From assembly GCA_016789865.1 (NCBI GenBank), contig JAEUPC010000138.1, forward strand, positions 1-58,369: a DNA stretch of 58,369 bases, written 5' to 3'. Made by a program: the position numbers and the translations under genes. Every line of letters starts with the position of its first letter. Within the stretch, counting starts at the first letter, position 1. Positions 1-58,369 of this stretch are shown one piece after another. The notes under the pieces were generated by a model. It ran no database searches. It saw nothing but the letters and a program-made list of their open reading frames with translations, and was not told the origin of the DNA. The DNA comes from Rubrivivax sp. (lineage in GTDB: Bacteria; Pseudomonadota; Gammaproteobacteria; Burkholderiales; Burkholderiaceae_C).

Positions 1-504
1 GCGCTCACCCGCGAGGCCTTCACCGAGGACGGCTGGCTGAAGACCGGCGACAAGGGCTCGATCGACAACGCCGGCAACCTGCGCATCACCGGCCGCGTGA
101 AGGACCTGTTCAAGACCAGCAAGGGCAAGTACGTGGCGCCGGCACCGATCGAGGACCGCCTGGTCATGCACACCGCGGTGGAGGCCTGCTGCGTGACCGG
201 CGCCAACCTCGGCCAGCCGCTGGCGCTGGTGATGCTGAACGTGGAGGCCGCCCGCAAGGCCGCCGAGGCCGGCGGGCGCAGCGAGCTGGAGCGTTCGCTC
301 ACCGAGTACCTGGAGGCGATCAACCAGACGCTCGATCCGCACGAGCAACTGGACTGCCTGGTGGTCACCGCCGAGGCCTGGACGGTGGAAAACGACCTCA
401 TCACGCCGACCTTCAAGGTCAAGCGCAACCGGATCGAAGACCGCTTCGCCGGCCACTACGACCAGTGGGTGGGCACGCGCCGGAAGGTGATCTGGACCGA
501 CTGA
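1..504 (+). CDS. AMP-dependent acyl-CoA synthetase, C-terminal part (5' truncated by window edge)
   Basis: The frame is open from base 1, so only the last 167 residues of the enzyme are present. The piece carries the adenylate-forming family signatures GWLKTGD near its start, the hinge motif GRVKDLFKTSKGKYVAP and a C-terminal TPTFKVKRN segment that contains the expected catalytic lysine. The long insertion between hinge and lysine and the ITPTFKVKR ending are typical of the long-chain fatty acid CoA ligase (FadD15-like) branch. The family activates a carboxylate as acyl-AMP and transfers it to CoA. Substrate cannot be told from this fragment. The stop is followed at once by a hairpin repeat. 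Confidence 0.88.
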   Translation, partial: ALTREAFTEDGWLKTGDKGSIDNAGNLRITGRVKDLFKTSKGKYVAPAPIEDRLVMHTAVEACCVTGANLGQPLALVMLNVEAARKAAEAGGRSELERSLTEYLEAINQTLDPHEQLDCLVVTAEAWTVENDLITPTFKVKRNRIEDRFAGHYDQWVGTRRKVIWTD

Positions 505-535
505 TTCAGCGGCCCAGCTTCGCTGGACCCCTGAA
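505..535. repeat. Dispersed hairpin element, copy A
   Basis: The stem is TTCAG-c-GG-c-CCAGC, a TTC loop, then GCTGG-a-CC-c-CTGAA. It begins directly after the stop codon of the upstream gene. Copy B at 17465-17495 keeps the CCAGC/GCTGG core, but its outer stem is TTCGAGTG/CACTCGAA, so both arms changed together. Similarity continues about 40 bases downstream (GAATGCATCCT, then TTCGCTGCG, then GTCCTCGG). Both copies lie between convergent genes. No T-run follows, so a classical intrinsic terminator is not supported. Confidence 0.7.
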
Positions 536-647
536 TGCATCCTCCATTTCGCTGCGCCGACCCCCCGCCGTCCTCGGTGGCGCCTGGGTTGGCCTTCGTG
601 GGCCAAGTCCCGACGCGCCCCCGACGCGGGTGCCGGACCGGGACGAT

Positions 648-738
648 GGGGTGCCCTGCGCAGCGAAATCAAGGGGGCATGCGGGGGACCCGCGAAGCCG
701 GGCCGCCGCAAGAGGACATTCGCGGAGCAGGGCACCCC
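648..738. repeat. Interrupted inverted repeat (12-bp perfect arms)
   Basis: The arms are GGGGTGCCCTGC at 648-659 and its exact reverse complement GCAGGGCACCCC at 727-738. A further GCGAA/TTCGC pairing lies inside. The 67-base centre is GC-rich and not obviously coding. This could be a long imperfect stem-loop or a small mobile-like repeat. No second copy is visible in the window. Confidence 0.5.
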
Positions 739-845
739 GGCGGCCCGATCCCGCCACGGTCTGTGGCCCTGACACTGACCTGTTCGATCGATCGCGAAGC
801 CGAGTGAGCGGGCCGCCCGGACCGCACGGAACAAGGTCGCGCCGC

Positions 846-1742
846 TCACGCCGGGGGCAGCATGCCCTGCGGCGGGTCTTCACCGGGCGGCTCGGCGCAG
901 GCGCGCGCCAGCGCCATCCACACCGCGAAGCCCGGCGTCACGGCGCGGCGCGGCGCGGGCCGCGCCAGCTCGAGGCGGCGCCCGTCGTCGATGAGCACGC
1001 CGAAGGCCTCGGGCACGTCGGCCGCGGTGCCCACGCCGGGGCCGAGCACATACCAGCACTGGCTGGACAGCGCGAGGTACGCCGCGCCCTTGTCCGGCCG
1101 CTTCAGGTCGGCCAGCAGGTCGGCGCGGCGCACCTTGATCTCGTGCACCGCCGGCTCGGTGAAGGCCTCCACGGTGGTGTGGCGGATCGAGTAGACATCG
1201 GGCATCGCCATCACCCAGCGCACGCGAGGCGGCGTGGCTGGCGCAGCCGCGGCGACTTCCAGCCCGAGATCGGCGAGAGGGCCGGCAGGCCCGGCGGGGG
1301 CGCCCGGCCCACCGGGCCCCGGCGGTGGCACAGACGGTGGCACAGACGGTGGCACAGACGGCGCGCCGGCCGCGTCGACGGGCGCCGGCGGCGGTGCGAT
1401 TCCCGGGGTCGGCGCCAGGGGTGCCAGGGGTGCCAGCGGCGCGCGCAGCGACAGGCCGCGCCAGACGACGCGCCCGTCGCGCCGCATCTGCTCGGCCACG
1501 CGTGCCACGAGGGTTTCGTGGGCGTCGAGCGCGGCGCGGTGGCGCGCCACCGTGGCCGCCAGTGCCTGGATGCCGGCGTCGGTGAGACGCAGGGTCTCGC
1601 GGCCATCGGCGTCGCGCAGCCGCTCCAGCAGCCCGGCGGCCAGCAGGTCCACCTCGACCAGGTCACGGCACGGCCAGCCGGCCGACCGCCACACCTCGCG
1701 CAGACGCTTGCGGTGCGAAAGCGGCAGGGCGTGCGCGGCCAC
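846..1742 (-). CDS. Hypothetical protein with nuclease-like C-terminal domain and Pro/Gly-rich linker
   Basis: The product is about 298 residues from a GTG start at 1742, chosen because the open frame upstream runs into the DUF427 gene on the same strand. The N-terminal third looks helical and winged-helix-like (DLVEVDLLAAGLLERL). A low-complexity linker follows, with VPPS repeats encoded by a 12-bp tandem DNA repeat. The C-terminal part has PDVYSIRHTTVEAF and HEIKVRRADLLADLKRP; the E-x-K followed by a D-rich helix resembles PD-(D/E)XK proteins such as MmcB-like DNA repair factors. That similarity is by eye only, so no function is assigned. It lies 40 bases after DUF427 and may be co-transcribed with it. 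Confidence 0.65.
   Translation of the reverse strand: MAAHALPLSHRKRLREVWRSAGWPCRDLVEVDLLAAGLLERLRDADGRETLRLTDAGIQALAATVARHRAALDAHETLVARVAEQMRRDGRVVWRGLSLRAPLAPLAPLAPTPGIAPPPAPVDAAGAPSVPPSVPPSVPPPGPGGPGAPAGPAGPLADLGLEVAAAAPATPPRVRWVMAMPDVYSIRHTTVEAFTEPAVHEIKVRRADLLADLKRPDKGAAYLALSSQCWYVLGPGVGTAADVPEAFGVLIDDGRRLELARPAPRRAVTPGFAVWMALARACAEPPGEDPPQGMLPPA
1319..1440. repeat. Short in-gene tandem repeats (12-bp and 9-bp units)
   Basis: Three copies of GGTGGCACAGAC lie at about 1323-1358, and near 1418-1437 a 9-bp unit close to GGTGCCAGG repeats about three times. Both unit lengths are multiples of three, so copy changes would lengthen or shorten the protein linker without breaking the frame. Confidence 0.7.
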
Positions 1743-1782
1743 GGCGCGGCGCGTTGAGAGGTCGGCGGCCGGCGCGGCAGCG

Positions 1783-2064
1783 CTACTCGACGACCTGCAC
1801 GCCTTTCCAGAACGCAATGCGGCCCTGGATGTTCGCGGCCGCCTCCTTGGGCTGCGGGTAGAACCAGGCGGCGTCGGGGTTGGCCTCGCCGCCGACAAAC
1901 ACCGTGTGGTAGCTGGCCTGGCCCTTCCAGGAGCACATCGTCTTGGTATTGCTGGGCAGCAGGAACTTCGGGTTCACCGACTCGGCGGGGAAGTAGTGGT
2001 TGCCTTCGACCAGCACGGTGTCGTCGCTGTGGGCGATGACGGTGCCTTTCCAGATGGCTTTCAT
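1783..2064 (-). CDS. DUF427 domain-containing protein
   Basis: This 93-residue protein starts MKAIWKGTVIAHSDDT and matches the small DUF427 fold throughout: the VLVEGNHYFPAESV segment, CSWKGQASYHTV in the middle, and AWFYPQPKEAA with an IQGRIAFWKGVQVVE tail. DUF427 proteins are small soluble beta-rich proteins of unknown biochemical role, widespread in bacteria. Length is normal for a single-domain member. The start codon at 2064 fits the family N-terminus; the frame extends further upstream but without family similarity. The uncharacterised nuclease-like gene follows 40 bases downstream. Confidence 0.9.
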   Translation of the reverse strand: MKAIWKGTVIAHSDDTVLVEGNHYFPAESVNPKFLLPSNTKTMCSWKGQASYHTVFVGGEANPDAAWFYPQPKEAAANIQGRIAFWKGVQVVE

Positions 2065-2240
2065 GGCGCGCTCTCGTGGACCGGGGCGGATCAGATTACC
2101 ACCGCCGCGGCCGGGGCGCGCCTGCGGCAAGGCGCGCACAAGGTGCACGGCGCGCACCGCGCGCACCGCGCAACCGTTTCGAACGATGTCGGCAAACCCG
2201 GGCGGCTGCGCGCCGCGGCCGGTGCCGCTACATTGGCTGC

Positions 2241-3140
2241 ATGGACACCTCCGTCACCTCCACGCGGCGCGCGGACGGCACTGCCGCCGCCCTTGCGGTT
2301 GCCGCGCCGCGCCCCGTCGAGCGCCTCGTGCAAGGCCAGCCCACCAGCGACGGCGCGGGCGTCAAGCTCACGCGCGTGCTGACGCAGAACCTGCAGCGGC
2401 GCCTGGACCCCTTCCTGATGCTCGACGCCTTCGGCAGCGACGCCGCGGCCGACTACATCGGCGGCTTCCCCGACCACCCGCACCGCGGCTTCGAGACGGT
2501 CACCTACATGCTCGAAGGCCGCATGCGCCACAAGGACAGTGCCGGCAACGAAGGCCTGCTCACGCCCGGTGCCGTGCAGTGGATGACCGCCGGCCGCGGC
2601 GTCATCCACAGCGAGATGCCCGAGCAGGAAGAGGGCCGCATGGAAGGTTTCCAGCTGTGGCTCAACCTGCCTGCCAAGCACAAGATGCGCCAGCCCTGGT
2701 ACCGCGACATCCGGCCCGAAGACATTCCCGAGTGGCGAGGCGGCGGTGTGACGGCGCGCGTCATTGCCGGGCACGCGCAGGGCGTGGCCGGCGCGATGCA
2801 GCGCGAAGACACCGAGCCGCTGTACCTGGACCTGCACCTGGAGCCGGGCGCGACCTTCGCGCAGCCGCTGCCGGCGGCGCACAACGCTTTCGTCTACGTC
2901 TACCGCGGCGAGCTGCTGATCGGCCAGACGGCCGTGCGCTCGCAGCGCATGGCCATCCTGGCCAATGCCGACGGCAGCGACGGCGTGGCGCTGGTGGCGG
3001 GGGAGCAGGGCGCGCGCGCCATCGTCATCGCGGGCCGGCCGCTGAACGAGCCGATTGCGCAGTACGGCCCGTTCGTGATGAACACCAACCAGGAGATCTT
3101 CCAGGCGGTGGAAGACTTCCGCGCCGGCCGGCTGGCGTAA
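2241..3140 (+). CDS. Pirin family protein
   Basis: The 299-residue product is a bicupin of the pirin family. The N-terminal half has the diagnostic run FGSDAAADYIGGFPDHPHRGFET, in which the histidines of PHRGFE are the metal ligands, and then MTAGRGVIHSEMPEQ with the further His and Glu ligands. The second cupin ends with FVMNTNQEIFQAVEDF, the usual pirin C-terminus. Pirins bind iron; some act as quercetin dioxygenases and others as transcriptional cofactors, and the role here is unknown. The ATG at 2241 gives a normal length. It is divergent from DUF427. Confidence 0.93.
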   Translation: MDTSVTSTRRADGTAAALAVAAPRPVERLVQGQPTSDGAGVKLTRVLTQNLQRRLDPFLMLDAFGSDAAADYIGGFPDHPHRGFETVTYMLEGRMRHKDSAGNEGLLTPGAVQWMTAGRGVIHSEMPEQEEGRMEGFQLWLNLPAKHKMRQPWYRDIRPEDIPEWRGGGVTARVIAGHAQGVAGAMQREDTEPLYLDLHLEPGATFAQPLPAAHNAFVYVYRGELLIGQTAVRSQRMAILANADGSDGVALVAGEQGARAIVIAGRPLNEPIAQYGPFVMNTNQEIFQAVEDFRAGRLA

Positions 3141-3285
3141 CCGCTGCCGCCTCGGCAGGCCGGGGCACGCATCGGGCGGTGATCGCACTCAGGCACGGCC
3201 TGCCCGAACGCTGCGAGAGGGGGGGCGGGCCGGCATGGATCGGCCGGGCCCGGCGCCGGCCCGGTGCAGGGGCGGCCGCTCCTGC

Positions 3286-4611
3286 TCACCGGTCCTTGCG
3301 CACGATGCCCGTGGTTGAACCCTGCGGTCCGACCACGAACACGCTGTACACCGACCCGGCCGTCAGGCGCTGGTTGGTGGCGCTGAACACCGCCTGCGCC
3401 ATGCCGGCCGCGGTGACGGAGATCGCCGCCACTTCGCTCGCGTCGGCGCTGCCGTAGGCCGAGGCGGTGGCCGTGGCCACGCCGCTGGCCACCGGCAGCG
3501 CGTCCACCGTCATCGAAAGTGCCCCGGCGATGCCGGCCGTGGCGTTGACCAGGCGCACGCGCACCGTGTCGCTGACCGTGGGCGGGCGGTTGTCGTCGGT
3601 GATCCAGGCCGCCGCGGGGGTGGCTGCCGCGCCGTGGACGAGCAGCGTGTAGTCGCCGCCCGCCACCAGCGACGCGGCAGGGGCCGCCACCGTGTTGCCG
3701 TTCACCGAGATGGCCAACGCCGGCGCGCCGGCCGGCACCAGCGCGTAGCCGTTCAGCGCCGGCGAGCCCACTGCCGAGATCAGCGCCGTGCCGCCCAGCG
3801 TGGCCGTGACGGTGGCGCTGTCGGCGACGCCGGCCAGCACGCGCACCCGTGCCTGCGTTCCGTCGGCCCGCGCGATGGCGCCTTGCTGCACGACGAGCAG
3901 CGCGTTGACCAGCGCGCCGCCACGCGACGGGGTCAGCACCAGCGTGGCCACCTGCCGGCTGTCCAGCGCGACCGCGGGCACGTCCAGCCGCACGTCGGTC
4001 TTGCTGTTGGACGCGGCCACGCGCAGCCGCCAGGTGCCGCTGGCCACATCGAGCACCGGACTCAGTTCGCCGTAGACGGCCCCGGCGCGTGCCGCCACGG
4101 CGGTGTCGAGGCTGTCGCCGGCTGCGGTGAGGTAGACGTCCAGGCTGCCGGCATCGGGTGCGGCGTTGATGACGCGCAGCGACGTGCGGTTGGCAGCCGG
4201 CTCGGCCGCGTTGTCGTCCACCAGCAGCTGGCGCAGCGCGCCGGCGCCGCCGAAGGCCAGCACCGTGTAGTGGCGGTTGCGCGTCAGGCTCGGGGTGAAC
4301 GACAGCAGCGCGGTGGGCGAGCCGGCCGCCGAGATGGCCGAGGGGGTCTTGTCCGGGTCCACCTCGGCATAGGCGGCGGTTTCGCCCGGGGCCACGTTGC
4401 CCTGCCGCAGCGCGCCGTCCACCGTGAGTTGCAGCGCGGGGTAGGCCTGGGAATCGGCGGCGTTCACGAGGCGCACCTGGGCCTTGGTGCGGTCGTCGCC
4501 GAAGCCGCCGCAGGCCGTGAGCAAGGCGAACAGCCAGAGGGCCAGGGCGGCCAGGGTCAGGGCGGCAGCGCTCCGCCGGCGCGATGGGTGGGCAGATCTC
4601 ATGGTGAGCAT
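3286..4611 (-). CDS. DUF4397 domain-containing lipoprotein
   Basis: The product is 441 residues with an N-terminal membrane-export signal ending in a lipobox-like LLTAC followed by GGFGDD, so it is probably lipidated. The mature part is built from repeated beta-rich modules with motifs such as VRLVNAADSQAYPALQLTVDG, LRVINAAPDAGSLDVYLT and VRLVNATAGIAGALSMTVD, which match the DUF4397 repeat. Such proteins are surface or periplasmic and of unknown function. A second in-frame ATG at 4602 is an equally good start. It is convergent with the pirin gene and monocistronic as far as can be seen. Confidence 0.85.
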   Translation of the reverse strand: MLTMRSAHPSRRRSAAALTLAALALWLFALLTACGGFGDDRTKAQVRLVNAADSQAYPALQLTVDGALRQGNVAPGETAAYAEVDPDKTPSAISAAGSPTALLSFTPSLTRNRHYTVLAFGGAGALRQLLVDDNAAEPAANRTSLRVINAAPDAGSLDVYLTAAGDSLDTAVAARAGAVYGELSPVLDVASGTWRLRVAASNSKTDVRLDVPAVALDSRQVATLVLTPSRGGALVNALLVVQQGAIARADGTQARVRVLAGVADSATVTATLGGTALISAVGSPALNGYALVPAGAPALAISVNGNTVAAPAASLVAGGDYTLLVHGAAATPAAAWITDDNRPPTVSDTVRVRLVNATAGIAGALSMTVDALPVASGVATATASAYGSADASEVAAISVTAAGMAQAVFSATNQRLTAGSVYSVFVVGPQGSTTGIVRKDR

Positions 4612-4687
4612 TCTGCGCCGGGCGTGGGTGGGGGCTGTGCCCTGGTGTTTCGCCTGCGGCGCGGCACTTGGGCCCGCCCGGCCGCGG

Positions 4688-5029
4688 TCACGCCGCCGCC
4701 AGCGAGGCTTCCGGTTGCCAGCCGCCCAGCTGCATCTGCACCCAGGCGGGCACCGTCAGCTCGGCGACCACCGGGTCGCCGCCGGCGTGCTCGCTGACCG
4801 CCAGCCCTTCGCGCAGGTCGAGGCTGGAGTCGAACCAGCCGCAACGGCGCTCGTCGGGCGGCACGCCCGCGGGCAGTTCGAACTCCTCACTGGCCGGCGC
4901 GTGCAGTGCGGCGCCGCCGGCGGCGCCGGACAGCCGGCTGGCGCACCGGGCCCACAGGCGCACGGCCCGGCGGATCCACCACGGCAGGCGGCGCGTGGGG
5001 CGGCGGCGGTGGGGGGTCGATCGGCGCAT
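4688..5029 (-). CDS. Hypothetical protein, basic N-terminus
   Basis: This 113-residue protein starts at ATG 5029, preceded by a good ribosome binding site (AGGAGAG, 4 bases before the start on the minus strand). The N-terminus is very basic (MRRSTPHRRRPTRRLPWWIRR), followed by an acidic, ordered part containing ELPAGVPPDERRCGWFDSSLDL. No domain is recognised. Codon use fits the surrounding genes. It is divergent from the SRAP gene. Confidence 0.65.
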   Translation of the reverse strand: MRRSTPHRRRPTRRLPWWIRRAVRLWARCASRLSGAAGGAALHAPASEEFELPAGVPPDERRCGWFDSSLDLREGLAVSEHAGGDPVVAELTVPAWVQMQLGGWQPEASLAAA

Positions 5030-5201
5030 CGGGCTCTCCTGGTCGGTGGTGCTGCGATGGCGGCATGCTCGGCCGCGCGATCGCCTGCGCCCATCGCCCC
5101 GACGGCGGCGTGCCGGGGGATTCCCCGGCGGGGGGATCGCGCGGGGGGTGCGGCAGCGCGGCCCGGCTCCCCCGCCGGAGGGCGTGACAACATCGCGTGC
5201 C

Positions 5202-6020
5202 ATGTGCGGGCGCTACGTCGTGGCCTACGACCCCGAGACGCTGGTCTCGGGCTTTTCGGTGCTGCGGGTGCCGCTGTTCCCCAGGCGCTGGAACGTCGCG
5301 CCGCAGTCCGACGTGCCGGTGGTCTACGAGACCCGCCAGGGCGAGCGCATTGCCGAGCTGATGCGCTGGGGCCTGGTGCCCTCGTGGGCCGCCGACCCCA
5401 AGCTGGGTGCGCGGCTGAACAACGCGCGGGCCGAGGGCGGGTTCGACAAGCCCTCGTTCCGCCAGGCCATCCGCCGGCGCCGCTGCCTGCTGCCGGCCAG
5501 CGGCTTCTACGAGTGGCAGGCCACCCGCATCGGCGGCAAACCGGCCAAGCAGCCCTGGTACATCAGCGCGGTGGGCGGCCAGCCGCTGGCGATGGCGGGC
5601 CTGTTCGAAGCCTGGCGCAGCGGCCCCGAGGCGCCGTGGCTGCTCACCTGCTGCGTCATCACCTGCGAAGCCAACCCGCTGATGGCGCCGATCCACGAGC
5701 GCATGCCAGTGCTGCTGGCACCGGGCGACTGGGCCACCTGGCTCGCGCGCGAGGTGCACGACGAAGCGCGCATCGCGCCGCTGCTGGCGGTGCCGCCGGC
5801 CGGCGGGCTGCAGGCCTGGCCGGTGTCGCGCGAGGTGAGCCGCGGCGCCAGCGAGGGGCCGCAGCTGGTGCAGCCGCTGGAGCCGCCGCTGGAGCAGCCG
5901 CCGGAGCAGCCACTCGTTCCCGGGGGCACCAGGCCGGCGCCCGGTGCCGCGGACCTAACGCCCGAACGGCTTGACGCCGAACCAGGCGCCGTGGGCCCAG
6001 AAGGCGATGGCGGCCCATAG
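5202..6020 (+). CDS. SOS response-associated peptidase, SRAP/YedK family
   Basis: The 272-residue product begins MCGRYV, so Cys2 becomes the N-terminal residue after Met removal. This is the catalytic residue that crosslinks abasic sites in single-stranded DNA in the YedK/HMCES family. The conserved asparagines (LNNARAEG, about residue 73), the glutamate in ASGFYEWQ (about 104) and the histidine in IHERMPV are all present. The C-terminal 40 residues are a Pro/Glu-rich tail with PPLEQPPEQP repeats that is not part of the core fold. The gene runs 66 bases into the end of the convergent NnrU gene. Confidence 0.95.
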   Translation: MCGRYVVAYDPETLVSGFSVLRVPLFPRRWNVAPQSDVPVVYETRQGERIAELMRWGLVPSWAADPKLGARLNNARAEGGFDKPSFRQAIRRRRCLLPASGFYEWQATRIGGKPAKQPWYISAVGGQPLAMAGLFEAWRSGPEAPWLLTCCVITCEANPLMAPIHERMPVLLAPGDWATWLAREVHDEARIAPLLAVPPAGGLQAWPVSREVSRGASEGPQLVQPLEPPLEQPPEQPLVPGGTRPAPGAADLTPERLDAEPGAVGPEGDGGP

Positions 6021-6536
6021 GCCGACCCCCACCACGACGGTGACGAGCGTGGGCACCAGGCGCCCGGGCGCGGCGGTGACGCCGGCCGCCCGGTCGCGCG
6101 CCTTGGCGGCGCGGTAGTCGAGCACGGCCCAGACCAGGAACGAGCCGAACAGCACCAACTCGGCGAGCATCTGGTTGCTGACCAGGTGGGCAAACGCCCA
6201 CACCTTGACGCCGAGGATCATCGGGTGGCCCAGCCGCGCCTTGATGTGGTTGCCGGGCACGTAGGCCGCGACGATCATCACCAGCGAGACGAGCACCAGC
6301 AGCGAGGCCAGGTGCCGCGTCCAGACCGGCGGCACCCACAGCAGCACCGGCTGCTGACGCGCCGCGCCGAAGCCGATGACGACGAGCGCCAGGCCGGCGA
6401 TCGAGACCAGCGAGTACAGGCCCTTCCAGCCGTTGGGCGTCAGGCGCATCACCATCGCCTGGCGCCAGCCCTCGGCGAAGATGCGCACCGAGTGGGCGCC
6501 GAGGAAGAGCACGAGGCCCAGCACGAGCAGCGTCAT
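5955..6536 (-). CDS. NnrU family membrane protein
   Basis: The 193-residue product is almost entirely hydrophobic, with about six membrane segments. It opens MTLLVLGLVLFLGAHSVRIF, which matches the NnrU family start, and has the conserved GHPMILGVKVWAFAHL stretch with paired histidines in the middle. NnrU was first linked to denitrification (nitric oxide handling) and is related to isoprenoid or methyltransferase-like NnrU/MAPEG-type membrane proteins; the exact role is not known. No denitrification genes are visible nearby. The 3' ends of this gene and the SRAP gene overlap antisense by 66 bases. Confidence 0.88.
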   Translation of the reverse strand: MTLLVLGLVLFLGAHSVRIFAEGWRQAMVMRLTPNGWKGLYSLVSIAGLALVVIGFGAARQQPVLLWVPPVWTRHLASLLVLVSLVMIVAAYVPGNHIKARLGHPMILGVKVWAFAHLVSNQMLAELVLFGSFLVWAVLDYRAAKARDRAAGVTAAPGRLVPTLVTVVVGVGLWAAIAFWAHGAWFGVKPFGR

Positions 6537-6777
6537 CGAAGGTTCTCCTGCTGCGCGCTCGCGGGTCCGGCAAGGCATGCCGTCCCGGCGCGCGGGCGCG
6601 ATGGTAGCGACGACGCGGGTGCCGGCGCCTGTCGGACACAATGCCCGCGGCTGCTGGCGGCCGCGCTCGCGCCTGGTCGCGTGGGCGGCCAAGCCGCCGG
6701 CGCGAGCCGCGGGACCGCTGGCCCACCCGCCTGGACTCAACCCGATACCCCGCGCCCAGCCTGCCCGGCCCAACGCC

Positions 6778-7704
6778 ATGCAAGTCTTCGACGCCCTCAC
6801 GGTCCGCGCGCGCACGCCGATGCCGGCGCTGGTGCAGGCGTTGCGGCGCGCGTTCCTCGCCGGCGCCGAGGTGCCGCAGCGGCATCCGCACAGCCTGCCC
6901 GGCGGCGGCAGCATGCTGTTGATGCCGGCCTGGCGCGAGGGCGGCCGCCTGGGGGTCAAGACCGTCACCGTCTGCCCGGGCAACGGCGCGCGCGGCCTGC
7001 CGGGCGTGCACGGCCTGTACAGCCTGTTCGACGCCGCCACCGGCGTGCCGTTGGCGGTGATGGACGGCAGCGAGCTCACCGCGCGGCGCACCGCGGCGGC
7101 CAGCGCCCTGGCGGCGGCGCACCTGGCGCGCGGCGACGCTGCGCGGCTGCTGCTGGTGGGGGCCGGCCGCGTGGCCGCACTGCTGCCCGAGGCCATGCGC
7201 GCGGTGCGGCCCACGCTGGGCGAGGTGGCGGTGTGGGCCCGCCGCGCCGAGGCCGCCCAGGCGCTGGCGGCGCAGTGCCGGGCCGCCGGCTTCGACGCCC
7301 TCGCCGTCACCGACCTGCCGGCGGCCGCGGCGCGCGCCCACATCGTCAGCTGCGCCACGATGTCCACCACGCCGCTGGTGCAGGGGGCGTGGCTGCAGCC
7401 CGGCGCGCACCTGGACCTCATCGGCAGCTACGCCCCGCACATGCGCGAGGCCGACGGCGCGGCCTTCGCGCAGGCCGGCGTGTGGGTCGACACGGCCGAG
7501 GCGCTGGCCAAGGCCGGCGACGTGCTGATGGCCATCGACGAGGGGTGTTTCGAGGCCGCGCGCGCCATGGGGACGCTGGCCGATCTCGTCCACGGCCGGT
7601 GCCGCGCGCGCGAGCGCGACGACGAGCGCACACTGTTCAAGTCGGTGGGCAACGCCATCGAAGACCTGGCCGCCGCCGAGCTGGTGCTCGACGGGCCGGG
7701 ATAA
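6778..7704 (+). CDS. Ornithine cyclodeaminase / mu-crystallin family protein
   Basis: The 308-residue product matches the family across its length: the substrate-side GVKTVTVCPGN and GVHGLYSLFDAATGVPLAVMDGSELTARRTAAASALAA, then a Rossmann motif LLLVGAGRVAALL (NAD binding, residues about 123-135), then VSCATMSTTPLV and DLIGSYAPHMREAD. The family includes ornithine cyclodeaminase, alanine dehydrogenase and 1-pyrroline-2-carboxylate or thiomorpholine-carboxylate reductases. The sequence does not decide which reaction is used. It is divergent from NnrU and lies alone. Confidence 0.9.
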   Translation: MQVFDALTVRARTPMPALVQALRRAFLAGAEVPQRHPHSLPGGGSMLLMPAWREGGRLGVKTVTVCPGNGARGLPGVHGLYSLFDAATGVPLAVMDGSELTARRTAAASALAAAHLARGDAARLLLVGAGRVAALLPEAMRAVRPTLGEVAVWARRAEAAQALAAQCRAAGFDALAVTDLPAAAARAHIVSCATMSTTPLVQGAWLQPGAHLDLIGSYAPHMREADGAAFAQAGVWVDTAEALAKAGDVLMAIDEGCFEAARAMGTLADLVHGRCRARERDDERTLFKSVGNAIEDLAAAELVLDGPG

Positions 7705-7812
7705 TCCGCCGCCTCGGTCACTTCCTGCCGTTCGCCTTGCGCCGGGGTCGGTGGCGCCGCCGGGCTTGCCGGCCCACGCCCCGACCCTCGCACCCGGCGG
7801 ACCCCGCACACC

Positions 7813-8310
7813 ATGTTCAAACGCCTTGTCCTGCCGCTTGTCGTGATCGTCGGCCTCGCCGCGCTTTACTTCTGGGCGGCCTGGAAGTGGAGCTACTCCA
7901 GCGGCGAGCGCGCCGGCTGGGTGCAAAAGCTGTCGAAGAAGGGCTGGGTCTGCAAGACCTGGGAGGGCGAGCTCGCACTCGTCTCGCTGCCCGGCTCCAC
8001 CGCCGAGAAGTTCTACTTCACCATCCACGACGACCACGTGGCGCAGCAGATCACCCGCCACATGGGCAAGCGCGTGGCGCTGCACTACGAGGAGAAGGTC
8101 GGCCTGCCCACGAGCTGCTTCGGCGAGACGCGGCACTTCATCACCGGAGTCACCCTGAGCGAGGAGATTCCGCTCGGCCCCGGGGTCGTGGTGCAGACGC
8201 CGCAGGCGGCGACCGCGGCCGCCAGCGCAGCCGCCAGCGCGGCCGCGGCGGGCCCGCCGGCGGCCCCTGTGGCCCCCGTGGCCCCTGCCGCTCCCGCGGC
8301 TTCGCGCTGA
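7813..8310 (+). CDS. Hypothetical membrane-anchored protein
   Basis: The product has 165 residues. An N-terminal hydrophobic helix (about residues 5-25) anchors it, and the following 100 residues form a compact domain with WVQKLSKKGWVCKTWEGELALV and FYFTIHDDHVAQQITRHMGKRV. Two cysteines (VCKTW and TSCFGE) could form a disulfide. The last 35 residues are Ala/Pro/Val low complexity. Similar small proteins occur in Burkholderiales without known function. No functional link to its neighbours is visible. Confidence 0.75.
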   Translation: MFKRLVLPLVVIVGLAALYFWAAWKWSYSSGERAGWVQKLSKKGWVCKTWEGELALVSLPGSTAEKFYFTIHDDHVAQQITRHMGKRVALHYEEKVGLPTSCFGETRHFITGVTLSEEIPLGPGVVVQTPQAATAAASAAASAAAAGPPAAPVAPVAPAAPAASR

Positions 8311-8496
8311 GCGGCGCACGCCGGGGTTGACGCACGCCGCGGCCGCGTCGGCGCGGTGGCGCCGCGGGCCGGCGTGCCCCGCAAAGTGGCTGCACCAGGG
8401 CTGCAGCACGGCGCGCCGCGGTCGCGCACAATCGTCACCCCTCGTCAGCAGGACGCCACCGCGCCACAAGTGCGGGCTGCGCCAAGGACCTCGACC

Positions 8497-10092
8497 ATGA
8501 GCACCTCGTGTCTTCCCGCTGCGGCGCGCGTCGCCGCCTTCGGTTTGTCGGCCGTGCTGCTCGGCGCACCCGCCGCGCAGGCCGCCGGGGCACCTTCGGC
8601 GAATGTCGCCTGGCAGGCCGCCGCCGCCGACGCGGACATCGAGCGCGCCTTCACCCGCGCCAAGGCCGAGAAGAAGCCGGTGCTGCTGTACTGGGGCGCC
8701 ACCTGGTGCCCGCCGTGCAACCAGCTGAAGGCCACGTTGTTCAACCGCCAGGAGTTCGCGGCGCTGTCGAAGAACTTCGTCGCCGTGCATGTCGACGGCG
8801 ACCGGCCGGGCGCGCAGAAGCTGGGCACGCGCTTCAAGGTGAGCGGCTACCCGACCACGGTGCTGTTCACCCCCGAGGGCCAGGAGATCACGCGGCTGCC
8901 CGGCGAAGTGGACGCGCCGCAGGCGCTGGCCACGCTGCAGCTGGGCCTGTCGGGCGGGCGCGCCGCCAAGGCGGTGCTGGCCGACGCGCTGGCCGGCAAG
9001 GCCCTGACCGCCAACGAGTGGCGGCTCCTGGCCTTCTACAGCTGGGAAACCGACGAGCAGCAGCTGGTGCCCAAGGCCGAACTGCCCGGCACTTTGGTGA
9101 AGCTGGCCGCGGCCAGCCCTGGCGGCCTGAATGGCGAAGGCGAAACCACCACGCGGCTGTGGCTCAAGGCGCTGGCCGCCAGCGACGACGGCAAGGGCCT
9201 GAAGGCCGACGACGCACTGCGCCAGCGCGTGAACAAGGTGCTGGCCGATGCGCGCGAGGTGCGCACGCAGATGGACGTGCTGACCGGCGGCGCCGCCGAC
9301 ATCGTGCGCACGCTGGAAGACGACGAGTCGCCGCGCCGTGTGCCGCTGGTGGCGGCCTACGACGCCGCGCTGAAGCGCCTGGAGGCGGATGCGACGCTGT
9401 CGCGCGGTGACCGCATGGGCGCGCTGATCGCGCGCATCGACCTGGCGCGGCTGAAGGTGCCCAAGGAAGACGCGCACCCCAAGCTCGCCGAGCCGCTGCT
9501 GGCCGACGCGCGCGAGCATGTGGCGCGCGCCGACCGCGAGATCACCGACGGCTACGAGCGCCAGGCGGTCATCACCGCGGCGGCCTATGCGCTGGGCCGC
9601 GCGGGGCTGTGGGCCGACAGCGAGGCGCTGCTCAAGAGCAACCTCGCCAAGAGCCACTCGGCCTACTACCTGATGAGCCAGCTGGGCAGCAACGCGCGCA
9701 AGCAGGGCAAGAAGGACGAGGCGCTGCGCTGGTACGGCGAGGCATTCGAAAAGAGCCGGGGCCCGGCCACCCGGCTGCAATGGGGTTCGGGCTACCTCAC
9801 CGCGCTCATCGACCTGGCGCCGCAGGACCCCGCGCGCATCGAGAAGGTGGCCGCGCAGCTGCTGCGCGAAGCCGCCGGGGATGCCGGCGCCTTCGAGGGC
9901 CGCAGCGTGCGCAGCCTGCAGCGCGCCGGCAACAAGCTGGTGGGCTGGAACGGCGAGGGCAAGCATGCCGCGGTGATGAAGCGGCTGCAGACGCAACTGG
10001 ACGGCTTGTGCGCGAAGACCGGGCCAGATGACCGCGTGGCCTGCGAGAAGTTGCTCAAGCCGGCCACGGCGACCGCGGCGAAGCCGGCATGA
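8497..10092 (+). CDS. Periplasmic thioredoxin-fold protein with helical C-terminal region
   Basis: The product is 531 residues: a signal peptide (about 1-30, ending AAQAAG), a thioredoxin-fold domain with a WCPPC active site at residues 70-74 and cis-Pro segment SGYPTTVLF, then about 370 mostly helical residues resembling tetratricopeptide-type repeats. A CxxC of this type suggests thiol oxidation or reduction in the periplasm. The ATG at 8497 follows AAGGA. The stop is overlapped by an ATG (ATGA at 10089-10092) that opens the repeat-encoded small frame leading into the yej genes, so it appears to head that operon. Confidence 0.85.
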   Translation: MSTSCLPAAARVAAFGLSAVLLGAPAAQAAGAPSANVAWQAAAADADIERAFTRAKAEKKPVLLYWGATWCPPCNQLKATLFNRQEFAALSKNFVAVHVDGDRPGAQKLGTRFKVSGYPTTVLFTPEGQEITRLPGEVDAPQALATLQLGLSGGRAAKAVLADALAGKALTANEWRLLAFYSWETDEQQLVPKAELPGTLVKLAAASPGGLNGEGETTTRLWLKALAASDDGKGLKADDALRQRVNKVLADAREVRTQMDVLTGGAADIVRTLEDDESPRRVPLVAAYDAALKRLEADATLSRGDRMGALIARIDLARLKVPKEDAHPKLAEPLLADAREHVARADREITDGYERQAVITAAAYALGRAGLWADSEALLKSNLAKSHSAYYLMSQLGSNARKQGKKDEALRWYGEAFEKSRGPATRLQWGSGYLTALIDLAPQDPARIEKVAAQLLREAAGDAGAFEGRSVRSLQRAGNKLVGWNGEGKHAAVMKRLQTQLDGLCAKTGPDDRVACEKLLKPATATAAKPA

Positions 10093-10213
10093 GCGCGCCG
10101 GGCCGCTCCCAAGCGCTCATCCCGAAGCGCTTCAGGCGCGAAGGCACTCCAATGAGCGCGCCGGGCCGCTCCCAAGCGCTCATTCCGAAGCGCGCAGCGC
10201 GCAGGGCAGTCCA
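10089..10213 (+). repeat. Tandem start-codon repeat, two units (63 + 62 bp)
   Basis: The units begin at 10089 and 10152, each with ATGAGCGCGCCGGGCCGC. Within a unit, ATGAGCGC can pair with GCGCTCAT to form a stem that contains the start codon. The second half of unit 1 carries a version of the GAAGCGCTTC palindrome and an AAGG purine stretch shortly before the next ATG. Related units lie at 13272-13395. Compared with those, these carry one extra C after the first 18 bases, which changes the reading frame inside the unit. Confidence 0.85.
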
Positions 10214-10217
10214 GTGA
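10089..10217 (+). CDS. Repeat-encoded 42-residue leader peptide bridging trx and yejA
   Basis: The frame starts with an ATG that shares ATGA with the stop of the thioredoxin gene and ends in a TGA that shares GTGA (10214-10217) with the GTG start of the binding-protein gene. It is made of two repeat units read in phase: each begins MSAPGRSQALIPKR and the first ends REGTP. The peptide is very basic and resembles no known protein. It may act only as a translational relay between neighbours. Whether the peptide itself matters is unknown. Confidence 0.45.
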   Translation: MSAPGRSQALIPKRFRREGTPMSAPGRSQALIPKRAARRAVQ

Positions 10218-12223
10218 GCCGGGTCAACCGGCGCCGCCGGCAGCTGGCCGCGGCGCTGCTGGGCGCGCCCTGGGCCGCGGCGCTGCCTTCGGCGCTGGCG
10301 CAGGGCAAGGGTGCCGCGGTTCGCGCGGCTGCATCGGCAGACCCTGCGCCGAGGACCGCCGCCACCGCGGCAGCCGCAACAGAACCCGAAGACGGTGCCG
10401 CCTTCACCGGCCGCTGGGTACACGCCTTCGCGGCCTACGGCGCGCCGAAGTACGGCCCCGACTTCAGGCACTTCGACTACGTCAACCCCGAAGCGCCCAA
10501 GGGCGGCACGCTGAAGCTGAAGAACCCCGACCGGCGTTCGAGCTTCGACAAGTTCAACCCCTGGACGACGCGCGGCAACGCGCCGGCGGGCGTTCTCATC
10601 TGGATGGTCGAGGGCCTGGCGCATCTCGGGCAGGACGAGCCGCAGGCGATGTACGGGTTGCTCGCCGAGGCGATCAATGTCGCGCCGGACTTCGCCAGCG
10701 TGAGCTTCCGCCTGCGCCCCGAGGCGCGCTTCTCCAACGGCGACCCGGTGCGGGCCGAAGACGTGCGCCACAGCTTCGAGATGCTGGCCGGCAAACATGC
10801 GCGCCCGGCTGTGCAGACCCAGTTGGCCGGCATCGCGCGCGTCGTGGTGCTGGACGAGCGCACGCTGCGTTTCGAGTTCCGCGACAAGACGCGCGAGCAG
10901 GTGTTCGTGGCCGGCACCATGCCGGTGTTCAGCCGCAAGTGGGGTGCGCAGCCCGACGGCAAGGCCAAGAAGCTGGACGAGCTGGTCACCGAATACCCCA
11001 TCCTCTCGGGCCCGTACCTCATCGACAAGGTCGAGATGCCGCGGCGCATCGAATACCGGCTCAATCCCGACTACTGGGGCCGTGCGCTGGCCGTGCGCCG
11101 CGGGCACTTCAACTTCGAGCGGGTGGTCTACCGCATGTACGCCGACGACGCCGTGGCGCGCGAGGCGTTCAAGGCCGGCGAGTTCGACCTGATGAAGGAG
11201 TACCGCTCGCGCGCCTTCGTGCGCCAGCACGCCGGCGTGAAGTGGGACGACGGGCGCATCGTCAAGGCCGTCCTGCCCACGCGCTACGGTCAGTACCTGC
11301 AGAGCTACCAGTTCAACCTGCGCCGGCCGCTCTTTCAGGACATCCGCGTGCGCGAGGCGCTCGTGTACACCTACGACTTCGAGACGCTGAACAAGACGCG
11401 CATGTTCAAGCGCCACAGCAGCATGTTCAGCAACTCGGAGTTCGCGGCGCAGGGGCTGCCCACACCCGGGGAGCTGGCGCTGCTGGAGCCGTTCCGCGCC
11501 GAACTGCCGCCGCGCGTGTTCGGCCCCGCGTTCGTCAGCCCGCGCACCGATGCCGACCCCAACGGCCTGCGCCGCAACCTGCTGAAGGCCCGCGAGCTGC
11601 TCGACGCCGCCGGCTGGAAGCTCGACAGCTCGGGCACGCTGCGCAACCCGCAGGGCGAGCCGTTCGTCTTCGAATACATGCAGCCGCTGGCCAGCAACGT
11701 CAACGACTGGCAGGGCAACCTGCGCAAGCTGGGCATCGAGATGAAGGTGCGGCTGGTGGACTTCGCGCTCTACCGCCGCCGGCTGCAGCAGTACGACTTC
11801 GACATGGCTGCGCTCGTCGACGGCCGCTTTACCCTGCCGCAAGGCTCCGAAGTGGCGCAGATGATCGGCAGCAAGGCCGCCGACGAGCCCGGCAACAACA
11901 ACTATCGCGGCGTGAAGAACCGCGTCGTCGATGCGCTGATCGAGGCGATGAACCATGCCAACTCGCTGGAGGAGCTGCGCCACGCCGCGCGGGCGCTCGA
12001 CCGGGTGGTGATGTGGCACTTCTGGTGCATCCCCGATCTGTATTCGGGGCAGGAGCCGATCTCCTGCTGGAACAAGTTCGGCATCCCGAAGACGAGCGCC
12101 CACTACTTCCAGGCCGATACGCTGATCAACGGCTTCATCGAGCACGCGCCCTGGCCGCTGTGGACCTGGTGGGACAAGGGCCGCGAAGGCGCGTCACCGG
12201 TGGCGAAGGCCGGTCGAGGCTGA
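10214..12223 (+). CDS. yejA: ABC transporter extracellular solute-binding protein, family 5 (YejA-like)
   Basis: From the GTG at 10214 the product is 669 residues. The GTG is chosen because a clear signal peptide follows (RRRRQLAAALLGAPWAAALP) and because it overlaps the preceding stop. Family 5 features include FRLRPEARFSNGDPVRAEDV and the long C-terminal lobe ending near HAPWPLWTWWD. With a YejB-, YejE- and YejF-like set downstream it is the binding protein of a peptide importer. E. coli YejABEF takes up microcin C and other peptides; the ligand here is not known. Confidence 0.9.
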   Translation: MSRVNRRRRQLAAALLGAPWAAALPSALAQGKGAAVRAAASADPAPRTAATAAAATEPEDGAAFTGRWVHAFAAYGAPKYGPDFRHFDYVNPEAPKGGTLKLKNPDRRSSFDKFNPWTTRGNAPAGVLIWMVEGLAHLGQDEPQAMYGLLAEAINVAPDFASVSFRLRPEARFSNGDPVRAEDVRHSFEMLAGKHARPAVQTQLAGIARVVVLDERTLRFEFRDKTREQVFVAGTMPVFSRKWGAQPDGKAKKLDELVTEYPILSGPYLIDKVEMPRRIEYRLNPDYWGRALAVRRGHFNFERVVYRMYADDAVAREAFKAGEFDLMKEYRSRAFVRQHAGVKWDDGRIVKAVLPTRYGQYLQSYQFNLRRPLFQDIRVREALVYTYDFETLNKTRMFKRHSSMFSNSEFAAQGLPTPGELALLEPFRAELPPRVFGPAFVSPRTDADPNGLRRNLLKARELLDAAGWKLDSSGTLRNPQGEPFVFEYMQPLASNVNDWQGNLRKLGIEMKVRLVDFALYRRRLQQYDFDMAALVDGRFTLPQGSEVAQMIGSKAADEPGNNNYRGVKNRVVDALIEAMNHANSLEELRHAARALDRVVMWHFWCIPDLYSGQEPISCWNKFGIPKTSAHYFQADTLINGFIEHAPWPLWTWWDKGREGASPVAKAGRG

Positions 12224-12240
12224 GACACCAGGGCAACCCC

Positions 12241-13275
12241 ATGTGGCTGTACATCCTCAAGCGCATCGCGCTGATGGTCCCCACGCTGCTGGGCGCGCTG
12301 ACCATCACCTTCGTCGTCATGCAGTTCGTGCCCGGCGGCCCGATCGAGCAGATCATGGCCGAGCAGAGCGCCGGTGCCGGCGGCGAGACCAGCGGCTACA
12401 AGGCCGGCCGCGACCTGGACAAGAAGCAGCGCGAGGAGCTGATGAAGCTGTACGGCTTCGACAAGCCGGCGCATGTGCGCTACTTCGAGATGCTGGCCAG
12501 CTTCGCGCGCTTCGACCTCGGCAAGAGCTTTCTGCAGAACAAGGACGTGTGGGCGCTGATCAAGGAGAAGCTGCCGGTGTCGATATCGCTGGGGCTGTGG
12601 ACCTTCTTCATCAGCTACCTGATCAGCGTTCCGCTGGGCGTGGCCAAGGCGGTGCGCGAGGGCTCGCGCTTCGACACGTTCACCACCTTTGGCGTGCTGC
12701 TGGGCTATGCGATTCCGGGCTTCGTTCTCGGCGTGCTGCTGATCGTGCTGTTTGCCGGCGGCAGCTTCCTGGAGTGGTTCCCGCTGCGCGGGCTGACCTC
12801 GGACCATTGGGCCGAACTTACGGCCTGGGGCAAGGTCAAGGACTACTTCTGGCACCTGACACTGCCGCTTGTGTGCCTGGTGATCCACAGCTTTGCGGTG
12901 GTGACGCTGCTGACCAAGAACACCTTCGTCGAGGAGGTGCGCAAGCAGTACGTGCTGGTGGCGCGTGCCAAGGGCCTGAGCCAGGAGCGCGTGCTCTACA
13001 AGCACATCTTCCGCAATGCACTCATTCCGCTGGTCACCGGTTTTCCCGCGGCGTTCATCGGCGCGTTCTTTGCCGGTTCGGTGCTGATCGAGACGCTGTT
13101 TTCGCTCGATGGCCTGGGGCTCTTGTCGTTCGAGAGCATCGTGCGGCGTGACTACCCGGTGGTGCTGGGCTCGCTGTACCTGTTCACGCTGATCGCGCTG
13201 GTGGTCAAGCTGGCCTCCGACGTGCTCTACACGGTGGTCGACCCGCGCGTGCAGTTCGGGGCGGTGGGGCGATGA
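12241..13275 (+). CDS. yejB: Peptide ABC transporter permease, YejB-like
   Basis: The 344-residue membrane protein starts MWLYILKRIALMVPTLLGA and continues ITFVVMQFVPGGPIEQ, a close match to the YejB N-terminus (the DppB/OppB permease family with the usual PGGP). The EAA-type cytoplasmic loop that docks on the ATPase is seen as YVLVARAKGLSQERVLYKHIFRNALIP. A long extracytoplasmic insert lies between membrane segments 1 and 2. It starts 17 bases after yejA, and its stop shares ATGA with the first repeat-encoded peptide. Confidence 0.93.
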   Translation: MWLYILKRIALMVPTLLGALTITFVVMQFVPGGPIEQIMAEQSAGAGGETSGYKAGRDLDKKQREELMKLYGFDKPAHVRYFEMLASFARFDLGKSFLQNKDVWALIKEKLPVSISLGLWTFFISYLISVPLGVAKAVREGSRFDTFTTFGVLLGYAIPGFVLGVLLIVLFAGGSFLEWFPLRGLTSDHWAELTAWGKVKDYFWHLTLPLVCLVIHSFAVVTLLTKNTFVEEVRKQYVLVARAKGLSQERVLYKHIFRNALIPLVTGFPAAFIGAFFAGSVLIETLFSLDGLGLLSFESIVRRDYPVVLGSLYLFTLIALVVKLASDVLYTVVDPRVQFGAVGR

Positions 13276-13337
13276 GCGCGCCGCCCGGCCCCAAGCGCTC
13301 ACGCCGAAGCGCTTCAAGCGCGAAGGTACCCCAATGA
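13272..13337 (+). CDS. Repeat-encoded 21-residue leader peptide 1 (yejB-yejE junction)
   Basis: The ATG overlaps the yejB stop (ATGA 13272-13275), and the frame ends in CAATGA whose TGA is part of the ATGA that starts the second peptide. It encodes a basic, Ser/Arg/Pro-rich peptide beginning MSAPPGPKRSRRS and ending AKVPQ. Nothing similar is recognised among known proteins. The intact overlaps at both ends make translational relay a plausible role. Confidence 0.45.
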   Translation: MSAPPGPKRSRRSASSAKVPQ

Positions 13338-13395
13338 GCGCGCCGGGCCGCCCCAAGCGCTCATGCCGAAGCGCTTCGAGCGCGAAGGTACCCCA
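13272..13395 (+). repeat. Tandem start-codon repeat, two units (62 + 62 bp)
   Basis: Units begin at 13272 and 13334, and the next ATGAGCGCG at 13396 is the yejE start itself. Each unit holds an ATGAGCGC/GCGCTCAT-type inverted pair (imperfect in unit 1), the palindrome GAAGCGCTTC or a close version, and GCGAAGGTACCCCA directly before the following ATG. The repeat therefore supplies both a purine-rich ribosome-binding stretch and a start codon. Confidence 0.88.
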
Positions 13396-13399
13396 ATGA
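13334..13399 (+). CDS. Repeat-encoded 21-residue leader peptide 2 (yejB-yejE junction)
   Basis: This second short frame begins in the ATGA that ends peptide 1 and stops in the ATGA (13396-13399) that starts yejE. It differs from peptide 1 at a few positions (MSAPGRPKRSCRS at the start) and ends in the same AKVPQ. The three ATGA junctions in a row would let a ribosome pass from yejB to yejE through two short peptides. In another frame the same DNA would give yejE an 11-residue N-terminal extension from an ATG at 13363. Confidence 0.45.
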   Translation: MSAPGRPKRSCRSASSAKVPQ

Positions 13400-14484
13400 G
13401 CGCGGTGCTCGACCCGCCCGCGGCGCCCGAAGGCGCCGACGCTCTGGCGGCGCAGGTCGCCGTGGCGCCGATGTCGCCGAACCAACGCGCCTGGGCGCGC
13501 TTCAAGCGCAACCGCCTGGGCTACCTGTCGCTGTGGATCATGGCCGTGCTGCTGGTGCTGACCACCTGCGCCGAACTGATCAGCAACGAGCGGCCGATCG
13601 TCGCGCGCATCGGCGGCCAGTGGCTCGCGCCGCTGGTGAACAACCCCAGCGAGAAGGCGCTCGGCGGCGACTTCGACACGCCCACCGATTGGAAGGACCC
13701 GTTCATCACCGGGCTCCTGGGCAAGCCCGGCAACTGGGCGTTGAGCACGGTCAACCCGCACTCCGCGCACTCGATCGACTACTTCCGCCCGGGCCTCGAC
13801 CCGGCGCCACCGAGTGGGCAGAACTGGCTGGGCACCGACGCCAAGGGCCGCGACATGCTGGCGCAGCTGATCTACGGCTTTCGCGTCAGCATCTGGTTCG
13901 CACTCGCGCTCACGGTGGTGGGCACGGTGATCGGCATCGCGATGGGCGCACTGCAGGGCTTCTTCGGCGGCAAGGTCGACCTCGTGCTGCAGCGCCTCAT
14001 CGAGATCTGGGGCTCGGTGCCCGAGCTCTACCTGCTGATCATCTTCGCGTCGATCTTCGAGCCCTCGTTGCTGCTGCTGTTGGTGCTGCTGGCGCTGTGG
14101 GGCTGGATGGGTCTGTCGGACTACGTGCGCGCCGAGTTCCTGCGCAACCGCAGCCTCGAGTTCGTGAAGGCGGCGCGGGCGCTGGGGCTTTCCAACGGCC
14201 AGATCATCTGGCGGCATGTGCTGCCCAACTCGATGACGCCGGTGATCACCTTCCTGCCGTTTCGCATGAGCGGCGCGATCCTGGCGCTGACCTCGCTCGA
14301 TTTCCTCGGGCTGGGCGTGCCGGCGTCGGTGCCGTCGCTGGGCGAGCTGCTCAAGCAGGGCAAGGAGCACCTGGACAGCTGGTGGGTCATCGTGCCGACC
14401 TTTGCCGTGCTGGTGGTGACGATGCTGCTGCTCACCTTCATCGGCGACGCGCTGCGCGACGCCTTCGATACGAGAAAGTCGTGA
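13396..14484 (+). CDS. yejE: Peptide ABC transporter permease, YejE-like
   Basis: The 362-residue product begins at ATG 13396, which overlaps the stop of the preceding leader peptide. After a 30-residue cytoplasmic tail comes [22 protein letters not shown], matching the YejE/DppC start, and then [19 protein letters not shown] in the first periplasmic loop as in E. coli YejE. The ATPase-docking loop is [25 protein letters not shown] start at the upstream in-frame ATG 13363 is possible but would lie inside the repeat. The stop overlaps the yejF GTG (GTGA). Confidence 0.92.
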
Positions 14485-16079
14485 GCGCGCTGCTGCAGGT
14501 GGAGCACCTCACCGTGCGCTTCGGCGCGAGCACGGTGGTCGATGACGTGTCGTTCGCCATCGACGCGGGCGAGAAGTTCGCGCTGGTCGGTGAATCGGGC
14601 TCGGGCAAGTCGATCACCGCACTCTCCGTGCTGCGGCTGGTGGACGCCGCGCAGACCCGTGGCGCCATCCGCTTCGACGGCGAAGAGCTGCTGGCCAAGT
14701 CCGAGCGCGAGATGCGCGGGCTGCGCGGCAGCCGCATCGGCATGATCTTCCAGGAGCCGATGACGGCGCTGAACCCGCTGTTCACGGTAGGCAACCAGAT
14801 CGGCGAGGTGCCGGAGCTTCACCAGGGCGTGTCGAAGGCCCAGGCGCGTGCGCGCGCCATCGAGCTGCTCACGCGCACCGGCGTGCCCGAGCCCGCGCGC
14901 CGCATCGACGACTATCCACACCAGCTTTCGGGCGGCCAGCGCCAGCGCGCGATGATCGCCATGGCGCTGGCCTGCAAGCCGCAGCTGCTGATCTGCGACG
15001 AGCCGACCACCGCGCTGGACGTGACGATCCAGGCGCAGATCCTGGCGCTGCTGGACGAGCTGCAGGCCGAGATGGGCATGGCGCTGTTGTTCATCACGCA
15101 CGATCTGAACCTCGTGCGCCGCTTTACCCACCGCGTGGGCGTGATGGAAAAGGGGCGGCTGGTGGAGACGGGGGCCACCGCCGAGGTGTTCGCGCGGCCG
15201 CAGCACGCCTACACGCAGCGGCTGCTGGCCAGCCGGCCGGTGCGCAGCGTGGTGCCGGTGGCCGCGGGCGCGCGCGAGCTGGTCAAGGGCGAGGCGGTGC
15301 GGGTGAGCTTTGCCCGCAGCGTGCCGGGCCCGGCCGGCTGGTTCAGGAAGGCGCAGTTCCACGCCGTGCAACGTGCCACGCTGAGCCTGAGGCAGGGCGA
15401 GACGCTGGGCATCGTCGGCGAGTCGGGCTCGGGCAAGACGACGCTGGGCATGGCGCTGTTGGCGCTGCAGCCGATTTCCGACGGCGCCGTGCACCTGGAC
15501 GGCGAGCGCATCGACAACGCACCGCGCGAAGCGCTGCGCAAGATGCGCCGGCGCATGCAGGTGGTGTTCCAGGACCCATTCGCCTCACTGTCGCCGCGCA
15601 TGACGATCGGGCAGATCGTCGGCGAGGGGCTCGCGCTGCACCGGCCCGAGCTCGGCGCGGCCGAGCGAGAGCGCGTGATGCTGGAGATGCTCGACGAGGT
15701 GGGCTTGTCCGATCGCCACGGCGTTGCCGGCGTGCTGCAGCGCTACCCGCACGAGTTCAGCGGCGGCCAGCGCCAGCGCATCGCCATCGCGCGGGCCGTG
15801 GTGCTGCGCCCCGAGGTGCTGGTGCTCGACGAGCCGACCTCGGCGCTGGACGTCTCGGTGCAGCAGCAGGTGCTGCAGCTCTTGGTGGCGCTGCAGAAGC
15901 GCTACGGCATGAGCTACGTCTTCATCAGCCACGACCTGGCGGTGGTGCGCGCGATGTCGCACCGCGTGATGGTGATGAAGGACGGCGACGTGGTCGAGGA
16001 GGGCGAGGCCGAGGCCCTCTTCGCCGCGCCGCGCGAGGCCTACACGCGCGAGCTGCTGGCGGCGGCGCATCTGCAGTAG
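14481..16079 (+). CDS. yejF: Peptide ABC transporter ATP-binding protein with two nucleotide-binding domains, YejF-like
   Basis: The 532-residue protein starts at GTG 14481 inside a GTGA overlap with the yejE stop. It has two complete ABC domains. The first has Walker A GESGSGKS, signature LSGGQRQR and Walker [13 protein letters not shown]. The second has [16 protein letters not shown] and [12 protein letters not shown]. The double-domain layout is that of YejF and other fused Opp/Dpp ATPases, which power peptide import through YejBE. All catalytic motifs look intact. Confidence 0.94.
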
Positions 16080-16130
16080 CGGCCGCGGGCCGACTGACCC
16101 TCCGGCCAAACCTCCGACCGAGTCGCTCGG

Positions 16131-17327
16131 GTGTCGATGTCTGTGGGTGCAAGCGCCTGGCGTGCGGGGTTGCCCTTGTCGGCGGTGGTGGCCGGCTTCG
16201 TTGCCGTGCTGGTGGGCTTCACCAGCTCGGTGGTGATCGTGTTCCAGGCCGCGGATGCGCTGGGCGCAACGCCGGCGCAGAAGGCCTCATGGATCTGGGC
16301 GCTCGGCCTGGGCATGGGGCTCACCAGCCTGGGGCTGAGCCTGCGCTACCGGCAGCCGGTGCTCACCGCGTGGTCGACTCCCGGGGCCGCGCTGCTGGCC
16401 ACGGCCGGCGCCGGGTTGAGCATGGGCGAGGGCGTGGGCGCCTTCCTCGTCTGCGGGTTGCTGATCACACTGGCCGGGGCCACGGGCTGGTTCGCGCGCG
16501 TGATGAACCGCCTGCCGATGGCCCTGGCGGCGGCACTGCTGGCCGGTGTTCTGGCGCGCTTTGCGTTCGATGCGTTCTTGCAGTTGGGGGCCGAGGCGGC
16601 ATTGGTGGCGCCGATGCTCGCGGCCTACCTCGCCGGCCGGCGCTGGTGGCCGCGCTACGCGGTGCCTGGGGTGCTGGCGCTGGGCATCGGTATCGCGGCG
16701 ATGCAGGGGCGGCTGACCGCGGATGCCTTGGCGGCCGCCGACTGGGCGCTGGCGGCGCCGGTGTTCACGATGCCGGTGTTCAGCGTGGCGGCGGTGGTGG
16801 GCGTGGCGCTGCCGCTGTTCGTGGTGACCATGGCTTCGCAGAACCTGCCCGGCGTGGCGGCGCAGCGCGCCGCGGGCTACGACACGCCGGTCTCGCCGGT
16901 GATCACGACCACCGGGGTCGCCACGCTGCTGCTGGCGCCGTTCGGTGGCTACGCGCTGAACCTGGCAGCGATTACCGCCGCCATCTGCATGGGGCGCGAG
17001 GCGCACGAGAACCCTTCGCGGCGATGGCTCGCCTCGGCGATGGCCGGTGTGTTCTACATCGCGCTGGGCCTGGTGGGTGGCGCGGTGGTGGGGTTGATCG
17101 CCGCGTTTCCGAAGGCGCTGGTGCTGGCGGTGGCGGGCTTCGCGCTGCTGGCGACCATCGGCTCGGCGCTGGCCACGGCGATGAAGGACGAGGGCAGCCG
17201 CGAGGCGGCGCTGATCACCTTTGTCGTCACGGCGTCGGGGCTGACGCTGTTTGGTGTGGGGGCGGCGTTCTGGGGCGTGGTGATCGGGGCGGCGGCGTTG
17301 ACGTTGCAGCGTTGGCGGGTGGGGTAG
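16131..17327 (+). CDS. benE: Benzoate/H+ symporter family transporter (BenE)
   Basis: The 398-residue product has about 12 hydrophobic segments and the BenE-family features GFTSSVVIVFQAADALGATPAQ near the N-terminus, TAWSTPGAALL in the middle and VTMASQNLPGVA with ITTTGVATLLLAPFGG later. BenE imports benzoate with protons in Acinetobacter. No benzoate-degradation genes are in this window, so the substrate is only inferred from the family. GTG 16131 and ATG 16137 are both possible starts. It is likely a single-gene unit ending in a region with hairpin copy B. Confidence 0.88.
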   Translation: MSMSVGASAWRAGLPLSAVVAGFVAVLVGFTSSVVIVFQAADALGATPAQKASWIWALGLGMGLTSLGLSLRYRQPVLTAWSTPGAALLATAGAGLSMGEGVGAFLVCGLLITLAGATGWFARVMNRLPMALAAALLAGVLARFAFDAFLQLGAEAALVAPMLAAYLAGRRWWPRYAVPGVLALGIGIAAMQGRLTADALAAADWALAAPVFTMPVFSVAAVVGVALPLFVVTMASQNLPGVAAQRAAGYDTPVSPVITTTGVATLLLAPFGGYALNLAAITAAICMGREAHENPSRRWLASAMAGVFYIALGLVGGAVVGLIAAFPKALVLAVAGFALLATIGSALATAMKDEGSREAALITFVVTASGLTLFGVGAAFWGVVIGAAALTLQRWRVG

Positions 17328-17464
17328 CGGGGGGGCTGACGAAAGGGCGCATGTGAGGCTCGGTGCCCGGTGTTCATCCGAGCGCGGCTGCTTCGGCGGG
17401 CGCAGTTGAATGCGGCGTGGCGCGCGCCGAGGCCACCGGGTGGTCGCCTTCGCTCATGTCCTTT

Positions 17465-17495
17465 TTCGAGTGCCCAGCTTCGCTGGTCACTCGAA
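17465..17495. repeat. Dispersed hairpin element, copy B
   Basis: The stem is TTCGAGTG-c-CCAGC, loop TTC, GCTGG-t-CACTCGAA: 8 bp, one mismatch and 5 bp. The core, the loop and the downstream GAATGCATCCT are shared with copy A at 505-535. The outer stems differ in sequence but both remain paired. Like copy A it lies between convergent genes (benE and the ankyrin gene). T residues precede it on the plus strand, but no T-run follows it on either strand. Confidence 0.75.
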
Positions 17496-17584
17496 TGCAT
17501 CCTTGACTTCGCTGCGGCGACCGCCCGGGGTCCTCGGCGGGCAGCCGTTGCGCGCGCCGAATGACATGACGGCTTCGGTTCGTG

Positions 17585-18292
17585 TCAGCGGCCGCCGGCT
17601 TTCTCGAGCAACGCGACGATGGCTTGCTGCTTTCGCTGGCGTGCGTGGGCCAGTGGGGTGACGCCCTGGTGGTCGGCGAGATTGACGTTGGCGCCGTGCT
17701 GGATGAGCAGGCGCACGATCTCGGTGTGGCGCGGGCCGCCATCGCCCAGGATGACTGCTTCGAGCAGTGCGGTCCAGCCGAGGCGGTTGACATGGTCGAT
17801 GGGCACCTTGTTCGGGCCGCGGTATTCGAGCAGCGCACGCACCGTCTCGACATGCCCGTAGTGGCAGGCCGGGATCAGCGCGGTGCCGCCGTAGCGGTTC
17901 AGCACCTTCGGGTCGGCCTTGGCGTGCGCGGCCCGCACGATCTCGGTGTGGCCGCGGGCGCCGGCCAGCAGGAAGGCGCTGTCCTGGAGGTTGTCTTGCG
18001 CGTTGACGTCGGCGCCGCGCTCGATGAGCCAGCGCGCGACAGCGCTGTGGCCGCCTTGGGTGGCGGCCAGCAGCGCGGTGCGGCCGCCGGCATCGCGCGC
18101 TTCCAGCGGTGCACCGGTTTGCGCGGCGCGCTGCGCGGCGGCGAGGTCGCCGCGCGCGGCCGCATCGATGAGCGGCGTGCCGCCCGCCTGCGCCCAGGCG
18201 GCGCGCTGCGGGGTTGCGCTTACCGCAGCGAGCAGCATCAGCGCCAGGGCGGCGCGTGGCGCGCGCGCGGGCAGGTGGCGGCGGCCGGCCAT
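17585..18292 (-). CDS. Ankyrin repeat protein, exported
   Basis: The 235-residue product has a signal peptide (ALALMLLAAVSATPQRAAWAQ) followed by about five ankyrin repeats, seen as GGTPLIDAAARGDL, GRTALLAATQGGHSAVARWLIERGADVNAQ, GGTALIPACHYGHVETVRALLE, GWTALLEAVILGDGGPRHTEIVRLLIQHGANVN and GVTPLAHARQRKQ. Exported bacterial ankyrin proteins act as protein-binding modules, some protecting against oxidative stress, but the partner here is unknown. A GST gene lies 16 bases upstream on the same strand, so the two may be co-transcribed. Confidence 0.9.
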   Translation of the reverse strand: MAGRRHLPARAPRAALALMLLAAVSATPQRAAWAQAGGTPLIDAAARGDLAAAQRAAQTGAPLEARDAGGRTALLAATQGGHSAVARWLIERGADVNAQDNLQDSAFLLAGARGHTEIVRAAHAKADPKVLNRYGGTALIPACHYGHVETVRALLEYRGPNKVPIDHVNRLGWTALLEAVILGDGGPRHTEIVRLLIQHGANVNLADHQGVTPLAHARQRKQQAIVALLEKAGGR

Positions 18293-18308
18293 GCTGGCCC
18301 GGACCGGG

Positions 18309-18917
18309 TTACTTCAACAACCCTTCGGCCTTCATCGCTTCCTGCACCGCCGGCCGTGCCCCGACGCGGGCGAGGAAAGCGTTCAGGTTGGCCAGCCCCG
18401 TGATGTCCACGCCGACGAACGGGCTCCAGCGCGCCACGGTGAAGAGGTAGGCGTCGGGCACCGTGAATGCATCGCCCATCAGGTAGCTCTTGCCGGCAAG
18501 TTGGCCGTCGACCCAGGTCAGGCGGTCGAGCACCTTCTTGCGGTAGACGGCCTTGCCTTCCTCATTCATCGCCGGGTTGAACAGCGGCGAGAACGACTTG
18601 TGAATCTCGGTGCCGATGAAGGTGAGCCACTCCATGACGCGGTAGCGCTCCATCGTGCCGTAGGCCGGCACGAGCTTCTTCTCGGGCGCCTTGTCGGCCA
18701 CGTATTGCACGATGGCCGGGCCCTCGGCCAGGCGCTGGCCGTCGTCCAGCTCCAGCAGGGGCACGTAGCCCTTGGGGTTGATGGTGTAGTAGTCGGTGCC
18801 GTCGGCCAGCTTGTGCGTCTTGGTGCTGGCCAGCACGGCGTCGAACTTCAGGCCGGCCTCCTTCAGCACGATGTGCGGGCTGAGCGAGCAGGCGCCGGGG
18901 GAGTAGTACAGCTTCAA
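18309..18917 (-). CDS. gstA: Glutathione S-transferase, GstA type, TTG start
   Basis: The 202-residue product opens LKLYYSPGACSLSPHIVLKEAGL, which is the bacterial beta-class GST start including the catalytic-site Ser/Cys region GACS. GYVPLLELDDG and EGPAIVQYVADK form the glutathione site. The start is the TTG at 18917: it matches the family N-terminus exactly and is preceded by AGGAGA, whereas no ATG lies near. The enzyme conjugates or transfers glutathione; its physiological substrate is not evident. Confidence 0.93.
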   Translation of the reverse strand: MKLYYSPGACSLSPHIVLKEAGLKFDAVLASTKTHKLADGTDYYTINPKGYVPLLELDDGQRLAEGPAIVQYVADKAPEKKLVPAYGTMERYRVMEWLTFIGTEIHKSFSPLFNPAMNEEGKAVYRKKVLDRLTWVDGQLAGKSYLMGDAFTVPDAYLFTVARWSPFVGVDITGLANLNAFLARVGARPAVQEAMKAEGLLK

Positions 18918-19184
18918 GCGCAGTCTCCTGAGGGGGGTGGGAATGGGCGGGCACGATAGCGCCGCGCCGGAGGTCCACAGTTCAAGTGGGGTGAACGCAG
19001 CCTTCGCGGGGGGCCTGTCCGCTGCGCCCCGGCTCTTGCGTGTGGCACACCGGCGGGTCGCCGGGGTCGGATGCGGCCGGGCGAGGCCCGGCGAAGCGTG
19101 CCGGCACCCCGGGGCCCGGCGCGGGCTCGTGGCCGGTTCACGGCTCGCTGCTTGCGCACCGTGGCCGGGGCTAGACTGGCGCGC

Positions 19185-19550
19185 ATGCCACGCCTCATCC
19201 TCGAAGAAGCACTCATCCACCCCGCCGTACGTGAAAGGGTGGCGAATCATCAGCGCGACATCGTCGAAGAGGTGCGGTCGGCCGCCGCCCAGCACGCGGT
19301 GCTGGTGGTAGGCATGCGCGGCAACCCCTACCCCCGGCGCGCGCGGCAGTGGCTTCGCGAGGCGAACATTGCCCATCAGTACCTGGAGTACGGCAGCTAC
19401 TTCAGCGACTGGCGGCGGCGCAACGCGCTGAAGATGTGGACCGGCTGGCCGACGTTGCCGATGGTGTTCGTCAAGGGCGCGCTGGTGGGCGGTGCCGAGG
19501 ACTTGAAGCGGCTCATCGACAGCGGCGAGCTGCAGCGCATGCTGGCCTGA
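19185..19550 (+). CDS. Glutaredoxin-fold protein lacking the active-site cysteines
   Basis: The 121-residue product has the glutaredoxin layout: VVGMRGNPYPRRARQWLREA for the strand-active site-helix, WTGWPTLPMVFVKGALVGGAEDLKRL for the cis-Pro and glutathione-binding half, and a GEL tail as in monothiol glutaredoxins. Where CPYC or CGFS would stand, it reads NPYP, so both redox cysteines are absent; no other cysteine is present in the protein. It cannot work as a normal thiol transferase. It is divergent from the GST gene. Confidence 0.8.
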   Translation: MPRLILEEALIHPAVRERVANHQRDIVEEVRSAAAQHAVLVVGMRGNPYPRRARQWLREANIAHQYLEYGSYFSDWRRRNALKMWTGWPTLPMVFVKGALVGGAEDLKRLIDSGELQRMLA

Positions 19551-19631
19551 CGGCCCTTGGCGCGCCTGGTTCTGCTGTTCGCCCGCAGCAGCAAGGGGTG
19601 CCGCTGCGACGACCGGGACAATGCCGGCCGC

Positions 19632-21221
19632 ATGAAGACGCCATGTTTCAACGGCGCGGCCGCAGCGACAGAGGCGGTGGTCGTGACGAGACGGACTGCC
19701 TGCCTGGCCGGCTGGGTGCTCGGGCTTGCCATGGCCTCCACCGCCGCCTGGGGCCAGCGCGCTGCGCCTGCCCAGAGCGACGGGGCGGCGGCCGCCGCGC
19801 TGCACAGTTGCCGCATTACCGGCTACGAGCACGACGCGGGGTGCGGCGTCGTGCGCCGACCGCTCGACCCCGCCGCGCCCGAGGGCGCGAAGATCGATGT
19901 GCACTTCGCGGTGCTGCCGGCGCTGGCGCGCAACAAGCAGCCCGATCCGGTGTTCGTGTTCGCCGGCGGGCCGGGGCAATCGGCCATCGACCTGGCGGGC
20001 AGCTGGTCGCGGCTGCTGGCGCGGGTGGGCAACCGGCGCGACATCGTGCTGGTCGATCAGCGCGGCACGGGCCGCAGCGCCCCGCTGACCTGCCCGGAGC
20101 TGCCGGCCGCCACGCCGCTGGCGCAGATCGTGCCCGAAGCGGTGCAGGCGGCCCGGCTCGACGCCTGCCGCGCCGCGCTGCAGCGGCTGCCGCACGGCGA
20201 CCTGCGGCAGTACACGACGACGATCGCGATGCAGGACGTGGAGGCGGTGCGGCAGGCGCTCGGTGCCGCGCGCATCAATCTGGTGGGCGCTTCGTACGGC
20301 ACCCGCGCGGCGCTGGAATTCCAGCGGCAGTTTCCGCACGCCGTGCGGCGCCTGGTGATCGACGGCGTGGCGCCGCCGGACATGGTGCTGATGAGCGCCT
20401 TCTCCACCGACAACCAGGCGGCGCTGGAGGCGATGCTCGCGGCATGTGAACGCGACGCTGGGGGCTGCGCGCGGCGGCACCCGGCGCTGCGCGAGGCGTG
20501 GCAGCGGCTGCTGAGCGGGTTGCCCCGGGAGGTGACGATCGTGCACCCTATGAGCGGGGTGGCCGAGCGGGTGGTCCTCACACGCGAGGTGCTGCTCGGC
20601 TGGGTGCGTGCACCGCTGTATGCGCCCACCCTGGCCGCCGCATTGCCGATGGCGCTGCAGGAGGCGGCGCGTGGGAGCTTCGAGCCGCTGGTGGGGCTGG
20701 CCAGCGGGTTGGCCGGGCCGCGCACCGGGCTGCTGGCCGAGGGCATGCACTTCTCGGTGGTGTGTGCCGAAGACCTGCCGCTGCTGGAAACCGGGCGGGG
20801 CGGCGATGCGAGCAACACGCCGGGGGCGGACTTCGGGCGCGAGTTCGCGCAACGATACCGGCAGGTGTGCAGCGCCTGGCCGCGAGGTGCGGTGCCGCCG
20901 GCGTTCTACGGCATCCCGCCCGCGCCAGCGCCGGCGCTGGTGCTGTCTGGCGGCGCTGACCCGGCGACACCATCGCGGCACGGCGAACGCGTGGCGCGCC
21001 TGCTGGGCGCGAAGGCGCGCCACGCGGTGGTGGGCGAGGCCGGGCACGGGGTGATGGCGCTGCCGTGCATGCGCGATGTGCTGTTTCGCTTCATCGCGGC
21101 GCAGACGGACGACGAGGCACAGGCCGTGAAGGCCGATTGCGCCGCGGGGGTGCCGCGGCCACCGGCTTTCGTGCCGCCGGGCATCGTGGCACCCGCCGGC
21201 GGCAAGACGGGGCGGCCATGA
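19632..21221 (+). CDS. Exported alpha/beta hydrolase, S33 peptidase-like
   Basis: The 529-residue product has an N-terminal signal sequence (TRRTACLAGWVLGLAMASTAAWGQ) and an alpha/beta-hydrolase domain: oxyanion segment FVFAGGPGQS, VDQRGTGRSAPL, nucleophile elbow GASYGT, acid region LVLSGGADPATP and histidine in GEAGHGVM. This matches the tripeptidyl-peptidase/proline iminopeptidase-like S33 group. Several starts are possible (ATG 19632, GTG 19677 or 19683 closest to the signal peptide). The last four bases overlap the next gene (ATGA), linking it to the ABC exporter downstream. Confidence 0.87.
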   Translation: MKTPCFNGAAAATEAVVVTRRTACLAGWVLGLAMASTAAWGQRAAPAQSDGAAAAALHSCRITGYEHDAGCGVVRRPLDPAAPEGAKIDVHFAVLPALARNKQPDPVFVFAGGPGQSAIDLAGSWSRLLARVGNRRDIVLVDQRGTGRSAPLTCPELPAATPLAQIVPEAVQAARLDACRAALQRLPHGDLRQYTTTIAMQDVEAVRQALGAARINLVGASYGTRAALEFQRQFPHAVRRLVIDGVAPPDMVLMSAFSTDNQAALEAMLAACERDAGGCARRHPALREAWQRLLSGLPREVTIVHPMSGVAERVVLTREVLLGWVRAPLYAPTLAAALPMALQEAARGSFEPLVGLASGLAGPRTGLLAEGMHFSVVCAEDLPLLETGRGGDASNTPGADFGREFAQRYRQVCSAWPRGAVPPAFYGIPPAPAPALVLSGGADPATPSRHGERVARLLGAKARHAVVGEAGHGVMALPCMRDVLFRFIAAQTDDEAQAVKADCAAGVPRPPAFVPPGIVAPAGGKTGRP

Positions 21222-22018
21222 TTCGCGTCGAACAGCTGCACAAGCGTTTCACCACGGGCCGCGGGCGCAAGGCGCGCACCGTGGCGGCCGTGGCCGGGGT
21301 GGACTTCACCGCGGCCGACGGCGCCATCACCGCGCTGCTGGGCCCCAACGGCGCGGGCAAGACGACCACGCTGCGCGTGGCCGCCGGGCTGATCGAGCCC
21401 GACGGCGGCCGGGTCAGCGTGGACGGCATCGATGTCGCCGCCTCGCCGCGTGCGGCGCTGGCGCGCATGGGCGTGTTGAGCGATGCACGCGGGCTATACC
21501 CGCGGCTGACGGCGCGCGAGAACATCGTCTACTACGGGCGCCTGCAGGGCATGGCACGCGAGGCCGCCGAGGCGCGTGCGCAGGCGCTGGCCACGCTGCT
21601 GGAGATGAAGGCCCTGCTGGAGCGCCGCACCGAGGGCTTCAGCCAGGGCGAGCGCATGAAAACCGCGCTGGCGCGCGCGCTCGTGCACGACCCGGCCAAC
21701 ATCGTGCTCGACGAGCCGACCAACGGCCTGGATGTGCTGGCCACACGCGCGCTGCGCGAAGCGCTGCTGGCGCTGCGCAGCGAGCAGCGCAAGTGCATCG
21801 TCTTCTCCACGCACGTGATGCAGGAGGTCTCGCGCTTGGCCGACCGCGTCGTGCTGGTGGCCCACGGGCGCACGCTGGCCGAGGGCACGGTGCCGGAGTT
21901 GTGCGCGCTGGCCGGCGAGAGCGACTTTGAGGAGGCGTTCGTCAAGCTGGCGTTCACGCCCGAAGAGCGTGGTGCGCCGGGCGATGCCGGGTGGGCAGGC
22001 CGCGGAGGGGCGCGATGA
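21218..22018 (+). CDS. ABC transporter ATP-binding protein, NatA-like
   Basis: The 266-residue product is a single ABC domain with Walker A GPNGAGKTT, a signature segment read as FSQGERMK rather than LSGGQ, Walker B NIVLDEPTNGLD and the switch histidine in FSTHVM. The domain is closest by eye to NatA-type ATPases, whose partner NatB is an ABC-2 permease that exports sodium or other solutes. It starts in an ATGA overlap with the hydrolase gene and ends in an ATGA overlap with the permease gene, so the three are tightly coupled. Confidence 0.9.
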   Translation: MIRVEQLHKRFTTGRGRKARTVAAVAGVDFTAADGAITALLGPNGAGKTTTLRVAAGLIEPDGGRVSVDGIDVAASPRAALARMGVLSDARGLYPRLTARENIVYYGRLQGMAREAAEARAQALATLLEMKALLERRTEGFSQGERMKTALARALVHDPANIVLDEPTNGLDVLATRALREALLALRSEQRKCIVFSTHVMQEVSRLADRVVLVAHGRTLAEGTVPELCALAGESDFEEAFVKLAFTPEERGAPGDAGWAGRGGAR

Positions 22019-23178
22019 ACGGCACATGGGTGGTGTACCTCAAGGAGCTGGTTGACGCGCTGCGCGACCGGCGCACGTTGGCGACGGTGCTGCTGAGTTC
22101 GGTGGCGGTGGGGCCGTTGGTGCTGTTCCTGGTGTCGACGCTGGTCAGCGGCATCGAGAAGCGGGCCGAGGCGCGCAACGTGGTGGTGCTGGGCATCGAG
22201 CATGCGCCGACGCTGGCCAACTTCCTGGCGCGGCAGACCTACGCGGTGCAGCGGGCGCCTGCCGACTACGAGGAACAGTTGCGCAACAGCCGCCTCGGCG
22301 ACCCGGTGGTCGTGGTGCCGGCGGACTTCGAGCGGCGGTTGGCAGGCGGCGAGGCGCCGCTGGTCGAGGTGGTGAGCTCGGCGGCGAACCAGCGCGCCAG
22401 CACGGGCGTGGGCGCGGTGCTGCGGCTGCTGCGCGGCTTCAACCACGAGCAGGCCGTGCTGCGCGTGGCCACGCGCGGCGTGGCGCCGGGGTTGCTGGAA
22501 GCGCTGCGCGTGGAAGAACGCGACCTGGCCAGCGCTGCCACACGCGCCGCGCAGCTGGCGACGATGGTGCCCTTCTTCGTGCTGATGGCCATGCTGTACG
22601 GCGCGCTGAACGCGGCGCTGGACACCACCGCCGGCGAGCGCGAGCGCGGCTCGCTGGAGCCGCTGCTGATGACGCCGGTTTCGCGCGCCGCGCTGGTGAT
22701 GGGCAAGTGGGGCGCGGTGGCCAGCGTGGCAATGCTGATTGCGGTGCTGTCGTGCCTGAGCTTCCTGCCCGGGCAGTGGCTGCTGCGCAGCGAGGCCCTG
22801 GCGGCGATGTTCCGCTTCGGCCTGCGCGAGGCGGCCTGGTTCGTGGCGCTGCTGCTGCCGCTGGCCGGCGCGCTCTCGGCCCTGCTGATGGCCATCGCCG
22901 TGCGCTGCAAGACCTTCAAGGAGGCGCAGGCCAATGCCACCGTGCTGCTGCTGGTGGTGTCGCTGCTGCCGCTGGTGACGATCTTCAACCAGGAGGGCGA
23001 GGCGGCCTGGCACTTGTGGGTGCCGGCCTTGGCGCAATCGACATTGATGGCGCGCGTGCTGCGCGCCGAGGCGCTGCCCGCGCCCGACCTGCTGTGGCCG
23101 GTGGGGGTGTGCGCAGCCGTCGCGGCGATGGCGCTGGTCTACGTGGCGAAGACTCTGCGGCGGGCGGCCGTGAAGTGA
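22015..23178 (+). CDS. ABC-2 type permease, NatB-like
   Basis: The 387-residue product starts MNGTWVVYLKELVDALRDRRT, the usual cytoplasmic helix of NatB-like permeases, then one membrane helix, a long extracytoplasmic domain (about residues 45-175) and a cluster of membrane helices containing DTTAGERERGSLEPLLMTPVSR, the conserved ABC-2 cytoplasmic motif. With the NatA-like ATPase it forms an exporter. Physical coupling to an exported hydrolase suggests a shared substrate or envelope role, but this is inference. Confidence 0.9.
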   Translation: MNGTWVVYLKELVDALRDRRTLATVLLSSVAVGPLVLFLVSTLVSGIEKRAEARNVVVLGIEHAPTLANFLARQTYAVQRAPADYEEQLRNSRLGDPVVVVPADFERRLAGGEAPLVEVVSSAANQRASTGVGAVLRLLRGFNHEQAVLRVATRGVAPGLLEALRVEERDLASAATRAAQLATMVPFFVLMAMLYGALNAALDTTAGERERGSLEPLLMTPVSRAALVMGKWGAVASVAMLIAVLSCLSFLPGQWLLRSEALAAMFRFGLREAAWFVALLLPLAGALSALLMAIAVRCKTFKEAQANATVLLLVVSLLPLVTIFNQEGEAAWHLWVPALAQSTLMARVLRAEALPAPDLLWPVGVCAAVAAMALVYVAKTLRRAAVK

Positions 23179-23263
23179 GCGACGCCGCGCGCGGGACGAT
23201 GGCGCGGCGGCCATGGGGCAGGGCTCGGCACACCGACAGCGCATTGCGGCGCCGCCGGCGGGC

Positions 23264-23539
23264 TCAGGCCATGTGCACCGGCGCGGTGAGTTGCTCGAGC
23301 CGCGTCAGCCAGGCGAGCGCTTCGGTGCGTGTGTGCCCGCACATCGCCGGCTCCGGTCGCAGCGCGGCGCAGACGGCGGGGCGGGCAGCGCTGCCGAAGA
23401 GGGAGCAACGCAGTTCGCCGTCCAGGTGCGGGCAGGCGACGCCGGCCGGCTTGCCCGCGGGCAAGGCGGGCAACGGGCTGCTGATCGAAGGCGCGATGCA
23501 GCACGCGGCGCAGTGAGGTCGGCAGCCCAAGCAGGGCAT
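23264..23539 (-). CDS. YkgJ family cysteine cluster protein
   Basis: The 91-residue product begins [20 protein letters not shown] and contains eight or so cysteines arranged as in the YkgJ/CxxCxxCC family, including [16 protein letters not shown] and [15 protein letters not shown]. The motif is thought to bind zinc or an iron-sulfur cluster; function is unknown. ATG 23539 matches the family start; the frame extends upstream without similarity. It is convergent with the NatB-like gene and divergent from mnmG. Confidence 0.9.
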
Positions 23540-23673
23540 GCTATCGCCGCGATCCGACCATTCGGCGCCATCGGCCCCGGCGCGGCTCGACAATCGAGAA
23601 CAGGAATATTTCTCATCGACGGGGAATGCATGACAGCGTCTGCGGCGTTGGGCGCTCCCTAGAATTCCGCCCC

Positions 23674-25620
23674 ATGTGGCACCCCGAGTCGTTCGATGTC
23701 ATCGTGATCGGCGGCGGCCACGCCGGGACCGAGGCCGCGCTGGCGGCCGCCCGCATGGGCTGCCGCACCCTGCTGCTGACGCACAACCTCGAGACGCTCG
23801 GGGCGATGAGCTGCAACCCGAGCATCGGCGGCATCGGCAAAGGGCACCTGGTCAGGGAGATCGATGCGTTGGGCGGGGCGATGGCCGCGGCCACCGACGA
23901 GGCCGGCATCCAGTTCCGCATCCTCAACGGCAGCAAGGGCCCGGCCGTGCGTGCCACCCGGGCGCAGGCCGACCGAGTGCTGTACCGCGGGGCGATCCGC
24001 CGGCGCTTGGAGAACCAGCCGAATCTGTGGCTCTTCCAGCAGGCGGTGGACGACCTGGTGCTGGAAGGGGACCGCGTGGTCGGTGCCGTCACGCAGGTGG
24101 GGCTGTGCTTTCGGGCCCGGGCGGTGGTGCTGACGGCGGGCACGTTTCTCGACGGCCGCATCCACGTGGGCCTGCAGAACTACAGCGCCGGGCGCGCCGG
24201 AGACCCGCCGGCCGCGAGCCTGTCGGCCCGGCTCAAGGAGCTGAAGCTGCCGCAGGGGCGGCTGAAGACGGGCACCCCGCCGCGCATCGACGGGCGCACC
24301 ATCGACTACAAGCGGCTCGAGGCGCAGCCGGGCGACCTCGACCCGGTCCCGGTGTTCAGCTTTCTCGGCCGGCCCGAGCAGCACCCGCGGCAGGTGCCGT
24401 GCTGGATTACGCACACCAGCGAGCGCACCCACGAGATCATCCGCGGCGGCTTTGGCCGCAGCCCGATGTTCACCGGCGTCATCGATGGTGTGGGCCCGCG
24501 CTATTGCCCGAGCATCGAGGACAAGGTCAACCGCTTCGCCGACAAGGCGAGCCACCAGATCTTCCTCGAGCCCGAGGGGCTGAGCACGCACGAGGTCTAC
24601 CCGAACGGCATTTCGACTTCGCTGCCGTTCGACATCCAGCTGGCCGCGGTGCGCTCGCTGCCGGGGCTGGAGGGCGCGCACATCCTCCGGCCCGGCTACG
24701 CGATTGAGTACGACTACTTCGACCCGCGCGAGCTGACGCGGCACTTCGAGACGCGCGCGGTGCGGGGCCTGTTCTTTGCCGGGCAGATCAACGGCACCAC
24801 CGGGTATGAAGAGGCGGCGGCCCAGGGGCTGTATGCCGGCGCGAACGCGGCGTTGCAGGTGCTGGGGCGCGAACCGTGGTCCCTGCGGCGCGACCAGGCC
24901 TACCTCGGGGTGCTGGCGGACGACCTGGTCACCAGGGGCGTGAGCGAGCCGTACCGGATGTTCACGAGCCGGGCCGAGTACCGACTGCAACTGCGCGAGG
25001 ACAACGCCGACCTGCGCCTGACGGCGCTCGGCCGCCAACTGGGGCTGGTCGACGACGAGCGCTTCGCGGCCTTCGAGCGCAAGCGGGAACGCATCGAAAG
25101 CCAGATGCAGCGGCTGCGGTCCAGCTGGGTCCGCCCGGCCACCGTGCCCGCGGCTCTGGCTGAGCGTGTGCTCGGCAAGGCGCTGGAGCATGAGTACAGC
25201 CTGGCCGAGCTGATCCGCCGGCCGGGCGTCGGCTTCGATCAGGCTGCCGAGCTGGCTGGGCTCGCCGGCCCCGCTGTTTCACGTGAAACGCTGCGGATGG
25301 CGTGGGGCGCTCACGAGGCCGACGTGGTGATCGAGCAATGCGAAACCGCGATCAAGTACGCCGGATACATCGACAAGCAGCGCGACGAGGTCGAACGAGC
25401 CGCCGCGCTGGAAGAGATGCCGCTGCCCGAGGCGCTCGACTACTCCCAGGTCACGGCGTTGTCGCATGAAGTCCGGCAGATGCTGGCCAGGCACCGGCCT
25501 GCAACCCTCGGGCAGGCAGCGCGGATTTCGGGGGTCACTCCGGCGGCGATCTCCCTGCTGTTGGTGCACCTCAAGAAGAGGCGGCTCGGGCGGTTTGCCA
25601 GCCAGGACGCGGCCGCGTGA
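23674..25620 (+). CDS. mnmG: tRNA uridine-5-carboxymethylaminomethyl modification enzyme MnmG (GidA)
   Basis: The 648-residue product is full length. The FAD-binding motif [18 protein letters not shown] opens the protein, followed by the GidA signatures [23 protein letters not shown] and [17 protein letters not shown], and the C-terminal helical domain with [13 protein letters not shown]. With MnmE it modifies the wobble uridine of several tRNAs. ATG 23674 gives the standard N-terminus [16 protein letters not shown] parS-like site lies inside the gene at 25275-25290. The stop overlaps the rsmG GTG, a common arrangement. Confidence 0.97.
25275..25290. promoter_or_regulatory. parS site (ParB-binding) inside mnmG
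   Basis: The bases read TGTTTCACGTGAAACG, which matches the general chromosomal parS consensus TGTTTCACGTGAAACA at 15 of 16 positions and keeps the perfect GTTTCACGTGAAAC palindrome. It lies within the mnmG coding sequence about 4 kb from parB. ParB would load here and spread, with ParA moving the origin region. Confidence 0.92.
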
Positions 25621-26330
25621 CCCCGTCCGGCCCGACAGCCGGGGATGACGCCGGGAACAGCGGGGAGGATGCCCCGAGCAAGGTCGGCGCCGGGCAGATC
25701 CAGCAGGTCTGCCAGTCGCTGGGTGTGGCCGCCACCGCTGCGCAGCAGGCCGCGCTTGCGGGCTACCTGGACCTGCTTGGCCGGTGGAACCAGACGCACA
25801 ACCTGACCGCGGTTCGGCAGCCGGCCGAGATGCTCACGCACCACCTGGCCGACTGCCTGGCCGCGGTGGCGGCACTGGAGCGCCACCCGTGCGGCGCCGC
25901 GGCCCACCGTATCCTCGATGTCGGCAGCGGTGGCGGGCTCCCCGGATTGCTGCTGGCGCTGTTCCGCCCGTCCTCAACCGTGATGTGCATCGACGCGGTG
26001 GCAAAGAAGGTTGCGTTCATTCGGCAGGCCTCAGGTCAGCTCCGGCTGGCCAACGTCGAAGCCCGGCACGGCCGGGTCGAGACTCTGACCGGGCCGCCGT
26101 TCGACCTCATCACGGCCAGGGCGCTGGCGACACTCGTTCAGTTCGTTGAACTCACCCGGCATCTGGTCGCCGAGCGTGGCTGCTGGATGGCGATGAAAGG
26201 GCAGGTCCCGGCCGAAGAGATCCAGCAACTGCCCTCGGACGTCGAGGTGTTCCACGTGGAACCACTCACCGTTCCCGGCCTGGACGCGCAGCGATGCCTG
26301 GTCTGGATGCGGCCGCGGCGCGACACCTGA
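25617..26330 (+). CDS. rsmG: 16S rRNA (guanine-527-N7)-methyltransferase RsmG (GidB)
   Basis: The 237-residue product has the RsmG order of motifs: [18 protein letters not shown] near the N-terminus, the SAM-binding motif [18 protein letters not shown] (about residue 100), then [22 protein letters not shown] and ITARALATL. The GTG at 25617 shares GTGA with the mnmG stop. The first 35 residues are longer than in E. coli RsmG and look disordered. The enzyme methylates G527 of 16S rRNA. A second parS-like palindrome lies near its 3' end. Confidence 0.95.
26248..26263. promoter_or_regulatory. parS-like site inside rsmG
   Basis: The bases read TGTTCCACGTGGAACC, with a perfect 14-bp palindrome GTTCCACGTGGAAC. 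It fits the TGTTNCACGTGNAACA form of parS with one mismatch at the last base. It sits about 970 bases from the site in mnmG and 225 bases before parA, as expected for a parS cluster near the origin. Confidence 0.78.
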
Positions 26331-26486
26331 AGCCTCGGGCGCCCCCGACTCACCAAGCGCCGGGCCCCCGCGCTGGGTGCCGCAGCCGCTCTCGGATACG
26401 CTCGCGCTCCGCGTGGCGGCGCACGCATCCAGCTTGCCCACCACCGCCAGCCCGCCGGGCAACCCCAGAACAGCACCCCTTTCTGC

Positions 26487-27260
26487 ATGACCACCCTGCG
26501 CATCTTCTGCGTCGCCAACCAGAAAGGCGGCGTCGGCAAGACCACCACCACCGTGAACCTCGCCGCCGGTCTGGCGCAGATCGGCCAGCGCGTGCTGGTG
26601 ATCGACCTCGACCCACAGGGCAACGCCACGATGGGCTCCGGAATCGACAAGCGGGCTCTGGGCCGCAGCGTCTATGACCTCCTGCTGGAGTCCGCAAGCA
26701 TCGCCGAAGCCCGTCAAAGCAGCCCCAAGGGCGGCTACGACGTCATCGGCGCCAACCGCGAACTGGCCGGCGCCGAGGTCGAGCTGGTCAATCAGGAACG
26801 GCGCGAGCGCCGGTTGAAAAAGGCGCTGGCCCAGGTTCGCGACGAGTACGACTTCGTCCTCGTCGACTGCCCGCCGAGTCTTTCGCTGCTCACGCTGAAC
26901 GGCCTGGTCGCCGCCCACGGCGTGATCGTGCCGATGCAGTGCGAGTACTTCGCGCTCGAAGGCCTGTCCGACCTCGTGAACACGATCAAGCAGGTGCATG
27001 CCAACCTCAACCCCGACCTGCAGCTCATCGGCCTGTTGCGGGTGATGTTCGACCCCCGGATCACCCTGCAGCAGCAGGTCAGCGATCAGCTCAAGGCGCA
27101 CTTCGGCGACAAGGTGTTCGACACCGTCATTCCGCGCAACGTGAGGCTGGCCGAAGCCCCCAGCTACGGGCAGCCCGGCGTGGTGTTCGACCCGGCCGCG
27201 CGCGGCGCCCAGGCCTTCATCGAGTTTTCGCGCGAGATGGTCGCGCGCGTCGGCCGCTGA
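26487..27260 (+). CDS. parA: Chromosome partitioning ATPase ParA
   Basis: The 257-residue product is a standard chromosomal ParA/Soj. It has the deviant Walker A KGGVGKTT (residues 13-20 with both lysines), VIDLDPQGNATMG, VLVDCPPSLSLLTLNGL and the FDPRITLQQQV and TVIPRNVRLAEAPSYG regions. It lacks the N-terminal DNA-binding extension of plasmid-type ParA. ParA binds DNA with ATP and is released by ParB, which drives segregation of the origin. It follows rsmG by 156 bases and is followed by a GNAT gene. Confidence 0.96.
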   Translation: MTTLRIFCVANQKGGVGKTTTTVNLAAGLAQIGQRVLVIDLDPQGNATMGSGIDKRALGRSVYDLLLESASIAEARQSSPKGGYDVIGANRELAGAEVELVNQERRERRLKKALAQVRDEYDFVLVDCPPSLSLLTLNGLVAAHGVIVPMQCEYFALEGLSDLVNTIKQVHANLNPDLQLIGLLRVMFDPRITLQQQVSDQLKAHFGDKVFDTVIPRNVRLAEAPSYGQPGVVFDPAARGAQAFIEFSREMVARVGR

Positions 27261-27276
27261 GCACCGGCAGACCGCG

Positions 27277-28101
27277 GTGAACCCGCCCGCACCAGATGGC
27301 GCCCGCTTCCTCGGAGCGCACAGCCCCGACCTGCTGTCGCGCATGGAAGACGCTGGCCTGAACGCCAGCGCTCCGCCCGAACAGCGCTGGATGGACGGCT
27401 GGTTGGTGCGAACCAACCCCGGCAAGGCCCAGCGGGCGCGCTGCATCAACGCGGTGGCCGAGGGGCGGGAGCGATGGCAGTCCAAGCTGCAGCGGTGCGA
27501 GGCGCTCTACCGCCGCCTCGGCCTGCCCATTCTGGTCCGCATCACCCCCTTCACCCGGCCGGCTGACTTGGACCCCTGCCTCGCGAAGGCTGGCTACCGC
27601 CACCACGATGACACGCGTGTGATGGTCCTGCCGAGCCTCGACCAAGACGAGCTGCGTCACCCAGCCGCGCCGCCCGCCGGCACCACCTGGGGGGCGCTCG
27701 ACCCCGATGCCTATGCACAGGCCGTTGGCGCCATCCGCGGCTCGACGGCCGAAGCGCGCCGGGCGCACGCCGCGCGGCTGCGTTCCTCCCCCGTCCGGTA
27801 CTGCGGATACGCCTTGTTCGACGAAAGCGGCGTGGCGATTGCCTGCGGTCAGTTTGCCGCCGAGGAAGACCTCGTCGGCCTCTACGACATCGCCACCGCG
27901 GCGGGATACCAGGGCCAAGGTTTGGCGACCTGGCTGTGCAAGCGGCTGCTCACTACGGCGGCAACCGAAGCCGGCTCACGATCGGCCTACCTCCAAGTCG
28001 GTGCCGACAACCAGCCCGCCCGCCGCATCTACGACCGGCTCGGGTTCGAAGACGCGTACAGCTACCACTACCGCCTCGCGCCGCAGACCTCGCCCGGCTG
28101 A
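27277..28101 (+). CDS. GNAT family N-acetyltransferase
   Basis: The 274-residue product has a GNAT domain in its second half with the acetyl-CoA loop ATAAGYQGQGLATWL and the C-terminal ADNQPARRIYDRLGFEDAY motif. The first half (RWMDGWLVRTNPGKAQRARCIN) is the extended N-terminal part typical of the GNAT proteins located beside parA in Burkholderiales. The GTG start at 27277 lies 16 bases after parA, so the two are probably co-transcribed. The acetylated substrate is unknown. Confidence 0.92.
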   Translation: MNPPAPDGARFLGAHSPDLLSRMEDAGLNASAPPEQRWMDGWLVRTNPGKAQRARCINAVAEGRERWQSKLQRCEALYRRLGLPILVRITPFTRPADLDPCLAKAGYRHHDDTRVMVLPSLDQDELRHPAAPPAGTTWGALDPDAYAQAVGAIRGSTAEARRAHAARLRSSPVRYCGYALFDESGVAIACGQFAAEEDLVGLYDIATAAGYQGQGLATWLCKRLLTTAATEAGSRSAYLQVGADNQPARRIYDRLGFEDAYSYHYRLAPQTSPG

Positions 28102-28126
28102 GCGGCGGCAGCCTCCCGCGGCTCAG
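28098..28126. terminator. Hairpin spanning both stop codons of convergent genes
   Basis: CTGAGC at 28098-28103 pairs with GCTCAG at 28121-28126, with one mismatch and then GCGG/CCGC inside. The stem contains the stop codon of the GNAT gene on one arm and that of argC on the other. No T-run follows, so termination by this hairpin alone is uncertain; it may still protect mRNA ends. Confidence 0.4.
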
Positions 28127-29094
28127 AGCCCCAGGCCCTCGTCCACCCCGAGGTGCACGTTCATCGCCTGCACGGCGGCCCCGCTGGCGCCCTTGCCCAG
28201 GTTGTCCAGCCGGGCCATGACGATTGCCTGCTGCCCGTCGGCGAACACGAAGATGTCCGCCCGGTTGGTGTCGTTGCAGGCCTGCACGTCGAAGTAGCCG
28301 CCCTCCAGCGTCGCCGGGTCCGACATCGGCATCACGCGCACGAAGCGCTCTCCGGCATAACGCCGCTCATACGCTGCCTGCACGGCGGCCGGCGTGCTGC
28401 CCATGGCTTTCAGCGGCAGCGGCACCGACACCGCCAGCCCCTTGTAGAAGTTGGCGACGATCGGCATGAAGATGGGCCGCGCCGTGAGGCCGGTGTGCGC
28501 CATCATCTCCGGCACGTGCTTGTGGGCGAGCTTCAGCGAATAAGGCCGCGGCGCGCCCAGCGCGGGGTGGCCCCGGCCGGCCGTCAATGCCGCGGCCATC
28601 GCCGGCGCGGCCGCCTGGTACTCCTCGATCATCTTCTTGCCGCCACCCGAGTAGCCGGTGATCGAGGTGGCGGTCACCGGCCAGGTCACGGGCACGATGC
28701 CCGCGTCGACCAGCGGGCGCAGCAGCAGGATGAAACTGCTCGCATGACACCCCGGGTTGGCGATGCGCTTGGCCGCCCGCAGCGCCTGGCGCTGCCCCGG
28801 TGCCAACTCGGGCAACCCGAACACCCAGCCCGTCGCCGTGCGATGCGCGGTGCTCGCATCGATGAGGCACGTGCGCGGGTTGGTGACCATCGCCGCCGCC
28901 TCGCGCGCCGCGGCATCGGGCAGGCACAGGAACGCCACGTCGGCGGCGTTGAGCAGCCGCGCCCGCTCGGCCGGGTCCTTGCGGCGCTCGGGGTCGATGC
29001 GCAGCACCTCCACGTCGCTGCGGCGGGCCAGGACCTCGTGGATGCGCAGGCCGGTCGTGCCCTCTTGGCCGTCGACGAAGATCTTGTGAACCAT
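28123..29094 (-). CDS. argC: N-acetyl-gamma-glutamyl-phosphate reductase, type 2
   Basis: The 323-residue product is of the short ArgC type 2: [18 protein letters not shown] forms the NADP-binding start, [17 protein letters not shown] carries the catalytic cysteine, and [11 protein letters not shown] and [10 protein letters not shown] follow with conserved histidines. It reduces N-acetylglutamyl-phosphate to the semialdehyde in arginine biosynthesis. It reads against its neighbours and separates parB from parA and the GNAT gene. ATG 29094 matches the family start. Confidence 0.96.
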
Positions 29095-29222
29095 GGCTGC
29101 TGCGCCCGCGCTGATGTTCGGCCGAGGATACGGCAACCCGCGCGGGCCTGCCGGTGCCTCGACGGCCCGGCAGCGCGGGCCGGCAGCAGGTCACGGGAGG
29201 CCCGCTGACACAATCGGCGCCC

Positions 29223-30140
29223 ATGGTCACCAAGAAACCCAAGGGCCTGGGCCTCGGCCTGGAAGCCCTGCTCGGCCCCAAGGTCAGCGACACGCCGGCC
29301 GGCGCCGGCCAGCCCACCGAACTCCTGCTGACTCAGCTGCGCCCCGGCAAGTACCAGCCGCGCACGCGCATGGACGAGGGCTCGCTCTACGAGCTGGCCG
29401 AGAGCATCAAGAGCCAGGGCGTGATGCAGCCGGTGCTCGTGCGGCCCGTGGGTGCCGACCGCGAAGACGCCGGCGGGGCCCCCTACGAGATCATCGCCGG
29501 CGAGCGCCGCGTGCGCGCCGCCGCGCTGGCCGGGCTGGACGCCGTGCCGGTGCTGGTCAAGGCCGTGCCCGACGAGGCCGCGGCGGTGATGGCGCTGATC
29601 GAGAACATCCAGCGCGAAGACCTCAACCCCCTCGAGGAAGCCCAGGGCCTGCAGCGCCTGATCGGCGAGTTCAAGCTCACCCACGAACAGGCCGCGCAGG
29701 CGGTGGGCCGCTCGCGCAGCGCGGCCAGCAACCTGATGCGCCTGCTGCACCTGGCCGAGCCGGTGCAAAACGCGCTGCTGGCCGGCGATCTCGACATGGG
29801 CCATGCGCGCGCCCTGCTCGCTCTTTCGGCCGCACAGCAGGTCATGGCCGCCCAGGAGATTGCCGCCAAGAAGCTCAGCGTGCGCGAGGCCGAGCGCCTG
29901 GTGAACCGCCACCTTGCCCCCGCTGCCGCGCGCCGGTCCGGCAAGGCCCGCCAGGGCGAGGCGAACCCGCGTGATGTGGCGCGGCTGGAGGAGAGGCTTG
30001 CCGACCAGCTGGCCGCCCCGGTGGAGATTCGCCTGAAGCGGCGCACCAAGCGCGGCGAACAGGGCGAGATCGCCATCGGCTTCGCTTCGCTGGACGAACT
30101 CAACGGCCTGCTCGACCGCCTGGGCGTGACGGAGCGCTGA
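29223..30140 (+). CDS. parB: Chromosome partitioning protein ParB
   Basis: The 305-residue product starts MVTKKPKGLGLGLEALLG, the ParA-stimulating N-terminus of chromosomal ParB. It has the CTP-binding motifs GERRVRAA and ENIQREDLNPLEEA, then the helix-turn-helix LTHEQAAQAVGRSRSAASNLMRLL that binds parS, and the C-terminal dimerisation segment with GEIAIGFASLDELNGLLDRL. All functional parts look intact. It recognises parS sites such as those in mnmG and rsmG. It has its own promoter region, since argC lies between it and parA. Confidence 0.96.
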   Translation: MVTKKPKGLGLGLEALLGPKVSDTPAGAGQPTELLLTQLRPGKYQPRTRMDEGSLYELAESIKSQGVMQPVLVRPVGADREDAGGAPYEIIAGERRVRAAALAGLDAVPVLVKAVPDEAAAVMALIENIQREDLNPLEEAQGLQRLIGEFKLTHEQAAQAVGRSRSAASNLMRLLHLAEPVQNALLAGDLDMGHARALLALSAAQQVMAAQEIAAKKLSVREAERLVNRHLAPAAARRSGKARQGEANPRDVARLEERLADQLAAPVEIRLKRRTKRGEQGEIAIGFASLDELNGLLDRLGVTER

Positions 30141-30198
30141 ACCCGGTGCGTCGCCCGCCACCTGCGCGCCAAGCCCCTTTCCCTGCAGCAGCGCCCCG

Positions 30199-31119
30199 AT
30201 GTCCACCCACATCACGCTGCGCCAGTTCCGCTACTTCATCGCCGTGGCCGAAAGCGGCTCGGTGGCCTCGGCCTCGCGCATGCTCAACATCGCGCAAAGC
30301 GCGCTCACCAAGAGCATGCACGAGCTCGAAGACGAGATCGGCGCGCGCCTGTTCGAACGCAGCTCGCGCGGCATGCAGCTCACGCCGCGGGGCCACCGCT
30401 TCCTGGCCGGTGCCCGCAAGGTCATCGCCAGCGTCGCCGACGCCACGCGTGAACGCGCCGGCAGCGACGGTGCCACCGAGCTCACCGGCGTGCTTTCGAT
30501 CGGCGTCACGAGCCTGGTGGCCGGCTACTACCTGAGCGACCTGTTCAGCCGCTTCCGGCGTGCCTGCCCGCAGGTGGAGGTGTTCGTCACCGAAGATGCG
30601 CCACGCTTCCTGGAGCACCTGCTGATCAACGGCGAGCTCGACGTGGCCATCATGCTCAGCAATGCGCTGAGCGAACCGCAGGCCCTGGTGGCCGAGACGC
30701 TGACCCGCAGCCCCAGCCGCGTGTGGCTGAGCGCCAACCATGCGCTGCTGTCGAAGGACGAGCTGACGCTGGCCGACTGCGCCGAGTGCGACCAGATCGT
30801 GCTCGAGGCGGACCGCATCGACGAACTGATGGCCGCCGTGTGGGCGCGCCACCAGCTCAAGCCGCGGGCCATCCTGCGCACCTCCTCGCTGGAAGCCGTG
30901 CGCTCGCTGGTCGGTGCCGGCGCCGGGCTGGCCGTGCTGCCCGATTTCCTGTACCGGCCCTGGACGCTGGACGCCGAGCACGTGGACGTGCGGCCGCTGC
31001 GCGATGCGCTGCCCACGGTGGACGTGGGGCTGGTGTGGCGGCGCGGCTCGGGCATCAAGCCAGCGGCCGGCGAGTTCATCGAGCTGGCGCGCGAGTCGTC
31101 GCGCGGGCGGCGGGCGTAG
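30199..31119 (+). CDS. LysR family transcriptional regulator
   Basis: The 306-residue product has the LysR winged helix at the N-terminus (LRQFRYFIAVAESGSVASASRMLNIAQSALTKSMHELEDEIG) and a periplasmic-binding-like effector domain (LTGVLSIGVTSLVAGYYLSDLFSRFRRACP). The effector and target genes are not evident, because its neighbours are parB upstream and moaC convergent. The start ATG 30199 is standard for the family. Confidence 0.93.
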   Translation: MSTHITLRQFRYFIAVAESGSVASASRMLNIAQSALTKSMHELEDEIGARLFERSSRGMQLTPRGHRFLAGARKVIASVADATRERAGSDGATELTGVLSIGVTSLVAGYYLSDLFSRFRRACPQVEVFVTEDAPRFLEHLLINGELDVAIMLSNALSEPQALVAETLTRSPSRVWLSANHALLSKDELTLADCAECDQIVLEADRIDELMAAVWARHQLKPRAILRTSSLEAVRSLVGAGAGLAVLPDFLYRPWTLDAEHVDVRPLRDALPTVDVGLVWRRGSGIKPAAGEFIELARESSRGRRA

Positions 31120-31136
31120 GCGCCAGGCGCTGCGCC

Positions 31137-31661
31137 TCAGCCGCTGCTGCCGGGTTCGGCGCGCCACGACCCGGACTTGCCGCCGCTCTTTTCGAGCACG
31201 CGGATGCCCTCCATCACCATGCCGCGGTCGGCCGCCTTGCACATGTCGTAGACGGTGAGCAGCCCCACCTGCACCGCGGTCAGCGCCTCCATCTCGACGC
31301 CGGTGACGCCCACGGTCTCCACGCGCGCCTGGCAGCGCACGCAGCTGCGGGCGGCGTCGAGCTCGAACTCCACGGCCACGCGGGTGATCGGCAGCGGGTG
31401 GCACAGCGGCACCAGCTCGGCGGTGCGCTTGGCGCCCTGGATGGCGGCGATCCGCGCCACCGCCAGCACGTCACCCTTCTTTGCGCGGCCCTCGGCCACC
31501 AGCGTGAAGGTGGCGCGCTGCATGCGGATCGTGCCCTCGGCCACCGCCACGCGGTGCGTGGGCACCTTGGCACTCACGTCCACCATGTGGGCCTGGCCCT
31601 GGGCGTCGAAATGCGTCAGCGGCGACGGTGCGGGCGGATGCGAAGGCGGCGGGGCAGACAT
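31137..31661 (-). CDS. moaC: Cyclic pyranopterin monophosphate synthase MoaC
   Basis: The 174-residue product contains the full MoaC core: [49 protein letters not shown] with the active-site lysine and histidine region, and [27 protein letters not shown] followed by GGKSGSW at the C-terminus. MoaC turns the 8H-GTP product of MoaA into cyclic pyranopterin monophosphate for molybdenum cofactor. No other moa gene lies in the window. It is divergent from the M48 protease gene. Confidence 0.96.
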
Positions 31662-31883
31662 CTCTCGGCAACCTGCAGAAACATGGCGGTGTCATGATTG
31701 TCCCCCGGTGAGGCCCTGGGGCTGCCGCCGGGCCCAATCGCCACCTGCTCACGCTGCCCCCTTGCACCGCCCAACTGCACAGCCTGCATGCAGCCGGTGA
31801 GCCCCGCCGAATCAACCCGGTCAGCGGAACGCCGCCGCCCGTCGCCACTCCAACCCGTTCCGCCTCGCTGCAGCCTGCCCATC

Positions 31884-33548
31884 TTGAAGCCCACGCACCC
31901 CCACTTCGCGCGCCGCGCCGTCGGCCTCGCCGTCAGCGCTGCGCTGCTGTGCTCCGGCCTGCCGGTGCCGCGCCCGGCTTCGGCGCAGCCGCAGCAGGCC
32001 CCGGCCCCGCGCCTGCCGGCGCTCGGTGACGCCGGCAGCGAAGAGCTCACCCTCGGTGAAGAGCGCCGCATCGGCGAGCAGATCATGCGCGAGGCGCGGC
32101 GCGACCCCGCCTGGCTCGACGACCCGGTGCTGCTGGCCTACATCCAGTCGCTGTGGCAGCCGCTGGTCGAAGCGGCGCGCCGGCGCGGCGACATCGACGC
32201 CGGGCTCGATGCGCAGTTCCGCTGGGAGATCTTCCTCGTGCGCGACCGCGCGGTGAACGCCTTCGCGCTGCCCGGCGGTTATGTCGGCGTGCACCTGGCG
32301 CTGATCGCGCTCACGCACAACCGCGACCAGCTCGCCTCGGTGCTGGCGCACGAGCTGTCGCACGTCACGCAGCGGCACATCGCGCGCAGCGTCGGCAACG
32401 CCAGCCGCACATCGATGCTGGCGCTGGCCGGGCTGCTGCTGGGGGTGCTGGCGGCCAGCCGCAGCAACAGCATCGATGTCGCCAACGCCGCCATCATGGG
32501 CAGCCAGGGGGCGGCCCTGCAGGGGCAGCTGAACTTCTCCCGCGAGATGGAGCGCGAGGCCGACCGCATCGGCTACGGCGTGCTGGCCGACGCCGGCTTC
32601 GCCACCACCGGCATGGCGCAGATGTTCGAGCGGCTGCAAGGCAACGCCGCCGTGGCCGACAGCGGCGCCTTCCCGTACCTGCGCACGCACCCGTTGACGG
32701 TGGAGCGCATCAGCGAGGCGCGCAACCGCGTGCTGCTGGCCGGCGCCGCGCCCGCGCCGCGCGCTTCGCTGCTGCACGCCTTGATGCAGTCGCGTGCCCG
32801 TGTGCTGATGGACCGCAACGCGCAGGCGCTGCAGCGCCTGGCCGGCGGCGCCACCGCTTCGCCGGCGCTGGTCGAGCGAATTGCCGCGCTGGCCACCGGG
32901 GCGCTCGCCCAGGCCCAGCTGGGCCAAGGCGTGGCCGCCGAGGACCTGGCGGTGCAGGCGCTGCGCCTGGCCCGCACCGTGCCCGTGGCCGAGCGCGAGC
33001 CCGCCGCCGAGCGCGTGCTGCTGCTGTTGCAGGCCGAGAGCCGGCTGGCTTCCGGCGACGGCGCGGGCACCTGGCGGCTGCTCGAAGATGCCGATCCGGC
33101 GCCCGCCGTGCATGGCACGCCCGGCACGCTGTTCGCGGCCCGCACCGACCGCAGCACGCTCACGCTGCGCGCGCAAGCTGCGCTCAAGTGGCACGAGCGC
33201 GACCCGCGGGCCGCCGCCGACGCCGTGCGCACCAGCACCGAGGCGCTGCAGACATGGCTGGCCGAGCACGGGCAGGATGCCGGCGGCTGGGAGCTGCTGG
33301 CCCTCACCGCAGACGCGCTGGGCCAGCGGCTGCGCAGCATGCGTGCAGGCGCCGAAGCGCGCGCGGCGCTGGGTGACCTCGCCGGCGCCATCGACCGCCT
33401 GCGGGCGGCGCAGGCCATGGCGCGCACCGGCAGCGACTTCATCGACGCCTCGATCATCGACACCCGGCTGCGGCAGTTGCTCGACGAGCGCCGCCAGCTC
33501 GCGATCGAGGCGCGTCAGCGCAGCGGCAGCGACCGCGAAGGGCGCTGA
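31884..33548 (+). CDS. M48 family metalloprotease, periplasmic (BepA-like)
   Basis: The frame encodes about 554 residues from the TTG at 31884, picked because an export signal (RRAVGLAVSAALLCSGLPVPRPASAQ) follows directly; an ATG at 31788 would add 32 unlikely Pro/Ser-rich residues. The zinc site is HELSH at about 156-160 with EREADRIGYGVLADAGF downstream providing the third ligand. The layout with a helical C-terminal part resembles BepA/YfgC, which degrades or helps assemble outer-membrane proteins. C-terminal TPR repeats are likely but weak by eye. Confidence 0.9.
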   Translation: MKPTHPHFARRAVGLAVSAALLCSGLPVPRPASAQPQQAPAPRLPALGDAGSEELTLGEERRIGEQIMREARRDPAWLDDPVLLAYIQSLWQPLVEAARRRGDIDAGLDAQFRWEIFLVRDRAVNAFALPGGYVGVHLALIALTHNRDQLASVLAHELSHVTQRHIARSVGNASRTSMLALAGLLLGVLAASRSNSIDVANAAIMGSQGAALQGQLNFSREMEREADRIGYGVLADAGFATTGMAQMFERLQGNAAVADSGAFPYLRTHPLTVERISEARNRVLLAGAAPAPRASLLHALMQSRARVLMDRNAQALQRLAGGATASPALVERIAALATGALAQAQLGQGVAAEDLAVQALRLARTVPVAEREPAAERVLLLLQAESRLASGDGAGTWRLLEDADPAPAVHGTPGTLFAARTDRSTLTLRAQAALKWHERDPRAAADAVRTSTEALQTWLAEHGQDAGGWELLALTADALGQRLRSMRAGAEARAALGDLAGAIDRLRAAQAMARTGSDFIDASIIDTRLRQLLDERRQLAIEARQRSGSDREGR

Positions 33549-33582
33549 GCAGGCGCCGGCGCCGCGCCCCTGCGCGGCCGGC

Positions 33583-33630
33583 TCAGCCCTCAGCCCTCAG
33601 CCCTCAGCCTTCGAGCCTTCGAGCCTCAGG
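33583..33630. repeat. Short tandem repeats (TCAGCCC and TTCGAGCC)
   Basis: About three 7-base TCAGCCC units run into two TTCGAGCC-like 8-base units just downstream of the protease gene and reach the stop of the convergent glutamate-synthase-like gene. The run is non-coding apart from the last few bases. Such runs can vary in copy number. Confidence 0.55.
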
Positions 33631-35290
33631 CCGCGGCAGCCTGTTTCAGGGCGAACCCGTGCGCGCTGGCCGCCGGCCAGTACAGGCGGAACACGTTGTG
33701 CGGCCAGTCGCCGCGCCCCTCCATCGCGGCCAGCAGCGAGCCGGGCGCGACGAACGTGAGCTGGTTGGCCAGCAGCCGCACCTCCTGCGTGGCCGTGCGG
33801 CGCACGATGTGGCTGGCGGTGATCTCGCGCGGGTGCGTCAGGCCCGCAGCCTGCACCAGCTCCTTCAGCGCCTGCATCGTGCCCTGGTGGAAGCGCAGCA
33901 CGCGCTCGGTCTTGGTGGGCACCACCAGCGCGCGCTGGCGCAGCGGGTCTTGCGTCGTCACGCCGGTGGGGCAGCTGCCGGTGTGGCAGGTCTGCGCCTG
34001 CAGGCAACCCAGCGCGAACATGAAGCCCCGGGCCGAGTTACACCAGTCGGCACCCAGCGCCATCGCGCGCGCGATGTCGAAGGCGCTGACGATCTTGCCG
34101 GCACAGCCCAGGCGCACGTGCTCGCGCAGGTTCAGCCCGGTGAGCGTGTTGTGCACCAGCAGCAGCCCTTCCTGCAGCGGCGCACCGACATGGTTGGTGA
34201 ACTCCAGCGGCGCCGCGCCGGTGCCGCCCTCGCCGCCGTCGACGACGATGAAGTCGGGCAGGATCCCCGTCTCCAGCATCGCCTTGCAGATGCCGAACCA
34301 CTCCCACGGGTGGCCGATGCACAGCTTGAAGCCGGTGGGCTTGCCGCCGGACAGGCGCCGCAGCCGCTCGATGAACTGCAGCATCTGCACCGGGGTCGAG
34401 AACGCCGAGTGCATCGCCGGGCTCACGCAGTCCACACCCACCGGCACGCCGCGCGCCGCGGCGATCTCGGCCGTCACCTTGGGCCCGGGCAGCACGCCGC
34501 CGTGGCCGGGCTTGGCCCCTTGGCTCAGCTTGAGCTCGATCATCTTCACCTGCGGCGACGTCGCGTTCTCGACGAAGCGCTCTTCGCTGAAGCGGCCTTC
34601 GGCGTCGCGGCAGCCGAAGTAGCCGCTGCCGATCTCCCAGACGAGGGCGCCGCCGTGTTCGCGGTGGTAGCGGCTGATCGATCCCTCGCCGGTGTCGTGC
34701 GCGAAGCCGCCGCGCTTGGCGCCGGCGTTCAGCGCCAGCACGGCGTTGGCCGACAGCGCACCGAAGCTCATCGCCGAGATGTTGAACACGCTGGCGCTGT
34801 AGGGCTGCGTGCACGAGGTGCGGCGGGAGGTGCCGATGTCGACGCGAAAGTCATTCGAGGGCAGCACCGTCGGGGCGATGCTGTGGTTGATCCACTCGTA
34901 GCCGTTGGCGTGCACGTCCAGCTGCGTGCCGAAGGGCCGCTTGTCCGAGTCGCCCTTGGCGCGCTGGTACACGAGGCTGCGCTGCTCGCGCGAGAAAGGC
35001 GCCGCTTCGTTGTCGCTTTCGATGAAGTACTGGCGCATCTCGGGCCGGATGTACTCCAGCAGGAAGCGCAGGTGCCCGATGACCGGGTAGTTGCGCAGCA
35101 CCGAGTGGCGCCGCTGGCGCACATCGCGCAGCCCCAGGCCCACGAGGAACAGGCACACCAGCGCGAGGCCGCCGCCCACGTCGTAGGCGACCTTGGTGAA
35201 GGCGCCCAGCAGCAGCCCCACCGCGCACAGCAGCCAGGCCACGTAGCGGACGGGAAAGTACTGGTCGAGCCGTTCCAGCCAGGCGTGCAT
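33626..35290 (-). CDS. FMN-binding glutamate synthase family protein, membrane-anchored
   Basis: The 554-residue product has two N-terminal membrane helices (about residues 17-55), then a glutamate-synthase-like TIM barrel with FNISAMSFGALSANAVLALN, GGVLPGPKVTAEIA, DFIVVDGGEGGTGAAP and the cysteine pattern C-x5-C-x4-C at about 429, 435 and 440, which in GltB ligates a 3Fe-4S cluster. It lacks the glutaminase domain, so it is not a complete glutamate synthase; electron donor and substrate are unknown. The ATG at 35290 follows GAGGAGG. It is divergent from the metX leader. Confidence 0.92.
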   Translation of the reverse strand: MHAWLERLDQYFPVRYVAWLLCAVGLLLGAFTKVAYDVGGGLALVCLFLVGLGLRDVRQRRHSVLRNYPVIGHLRFLLEYIRPEMRQYFIESDNEAAPFSREQRSLVYQRAKGDSDKRPFGTQLDVHANGYEWINHSIAPTVLPSNDFRVDIGTSRRTSCTQPYSASVFNISAMSFGALSANAVLALNAGAKRGGFAHDTGEGSISRYHREHGGALVWEIGSGYFGCRDAEGRFSEERFVENATSPQVKMIELKLSQGAKPGHGGVLPGPKVTAEIAAARGVPVGVDCVSPAMHSAFSTPVQMLQFIERLRRLSGGKPTGFKLCIGHPWEWFGICKAMLETGILPDFIVVDGGEGGTGAAPLEFTNHVGAPLQEGLLLVHNTLTGLNLREHVRLGCAGKIVSAFDIARAMALGADWCNSARGFMFALGCLQAQTCHTGSCPTGVTTQDPLRQRALVVPTKTERVLRFHQGTMQALKELVQAAGLTHPREITASHIVRRTATQEVRLLANQLTFVAPGSLLAAMEGRGDWPHNVFRLYWPAASAHGFALKQAAAA

Positions 35291-35473
35291 GGGGCCTCCT
35301 CTTCGAGCCGGCGATGGCCGCCGATGCTAGGGGCCGCGCCCAACGGACCAGACAGGAAGAAAGGCGGGGAGGGGCGGGCTGTTCGGCGCCTGCGCGGGGT
35401 GACGCCCCTGGGGCACGGCCGGCTCCCGGGGCCGGGGCGCAACGGTCCTGCGGCCCAGCGCGCCGGCCACCCT
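35291..35473. other. Intergenic stretch upstream of the metX leader, no gene seen
   Basis: This is the first part of the 337-base gap between the glutamate-synthase-like gene and metX. It is GC-rich and carries no open frame with plausible protein features and no clear hairpin. The rest of the gap is taken up by the promoter, riboswitch and terminator listed separately. Confidence 0.5.
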
Positions 35474-35501
35474 GCGACAAGCCCCGCACGCTCGCTATAC
35501 T
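35474..35501 (+). promoter_or_regulatory. Candidate sigma-70 promoter of metX
   Basis: A -10 box TATACT lies at 35496-35501. A weak -35 GCGACA lies 16 bases upstream at 35474-35479 and shares GACA with the consensus. Transcription would begin near 35508, just before the first stem of the riboswitch, which supports the reading. Confidence 0.55.
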
Positions 35502-35510
35502 GCTTCGAAC

Positions 35511-35561
35511 AGCGCCGATTTGCTCCGGCTTGCGGGCGCTCAACAAATACCGCTAAACAGG
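35511..35561 (+). ncRNA. SAM-II-type riboswitch upstream of metX
   Basis: The segment has the H-type pseudoknot of the SAM-II class. P1 is AGCGCC (35511-35516) with GGCGCT (35535-35540). The pseudoknot stem is ATTTG (35518-35522) with CAAAT (35544-35548). The conserved pieces GATTT, CTTGC and GCTAAA (35552-35557) lie in the expected order and spacing. Position before a homoserine acyltransferase gene, the first step of methionine synthesis, is the classical location. SAM binding should lower metX expression. Confidence 0.85.
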
Positions 35562-35569
35562 ACGCCCGA

Positions 35570-35610
35570 CCCGGTCGCCGTCTCGTAAAGCGGCGCCGGG
35601 TTTTTTTTTT
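35570..35610 (+). terminator. Intrinsic terminator in the metX leader
   Basis: CCCGGTCGCCG (35570-35580) pairs with CGGCGCCGGG (35591-35600) with a single bulged T, and ten T residues follow at 35601-35610. It lies between the riboswitch and the metX start. CGGCGC at 35591-35596 can instead pair with GCGCCG at 35512-35517, which overlaps the 5' side of P1, so P1 formation and antitermination exclude each other. SAM-bound RNA would therefore favour termination. Confidence 0.88.
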
Positions 35611-35627
35611 CCCCACCGCCACTCGCG

Positions 35628-36770
<1,143 letters not shown>

Positions 36771-36789
36771 GGCGAGCCCGGGCCCCGCC

Positions 36790-37374
36790 ATGTCCGAACG
36801 CGCCGACCTCGAGATCATCGCCGGCCTCGTGCCCGCGGGCAGCCGCGTGCTCGACCTGGGCTGCGGCAACGGCGAGGTGCTGGCGCACCTGATGCGCACG
36901 CGCGGCTGCACCGGCTACGGCATCGAGTTGGCCGACACGAACGTGCACGCCGCGCTGAAGAACGGCATCGACGTCATCCAGCTCAACCTCGAAGAAGGCC
37001 TGCAGCTGTTCGACGACCGCAGCTTCGATGTCGTGCTGCAGCTCGATACCCTGCAGCACCTGCGCAACACCGAGCGCATGCTGCGCGAAACGGCGCGCGT
37101 GGGCCGCATCGGCATTGTCAGCTTCCCGAACTTCGCGCATTGGCCCAACCGGCTGCGCGTGGCCAGCGGCCGCATGCCGGTGACCAAGGCGCTGCCGTAC
37201 CAGTGGTACGACACGCCGAACATCCGCGTGGGCACCTTCGCTGATTTCGAGGTCCTGGCGCGCAAGTGCGGGCTGGCGGTCACCGACTGCTTCGGGCTGC
37301 ACCGGGGCCGCGTGGTGCGTCGCTGGCCCAACTGGGCGGCCAGCGTCGCGGTGTTCCGCTTCGAGCAGGTTTGA
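36790..37374 (+). CDS. metW: Methionine biosynthesis protein MetW
   Basis: The 194-residue product is a class I methyltransferase-fold protein with the SAM motif VLDLGCGNGEVLAHLM and the MetW-specific parts GYGIELADTNV, NLEEGLQLFDDRSFDVV, LPYQWYDTPNIRVGTFADFE and a short C-terminus. MetW is always found beside metX in proteobacteria and is required for or enhances MetX activity. It is 19 bases after metX and very likely co-transcribed under the same riboswitch. Confidence 0.96.
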   Translation: MSERADLEIIAGLVPAGSRVLDLGCGNGEVLAHLMRTRGCTGYGIELADTNVHAALKNGIDVIQLNLEEGLQLFDDRSFDVVLQLDTLQHLRNTERMLRETARVGRIGIVSFPNFAHWPNRLRVASGRMPVTKALPYQWYDTPNIRVGTFADFEVLARKCGLAVTDCFGLHRGRVVRRWPNWAASVAVFRFEQV

Positions 37375-37379
37375 GCGGC

Positions 37380-38288
37380 ATGAATGCGCCCGCGGCGGCA
37401 CCGGCGGCGCAATGGCCGGCGCTGCAAGCGGCCATGGCCCGCGACGAAGGCGCGCGGGTGCCGTTCGCGTGCCGCGGGCATGTGGTGGGTTCGGTGGCCA
37501 GGGCGCACCTGCCGCTGCTGCGCGAACTGGCGCCGTGGCTGCGAACGAGCGACGAAGCCGTGGTCTGCGATGCCGCAGGCGCCGCTGACGAAGCGAAGTG
37601 GGCCGCGCTGCATGCACGGCTGCGCGGCGCCGGCGCCATCGTCGCCTGGCGCGACGAGCTTTTCCCGCTGTTCGACCCCGCGACGCTGCAGCCGCTGATG
37701 AACATCGAGCGCGCCGCCGCCCGCTTCTGGGGCACGCTGACGCTGGGCGCGCACGCCAACGGCTTCGTCCGCGATGCCGCCGGGCGGCCGAGCCACTTGT
37801 GGATCGCGCGCCGCTCGCCGACGAAGGCCACCGATCCGAACCGGCTGGACAACCTCATCGGCGGTGGCGTACCGGCCGGGCAGACGCCGCACGAGGCGCT
37901 GCTGCGCGAGGGTTTCGAGGAGGCCGGTCTCGCCCCCGCGCAGACGGCCACCGCCGTGCCCACCGGCGTGCTGGCGCTGGAGCGCGACATTCCCGAGGGC
38001 TATCAGCAGGAGTGGCTGTACGCCTTCGATCTCGAACTGCCCGGCGGGACCGAGCCTCGCAACCAGGACGGCGAGGTGGCCGAGTTCCGGCTGTTGCCGG
38101 TGGACGAGGTGGCCGACATCGTCGCGCGCACCGAGGCCCTGACCACCGACGCGGCGCTGGTGACGATCGACTTCCTTGTGCGCCACGGCCTGCTCGGCCG
38201 TTTCGGCGCGGGCGGGGTGGCCGCGTTGCAGCGCCGCGTCGACGCCAGGCGCGTGCGGCTTGGGCCGGCGGGGCCGGGCGGCAGCTGA
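37380..38288 (+). CDS. Nudix hydrolase with DUF4743-type N-terminal domain
   Basis: The 302-residue product starts at ATG 37380, five bases after metW. The N-terminal part (residues 1-110) resembles the DUF4743 domain, with VPFACRGHVVGSVARAHLPLL, and is followed by HLWIARRSPTKATDPNRLDNLIGGGVPAGQ. The Nudix box reads GGVPAGQTPHEALLREGFEEAGL in two pieces: all of REGFEEAGL is kept, but the first box glutamate is replaced by Gln. Family members hydrolyse nucleoside diphosphate derivatives, some damaged thiamine diphosphates. Operon position suggests read-through from the met genes. Confidence 0.87.
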   Translation: MNAPAAAPAAQWPALQAAMARDEGARVPFACRGHVVGSVARAHLPLLRELAPWLRTSDEAVVCDAAGAADEAKWAALHARLRGAGAIVAWRDELFPLFDPATLQPLMNIERAAARFWGTLTLGAHANGFVRDAAGRPSHLWIARRSPTKATDPNRLDNLIGGGVPAGQTPHEALLREGFEEAGLAPAQTATAVPTGVLALERDIPEGYQQEWLYAFDLELPGGTEPRNQDGEVAEFRLLPVDEVADIVARTEALTTDAALVTIDFLVRHGLLGRFGAGGVAALQRRVDARRVRLGPAGPGGS

Positions 38289-38450
38289 CCTCCCTCGGCC
38301 GCTTCTCGGTCGCGCGCAACCCAGCCAGCGGGCCCGGAGGAACCGGGCTGCCTCGGGCCGGGCGCGCGCGGGGGAAAACCCGGATGAACTTCGGCCAGGG
38401 GCAGCGGGATATTCCACCGTTACCCCTCCACCGCAACGGGAGTCCCCCCG

Positions 38451-39584
38451 ATGACCCAATCAGCTGCCCAGGCGCCCCGCCGCCGCTTCCTTCGTTCCGC
38501 CACCGCCGGTGCCATGGGCGCCGGGGCGCTGGTGGCGCCGATGATCTCGGTGGCTCAGTCGCCCGTGGTCCTCAAGATGCAGGGCTCGTGGGGCGCCAAG
38601 GACATCTTCAACGAGATGGCCGAGGAATACGTCAAGCGCGTCAACGAGATGGCCGGCGGCCGGCTGCGCATCGACTACCTGGTGGCCGGTGCGGTGGTCA
38701 AGCCGTTCGAGGTGATGGACGCGGTGAGCAAGGGCGTGCTCGACGCCGGCCACACGGTGCCGGTGTACTGGTACGGCAAGAGCAAGGTGGCGTCGCTGTT
38801 CGGCTCCGGCCCCATCAACGGCTGCGACGCCCCGCAGACGCTGGCCTGGATCTACCGCGGCGGCGGCCTGGCGCTGTACAACGAGCTGCTGCAAAAGCTC
38901 AACCTGAATGTGGTGGGCTTCTTCGCCATGCCGATGCCCACGCAGCCGCTGGGCTGGTTCAAGAAGCCCATCAAGGATGCCAAGGAACTGCAGGGCCTGA
39001 AGTACCGCACGGTGGGGCTGGCCGCGGATCTGTTTCAGCAGATGGGCGCCAAGGTCACGCAGCTGCCCGGTGGCGAAATCATCCCGGCGCTGGAGAAGGG
39101 CGTCATCGATGCCTTCGAGTTCAACAATCCGACCTCGGACATGCGCTTCGGCGCCCAGGACGTGATCAAGAACTACATGATGGGCAGCTACCACCAGGCG
39201 ATGGAGTTCTTCGAGATCAGCTTCAACAAGACCAAGTGGGCGGCGCTGCCCAAGGACCTGCAGGCCATCCTGCAATACGGCGTGGAAGCGGCCAACTCCT
39301 CCAACTGGTGGACGGCCATGGACAACTACTCGCGCGATCTGCAAGAGCTGATGGGCAAGCACAAGGTCAATGTGCTGCGCACGCCCAAGGCGGTGTTCGT
39401 CGAGCAGCTCAAGGCCTGGGACGTGCTGACCAAGAAGCTCAGCGACGAGGATCCGTTCTTCAAGAGGGTGGTCGAGTCGCAGATGGCGTGGGCCAAGCGC
39501 GTGGCGTACTACATGTTCGTCAATGAAGCGGACTACGCGCTCGGCTACGAGCATGTGCACAAGGTGAAGCTGCCTACCGCTTGA
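38451..39584 (+). CDS. TRAP transporter substrate-binding protein (DctP family)
   Basis: The 377-residue product has a twin-arginine signal (RRRFLRSATAGAMGAGALV) and the DctP fold: DIFNEMAEEYVKRVNEMAGGRL, GVLDAGHTVPVYWYGK, KYRTVGLAADLFQQMGAKV and EKGVIDAFEFNNPTSD. The last motifs resemble the alpha-keto-acid/lactate-binding TakP-like and mannitol/chloroaromatic-type members, so a small organic acid is likely; the ligand is not proven. Permease genes follow after a terminator. The arginine that binds the substrate carboxylate is expected in GLKYRTVG. Confidence 0.93.
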   Translation: MTQSAAQAPRRRFLRSATAGAMGAGALVAPMISVAQSPVVLKMQGSWGAKDIFNEMAEEYVKRVNEMAGGRLRIDYLVAGAVVKPFEVMDAVSKGVLDAGHTVPVYWYGKSKVASLFGSGPINGCDAPQTLAWIYRGGGLALYNELLQKLNLNVVGFFAMPMPTQPLGWFKKPIKDAKELQGLKYRTVGLAADLFQQMGAKVTQLPGGEIIPALEKGVIDAFEFNNPTSDMRFGAQDVIKNYMMGSYHQAMEFFEISFNKTKWAALPKDLQAILQYGVEAANSSNWWTAMDNYSRDLQELMGKHKVNVLRTPKAVFVEQLKAWDVLTKKLSDEDPFFKRVVESQMAWAKRVAYYMFVNEADYALGYEHVHKVKLPTA

Positions 39585-39616
39585 TTGATGCGCGGCCGGC
39601 TTGGCCGGGCGTGTGG

Positions 39617-39643
39617 AAGGGGCGGCCGGGTCCGCCCCTTTTT
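39617..39643 (+). terminator. Intrinsic terminator between TRAP binding-protein and permease genes
   Basis: AAGGGGCGG (39617-39625) pairs with CCGCCCCTT (39632-39640) across a CCGGGT loop, and the Ts continue to 39643. It lies 32 bases after the dctP-type stop. It would let the binding protein be made in excess over the permeases, which is common in binding-protein transporters. Confidence 0.88.
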
Positions 39644-39694
39644 GATGCGCCGGGCCAGACAGCCTGCAGTTGACGCCGGCACCCGGAGGGCCTC

Positions 39695-40309
39695 GTGAAC
39701 AAGACCATCCTCGCCATCGACCAGCTCAGCAAGACGGTCGGGCACGCCTTCGCCTGGTGCATCGTGATCCTCACGCTGGGCACCTGCTACGAGGTCTTCG
39801 TGCGCTACGCGCTCAACGACCCCACGAGCTGGGCGTTCGACCTGAGCTACCTGATGTACGGCGCGGTGTTCTACATGGCCGGCGCCTACACGCTCTCGCG
39901 CGGCGGGCATGTGCGCGCCGACATGTTCTACCGCAAGTGGCCCGAGCGCACGCAGGCGACGGTCGAACTGGTGCTGTACGTGCTGTTCTTCTTTCCCGGC
40001 ATCCTGGCCCTGGTGATCGCCGGCGGCGAATACGGCTTCGAGTCGATGCGCATCCGCGAGTCCAGCGTCAACAGCCCGGCCGGCGTGCCGATCTGGCCGC
40101 TGAAGATGATGATCCAGTTCGGCGCAGGGCTGCTTGCGCTGCAGGGTCTGGCCGAGGTGCTGCGCTGCATCGTCTGTCTGCGCGAAGGCGCGTGGCCCGC
40201 CCGGCTGCACGACGTGGAGGAGTTGGAGCAGCAGCTCCTTGCGCAGCACAGCCGCAAGCCGCAGACGGCGTCGCCTCCCGGCGTCAATCCGGAAGGAGCG
40301 GCGCCATGA
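39695..40309 (+). CDS. TRAP transporter small permease (DctQ type)
   Basis: The 204-residue product has four membrane segments and the DctQ motif YEVFVRYALNDPTSWAFDLSYLMYG in the second. GTG 39695 is the start because GGAGGG lies just upstream and the family N-terminus follows. The cytoplasmic tail is Gln/Glu-rich. It pairs with the large permease in sodium-driven solute uptake. Its stop shares ATGA with the next gene. Confidence 0.9.
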   Translation: MNKTILAIDQLSKTVGHAFAWCIVILTLGTCYEVFVRYALNDPTSWAFDLSYLMYGAVFYMAGAYTLSRGGHVRADMFYRKWPERTQATVELVLYVLFFFPGILALVIAGGEYGFESMRIRESSVNSPAGVPIWPLKMMIQFGAGLLALQGLAEVLRCIVCLREGAWPARLHDVEELEQQLLAQHSRKPQTASPPGVNPEGAAP

Positions 40310-41652
40310 GCGACCCCGCCATCGCCCTGGTGATGCTGGGCATCCTCGTCTTCGTCATCTGCATCGGCTTTCCGGTCGCCTTCACGCTGATGGCGCTGGG
40401 GGTGGGCTTCGGCTACTACGCCTACTTCCAGGCCGGACAGGCCTTCTTCGACAGCCGCGTCTTCTACCTGCTGACGCAGAATACCTTCACGGTGCTGAAC
40501 AACGACGCGCTGGTGTCGATTCCGTTGTTCCTGCTGATGGGCTACCTGGTCGAGCGCGCCAACATCCTCGACAACCTGTTCAAGAGCCTGCAGATCGCGC
40601 TCAAGCACATCCCCGGTTCGCTGGCGGTGGCCACGCTGGCCACCTGCGCGCTGTTCGCCACGGCCACCGGCATCGTCGGCGCGGTGGTCACGCTGATGGG
40701 GCTGCTGGCGCTGCCGCAGATGATGAAGGCCGGCTACGACTCGCGCCTGGCCACGGGCGTGATCTGCGCCGGCGGCTGCCTGGGCATCCTGATCCCGCCT
40801 TCCATCATGCTCATCGTCTACGGCGCGATGGCCGGGCTGTCGGTGGTCAAGCTGTACGCGGCAGCGTTCCTGCCCGGCTTCTTCCTCGCCGGCATGTACA
40901 TCGCCTACGTCATCGTGCTGGCCATCCTCAAGCCCGAGCGCGCGCCGCGCCTGCCCAAGGACGAAGGCAACGTGCCTTTCATCGAAGTGGTGTTGATGCT
41001 GCTGAAGTCGTTCGTGCCGCTGGCGCTGCTCATCCTGTCGGTGCTGGGGGCGATCATGTTCGGCATCGCCACGCCCACCGAGGCGGCCGCCGTGGGCGCC
41101 TTCGGCGCCGCCGTGCTGGCCGCCGCCTACCGCTCGCTCACCTGGCAGGGCCTGCGCGAGTCGGTGTTTCTCACCGCACGCACCTCGGCCATGGTGTGCT
41201 GGCTGTTCGTCGGCTCGGCCACCTTCGCGTCGATCTTCGCCTACCTCGGGGGCAACCAGATCATCAAGGAATTTGTCCTGGCGATGAATCTGAACCCGAT
41301 CACCTTCATGCTGCTGGCGCAGGTCATCATCTTCCTGCTCGGCTGGCCGCTGGAGTGGACCGAGATCATCATCATCTTCGTGCCGATCTTCCTGCCGATG
41401 CTGTCGCACTTCGGCATCGACCCGGTGCTGTTCGGCGTGCTGGTGGCGCTGAACCTGCAGACGGCGTTCCTGTCGCCACCGATGGCGATGAGCGCGTATT
41501 ACTTGAAGGGCGTCAGTCCGCCCTCGGTGCTGTTGACGCAGATCTTCAGCGGCTGCATGCCGTTCGTCTACGTGGTGCTGGTGACGATGCTCGCCGTGTA
41601 CATCTTCCCTGGCCTGGCGATGTGGCTGCCCAACACCTTGTACGGCCGCTGA
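40306..41652 (+). CDS. TRAP transporter large permease (DctM type)
   Basis: The 448-residue product has about 12 membrane segments with DctM motifs: GIPVAF-like IGFPVAFTLMALG at the start, DALVSIPLFLLMGYLVERANI, GGCLGILIPPSIMLIVYG and TPTEAAAVGAFGA. The C-terminal half contains LNLQTAFLSPPMAMSAYYLKGV as expected for the sodium and substrate site region. The ATG at 40306 overlaps the DctQ stop, giving tight coupling. Confidence 0.94.
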   Translation: MSDPAIALVMLGILVFVICIGFPVAFTLMALGVGFGYYAYFQAGQAFFDSRVFYLLTQNTFTVLNNDALVSIPLFLLMGYLVERANILDNLFKSLQIALKHIPGSLAVATLATCALFATATGIVGAVVTLMGLLALPQMMKAGYDSRLATGVICAGGCLGILIPPSIMLIVYGAMAGLSVVKLYAAAFLPGFFLAGMYIAYVIVLAILKPERAPRLPKDEGNVPFIEVVLMLLKSFVPLALLILSVLGAIMFGIATPTEAAAVGAFGAAVLAAAYRSLTWQGLRESVFLTARTSAMVCWLFVGSATFASIFAYLGGNQIIKEFVLAMNLNPITFMLLAQVIIFLLGWPLEWTEIIIIFVPIFLPMLSHFGIDPVLFGVLVALNLQTAFLSPPMAMSAYYLKGVSPPSVLLTQIFSGCMPFVYVVLVTMLAVYIFPGLAMWLPNTLYGR

Positions 41653-41677
41653 GGTTCGCGGGGCCTGACGCCGCGGC

Positions 41678-43015
41678 GTGATGGATCCGAACGCATTGCA
41701 CGGCATGGGCGCCGCTGAGGCGGCGCGCGCCATTGCCGCCGGGCAGATCAGCTCCGAGCAGCTGGTGCAGGCCTGCCTGGAGCGCATCCGCGCCGTCGAG
41801 CCGGCCGTCCAGGCCTGGCAGTTCCTCGACGAAGCCCATGCGCTGGCCCAGGCGCGCGCACGCGATGCCGACCGCGCCGAGGGCCGTGCCATCGGGCCGC
41901 TGCACGGCGTGCCGGTGGGCCTGAAGGACATCATCGACACGGCCGACATGCCCACCGAGGACGGCACGCCGCTGCACGCCGGCCGCACCCCCGACCGTGA
42001 CGCGGGCGTGGTGGCCGCGCTGCGCGCCGCCGGGGCGGTGATCATGGGCAAGACCGTGACCACCGAACTGGCCACCTACAGCCCGGGCAAGACGCGCAAC
42101 CCGCACGACACCTCGCGCACGCCGGGCGGCTCGTCATCGGGCTCGGCCGCCGCCGTGGCCGCCGGCATGGTGCCGCTGGCCATCGGCACGCAGACCAACG
42201 GTTCGGTGATCCGGCCGGCGGCCTTCTGCGGCGTCTACGGTTTCAAGCCGAGCTTCGGCTTGATCCCGCGGCACGGCATCCTGAAGGTCTCGCGCACGCT
42301 GGACAGCGCGGGCGTCTTCGCGCGCTCGCTGGAGGACATCGCGCTGGTGGCCGAGCCGCTGGTCGGCCACGACGAGCGCGACCCCGACACGCAGCCGCGG
42401 GCGCGCCCGCCGCTGTGCGAGACGCTGCGCTCCGCGCCGCCGCTGCCGCCGCGCTTCGGATTCGTGAAGACGCCGATCTGGGATCGTGCCGATGCCTCCA
42501 CGCGCGAGGCCTTTGCCGAGCTGGTGCACACGCTCGGCGCCCACTGCGAAGAGCTCGAGCTGCCCGCCTCATGGGCCGAAGCCTGGGATTGGCAGCGCAC
42601 GATCATGGAAGCCGAGATGGCCTTCAACCTCGACGCGGAGTGGACGCGCGGCAGGGCTCGGATGTCCGCACCGCTGCAGGCGCAGCTCGAGCGCGGCCGC
42701 GGCGTTCCGGCGCTGGCCTATCAGCAGGCGGTGGCACGCATCCCGCGGCTGCTGGAGGCCTTTGGCGAGTGGTTCGCCAACTTCGACGCGTTGGTGACGC
42801 CCGCCACGCCCGGCGAAGCTCCGGCGGCCGAGACCACCGGCGACCCGTCCTTCTGCACCCTGTGGAGCCTGTGCGGCTTGCCGGCGCTGAACCTGCCGCT
42901 GATGACGGGCCCGAGCGGCCTGCCCCTCGGCGTGCAACTGGTGGGCGAGCGCATGCGAGATGCGCGCCTGCTGCGCAGCGCCCGCTGGCTGCAGGAGCAG
43001 GTCCTGCCGTCCTGA
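41678..43015 (+). CDS. Amidase signature family enzyme
   Basis: The 445-residue product carries the amidase Ser-cisSer-Lys triad: Lys in PVGLKDIIDT (about 83), cis-Ser in TPGGSSSGSAAAVAAG (about 153-154) and the nucleophile Ser in GTQTNGSVIRPA (about 176). It hydrolyses an amide; candidate substrates include the solute brought in by the TRAP system, since the gene follows the large permease by 25 bases, but this is inference. GTG 41678 or ATG 41681 may be used. Confidence 0.92.
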   Translation: MMDPNALHGMGAAEAARAIAAGQISSEQLVQACLERIRAVEPAVQAWQFLDEAHALAQARARDADRAEGRAIGPLHGVPVGLKDIIDTADMPTEDGTPLHAGRTPDRDAGVVAALRAAGAVIMGKTVTTELATYSPGKTRNPHDTSRTPGGSSSGSAAAVAAGMVPLAIGTQTNGSVIRPAAFCGVYGFKPSFGLIPRHGILKVSRTLDSAGVFARSLEDIALVAEPLVGHDERDPDTQPRARPPLCETLRSAPPLPPRFGFVKTPIWDRADASTREAFAELVHTLGAHCEELELPASWAEAWDWQRTIMEAEMAFNLDAEWTRGRARMSAPLQAQLERGRGVPALAYQQAVARIPRLLEAFGEWFANFDALVTPATPGEAPAAETTGDPSFCTLWSLCGLPALNLPLMTGPSGLPLGVQLVGERMRDARLLRSARWLQEQVLPS

Positions 43016-43084
43016 TCGTCCCGATGCCGGCCGCCAACGTATCGAACCCGACTGACCGCATCACTGCCCACCGGAGCCCCCGCC

Positions 43085-43252
43085 ATGCCCGTTCGGATCT
43101 TCGCTGCCGTGGTTGCCGTGGCACTGATGCTCGGCTACCTGCTGCCGGTCGTCTTCAAGCTGAAGGAGGTGTCGCTGGGTGCGGTCATCACCATCGGCCT
43201 GGTGATGATGCTGCGCGACCTGTGGCAGTCGCTCACTGCCGCCGAACACTGA
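43085..43252 (+). CDS. Small two-helix membrane protein, unknown function
   Basis: A 55-residue frame starts MPVRIFAAVVAVALMLGYLLP and has a second hydrophobic stretch GAVITIGLVMMLRDLW. Both helices are plausible membrane segments separated by a short positively charged loop (FKLKE). Codon use matches the neighbours and the stop is followed by a CTGAA repeat. It lies 69 bases after the amidase gene. No family is recognised with confidence. Confidence 0.65.
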   Translation: MPVRIFAAVVAVALMLGYLLPVVFKLKEVSLGAVITIGLVMMLRDLWQSLTAAEH

Positions 43253-43273
43253 ACTGAACTGAACTGAATCGAA
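43249..43273. repeat. CTGAA microsatellite (four units plus a variant)
   Basis: Four perfect CTGAA units followed by TCGAA begin within the stop codon of the small membrane protein gene. The first unit contains the TGA stop. Gain or loss of units would not alter the protein because the stop precedes the run. Confidence 0.7.
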
Positions 43274-43320
43274 CGCCCGGGCGCCCGGTGCGGGGTGCGC
43301 CCTGGCGCGTCGGGCACGCC

Positions 43321-43839
43321 TCAGCTCTCGCGCGCCGCCACGGCGGCGGCCAGCGCGAACACCGAGTTCGGGGCGTTGGTGCGCAGCGGGAGCGCGGCGA
43401 GCGCCGGCGCGATCGCGCGGCGCCGCTGCTGCGGCACGATGATGGGGCCGCCGAGTTCACGCTGCTGCTCCACCAAGCTCGCCAGCGAAATGGCGGCCAT
43501 GTGCTGGCGCATCGCCTCCTCCAGCCGCAGCCACAGGCTGGCTGCCGCGGGCGTTCCCGGGCGCTGGTCGGCGGGGGCCTCGCGCTCGTCGACTGCAACG
43601 ACGATGTCGGCAACGCTGATCTCTTCGGCCGGCCGGCCGAGGCGGTAGCCCCCGCCCGGTCCGCGGCTGCTGTGCACGAGCCCGGCGCTGCGCAGGCCGC
43701 CGAACAGCTGCTCGAGGTAGGACAGCGACACGCGCTGCCGCTCGCAGATGGTGGCCAGGGCCACCGGGCCCGCGGCTTCGCGCAAGGCCAGATCGATCAT
43801 CGCATTGACGGCAAATCGGCCCTTGGTGCTGATGCGCAT
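43321..43839 (-). CDS. Rrf2 family transcriptional regulator without cluster cysteines
   Basis: The 172-residue product starts [21 protein letters not shown], almost the IscR start of beta-proteobacteria, with the winged helix continuing [21 protein letters not shown] and [21 protein letters not shown]. In IscR three cysteines for the 2Fe-2S cluster follow the phrase VDE; here the matching stretch ([13 protein letters not shown]) has none, and the only cysteine is in TICERQR. The protein should therefore not bind a cluster in the IscR way. No isc genes are present. It is divergent from the LysR gene. Confidence 0.9.
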
Positions 43840-43968
43840 GAACTTCTCCCATGGCGGCGCTTGACCGGCGCCGCAAGAAGGTTGAACGGAACGGGAACAA
43901 CCGGCGAGGGACGTCACTTCCTCCATGCGCAATCTAGGGTTATCGTGCCATCACGTAAATGCGAACTT

Positions 43969-43980
43969 TGAAGAACTTCA
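43969..43980. promoter_or_regulatory. Inverted repeat in the Rrf2/LysR divergent region
   Basis: TGAAG-AA-CTTCA lies 18 bases before the LysR-type start, in an intergenic region (43840-43998) with a more AT-rich part near 43930-43980. Such symmetry is a possible operator for either divergent regulator. There is no further support. Confidence 0.3.
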
Positions 43981-43998
43981 GTTCGGGAAAGACGCAGC

Positions 43999-44901
43999 AT
44001 GTTGAACCTCCGGCACCTGCACTACTTCTGGGTGGCCGCGCGCGCCGGGGGCGTGGTGCGCGCCGGCGAGCAGCTGCACACGACGCCGCAGACGCTGTCG
44101 GCGCAGATCAAGCTGCTGGAAGACCGCGTCGGCCGCAAGCTGTTCCGCAAGAGCGGGCGCCAGCTCGAGTTGACCGACGACGGCCGCGTGGCGCTGCGCT
44201 ACGCCGACGACATCTTCGGCCTGGCCGGCGAGCTGGAAGCGCAGCTGCGCGAGCGCCGCGCCGAAGGCCCGCGGGCACTGGAGCTGCGCGTCGGCGTGGC
44301 CGACTCGGTGGCCAAGTCGGTGGCCTACCGGCTGCTGGAGCCCGCGCTGCACCTGAACGAACCGGTGCGCCTGGTGTGCCACGAGTGGAAGTTCGCCGAC
44401 CTGCTGGCCGAGCTCGCGCTGCACCGGCTGGACCTGGTGATCGCCAACGAGCCGATCTCGCGCCGCGTCAGCGTGAAGGCCTTCAACCACGAACTGGGGC
44501 GCTCGCCGATGACCTTCTTCTGTGCCCCGGCACTGCGCAAGAAGTTGCGTGGCCCGTTCCCGGAGTGCCTGAACAACGCCCCGGTCCTGGCCCAGGGGGC
44601 GGGCACGGCGATCCGCCGGCAGTTCGATGCCTGGCTGGAGCGTCACCATCTCGCGCCGCGGATCGTCGGCGAGTTCGACGACAGCGCGCTGGTGAATGCC
44701 TTCGGCCGCGAGGGCCGCGGCGTGTTCATGGCCGCCAGCGTGCTGGAACAGGAGGTGCAGTCGACCAGCGGCGCCGAGATCATCGGTCGCAGCACCGAGC
44801 TGGAAGAGGAATTCTTCGCCATCACCGTGGAGCGGCGCATCCGCCACCCGGCCGTCGTCGCCATCACCGAGGCGGCGCGTTCGGAGTTGTTCGCCCGCTA
44901 G
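43999..44901 (+). CDS. LysR family regulator, NhaR-like
   Basis: The 300-residue product begins MLNLRHLHYFWVAARAGGV, the NhaR-type start, and has QLHTTPQTLSAQIKLLEDRVG as recognition helix region, then an effector-binding domain with LELRVGVADSVAKSVAYRLLEPAL. NhaR activates sodium/proton antiporter genes in E. coli, but homologues in other bacteria regulate other targets and no antiporter gene lies nearby. It is divergent from the Rrf2 gene. Confidence 0.92.
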   Translation: MLNLRHLHYFWVAARAGGVVRAGEQLHTTPQTLSAQIKLLEDRVGRKLFRKSGRQLELTDDGRVALRYADDIFGLAGELEAQLRERRAEGPRALELRVGVADSVAKSVAYRLLEPALHLNEPVRLVCHEWKFADLLAELALHRLDLVIANEPISRRVSVKAFNHELGRSPMTFFCAPALRKKLRGPFPECLNNAPVLAQGAGTAIRRQFDAWLERHHLAPRIVGEFDDSALVNAFGREGRGVFMAASVLEQEVQSTSGAEIIGRSTELEEEFFAITVERRIRHPAVVAITEAARSELFAR

Positions 44902-45113
44902 GTGTTGCCTGGGTATCGGTGCGCCGCAAGGGCCGGGCCCATGCCGCGGCAGCGCCTGGCCCGCAGCGCTGTCGGCGTGACGCGCATCACGCGGCTGCGC
45001 AGCGGGCCATGCGCATCGTCGGCCCGCCAGAGGATCACGGCAAGGTCCTCCGCGCCGCACACTGCGGTGCCAGGGCGCGCACCGCGCGCGGCCGATCACT
45101 CCGCGGGGGCCAG

Positions 45114-45359
45114 ATGCTCGAGCGCCTGTTCGATATTCCCGTCAACGAACGCCGCCTGGCGGGCTGGGTGGCTGCCTCGCCGCCCGGTGTCGAGCCGCGC
45201 AACGAGCGGCCGGCCGAACGCCGCCGTGGGGGTGCCGACCTGCTGGTGCAGCTGCGGCAGGCGCATCGCGCCGATGCCAGCCTGCTCAAGCTCGTCGTCT
45301 GCGTCGCCGTCGCCACGCTGGCACTGGCGCTGGCCACAAGCGTGGCCGGCCGGCCCTGA
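45114..45359 (+). CDS. Possible small protein with C-terminal membrane helix
   Basis: An 81-residue frame starts MLERLFDIPVNERRLAGW, with a GGGG stretch 5 bases upstream. A charged middle part (PRNERPAERRRGGADLLVQL) is followed by one hydrophobic helix KLVVCVAVATLALALATSVAG at the end. Third-position G/C bias is normal. No family was recognised, and an unused frame cannot be excluded. Confidence 0.4.
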   Translation: MLERLFDIPVNERRLAGWVAASPPGVEPRNERPAERRRGGADLLVQLRQAHRADASLLKLVVCVAVATLALALATSVAGRP

Positions 45360-45419
45360 GGGGCAGCCCCCCAGGCTCCGAAGGCGAAACATGCGGCCCG
45401 GCCGGTGGGGCCGGGCACC

Positions 45420-46664
45420 CTAGCCGCGCGGCGCCGAGGCCCCGCCGCGCTCGATGCGGCGGTAGTCCGCCGGCACGCGCATCACGGCGGCGTCGGGCTC
45501 GCCGCGCTTGAGGTCCTTCAAGCGGTAGAGCACCTCGACGGTGCGCGGGTCGAAGTCGCGCGACGACACGGTCAGCAGCAGCTCGGGCGCGGTCCAGACT
45601 TCACGCACGATCTGGATCGCGCGCTCGTTGCCCACCCGGCCGGCCTCGATCGTCCAGGTGGTGCGTTCACCGTGCGTGCGCACACCATCGATGTCGCGCG
45701 GGGGCAGCGCGGTGGTGACGCCCGCGCCGCGTGGCGCCAGGTGGGTGGCGCGCCACTGCACTGGCGGCGGTGGCGCGAGCATCGCATCGGGGCGCGGCGC
45801 GCCGGCATCCAGCCGCAGCACCGTGACTTCGGCGTCGCGCCCGCCGGAACGTTCCACCCGGGTGATCAGGGCGGGCGCCGGGGGCATCGGCATCGACCCC
45901 GGAGGAAGGCCTGCAACAGGAGCCGCTGGCGGCACGGGGGGCACGGGTGGCACGGGGGGCGTCGGTGGCACGGCCGGTGCGGGCGGCGCCGGGGGCATGG
46001 GCGCCGGGGCGGGCGGTGTGCCGGGCCCGCCGGGCTGATGCCCGCGCGCTGCGGCGCGCGCTGCGGCGCGTGCCGCGTCGGCGCTGGTGCGGGCCCATTC
46101 CCGCAACTGCTCGGCGTAGTCCCGCCACGCCGCGGCATCGGCCGCGGCGTCCAGCGGCAGCCGTGCATCGCCCACCAGCCGGCGGGCCGTCTTGCGCGCC
46201 GGGTCGAGCATCCAGCTCTCGCGCGCTACCGGGTCGCGCAGGTAGATGACGCGGCGCCCACCGCGCTCCACCTCCTGTCGCGTGCGGCCCTCACCGTCGC
46301 GGCACAGGCGCGTGCTGTTCTGTCGCACGATGCGGTTGGCGGCCGCGCCGGCGGGGTCGGGAAGCCACTGCACGGTTTCGTGCACCGCCTCAGCGCAGTA
46401 GGGTGCGCCCTTCACGACGCGCTCGCTGCCGCCGGCCTCGATGCGCACCTCGCGCTCCACCTCGAGCGGGGCCCCTTCCCGCGCGGCCAGGCGCAGCTCG
46501 GGCGCGTCGGGCCCCGTCTCGGCCTGGGCCACTTCGATGGCGGGCACCTGGGCTGCCGACGTGGGCAGCGCCCACGCCATCAGCGCGGCAGACAGTGCCA
46601 GCGCGGCGCGGGCGCGGCGGCCGTGGATCGACCGGGCGGCGAGGGAAACCATCAGCCTGGGCAT
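45420..46664 (-). CDS. Secreted protein of unknown function in ECF sigma operon
   Basis: The 414-residue product begins at ATG 46664 behind AGGAAAGG and has a signal peptide (RRARAALALSAALMAWALPTSAAQ). The first mature domain contains YLRDPVARESWMLDPARKTARRL. A long Pro-rich linker (PPTPPVPPVPPVPP type, about residues 220-265) follows. The C-terminal domain has MLAPPPPVQWRATHL, GERTTWTIEAGRVGNERAIQIVREVW and VLYRLKDLKRGEPDAAVMRVP. No known family was recognised. It is third on the minus strand after the sigma and anti-sigma genes and could be the output or sensor of that system. Confidence 0.75.
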   Translation of the reverse strand: MPRLMVSLAARSIHGRRARAALALSAALMAWALPTSAAQVPAIEVAQAETGPDAPELRLAAREGAPLEVEREVRIEAGGSERVVKGAPYCAEAVHETVQWLPDPAGAAANRIVRQNSTRLCRDGEGRTRQEVERGGRRVIYLRDPVARESWMLDPARKTARRLVGDARLPLDAAADAAAWRDYAEQLREWARTSADAARAAARAAARGHQPGGPGTPPAPAPMPPAPPAPAVPPTPPVPPVPPVPPAAPVAGLPPGSMPMPPAPALITRVERSGGRDAEVTVLRLDAGAPRPDAMLAPPPPVQWRATHLAPRGAGVTTALPPRDIDGVRTHGERTTWTIEAGRVGNERAIQIVREVWTAPELLLTVSSRDFDPRTVEVLYRLKDLKRGEPDAAVMRVPADYRRIERGGASAPRG

Positions 46665-46975
46665 GGGGCCTTTCCTTTCAGACAGTGTCGGAGGTGATCG
46701 CCAGCGGCTTCGCGTTCGCTCGCGACCGGGCCGCGGGCAACGGGCAACGGGCAGCGGGCAGCGGGCAGCGGGCAACGGGCAGCGGGCAACGGGCAACGGG
46801 CAACGGGCAACGGGCAACGGGCAACGGGCAACGAGCCACGGGCAGGGCGAACAACGTGGGGCGACGTGGGCCACTTGGGCCACGTGCGCGAGGCGAGACC
46901 TTGGCGAGCAACCGCCTGGCCGAGGGCAAGCGAAGGCGTGGACATCCGCATGGGCGTGTGCGGCGCGGCAGTCAC
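46665..46975. other. Intergenic region with heptamer tandem repeat
   Basis: This 311-base gap lies between the anti-sigma-like gene and the secreted-protein gene on the minus strand. About a third of it is the CGGGCAA/G repeat at 46734-46845. Outside the repeat no gene, promoter match or terminator was recognised, apart from the ribosome binding site of the secreted-protein gene at its left edge. Confidence 0.6.
46734..46845. repeat. Heptamer tandem repeat CGGGCAA/CGGGCAG, 16 units
   Basis: Sixteen consecutive 7-base units run from 46734. Ten read CGGGCAA, five read CGGGCAG and one is the degenerate CGAGCCA. The run ends about 70 bases upstream of the start of the secreted-protein gene on the minus strand. 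Because seven is not a multiple of three, it is unlikely to be coding. Length variation between strains is expected. Confidence 0.9.
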
Positions 46976-47668
46976 TCAGAACTGCAGCCGAACGGCCAGC
47001 ACCTCACCGCTGCCCGACACCAGCAACTCGGCGCGCAGCGGCTCGGCCGCTCGTCCGGGGTCGTACGGCAGGCCGAGACTGGCCAGGTGCTGCTGCGGCA
47101 TCTCGGTCGTCAGCACCCAGGCCGCGGTCGCGGGCGGCGAGGCCCCGGCCGTGCCGGCAGGGGCGCCAGGCGCCGCGGTGCCGGCCAGCGCACGCAGGCG
47201 CTCGGTGCTGACCAGCGGCACGAAGTGACCCACCGGGGTCCAGCCACTGCCGTCGAGACGTTCGGCGTGCTGCGGCCACCGCCCCGCCGCCCCCTGTGGC
47301 GCCCGGGTCGCGCGGGCGGTGAGGTCGGCCACCTGCTCGGGCAGGTGCTCGCGCGGCACACGAAGTGTGAGCAGCAGCGACAGCACGATGACTGCCGTGC
47401 AGGCAGCCGCGCCGGCCCACGCGGGCCAGCGCGGCAACTGCAGCCCCGGCACGAGCCCGGCCCACGGCGCGGCCGGCGCGGATCGGGCGCGCGCCGCTGT
47501 CGCTGCTGCCGCTGCTTCTGGCGCCACAGGTGGCGCAGACCTCGCCGCCGGCCGCGCCGACTGCCGTATCGCGCTCCACAGGGCAGCCGGCGGTGCCTGC
47601 CGGGCCAGATCCTCGCGCAGCGCCAGCAGTGCCGCTGCCAGTGTCATGTCGTTGTCGGCAGGCTTCAT
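46976..47668 (-). CDS. Probable anti-sigma factor, single membrane helix
   Basis: The 230-residue product has a cytoplasmic N-terminal segment (LAAALLALREDLARQAPPAALWSAI), an Ala/Pro-rich stretch, one membrane helix near residues 82-105 (AGAAACTAVIVLSLLLTL) and a C-terminal extracytoplasmic part with HFVPLVSTERLRALAG and VLTTEMPQQHLASLGLP. This topology and the position directly after an ECF sigma gene, with an ATG sharing ATGA with the sigma stop, are those of an anti-sigma factor. A zinc-binding anti-sigma motif is not visible, so the call is by context. Confidence 0.72.
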   Translation of the reverse strand: MKPADNDMTLAAALLALREDLARQAPPAALWSAIRQSARPAARSAPPVAPEAAAAATAARARSAPAAPWAGLVPGLQLPRWPAWAGAAACTAVIVLSLLLTLRVPREHLPEQVADLTARATRAPQGAAGRWPQHAERLDGSGWTPVGHFVPLVSTERLRALAGTAAPGAPAGTAGASPPATAAWVLTTEMPQQHLASLGLPYDPGRAAEPLRAELLVSGSGEVLAVRLQF

Positions 47669-48345
47669 CGTGAACGTCCTTGATCAGCGTGCGGCCCGCC
47701 CAGCAGCGTGGCCAGCCGCCCCCGGCCGCGGTGCAAGCGGGTGCGCAGGGTGTTGAGTTCGACACCGGCGATCTGGGCCGCTTCGGCGTAGGGCCGCTCC
47801 TGAAGATCGACCAGCACCACGGCCTCGCGAAACACCGGCGGCAGCGCGGCCAGCGCCGACCACAACGCGGCGAGTTCCTGTCGCTGCACGAGCAGCGCTT
47901 CCGGGCCGGCGGTGCCCTCCAGCGCCCACGCCGCCCCTGGCTCCGAGGCGCTCGCGGACGCTTCGGCGCCATCGCCTTCTGCCTCGGCCTGCGTCGGCTC
48001 GAGCGGCATCTCGCGCTTCAGCTCGCGCCAGCGCGCGGCCAACGCATGGCGCGCCACCCCCGCCAGGTAGGCGCCCAGCGCGCCGCGCTGCGGGTCGAAC
48101 CCTCGCGGTCGCTGGGCCAGCGCGACGAAGGCCTCCTGCGTGGCATCGGCCGCCCATGCGGCATTGCCGGTCAGCGCCAGCGCGTAGCGGTAGACGAGCG
48201 CCGCCTCGCGCCGGTACAGCGGCTCCAGCGCGCCGCCGTCGCCTTCGCACAGCCGCTGCCAGAGTGCCGTGGTCGACTCGGCGTCCGCAACCTCCTGGGC
48301 CGAAGGCCGGGGGAGAGTCCGCTGCATCGGGGCGAAGAACATCAT
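47665..48345 (-). CDS. ECF (sigma-70 family) RNA polymerase sigma factor
   Basis: The 226-residue product has region 2 (AALVYRYALALTGNAAWAADATQEAFVALAQRP) with the usual DATQEAF helix, a linker rich in Glu/Ala, and region 4 (LPPVFREAVVLVDLQERPYAEAAQIAGVELNTLRTRLHRGRGRL) with its helix-turn-helix. ECF factors of this kind redirect RNA polymerase when released from an anti-sigma factor. Two adjacent ATGs (48345, 48342) and a third at 48327 are possible starts. A matching promoter lies upstream. The stop overlaps the anti-sigma start. Confidence 0.92.
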   Translation of the reverse strand: MMFFAPMQRTLPRPSAQEVADAESTTALWQRLCEGDGGALEPLYRREAALVYRYALALTGNAAWAADATQEAFVALAQRPRGFDPQRGALGAYLAGVARHALAARWRELKREMPLEPTQAEAEGDGAEASASASEPGAAWALEGTAGPEALLVQRQELAALWSALAALPPVFREAVVLVDLQERPYAEAAQIAGVELNTLRTRLHRGRGRLATLLGGPHADQGRSR

Positions 48346-48662
48346 GCCGGGCGGGGAACGGGGGTTGCCGAGGTCGCGCGCTGGGGTCGGTTCAGCGTAT
48401 TGAGCCGAAGGGGCCGGGAAGTTCCCGCCGCCGGCACGCAGCCCATCGCGGCAGGGCAGACGCCCGGATCCGCGCCGCGCGGCACATGCACGACCGGCCT
48501 GTCCGCGACCGGCGCAGCCTGTCCAGCCCGCGCGCCGCTGCATCGCCTGGGGCTGGGTCTGCCCGGCGGCGGTCGCTACAGTGCCGGCACATCGAGCATG
48601 CCCGCGCCACCGCGCCCGACGTGGCCGCCAAGCCCCCCGCACAGCGATCCTCCCCCAGCGTG
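48346..48662. other. Divergent regulatory region between ECF sigma and LytS-type kinase genes
   Basis: This 317-base gap has no credible gene. It holds the ECF-type promoter at 48398-48425 reading leftward, overlapping the palindrome CGGGAAGTTCCCG at 48415-48427. For the rightward kinase gene no clear promoter was found; TACAGT near 48578 is a weak -10 candidate. Confidence 0.5.
48398..48425 (-). promoter_or_regulatory. Candidate RpoE-like ECF promoter of the sigma operon
   Basis: On the minus strand GGAACTT (48425-48419) is followed after 15 bases by TCAATA (48403-48398). GGAACTT and a TC-rich -10 at this spacing are the pattern of RpoE-group ECF promoters. Transcription would start near 48391, about 45 bases before the sigma ATG. 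The -35 lies within a palindrome (48415-48427). It suggests that the sigma factor controls its own operon. Confidence 0.6.
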
Positions 48663-50156
48663 ATGACTGCCCCCGCCGCCCCGGTTCCCTCCGAAGCCGC
48701 CCTCTGGCGCCAGCGCTGGCAGCACTACTCGGCCGCCGTCCTGCGCGCGTTCCATGCCTACGCCACCTGGCTGGTGAGCATCTCGTGGCGGCGCTTCCTG
48801 CTGCTGGCGCTGCTGTTGCTCGCCGTGGTGGCCATCGTGCACGACATGCCGCCGTTCACCTGGACGATGACCGAGCAGGTCGAGGAGCGCGTGCCGCGGG
48901 CGAGCGCGCCCCGGCCTCCCAAGCCTCCCAAGCCTCCCGAGCCCCCGGCGCAACCGGCCAAGCCGGGCGGCGTGGAGGTGCCCATCCGCATCGAGCCGCC
49001 CAAGAAGGGCGACGGCAGCGAGGGCCTGGACATCAGCATCGGCAAGGACGGTATCCGCATCACGCCGCGCCGCGCGGCCAGCGCGCCGGGCGGTGCGGCG
49101 TCAGCCCCGGCGGCACCCGGCAGCGGCGCAGCCTCGGCCGCGGCAGGTGACGACGTCGGCGTGCGCATCACACTGCCCCCGGGCGTCACCTCCGAGGCCG
49201 TGCGCGACGCGGTGGAGGTGGCGCGGCGCGAGGTCGAAGACGCGCTGCGTGAGGCGCGCGAAGAGGCCGAGCAGGCGCGCCGCGAAGCCGAAGCCGCACG
49301 CGACGAAGCCGAGCGTGCGCTGGCCGGCCTCACCGGCACCGAGACGCGCAAGCGCCGCCGCGTCACGCGCGTTGGCATCGGCGACTTCCTGATGCAGTTC
49401 ACGGTACTGTGGGTGCTGGGCTCGGCGCTCATCAAGGCCACCTACAAGGGCCGCATGCAGGCCGAGCGCCAGGCCGCGCGCGCCACCGAGACGGCGGAGT
49501 CGGAGTCGCTCAAGCGCCAGGTCGTCGAGGCGCGCATGGCCGCGATGCAGGCGCAGGTGGAGCCGCATTTCCTGTTCAACACGCTGGCCTCGATCGACCA
49601 CCTGATCGAGACCGACGCGGCGCGCGCCAGCCAGATGCAGCGCAACCTGATCGCCCTGCTGCGCGCCAGCATGCCGACGATGCGCGAGACGGCCGGCGGC
49701 GCCGCCGGCAGCAGCAACGGCCTGCGCGACCTCGGCCGCGAACTGGCGGTGATCCGCCCGTACCTCGAGATCCTCAAGGTGCGCATGGAGGAGCGCCTGG
49801 CCACCGAGATCGACGTGCCCGAGGGCCTGCACTCGGCCGAGTTCCCGCCGATGATGATCCAGACGCTGGTGGAGAACGCCATCAAGCACGGCCTGGAGCC
49901 CAAGGCCGAGGGCGGCCGCCTCAGCGTCAAGGCGCAGATCGTGCACGGCAAGCTGCAAGTGGTGGTGGCCGACACGGGCCTGGGGTTCGGCAAGGCGGCC
50001 ACCGCCGGCACGGGGGTGGGGCTGGCCAACATCCGCGAGCGGTTGCAGCTGCACTACGGGCCCAAGGCTTCGCTCACCGTGGCCGAAAACAGCCCCAGCG
50101 GCACCGTCGTGACCGTGACCGTGCCCTACAAGATGGTGGGCGAGGGCCAGGCATGA
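48663..50156 (+). CDS. LytS-type sensor histidine kinase with coiled-coil sensor region
   Basis: The 497-residue product has a membrane helix (RFLLLALLLLAVVAIVHDM, about 39-58), then about 180 extracytoplasmic residues: a Pro/Lys-rich stretch (PKPPKPPEPP), a segment with two short IRIT-type repeats and a strongly charged coiled coil (REVEDALREAREEAEQARRE). A second helix (MQFTVLWVLGSALI) follows, then the His_kinase box EPHFLFNTLASIDH with His302 and an ATPase domain (NAIKHGLEP, DTGLGFG, GVGLANIRERL). It should phosphorylate the LytTR regulator two genes downstream. The sensor region resembles no known ligand domain. Confidence 0.92.
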   Translation: MTAPAAPVPSEAALWRQRWQHYSAAVLRAFHAYATWLVSISWRRFLLLALLLLAVVAIVHDMPPFTWTMTEQVEERVPRASAPRPPKPPKPPEPPAQPAKPGGVEVPIRIEPPKKGDGSEGLDISIGKDGIRITPRRAASAPGGAASAPAAPGSGAASAAAGDDVGVRITLPPGVTSEAVRDAVEVARREVEDALREAREEAEQARREAEAARDEAERALAGLTGTETRKRRRVTRVGIGDFLMQFTVLWVLGSALIKATYKGRMQAERQAARATETAESESLKRQVVEARMAAMQAQVEPHFLFNTLASIDHLIETDAARASQMQRNLIALLRASMPTMRETAGGAAGSSNGLRDLGRELAVIRPYLEILKVRMEERLATEIDVPEGLHSAEFPPMMIQTLVENAIKHGLEPKAEGGRLSVKAQIVHGKLQVVVADTGLGFGKAATAGTGVGLANIRERLQLHYGPKASLTVAENSPSGTVVTVTVPYKMVGEGQA

Positions 50157-50704
50157 ACCACGCACCGCTGCCCGCCGCAGGAGGCCCCATGCCCTCGATG
50201 ACCGATGCCGACATCCGTGCCTTCACGCCGGGCCCCGCAGGGGCGGCCGATGCCCCGGCACCCAGGCACCCGCGCCGTTGGCCGTGGGTCCTGCTGGCGG
50301 TGTGCCTGGTGTTCGTGGCCGCGGTGGTGGCCGGCGTGCTGGTGCTGGGCGACACGCTCGACCGCGCGCTGGGCGGCATGAGCATCACGGTGGACGGCGA
50401 GCGGGTGCTGGCCCTGCCGCACGGCGAAGCCGCCTGGTGGGCGGTGTCCGCCGCGCTGCTGGCCGCCATGGTGGTGCTGGTGGTGGTGCCGTTGACCCTG
50501 TTGCTGGCATTGTTGGTGGTGGCGCTCGCCGTGGCCGCCGCGGTGGTCGTGGTCCTCGCCGTGGCAGCACTGGTGCTGTCGCCGCTGTGGGTGATGGCGC
50601 TGCTGCTGTGGCTGGCACTGCGCGAGCCGCGCCGGCCGCCACCCGCCGGTGCCCCGCCGACGGTGGGCCGGAGGGTGTCGCCGGAGGCCGCGCCGCAGGC
50701 ATGA
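50153..50704 (+). CDS. Hypothetical membrane protein in two-component operon
   Basis: The 183-residue product starts in an ATGA overlap with the kinase stop. It has one membrane helix near residues 42-65, a short extracytoplasmic loop with MSITVDGERVLALPHGEAAWW, then a nearly unbroken hydrophobic region of two or three helices very rich in Val, Ala and Leu, and a Pro-rich tail. Its position between kinase and regulator genes suggests an accessory part of the sensory complex, but there is no domain evidence. Confidence 0.75.
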   Translation: MNHAPLPAAGGPMPSMTDADIRAFTPGPAGAADAPAPRHPRRWPWVLLAVCLVFVAAVVAGVLVLGDTLDRALGGMSITVDGERVLALPHGEAAWWAVSAALLAAMVVLVVVPLTLLLALLVVALAVAAAVVVVLAVAALVLSPLWVMALLLWLALREPRRPPPAGAPPTVGRRVSPEAAPQA

Positions 50705-50750
50705 TCGCGGTCTTGTTGCCGCTGCCGCCGGCCCCGGTGGCCCTCGCGCC

Positions 50751-51593
50751 ATGAACCTCGCCGCCACCCCCCCTGCGCCGCGTGCCGTGCTGGCCGACGA
50801 CGAACGCCTGATGCGCGAACAGCTGCGCGCGCGCCTGGCCGAGGTCTGGCCCGAGCTGGAGGTCGTGGCCGAGGCCAAGAACGGCCTGGAGGCCGTGGAG
50901 GCCGTGAAGCAGCACCGGCCCGACGTCGTCTTCCTCGACATCCGCATGCCCGGGTTGACCGGTGTGGAGGCCGCGCGCCAGATCGCGCAGCTGCCGCCGC
51001 CCGACGATGACGAGGATGTCTTGCTGCCGGAGGTGGTCTTCATCACCGCCTACGACCAGTACGCGGTGGAGGCCTTCGAGCAGGGGGTGGCCGACTATGT
51101 GCTGAAGCCGGCCGAGCGCGAGCGGCTTCAGCTCACCGTCGGCCGCATACAGAAGCGCCTGGCCGCGCGGGCGCTGGGCCAGGACGCGCCGGCCGATGCC
51201 GCCGCCGGCGGCTCGCTGCAGCAGCTGCTGCACCGGCTGTCTTCACGCATCACCGGCCAGCCGCCGCAGTACCTGCAGTGGATCCAGGCCAACGTCGGCC
51301 AGAACATCCAGATGATCGCGGTGGACGAGGTGCTGTTCTTCATCAGCGACGAGAAGTACACGCGTGTGCAGACGGCGCAGGTCGAGGCGCTCATCCGCAA
51401 ACCGATCAAGGAACTCGTCGACGAGATCGACCCGCGGCTGTTCTGGCAGATCCACCGCAGCACGCTGGTCAACGTGAACGCCATCGCCGGCGTCAGCCGC
51501 GATTTCCGCGGCCGCCAGATCGTGGCCGTCAAGGGCCACGGCGAGAAGCTCGAAGTCAGCCGCAGCTACACCGGGTTGTTCAAGGGCATGTAG
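50751..51593 (+). CDS. LytR/AlgR family response regulator
   Basis: The 280-residue product has a receiver domain (AVLADDERLMREQL, phospho-acceptor Asp63 in VVFLDIRMPG, Lys in YVLKPAE) and a LytTR DNA-binding domain (IAVDEVLFFISDEKYTRVQT, FWQIHRSTLVNVNAIAGV, LEVSRSYTGLFKGM). Both are complete. It is the partner of the LytS-type kinase. LytTR regulators bind paired 9-bp direct repeats; none was identified near the promoters here. Confidence 0.95.
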   Translation: MNLAATPPAPRAVLADDERLMREQLRARLAEVWPELEVVAEAKNGLEAVEAVKQHRPDVVFLDIRMPGLTGVEAARQIAQLPPPDDDEDVLLPEVVFITAYDQYAVEAFEQGVADYVLKPAERERLQLTVGRIQKRLAARALGQDAPADAAAGGSLQQLLHRLSSRITGQPPQYLQWIQANVGQNIQMIAVDEVLFFISDEKYTRVQTAQVEALIRKPIKELVDEIDPRLFWQIHRSTLVNVNAIAGVSRDFRGRQIVAVKGHGEKLEVSRSYTGLFKGM

Positions 51594-51778
51594 CGCGTGC
51601 GCGGGCCGGCGCGCATGTCTGGCACGACAGCCTGCGAAACGAGGGCGCACACGCCGCGGCCCGCCCCCGCGTTCGCGGGTGCGGGCTGCGGGCACGGATA
51701 CAGGCCCTTCCTCGTGCGCGGCGGCTGCCGCGACACAACTGAAGCAACTCAACGCAAGCCCGAACCCGCGGTCACGGC

Positions 51779-52948
51779 ATGAGTGCGCTTCGATCGCTAT
51801 GGTCCGCACCAGGCTGGCTGAAGCGGCTGCGCGGGGTGTTCCAAAGCCCATGGGCGCACCGCGCGGCCGGCACCACCGAGCCCCGCCCCCCGACCACCGA
51901 GCACGAGATGCTGCAGACCGCCCTTGCCCGCACGCCCCGCCCCCCCGAGCCCCTGCGGCGCATCGCCGCGTCGGCCGACGAAGGCGGCTGGCTGCGCCGC
52001 GACGAAGCAATCATGGGCACCGCCATCACGGTGGAGTTGTGGGCCGAAGACGCCCGCATCGGCGCGGCCGCCGCTGCCGCGGTGCTGGGCGAAATGCACC
52101 GCATCGACCGCCGCATGAGCCCGTACAAGGAAGACTCGGAGCTGTCGCGCATCAACCGCGAGGCCTTCAAGCGGCCGGTGCGCGTGAGCGAGGAGATTTT
52201 CCGCCTGCTGGAGCGCGCGCTGCAGTTCTCGGCCCTCTCGCAGGGCGCGTTCGATGTCACCTATGCCGCCGTCGGCCGGCTGTACGACTACCGCATCGGC
52301 GTGCGCCCCGACGACGCCGCGCTTGCCGCGGCGCGTGCGGCGGTGGGCTGGCAGCACCTGCAGCTCGACCACCGCACGCAGTCGGTGCGCTTCGGCAGGC
52401 CCGGCATGTGCATCGACCTCGGCGGGTTCGCCAAGGGCCACGCGGTGGACAACGCCATCGCGCTGCTCGAGGGCCTGGGCATCCGCCACGCCCATGTGGC
52501 CGCCGGTGGCGACAGCCGCGTGCTGGGCGACCGCCGCGGGCGGCCGTGGAGCGTGGCCATCCGCGACCCGCGCCATGCTGCCGGCGTGGTCGCCGTGTTA
52601 CCACTTGAAGACACTGCGATCTCAACCTCGGGCGACTACGAACGATATTTCGAGGAACCGGGCCTGGGCGGCCAGGTGACGCGCCATCACCACCTCATCG
52701 ACCCGGCCACCGGCCGCTCGCCGCGCGGCGTGACCAGCGTCACCGTACTGGCCCCCGACGGCCTCACTGCCGAGGCGCTGGGCAAGATCCTGTTCATTCA
52801 GGGCCCCGGGCGCGGACTGGAACTTCTGGAAACGTTGCCCGGCATCGACGCGGTCATCATCGATTCGCACGGGCGTCTGCACACCACCCCCGGTCTGACC
52901 GACGTCGGGCCGATGCGCCCGCCGGCGCCGCAAGGAGAGAAGACATGA
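51779..52948 (+). CDS. apbE: FAD:protein FMN transferase (ApbE family)
   Basis: The 389-residue product has the ApbE core: IMGTAITVELWAEDA, MHRIDRRMSPYKEDSELSRIN, GMCIDLGGFAKGHAVDNAIALL, AHVAAGGDSRVLG, and HHLIDPATGRSP with TSVTVLAPDGLTAEALGKILF near the metal site. ApbE uses FAD to attach FMN to Ser/Thr of extracytoplasmic redox proteins. The first 75 residues are Pro/Arg-rich, and no clear signal peptide or lipobox is visible, which is odd for a periplasmic enzyme. The stop shares ATGA with the next gene, so the two are translationally coupled. Confidence 0.93.
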   Translation: MSALRSLWSAPGWLKRLRGVFQSPWAHRAAGTTEPRPPTTEHEMLQTALARTPRPPEPLRRIAASADEGGWLRRDEAIMGTAITVELWAEDARIGAAAAAAVLGEMHRIDRRMSPYKEDSELSRINREAFKRPVRVSEEIFRLLERALQFSALSQGAFDVTYAAVGRLYDYRIGVRPDDAALAAARAAVGWQHLQLDHRTQSVRFGRPGMCIDLGGFAKGHAVDNAIALLEGLGIRHAHVAAGGDSRVLGDRRGRPWSVAIRDPRHAAGVVAVLPLEDTAISTSGDYERYFEEPGLGGQVTRHHHLIDPATGRSPRGVTSVTVLAPDGLTAEALGKILFIQGPGRGLELLETLPGIDAVIIDSHGRLHTTPGLTDVGPMRPPAPQGEKT

Positions 52949-55900
52949 CACGAACCACGATGCCAGCCGCCGCCGCGCGGCGCGCCTCGACCCGGACAGC
53001 GGCCACGCTGCCGTGCGTTTCTGTCGTGCAGGCGGCACTGGCCGCCGCCGTGGCCGCCGCCCTGCTGGCGGGGTGCAGCGGCGGCAGCAGCGACAACAGC
53101 GACAGCGTCGTCGTGCAAGGCGACGTGCCGCTGGTCTACGCCAAGCGCTCCACCGCGATCCGCATGAACCCCACCGACGGCACCTCCAGTGCCGATGGCG
53201 GCGACCTCATGCTGCGCGAGAAGAGCAGCCCGAGTGCCCAGGAGCACAACCTCACTGCGTCGTACACGCAGGGCGGTGGCGACGTGAGCGACCCTGAGGT
53301 CAGCTACGACGGCCGCAAGGTCGTCTTCTCGATGCGCTGCCCGATCAGCAACACCGCCACCGCGGCCGACGGCAACGGCAACCCGGTGGCGGCATGCACG
53401 GGCCGCTTCAACATCTGGGAATACGACATGACCGGCACCGCGCTGGCCGGCGGGCGCCTGCGGCGCCTCACCGGCGCCGGCATCGACGGCGGCCCCAACT
53501 CGGGCACCGGCGACGACGTCGACCCGGCCTACCTGCCGGCCGGCCAGGGCTTCGTGTTCTCCTCCAACCGCCAGGCCAAGAGCAGCCGCAACCAGGCGCT
53601 GGGGCGCGCCTACAAGGCGCTGGACGAATACGAGCGCGAGACCGTGCTCAACCTGCACACGATGGATGCCCGGGGCGGCGGCATCCAGCAGATCACCTTC
53701 AACCAGAGCCACGACCGCAACCCGGTGGTGCGCGCCAACGGCGACATCATGTTCTCGCGCTGGGAGCACGTGGCCGACCGCAACCGCTTCGCCATCTTCC
53801 GCAGCAAGCCCGACGGCACCGACCTGTTCGTGCTGTACGGCGCGCACAGCCCCGGCAACAGCTACCTGCACCCGCGCGAGACCGACCCCAACGGCCGCTT
53901 CAAGGGATTCCTCACGAGTTCGCTGATGAGCCTGTCGGGCACGCAGGAGGGCGGCTCGCTGCAGTTCATCGACGCGGCCAACTACTCCGAGTACGGCACG
54001 CCGGCCGTCACCACCGTGCCGGCACAGGGGGGCCAGTTCGAAGGCACCGACAAGCCGCTGAACGACGGCCGCGGCCTGTCGGAATTCGGCCGCGTCAGCA
54101 CGCCCTACCCGCTGTGGGACGGCACCGACCGCATCCTGCTGGCCTACCGGCCGTGCGAGGTGACGCGCAATGGCCAGGTCATTCCGTGCGTGAACCTCAC
54201 GGCCCAGGAGAAGGCCCGGCTCGGCGACCGCATGCGCACGCGCGAGCAGGTCGTGGCCGACGCCGTGCAGGACAACGCGCCCGCGGCCTACTCCATCTAC
54301 ATGTTCGACCCGCGCACCAACACCTGGCTCAACGTGGCCGCGCCGCCGCCGGGCTTCATGTACACCGACCCCATTCCGCTGCAGGCACGCGCCGAGCCCA
54401 ACGCCACGCAGCCGACCACGGTCGACGCGGCGCTGGCCGCGCAGGACATGGCGCTGATCGAGGTGCGCAGCGTCTACGACACCGACGGCCTGAACCGCAT
54501 GGCCGAACTGATGTTCGTCGCCGGCGACAAGCCCGCCGGCTGCGCCACCGGCATCGCGATGAAGGCGGCCGTGCCCGACCACACCGAAACGCGCACCGCG
54601 ACCGCCGATCTCGTGAAGATGAAGGATCCGGCCGACCCGGCCTACCACTGCACGCCGGTGCGCTTCGTGCGTGCGCTGCGCGCGGTGGCGCCACCGGCCG
54701 GCATGGGCACGCGCCAGGTCATCGGCGAGACCGACTTCGAGCAGCAGCAGATCCTCGGCTACGCGCCGGTGGAGCCCGACGGCTCGTTCAAGCTGCAGGT
54801 GCCGGCCGACATCCCGCTGGCGCTGCAGATCATCGACAGCCAGGGCCGCGCCTTCCAGACCCACACCAACTGGATCCAGGTGCGCCCGGGCGAGCGCCGC
54901 ACCTGCGACGGCTGCCACAGCCCGCGCCGCGGCGCCGCGCTGAACAGCGGCGCGGTAGTGAACAGCCTGCCGGCTGCCCTGAAGGCGTCGTTGGCCTCAC
55001 AGCACCAGTCGGGCGAGACGATGGCGTCGCTGCGCGCCCGGCTGGACCCCGGTGCGCTGAGCGTGCAGCCACACCCGGTGTTCGCCGACGAGTGGGCCGA
55101 CACCGCCAGGCCCGGCGTCACCGCGCGCCAGAGCATCAGCCTGCGCTACACCGGCAACCCCAACGCCGCCGACGACCTGACCACGCCCGCGCCGGTGAAC
55201 GGCGTCATCAACTACCCCGAGCACGTCCAGCCGCTGTGGACCAAGGCGCGCGGCACCGCCGGCGCCGACACCTGCACCAACTGCCACAACGACCCGGCCC
55301 GGCTCGATCTGCGCGGCACCGTCTCGGGCACCGGCCGCTTCGTCTCGTACGAGGAACTGCTGCTGGGCGACCCGCAGCTCGATGCCAACGGCCAGCCGGT
55401 GACGCGGCTGGTGGACGGCGTGCCCGAGCTCGTGCGCGGGCCGGCGCTGGTCAACACCAGCAGCGGCGCCAACAACACGGTGGGCCAGGCGCGCAAGAGC
55501 CGCCTCACCGAGATCCTGTGGGGCGAGACGCTGCACATCGATGCCGCCACGCGCGCCGCGCACCCGAACCCGCCGGGCACCGCGCCCAACCATGCCACGT
55601 TGCTCAACCGCGCCGAGAAGCGCCTGCTCGCCGAATGGATGGACCTGGGCGGCCAGTACTACAACGACCCGTTCAACGCCACCGGCGGCGTGCGCAGCCT
55701 CACTGGCTTGTCGCAGCAGACCTTCACCACCAGCGTGCTGCCGGTGCTGCAGGCCAACTGCCTGAGCTGCCACCAGCCGGGGCTGGGCTTCCAGCGCAAC
55801 CGCTTCATCCTGACTGGCAATCCCGAAGGTGACTTCAACGTCTCGCTGACGATGGTCAACAATGCCTGCCTGGCCGCGGCCAACCCGCTGCTGGCGCGGC

Positions 55901-56013
55901 CCTCGGCGGTGCCGCACCCCAATGGCGCCATCGGCCAGACGGCGGCGGTGCTCCCGGTGGGCAGCGCCGGCTACACCGCGATCGCCAACTGGATTGCCGC
56001 GGCCTGCAACTGA
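52945..56013 (+). CDS. HzsA-like tri-haem lipoprotein
   Basis: The 1022-residue product has a signal peptide ending LLAGC (lipidated Cys44). Next comes a beta-propeller-like region with PD40-type motifs (DPEVSYDGRKVVFSM, DPAYLPAGQGFVFSSNRQ), then a part resembling the hydrazine synthase alpha-subunit middle domain (ILGYAPVEPDGSFKLQVPADIPL). Three c-type haem motifs follow: CDGCH at 654, CTNCH at 777 and CLSCH at 939. HzsA-like proteins also occur in bacteria that do not make hydrazine, so this is more likely an outer-membrane electron carrier or oxidoreductase. It starts in an ATGA overlap with apbE. Confidence 0.85.
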   Translation: MTRTTMPAAAARRASTRTAATLPCVSVVQAALAAAVAAALLAGCSGGSSDNSDSVVVQGDVPLVYAKRSTAIRMNPTDGTSSADGGDLMLREKSSPSAQEHNLTASYTQGGGDVSDPEVSYDGRKVVFSMRCPISNTATAADGNGNPVAACTGRFNIWEYDMTGTALAGGRLRRLTGAGIDGGPNSGTGDDVDPAYLPAGQGFVFSSNRQAKSSRNQALGRAYKALDEYERETVLNLHTMDARGGGIQQITFNQSHDRNPVVRANGDIMFSRWEHVADRNRFAIFRSKPDGTDLFVLYGAHSPGNSYLHPRETDPNGRFKGFLTSSLMSLSGTQEGGSLQFIDAANYSEYGTPAVTTVPAQGGQFEGTDKPLNDGRGLSEFGRVSTPYPLWDGTDRILLAYRPCEVTRNGQVIPCVNLTAQEKARLGDRMRTREQVVADAVQDNAPAAYSIYMFDPRTNTWLNVAAPPPGFMYTDPIPLQARAEPNATQPTTVDAALAAQDMALIEVRSVYDTDGLNRMAELMFVAGDKPAGCATGIAMKAAVPDHTETRTATADLVKMKDPADPAYHCTPVRFVRALRAVAPPAGMGTRQVIGETDFEQQQILGYAPVEPDGSFKLQVPADIPLALQIIDSQGRAFQTHTNWIQVRPGERRTCDGCHSPRRGAALNSGAVVNSLPAALKASLASQHQSGETMASLRARLDPGALSVQPHPVFADEWADTARPGVTARQSISLRYTGNPNAADDLTTPAPVNGVINYPEHVQPLWTKARGTAGADTCTNCHNDPARLDLRGTVSGTGRFVSYEELLLGDPQLDANGQPVTRLVDGVPELVRGPALVNTSSGANNTVGQARKSRLTEILWGETLHIDAATRAAHPNPPGTAPNHATLLNRAEKRLLAEWMDLGGQYYNDPFNATGGVRSLTGLSQQTFTTSVLPVLQANCLSCHQPGLGFQRNRFILTGNPEGDFNVSLTMVNNACLAAANPLLARPSAVPHPNGAIGQTAAVLPVGSAGYTAIANWIAAACN

Positions 56014-56050
56014 CCGCCCGCCCTGCCCGCCGCGAGCTCGTCCCGCCGAC

Positions 56051-56692
56051 ATGACCCAGACGCCGTCGCCACGCCGCACCCACCCCCTCGGCAAGCTCGC
56101 CGCGGCTGCGGCCACGCTGCTGGCGCTGGCCTCGTGCGGTGGCGGCGACGGCACCAACCCGCTGGACAACCCGTCCACGGTCGCCAACCCCAGCGGCACG
56201 ACCAATGGGCAGAAGCTCTCGTTCGCCTATTTCCAGCGCTGCGTCATGCCGATCCTGCGCGCGCAGTTGCCGATCAACATCAATGGCGCGATGTCGGTCA
56301 ACAGCTGCGCCAGCGGCGGCTGCCACGACAACACCACCGGTACCGGCGGCGCCTTGCGCCTGGTGGGCAGTGCCGCGGACGTGAACCTGGCCACTGCCGC
56401 CGCGTCGGCCGACGCGGTGCGGCAGACGGACATGTACCGCAACTTCTACTCCTCGCAAGGCGAGACGCTGATCGGTGCGCCGCTGGCCAGCCGGCTGCTG
56501 AACAAGCCGCTGGTGCGTACCGTTCTTCACGGCGGCGGTCTCGTCTTTGCCGACGAGAACGACGCCAATGCGAAGATCATCCGCTACTGGATCACCCGGC
56601 CCATGCCGGCGGGGCAGGACGAGTTCAGCGCCGCCGCGGCCAACCTGTTCACGCCGGCCGACGTGACCACCGGCGTGTGCAACACGGACTGA
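56051..56692 (+). CDS. Small lipoprotein with CX4CH haem-like motif
   Basis: The 213-residue product has a signal peptide ending LALASC (Cys29) and a short Gly/Asn-rich spacer. The mature domain contains YFQRCVMPILRAQLP and a CASGGCH motif at residues 86-92. CX4CH is a known but uncommon variant of the c-haem motif; here it may bind haem. MYRNFYSSQGETLIGAPLASRLLNKPL and IIRYWITRPMPAGQDEF follow, similar to domains of multi-haem surface proteins. It lies 37 bases after the large HzsA-like gene. Confidence 0.78.
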   Translation: MTQTPSPRRTHPLGKLAAAAATLLALASCGGGDGTNPLDNPSTVANPSGTTNGQKLSFAYFQRCVMPILRAQLPININGAMSVNSCASGGCHDNTTGTGGALRLVGSAADVNLATAAASADAVRQTDMYRNFYSSQGETLIGAPLASRLLNKPLVRTVLHGGGLVFADENDANAKIIRYWITRPMPAGQDEFSAAAANLFTPADVTTGVCNTD

Positions 56693-56769
56693 CGAGGTCC
56701 ACCAGGCACGAGCGAGCCGCCGCCCGCGTCGTTGGGGCGTTCGACCACACCAAGAAGGGCATCTGAGAC

Positions 56770-57687
56770 ATGAGGGTCTCGACGGGGTCACCGCGACAAG
56801 GCGTTGTTACAACGTCCTGGTCGCTGGGTGCGGCGCTGCTTCTGGCGTGTGCGCAGGGGCTGGCCCAGGCGCCCCGCCCGCCCGTGCCGGCCGGGCCGGC
56901 GAGTGCGCCGGCCGCGGCCCCGTCAGCGGCCCCCATGGCTTCCCCGGCACTCACGCCCTCGGCAGTCCCGTCGACGGCGGCAGCGGCGGCTCGCAGCGAC
57001 CCCGAATTTGTCGAGCGCCTGCAGGTCGCCGACCCGTTCATCGAGTTGCGCACCGGTCCCGGCCGCGGCTACCCGGTGTTCCACGTCGTCGAGCGCCGCG
57101 GCTGGATCCGCATCGAGCTGCGCCGCACCGACTGGTATCGCGTGCGCACCGAAACCAGCGCCGGCGGCGCGCTCGGCTGGGTGCACCGCGCGCAGCTCGA
57201 GACCACGCTCACCGAGGCCGGCCAGGGCAAGACTTTCCGCGACCTGCTGGTCGACGACTTCCTCGGCCGCCGCGTCGAGTTCGGCATCGCCTGGGGCCGG
57301 CTGCGTGCCGAGCCGATGCTCAAGATCTTCACCGGGGTGCGCCTGGGCGAGACGCTGGGCATCGAAGCCACGGTGGGCCAGGTGCAAGGCGCCTTCTCCG
57401 GCAGCGACCTGTGGCACGTGGCGCTCGTCTCCGAGCCCTGGAGCCATCAGCGGCTGTCGCCATTCGTCAGCGTGGGCTTCGGGCGCTTTCGCAACGTGCC
57501 CAACACGAGCCTGGTGCAGGCCCAGACCGTCAACGCCAACCTCGGGCACGCCGGCGTGGGCCTGCGCTGGTACCTGAGCGAGCGCTTTGTTGCGCGGCTG
57601 GACTGGTCGCTGTACGCCTCGTTCGTCTCCGACGAGCGCTCGCTCGAGTACCGTGCCACCACGGCGGGCATCTCCTTCTTCTTCTGA
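56770..57687 (+). CDS. SH3-domain and outer-membrane barrel-like protein
   Basis: The 305-residue product has a signal peptide (SWSLGAALLLACAQGLAQ), an Ala/Pro linker, an SH3-like domain (LQVADPFIELRTGPGRGYPVFHVVERRGWIRIELRRTDWYRVRT), and a C-terminal region of alternating strands with aromatic ends that finishes in RATTAGISFFF. Such endings are typical of outer-membrane beta-barrels recognised by the BAM machinery. It is 77 bases after the small lipoprotein gene and probably in the same unit. It may anchor or pass electron carriers at the outer membrane, but that is inference. Confidence 0.8.
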   Translation: MRVSTGSPRQGVVTTSWSLGAALLLACAQGLAQAPRPPVPAGPASAPAAAPSAAPMASPALTPSAVPSTAAAAARSDPEFVERLQVADPFIELRTGPGRGYPVFHVVERRGWIRIELRRTDWYRVRTETSAGGALGWVHRAQLETTLTEAGQGKTFRDLLVDDFLGRRVEFGIAWGRLRAEPMLKIFTGVRLGETLGIEATVGQVQGAFSGSDLWHVALVSEPWSHQRLSPFVSVGFGRFRNVPNTSLVQAQTVNANLGHAGVGLRWYLSERFVARLDWSLYASFVSDERSLEYRATTAGISFFF

Positions 57688-57706
57688 CTGCGGCGAGGGC
57701 GACACC

Positions 57707-58369
57707 GTGTTGATCAATCACCTCCCCACCGGCGACGTTGCCCGCGCGGTGCCCGCCGCACCGCGCGCATCGCGCCAGCGGCGCGCCGCGCATCGGCGGG
57801 CCCCGGGTGGCCCGTCGATGGCGCTGCTGGGCCTGCTGGCCCTGCTCGGCGCCTGCGCGAGCAAGCCGCCCGCGGCGCCCGCCGCCGGCGCGGGTGCAGC
57901 CGCCGCGCCCGCTGCCACCCCCACCGCGAGCGGCGCCGCGACGAGCGCCGCCGGTACGGGCGCAGCCGCCGCGGCAGCGGCGCCTTTGGTGGTCGAGCCC
58001 CAGGTGGCGCGCCGCGACCTCAAACTGCCCACCTACCCGTCGCGCGACTTCGACATCGGGCTGTTCACCGGCACCTACTCGACGCAGAACTTCGGCACCG
58101 GCAGTGTCTCGGGCATCCGTCTGGGCTACCACATCACCGAAGACTTCTTCGTCAACCTGCAGTACGGGCAGACCAAGGTCAGCGACGACTCGTTCCGGCA
58201 GATCCTGCCCGGGGGCGTTTTCGTCAATCGCAGCGAGACGCTGAAGTACTACACGCTGTCGATGGGCTACAACCTGCTGCCCGGCGAAGTGTTCTTCGGC
58301 AAGGGCACGGCCAAGCTCTCGCAGGGCTACATCCTCGCCGGCGCCGGCACCACCGACTTCGCCGGGCAG
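57707..58369 (+). CDS. Outer-membrane beta-barrel lipoprotein, 3' truncated by window edge
   Basis: The frame is open to the last base and gives 221 residues. GTG 57707 follows GAGGG at good spacing; an ATG at 57818 lies closer to the lipobox LLALLGAC. A long Ala/Pro/Gly linker precedes DFDIGLFTGTYSTQNFGTG and RLGYHITEDFFVNLQYGQTKV, strands of a barrel domain like that of the OMP_myx_plus type. It is 19 bases after the SH3/barrel gene and continues beyond the window. Confidence 0.82.
   Translation, partial: MLINHLPTGDVARAVPAAPRASRQRRAAHRRAPGGPSMALLGLLALLGACASKPPAAPAAGAGAAAAPAATPTASGAATSAAGTGAAAAAAAPLVVEPQVARRDLKLPTYPSRDFDIGLFTGTYSTQNFGTGSVSGIRLGYHITEDFFVNLQYGQTKVSDDSFRQILPGGVFVNRSETLKYYTLSMGYNLLPGEVFFGKGTAKLSQGYILAGAGTTDFAGQ

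Follow-up and report, generated by a model that had tools for sequence, protein, structure and literature searches.

A small repeat situated at stop/start overlaps between neighbouring genes in Burkholderiales is probably a translation relay

The DNA analysed, hereafter the window, is a stretch of 58,369 nucleotides from Rubrivivax sp. (contig JAEUPC010000138.1). The part described here carries four forward-strand genes, coding for a thioredoxin-like domain protein, a solute-binding protein and two permeases, with clusters of short tandem repeats at the first and the third of the junctions between them (Table 1). The trx and yej names used in an earlier note on this DNA are valid as family matches, namely to thioredoxin-like domains, to SBP_bac_5 and, for the two permeases, to BPD_transp_1. 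The best NCBIfam models of the permeases, microcin C permease YejB and microcin C permease (PRK15021), both matched below the model cut-offs.

Table 1. Genes, repeat units, relay frames and signals at the two junctions of the window.
Feature	Position	Strand	Remarks
thioredoxin-like domain protein gene, upstream of cluster 1	8500..10092	+	start provisional, frame open from 8356
repeat unit 1, cluster 1	10089..10151	+	63 nt, in-frame type
42-codon relay frame through cluster 1	10089..10217	+	stop overlaps yejA start (GTGA 10214-10217)
repeat unit 2, cluster 1	10152..10213	+	62 nt, overlap type
hairpin 2 of 62-nt unit, GCGC-GCA-GCGC	10190..10200	+	two middle pairs covary in family
Shine-Dalgarno-like AGGG before yejA start	10203..10206	+	sequence and family statistics
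yejA-like solute-binding protein gene	10214..12223	+	SBP_bac_5 match
yejB-like permease gene	12241..13275	+	BPD_transp_1 match
repeat unit 1, cluster 2	13272..13333	+	62 nt
21-codon relay frame, cluster 2	13272..13337	+	stop overlaps next unit's ATG
repeat unit 2, cluster 2	13334..13395	+	62 nt
21-codon relay frame, cluster 2	13334..13399	+	stop overlaps yejE start (ATGA 13396-13399)
Shine-Dalgarno-like GAAGG before yejE start	13384..13388	+	sequence and family statistics
yejE-like permease gene	13396..14484	+	BPD_transp_1 match

The stop codon of the thioredoxin-like gene (TGA, 10090-10092) lies within the ATGA that opens cluster 1, and that of yejB (13273-13275) within the ATGA that opens cluster 2, where ATGA overlaps follow one another at 13272, 13334 and 13396. 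A 20-base core, allowed up to three mismatches, matched the window four times, while shuffled sequences gave 0.02 matches on average. The earlier note had described tandem units of 62-63 bp at the trx-yejA and yejB-yejE junctions, with start/stop overlaps at the unit ends and three successive ATGA in cluster 2, and the four units and their overlaps are confirmed. It had also seen in cluster 1 a one-base indel that changes the frame of the unit. The combined frame does end at the GTGA of yejA, but no lucky indel is involved: the pair of 63 and 62 nt is common in the repeat family, the 63-nt unit holding the frame and the 62-nt unit leading to the overlap.

The draft genome of the same organism contains 46 units, the four of the window included, in 26 clusters, single or tandem, and the covariance-model search gave 53 matches in it at E<=0.001. 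The TGA stop of the upstream gene coincides with unit bases 2-4 in 19 of 24 own clusters and in 105 of 120 in relatives, and a downstream gene starts at the unit's end in 20/23 and 104/116, respectively. Both ends fit this rule together in 16/22 own clusters and 81/98 in relatives, one own case in these counts actually lying inside a gene (L040), where a pair of 63-nt units lengthens the protein by 42 residues without a change of frame. Of ten further, weaker own loci, seven have a TGA that begins at unit base 2 together with a start where the unit ends; in one of the seven (L319) the upstream call is weak. The own exceptions comprise four clusters in which the upstream stop precedes the unit (L038, L041, L043, L051), one in which an upstream coding call is absent (L045), three without a start at the unit's end (L037, L038, L048), two with the downstream frame opposite (L043, L045) and one with an internal TAG (L034:11696). 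The repeat is found in near-constant orientation at the stop/start overlap [A/G/T]TGA between neighbouring genes. The earlier note had proposed to tabulate how often copies lie at gene starts with frames open; most copies do lie at gene starts and keep their frames, and its picture of a repeat at operon junctions that carries a Shine-Dalgarno-like stretch, a start, a stop and a continuous reading path is supported by the position and frame counts.

Such overlaps are common in this genome: with our own gene caller, [AGT]TGA overlaps were found at 59 of 129 repeat-free same-strand gene ends. For this reason the argument is carried by the exactness of the position and by empty sites. Insertion at many places without target specificity, after which selection would leave mainly the copies at gene overlaps, could draw on the same abundance, and selection would act on frames and coupling in either case. 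We consider this course of events unlikely, since the first bases of a copy coincide exactly with the TGA overlap, since copies share the strand of the upstream gene in 120 of the 132 relatives that could be assessed, with the opposite strand in 2 and no call in 10, and since the upstream stop is elsewhere in only 15 of 120, though a copy in an ordinary gap should be harmless. Moreover, the sole in-gene insertion with a known empty site likewise entered at GTGA.

A sister species has plain ATGA overlaps without units at both junctions of the window. Eight clean empty sites were found in total, a count that leaves out the unclean alignments with L301-L306, L295, L299, L307 and L308; seven are ATGA at gene overlaps and one is a GTGA in frame inside a gene (L040). 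The net insert at these empty/filled sites is a whole number of units. With regard to target-site duplication, a trait of MITEs, TGA flanks the insert on both sides and occurs once in the empty sites, but the unit itself carries a TGA. Parsimony with few outgroups favours gain over precise loss as the probable origin of the difference. Within one genus, the copy number ranges from 0 to 53 among 39 genomes, and the term 'selfish' in the earlier note fits both this spread and the empty sites in sister species. Named hosts include Rubrivivax, Leptothrix, Ideonella/Piscinibacter, Thiomonas, Methylibium and Ottowia; among the 80 of 114 matching stretches listed, the hosts are Burkholderiales, Proteobacteria MAGs and one Rhodanobacter MAG. 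A class-wide draw gave matches in 2 of 274 genomes, the own genome and one more of the same family (f1). A blastn search with one 66-nt stretch (E<=1e-3) gave no match in plasmid and phage records, and the exact pattern was absent from viral contigs.

The reading frame is kept along the arrays. Unit spacings (n=200) are 2 modulo 3 in 147 cases, so that a stop overlaps the next start, 0 modulo 3 in 51, which allows read-through, and 1 modulo 3 in 2. Of 124 last units, 110 have their stop precisely on the overlap. At column 37, the most variable base checked, G, C and A occur 90, 72 and 46 times, and T, which makes a stop, in 1 of 209 units. The start codon is lost at 8 of 41 in-frame and at 2 of 34 out-of-frame unit junctions; these plain counts are at most suggestive of a rule by which inner units would lose their start codons only after an in-frame unit. 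At L031 (64 nt), the 1 modulo 3 spacing resembles an insertion of two bases after a GTGA, so that the relay may persist there as well.

The earlier note had suggested that the units may make basic peptides of 21 or 42 residues. Nearly all units indeed have an open frame, and a peptide of the type MSAPGRSQALIPxRAARRVVQ recurs, both in favour of a functional small peptide repeated genome-wide. The mean entropy by codon position, however, is 0.40/0.53/0.49 (141 units of 62 nt), without an excess at the third position; this comparison rests mainly on columns 37-62, because in loci fetched with a search pattern that pattern left columns 7-36 no freedom to vary. At codon 13, K, E and Q replace one another freely, the start codon is gone from 5 of 20 inner own units, and two typed consensus peptides gave no family match. 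A peptide gene was rejected on the codon-position entropy, and a functional peptide is extremely improbable. Selection keeps the reading frame, not a peptide.

Taken together, the repeat is probably a small mobile element of one bacterial family, with no gene of its own, that enters stop/start overlaps as a translation relay. Judging from the anatomy of the unit, a ribosome that ends the upstream gene at the unit's TGA would restart on the overlapping ATG and translate the 21-codon frame of the unit. In a 62-nt unit it would end in the next [A/G]TGA, and in 63- and 66-nt units it would read on in frame, to restart finally on the downstream gene beside the unit's own Shine-Dalgarno stretch. The strength of the ribosome-binding stretch over the whole set and the functional links between flanking genes, both given below, also speak for this reading. 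Against it, the ribosome-binding stretch of eight filled own sites (-3.1 to -6.5) is mostly weaker than the median of the 59 repeat-free overlaps (-5.0), and no mobiliser of the element was found. If ribosomes pass through the units in this way, as their sequence suggests, an insertion would do little harm, so that the element could occupy sites at which coupling would not survive most other inserts. As every insertion would leave a TGA target at its end, mixed arrays could arise either from further insertions or from tandem duplication.

The same anatomy could serve the host, as a regulatory module selected at operon junctions. Such a module would either fix how much downstream protein is made per upstream protein or strictly confine downstream translation to ribosomes arriving from the upstream gene, the latter because hairpin 1 would hide the unit's start codon. 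In 45 aligned own units, ATGAGCGC and GCGCTCAT of this hairpin pair in 90.3% of cells. The ribosome-binding stretch is strong over the whole set, its median duplex energy being -7.75 for the 124 starts that units provide and -2.5 for 3000 RTGA taken at random, and the flanking genes look functionally linked in 7 of 10 pairs scanned. Yet sister species keep the gene pair at the same junctions without units, the copy number varies widely within the genus as given above, and the broken pairs of hairpin 1 are no fewer than independence predicts, compensatory change not being in evidence for this hairpin. Of seven empty/filled overlaps compared (the eighth pair, L040, lies inside a gene and was left out), 2 have the stronger ribosome-binding stretch in the filled site and 5 in the empty one, which also counts against an improvement of the downstream stretch by insertion. 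A regulatory module is accordingly a rather improbable account of the repeat.

Hairpin 2 covaries by Watson-Crick pairs, almost without G-U steps, as would a hairpin at the DNA level. When units of 62 and 63 nt were folded together, RNAalifold returned a weak structure of six pairs, and model R1, built on this structure, is in effect a sequence model. Rfam gave no gathering-level match at the units, and no described RNA family was found there; at E<=10 it gave one weak match in 10000-13500, on the minus strand at 13421-13486, outside the units.

A DNA-level hairpin in a small, palindromic unit of many copies would also suit an element of the REP type with a Y1 transposase (RAYT) as its mobiliser, and one genome with 33 copies (G256) does have a match to PF01797. 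Such matches are absent from the own genome (77% complete) and from G259, G254, G255, G252, G268 and G261, which hold 27-45 copies; the mean copy number is 9 in the 20 genomes with a match and 16 in the 19 without. The constant GTAG tag is absent as well: at the position of the GTAG/CGTC tag of REP elements the bases vary (GTAG, GTCG, GTTG, GTGG, GCAG and others). Mobilisation by RAYT is therefore disfavoured by the distribution of PF01797 against copy number, and is very improbable.

The closest likeness of the relay element is one of architecture. Mycobacterial interspersed repetitive units (MIRU) reportedly lie at operon junctions with a 'DTGA' target, as Supply et al. are said to have described in 1997. 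The Burkholderiales repeat appears to have the same architecture: both are dispersed short repeats, single or tandem, at many loci (here the 46 units in 26 clusters), both insert at the DTGA stop/start overlap between neighbouring genes, with exceptions here such as L040, and in both the ends of the unit ORF overlap the flanking ORFs (here in 110/124 last units). By contrast with MIRU, described in a review (PMC12548453), the hosts belong to another phylum, with the class-draw matches confined to one family of Burkholderiales, the unit has 62 or 63 nt and a covarying GC-rich hairpin, and there are two frame solutions, 62 nt to an overlap and 63/66 nt in frame. A search of titles, abstract openings and passages, with subscription journals mostly outside it, found no description of this repeat.

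We tentatively suggest, at somewhat short of even chances, that it represents a lineage of mobile elements camouflaged by coupling that is the second of its kind and unrelated to MIRU. Such elements would target [A/G/T]TGA, mostly at gene overlaps, and be moved by an undescribed agent that would read the GC hairpin as DNA, with the target regenerated at each insertion so that arrays grow; copies would survive because each is a complete termination-reinitiation relay. If so, MIRU and this repeat together would make translational coupling a niche open to mobile DNA in general and occupied on more than one occasion. MIRU-like habits in a distant phylum call for a shared principle, and for a mobiliser. 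Operons seem to offer insertions no room where their genes overlap, and here a repeat family appears built to enter such overlaps. The dozens of copies and the empty/filled pairs between sister species amount to a natural experiment on termination-reinitiation, in which one operon occurs with 0, 1, 2 or 3 relays that proceed in frame or through overlaps. The repeat also matters for genome annotation, as junctions of this kind make it easy to misread short frames and start sites.

Other small repeats share single traits with the unit. Rickettsia palindromic elements keep an open frame at their site, as a rule inside genes; the 42-residue in-frame insertion at L040 resembles them, whereas the units described here lie mostly between genes and end in start/stop overlaps. 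REP/BIME elements with TnpA-REP are likewise small palindromic dispersed repeats, often in arrays beside genes, according to PMC3733652, and differ from the present units, which have no constant tag, nearly one orientation and no link to a Y1 transposase. The enterobacterial RU elements with ORFs are small and mobile as well, and their translation as gene fusions is possible; they measure 103-168 bp and occupy numerous intergenic regions or are joined to genes, and the passages considered of their description (PMC2759123) do not give stop/start overlaps as an RU site. In place of terminal inverted repeats of the MITE type, the unit here ends in (A)TGAGCGCG and TCCA(G), and its inverted pair lies at bases 1-8 and 25-32.

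Two tandem pairs of 62-63 nt units, described in an earlier note at two junctions of a yej operon, were both found in the window (see the table). The core pattern has four matches there against a mean of 0.02 in shuffled sequences, which is far above chance. In the Rubrivivax sp. draft genome (4.59 Mb, 77% complete), of which the window is contig C217, a profile search of the fetched loci returned 46 units at E<=1e-3, which group into 26 clusters with one, two or three members. With a covariance model, matches numbered 63 at E<=1, including 53 at E<=0.001.

Most units are placed exactly between flanking genes, as judged from reading frames assigned by a codon-score caller trained on the yej genes. 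Upstream, 24 of the 26 clusters adjoin a gene of the same orientation, whose TGA stop coincides with unit bases 2-4 in 19 of these 24. A same-strand downstream frame is present in 23 clusters and starts at the end of the unit in 20, a count that includes locus L040, which really lies within one open frame. One locus (L031) has no downstream call and another (L035) has too short an upstream sequence. Among 142 clusters from relatives, with duplicates removed by an 80-nt key, 132 are assessable on the upstream side: the gene there shares the strand of the unit in 120 (opposite in 2, no call in 10) and stops at the unit TGA (bases 2-4) in 105/120. On the downstream side 126 are assessable; the gene shares the strand in 116 (opposite in 6, no call in 4) and starts at the unit end in 104/116, with [A/G/T]TGA in 103 of these 104. 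Most clusters thus end at a gene start, in agreement with the earlier note; both ends conform in 16/22 own clusters and 81/98 from relatives. Ten more loci of the own genome have weaker model matches. Seven of them combine a TGA at unit base 2 with a start where the array ends; L321 and L323 depart from this pattern and could be chance matches. Because [AGT]TGA overlaps are common at repeat-free same-strand gene ends (59/129, same caller), the distinctive feature is the exact placing of the unit. Flanking pairs were scanned at 10 of the 26 clusters, besides those in the window; the pairs at L036 and L050 have no evident functional link, and the upstream protein at L039 had no match in the scan.

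Location of repeat units and other features (L, compared locus; own, Rubrivivax sp. draft genome)
Feature	Location	Remark
Unit pair, 62-63 nt repeats	window 10089-10213	thioredoxin-like / yejA-like gene junction
Unit pair, 62-63 nt repeats	window 13272-13395	yejB-like / yejE-like gene junction
Unit pair within one open frame	L040:2923-3048 (+)	
Unit with internal stop	L034:11696	
Short own unit	L324:1478-1521 (-)	44 nt in model match
Short own unit	L325 (-)	57 nt in model match
Own clusters off-rule upstream	L038, L040, L041, L043, L045, L051	
Own clusters off-rule downstream	L037, L038, L043, L045, L048	
Weaker own loci, fitting	L316, L317, L318, L319, L320, L324, L325	upstream call weak at L319
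Weaker own locus, partial fit	L322	
Linked-looking flanking pair	L033	two permeases
Linked-looking flanking pair	L044	histidine kinase + LytTR regulator
Linked-looking flanking pairs	L047, L049	ABC ATPases
Linked-looking flanking pair	L032	Mur ligases
Linked-looking flanking pair	L046	Rieske oxygenase + dehydrogenase
Linked-looking flanking pair	L042	methyltransferase + glycosyltransferase
SAM_alpha riboswitch match (RF00521)	window 35502-35577 (+)	38.2 bits; gathering score 36
GC-rich palindromic-looking intergenic stretch	L224:1127-1330	relative G265
1445-codon antisense open frame	window 5659-9996 (-)	

The path through the units is open. From the first base of the last unit to the downstream start, the distance is 2 mod 3 in 18 of 20 own clusters and 0 mod 3 in two (one being L040); in the relatives (n=104), 95, 8 and 1 distances are 2, 0 and 1 mod 3. 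Tandem spacings, in the same order, number 4, 15 and 1 in the own genome (n=20) and 30, 26 and 0 in relatives (n=56). All spacings pooled (n=200) amount to 147, 51 and 2, which bears out the continuous relay of frames described previously. Of 124 last units, 110 have a unit frame that terminates precisely within the overlap, and nine have one that continues in frame into the gene. The 62-nt length is inherited among units; 56 units have a different length, which is 0 mod 3 in 49, 2 mod 3 in five and 1 mod 3 in two. Column 37 is a highly variable spacer position at which T would create a TAG stop in the 21-codon relay frame; in 209 anchored units it reads G 90, C 72, A 46 and T 1 (T in 7/209 with a looser pattern over all loci, chance matches included). 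The avoidance of T and of 1 mod 3 spacings indicates that an open frame is retained. The peptide itself appears not to be conserved: mean entropies at codon positions 1/2/3 are 0.40/0.53/0.49 in 141 units of 62 nt, with columns 7-36 preset by the search pattern for those loci, which lends no support to the proposed 21- or 42-residue peptide. An inner-unit start codon is absent at 8/41 in-frame and 2/34 out-of-frame junctions, a skew that, in raw counts, would be in the direction a relay predicts. Some relatives, among them G197 (L066), carry arrays of 60-nt units (0 mod 3; 10/56 tandem spacings), and these lineages seem to use in-frame read-through. The shortened own units at L324 and L325 still have lengths of 2 or 0 mod 3.

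Units end in a Shine-Dalgarno stretch (GGAGG, GAAGG or GCAGG), 7-8 bases and [A/G]TG. The median duplex energy at 124 starts is -7.75, and 88 of them reach -4.5 or lower; for 3000 random RTGA sites the corresponding values are -2.5 and 23%, and at 59 repeat-free overlaps the median is -5.0. The duplex is weaker at eight compared sites of the own genome (-3.1 to -6.5). Two hairpins were considered. Hairpin 1 would join bases 1-8 (ATGAGCGC) to bases 25-32 (GCGCTCAT), and across 45 own units 90.3% of cells are paired; as broken pairs are near the independence level (141 units), its maintenance is unsupported. Hairpin 2 pairs 39-42 with 46-49 in 62-nt units. Columns 40/48 show 17 two-sided changes, one one-sided change and 7 broken pairs against 24.2 expected, and columns 41/47 show 22, none and 2 against 25.8, counts that shared unit descent may inflate. 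This covariation shows hairpin 2 to be maintained, in a pattern that suits a DNA-level and an RNA hairpin alike. G-U intermediates are nearly absent from the paired changes at these columns, as though copying or correction of the palindrome took place at the DNA level.

Empty counterparts of filled sites were found in related genomes. In G256, the nearest relative compared (YejE identity 93-95%), both window junctions and L034:2799 lack a unit and have a plain ATGA overlap. A joined-flank query added empty sites at L033, L040, L031 and L050 (G256) and L036 (G276). Of these eight empty sites, seven are ATGA gene overlaps. In the filled counterparts of the seven, the downstream start begins with G at four (first window junction, L033, L031, L050), while the first unit keeps A as its first base at six, which suggests that the element supplies the base preceding the downstream TGA. 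At the eighth, L040, the site is a GTGA inside one open frame, where a pair of 63-nt units lengthens the protein by 42 in-frame residues; the sister fragment L291 encodes the same protein without units and has GTGA at the site. A unit can therefore enter [A/G]TGA without a stop/start overlap. The claim that the repeat spreads at start junctions fits the empty and filled sites of sister species, and is to be widened to entry within a gene. Aiming at [A/G]TGA and mere survival there are not fully separable; L040 speaks for aiming. Three other junctions of L034 carry decayed units in both species, and unit counts in G256 versus the own genome are 1 versus 3 (L039), 2 versus 3 (L035) and one in both (L044, L051). 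Old and recent insertions thus coexist, and arrays are subject to change. In mixed arrays a 63-nt type precedes a 62-nt type, which favours repeated insertion in addition to tandem duplication. For 40 own units, the nearest neighbour is found at similar frequency within the cluster (10), elsewhere in the genome (11) or in other species (9), with ties for the other 10.

A ribosome finishing the upstream gene would restart at the overlapping ATG, cross the unit and restart at the downstream gene, and such a relay would make the insert nearly silent. According to the review PMC12548453, mycobacterial interspersed repetitive units (MIRUs) are apparently mobile and insert at start codons, with an ORF coupled at -4 nt and likely minimal impact on the gene, the same near-silent insertion. 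The unit architecture is that of MIRUs, and the kind is therefore already known; the Burkholderiales family is classed here as MIRU-like in its mode of working and not as a MIRU. A literature search found no published description of this sequence family, its hairpin or the two frame solutions.

Model matches occur in 86/250 genomes and 59/141 genera of the family, in 33/39 genomes of the genus (0-53 copies) and, under stricter filters and E<=1e-5, in 2/274 of the class, namely the own genome and one more of the same family. Among the matches listed (80 of 114 stretches), named hosts are Rubrivivax, Leptothrix, Thiomonas, Ideonella, Piscinibacter sakaiensis, Methylibium and Ottowia, together with Burkholderiales and Proteobacteria MAGs and one Rhodanobacter MAG. 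A Y1 transposase (PF01797) is probably not the mover, since matches are missing from seven of the eight top genomes (27-53 copies); G256 has one. Genomes with a Y1 match carry a mean of 9 copies (20 genomes) and those without, 16 (19 genomes).

Three further features were noted. The riboswitch match in the window scores only just above its gathering score, and RF00521 is named for alphaproteobacteria yet matches in a Burkholderiales genome. The stretch at L224 is different from the units and larger, and is flanked by distant permease genes. The long open frame is antisense to real genes, a shadow frame of the kind produced by high G+C.
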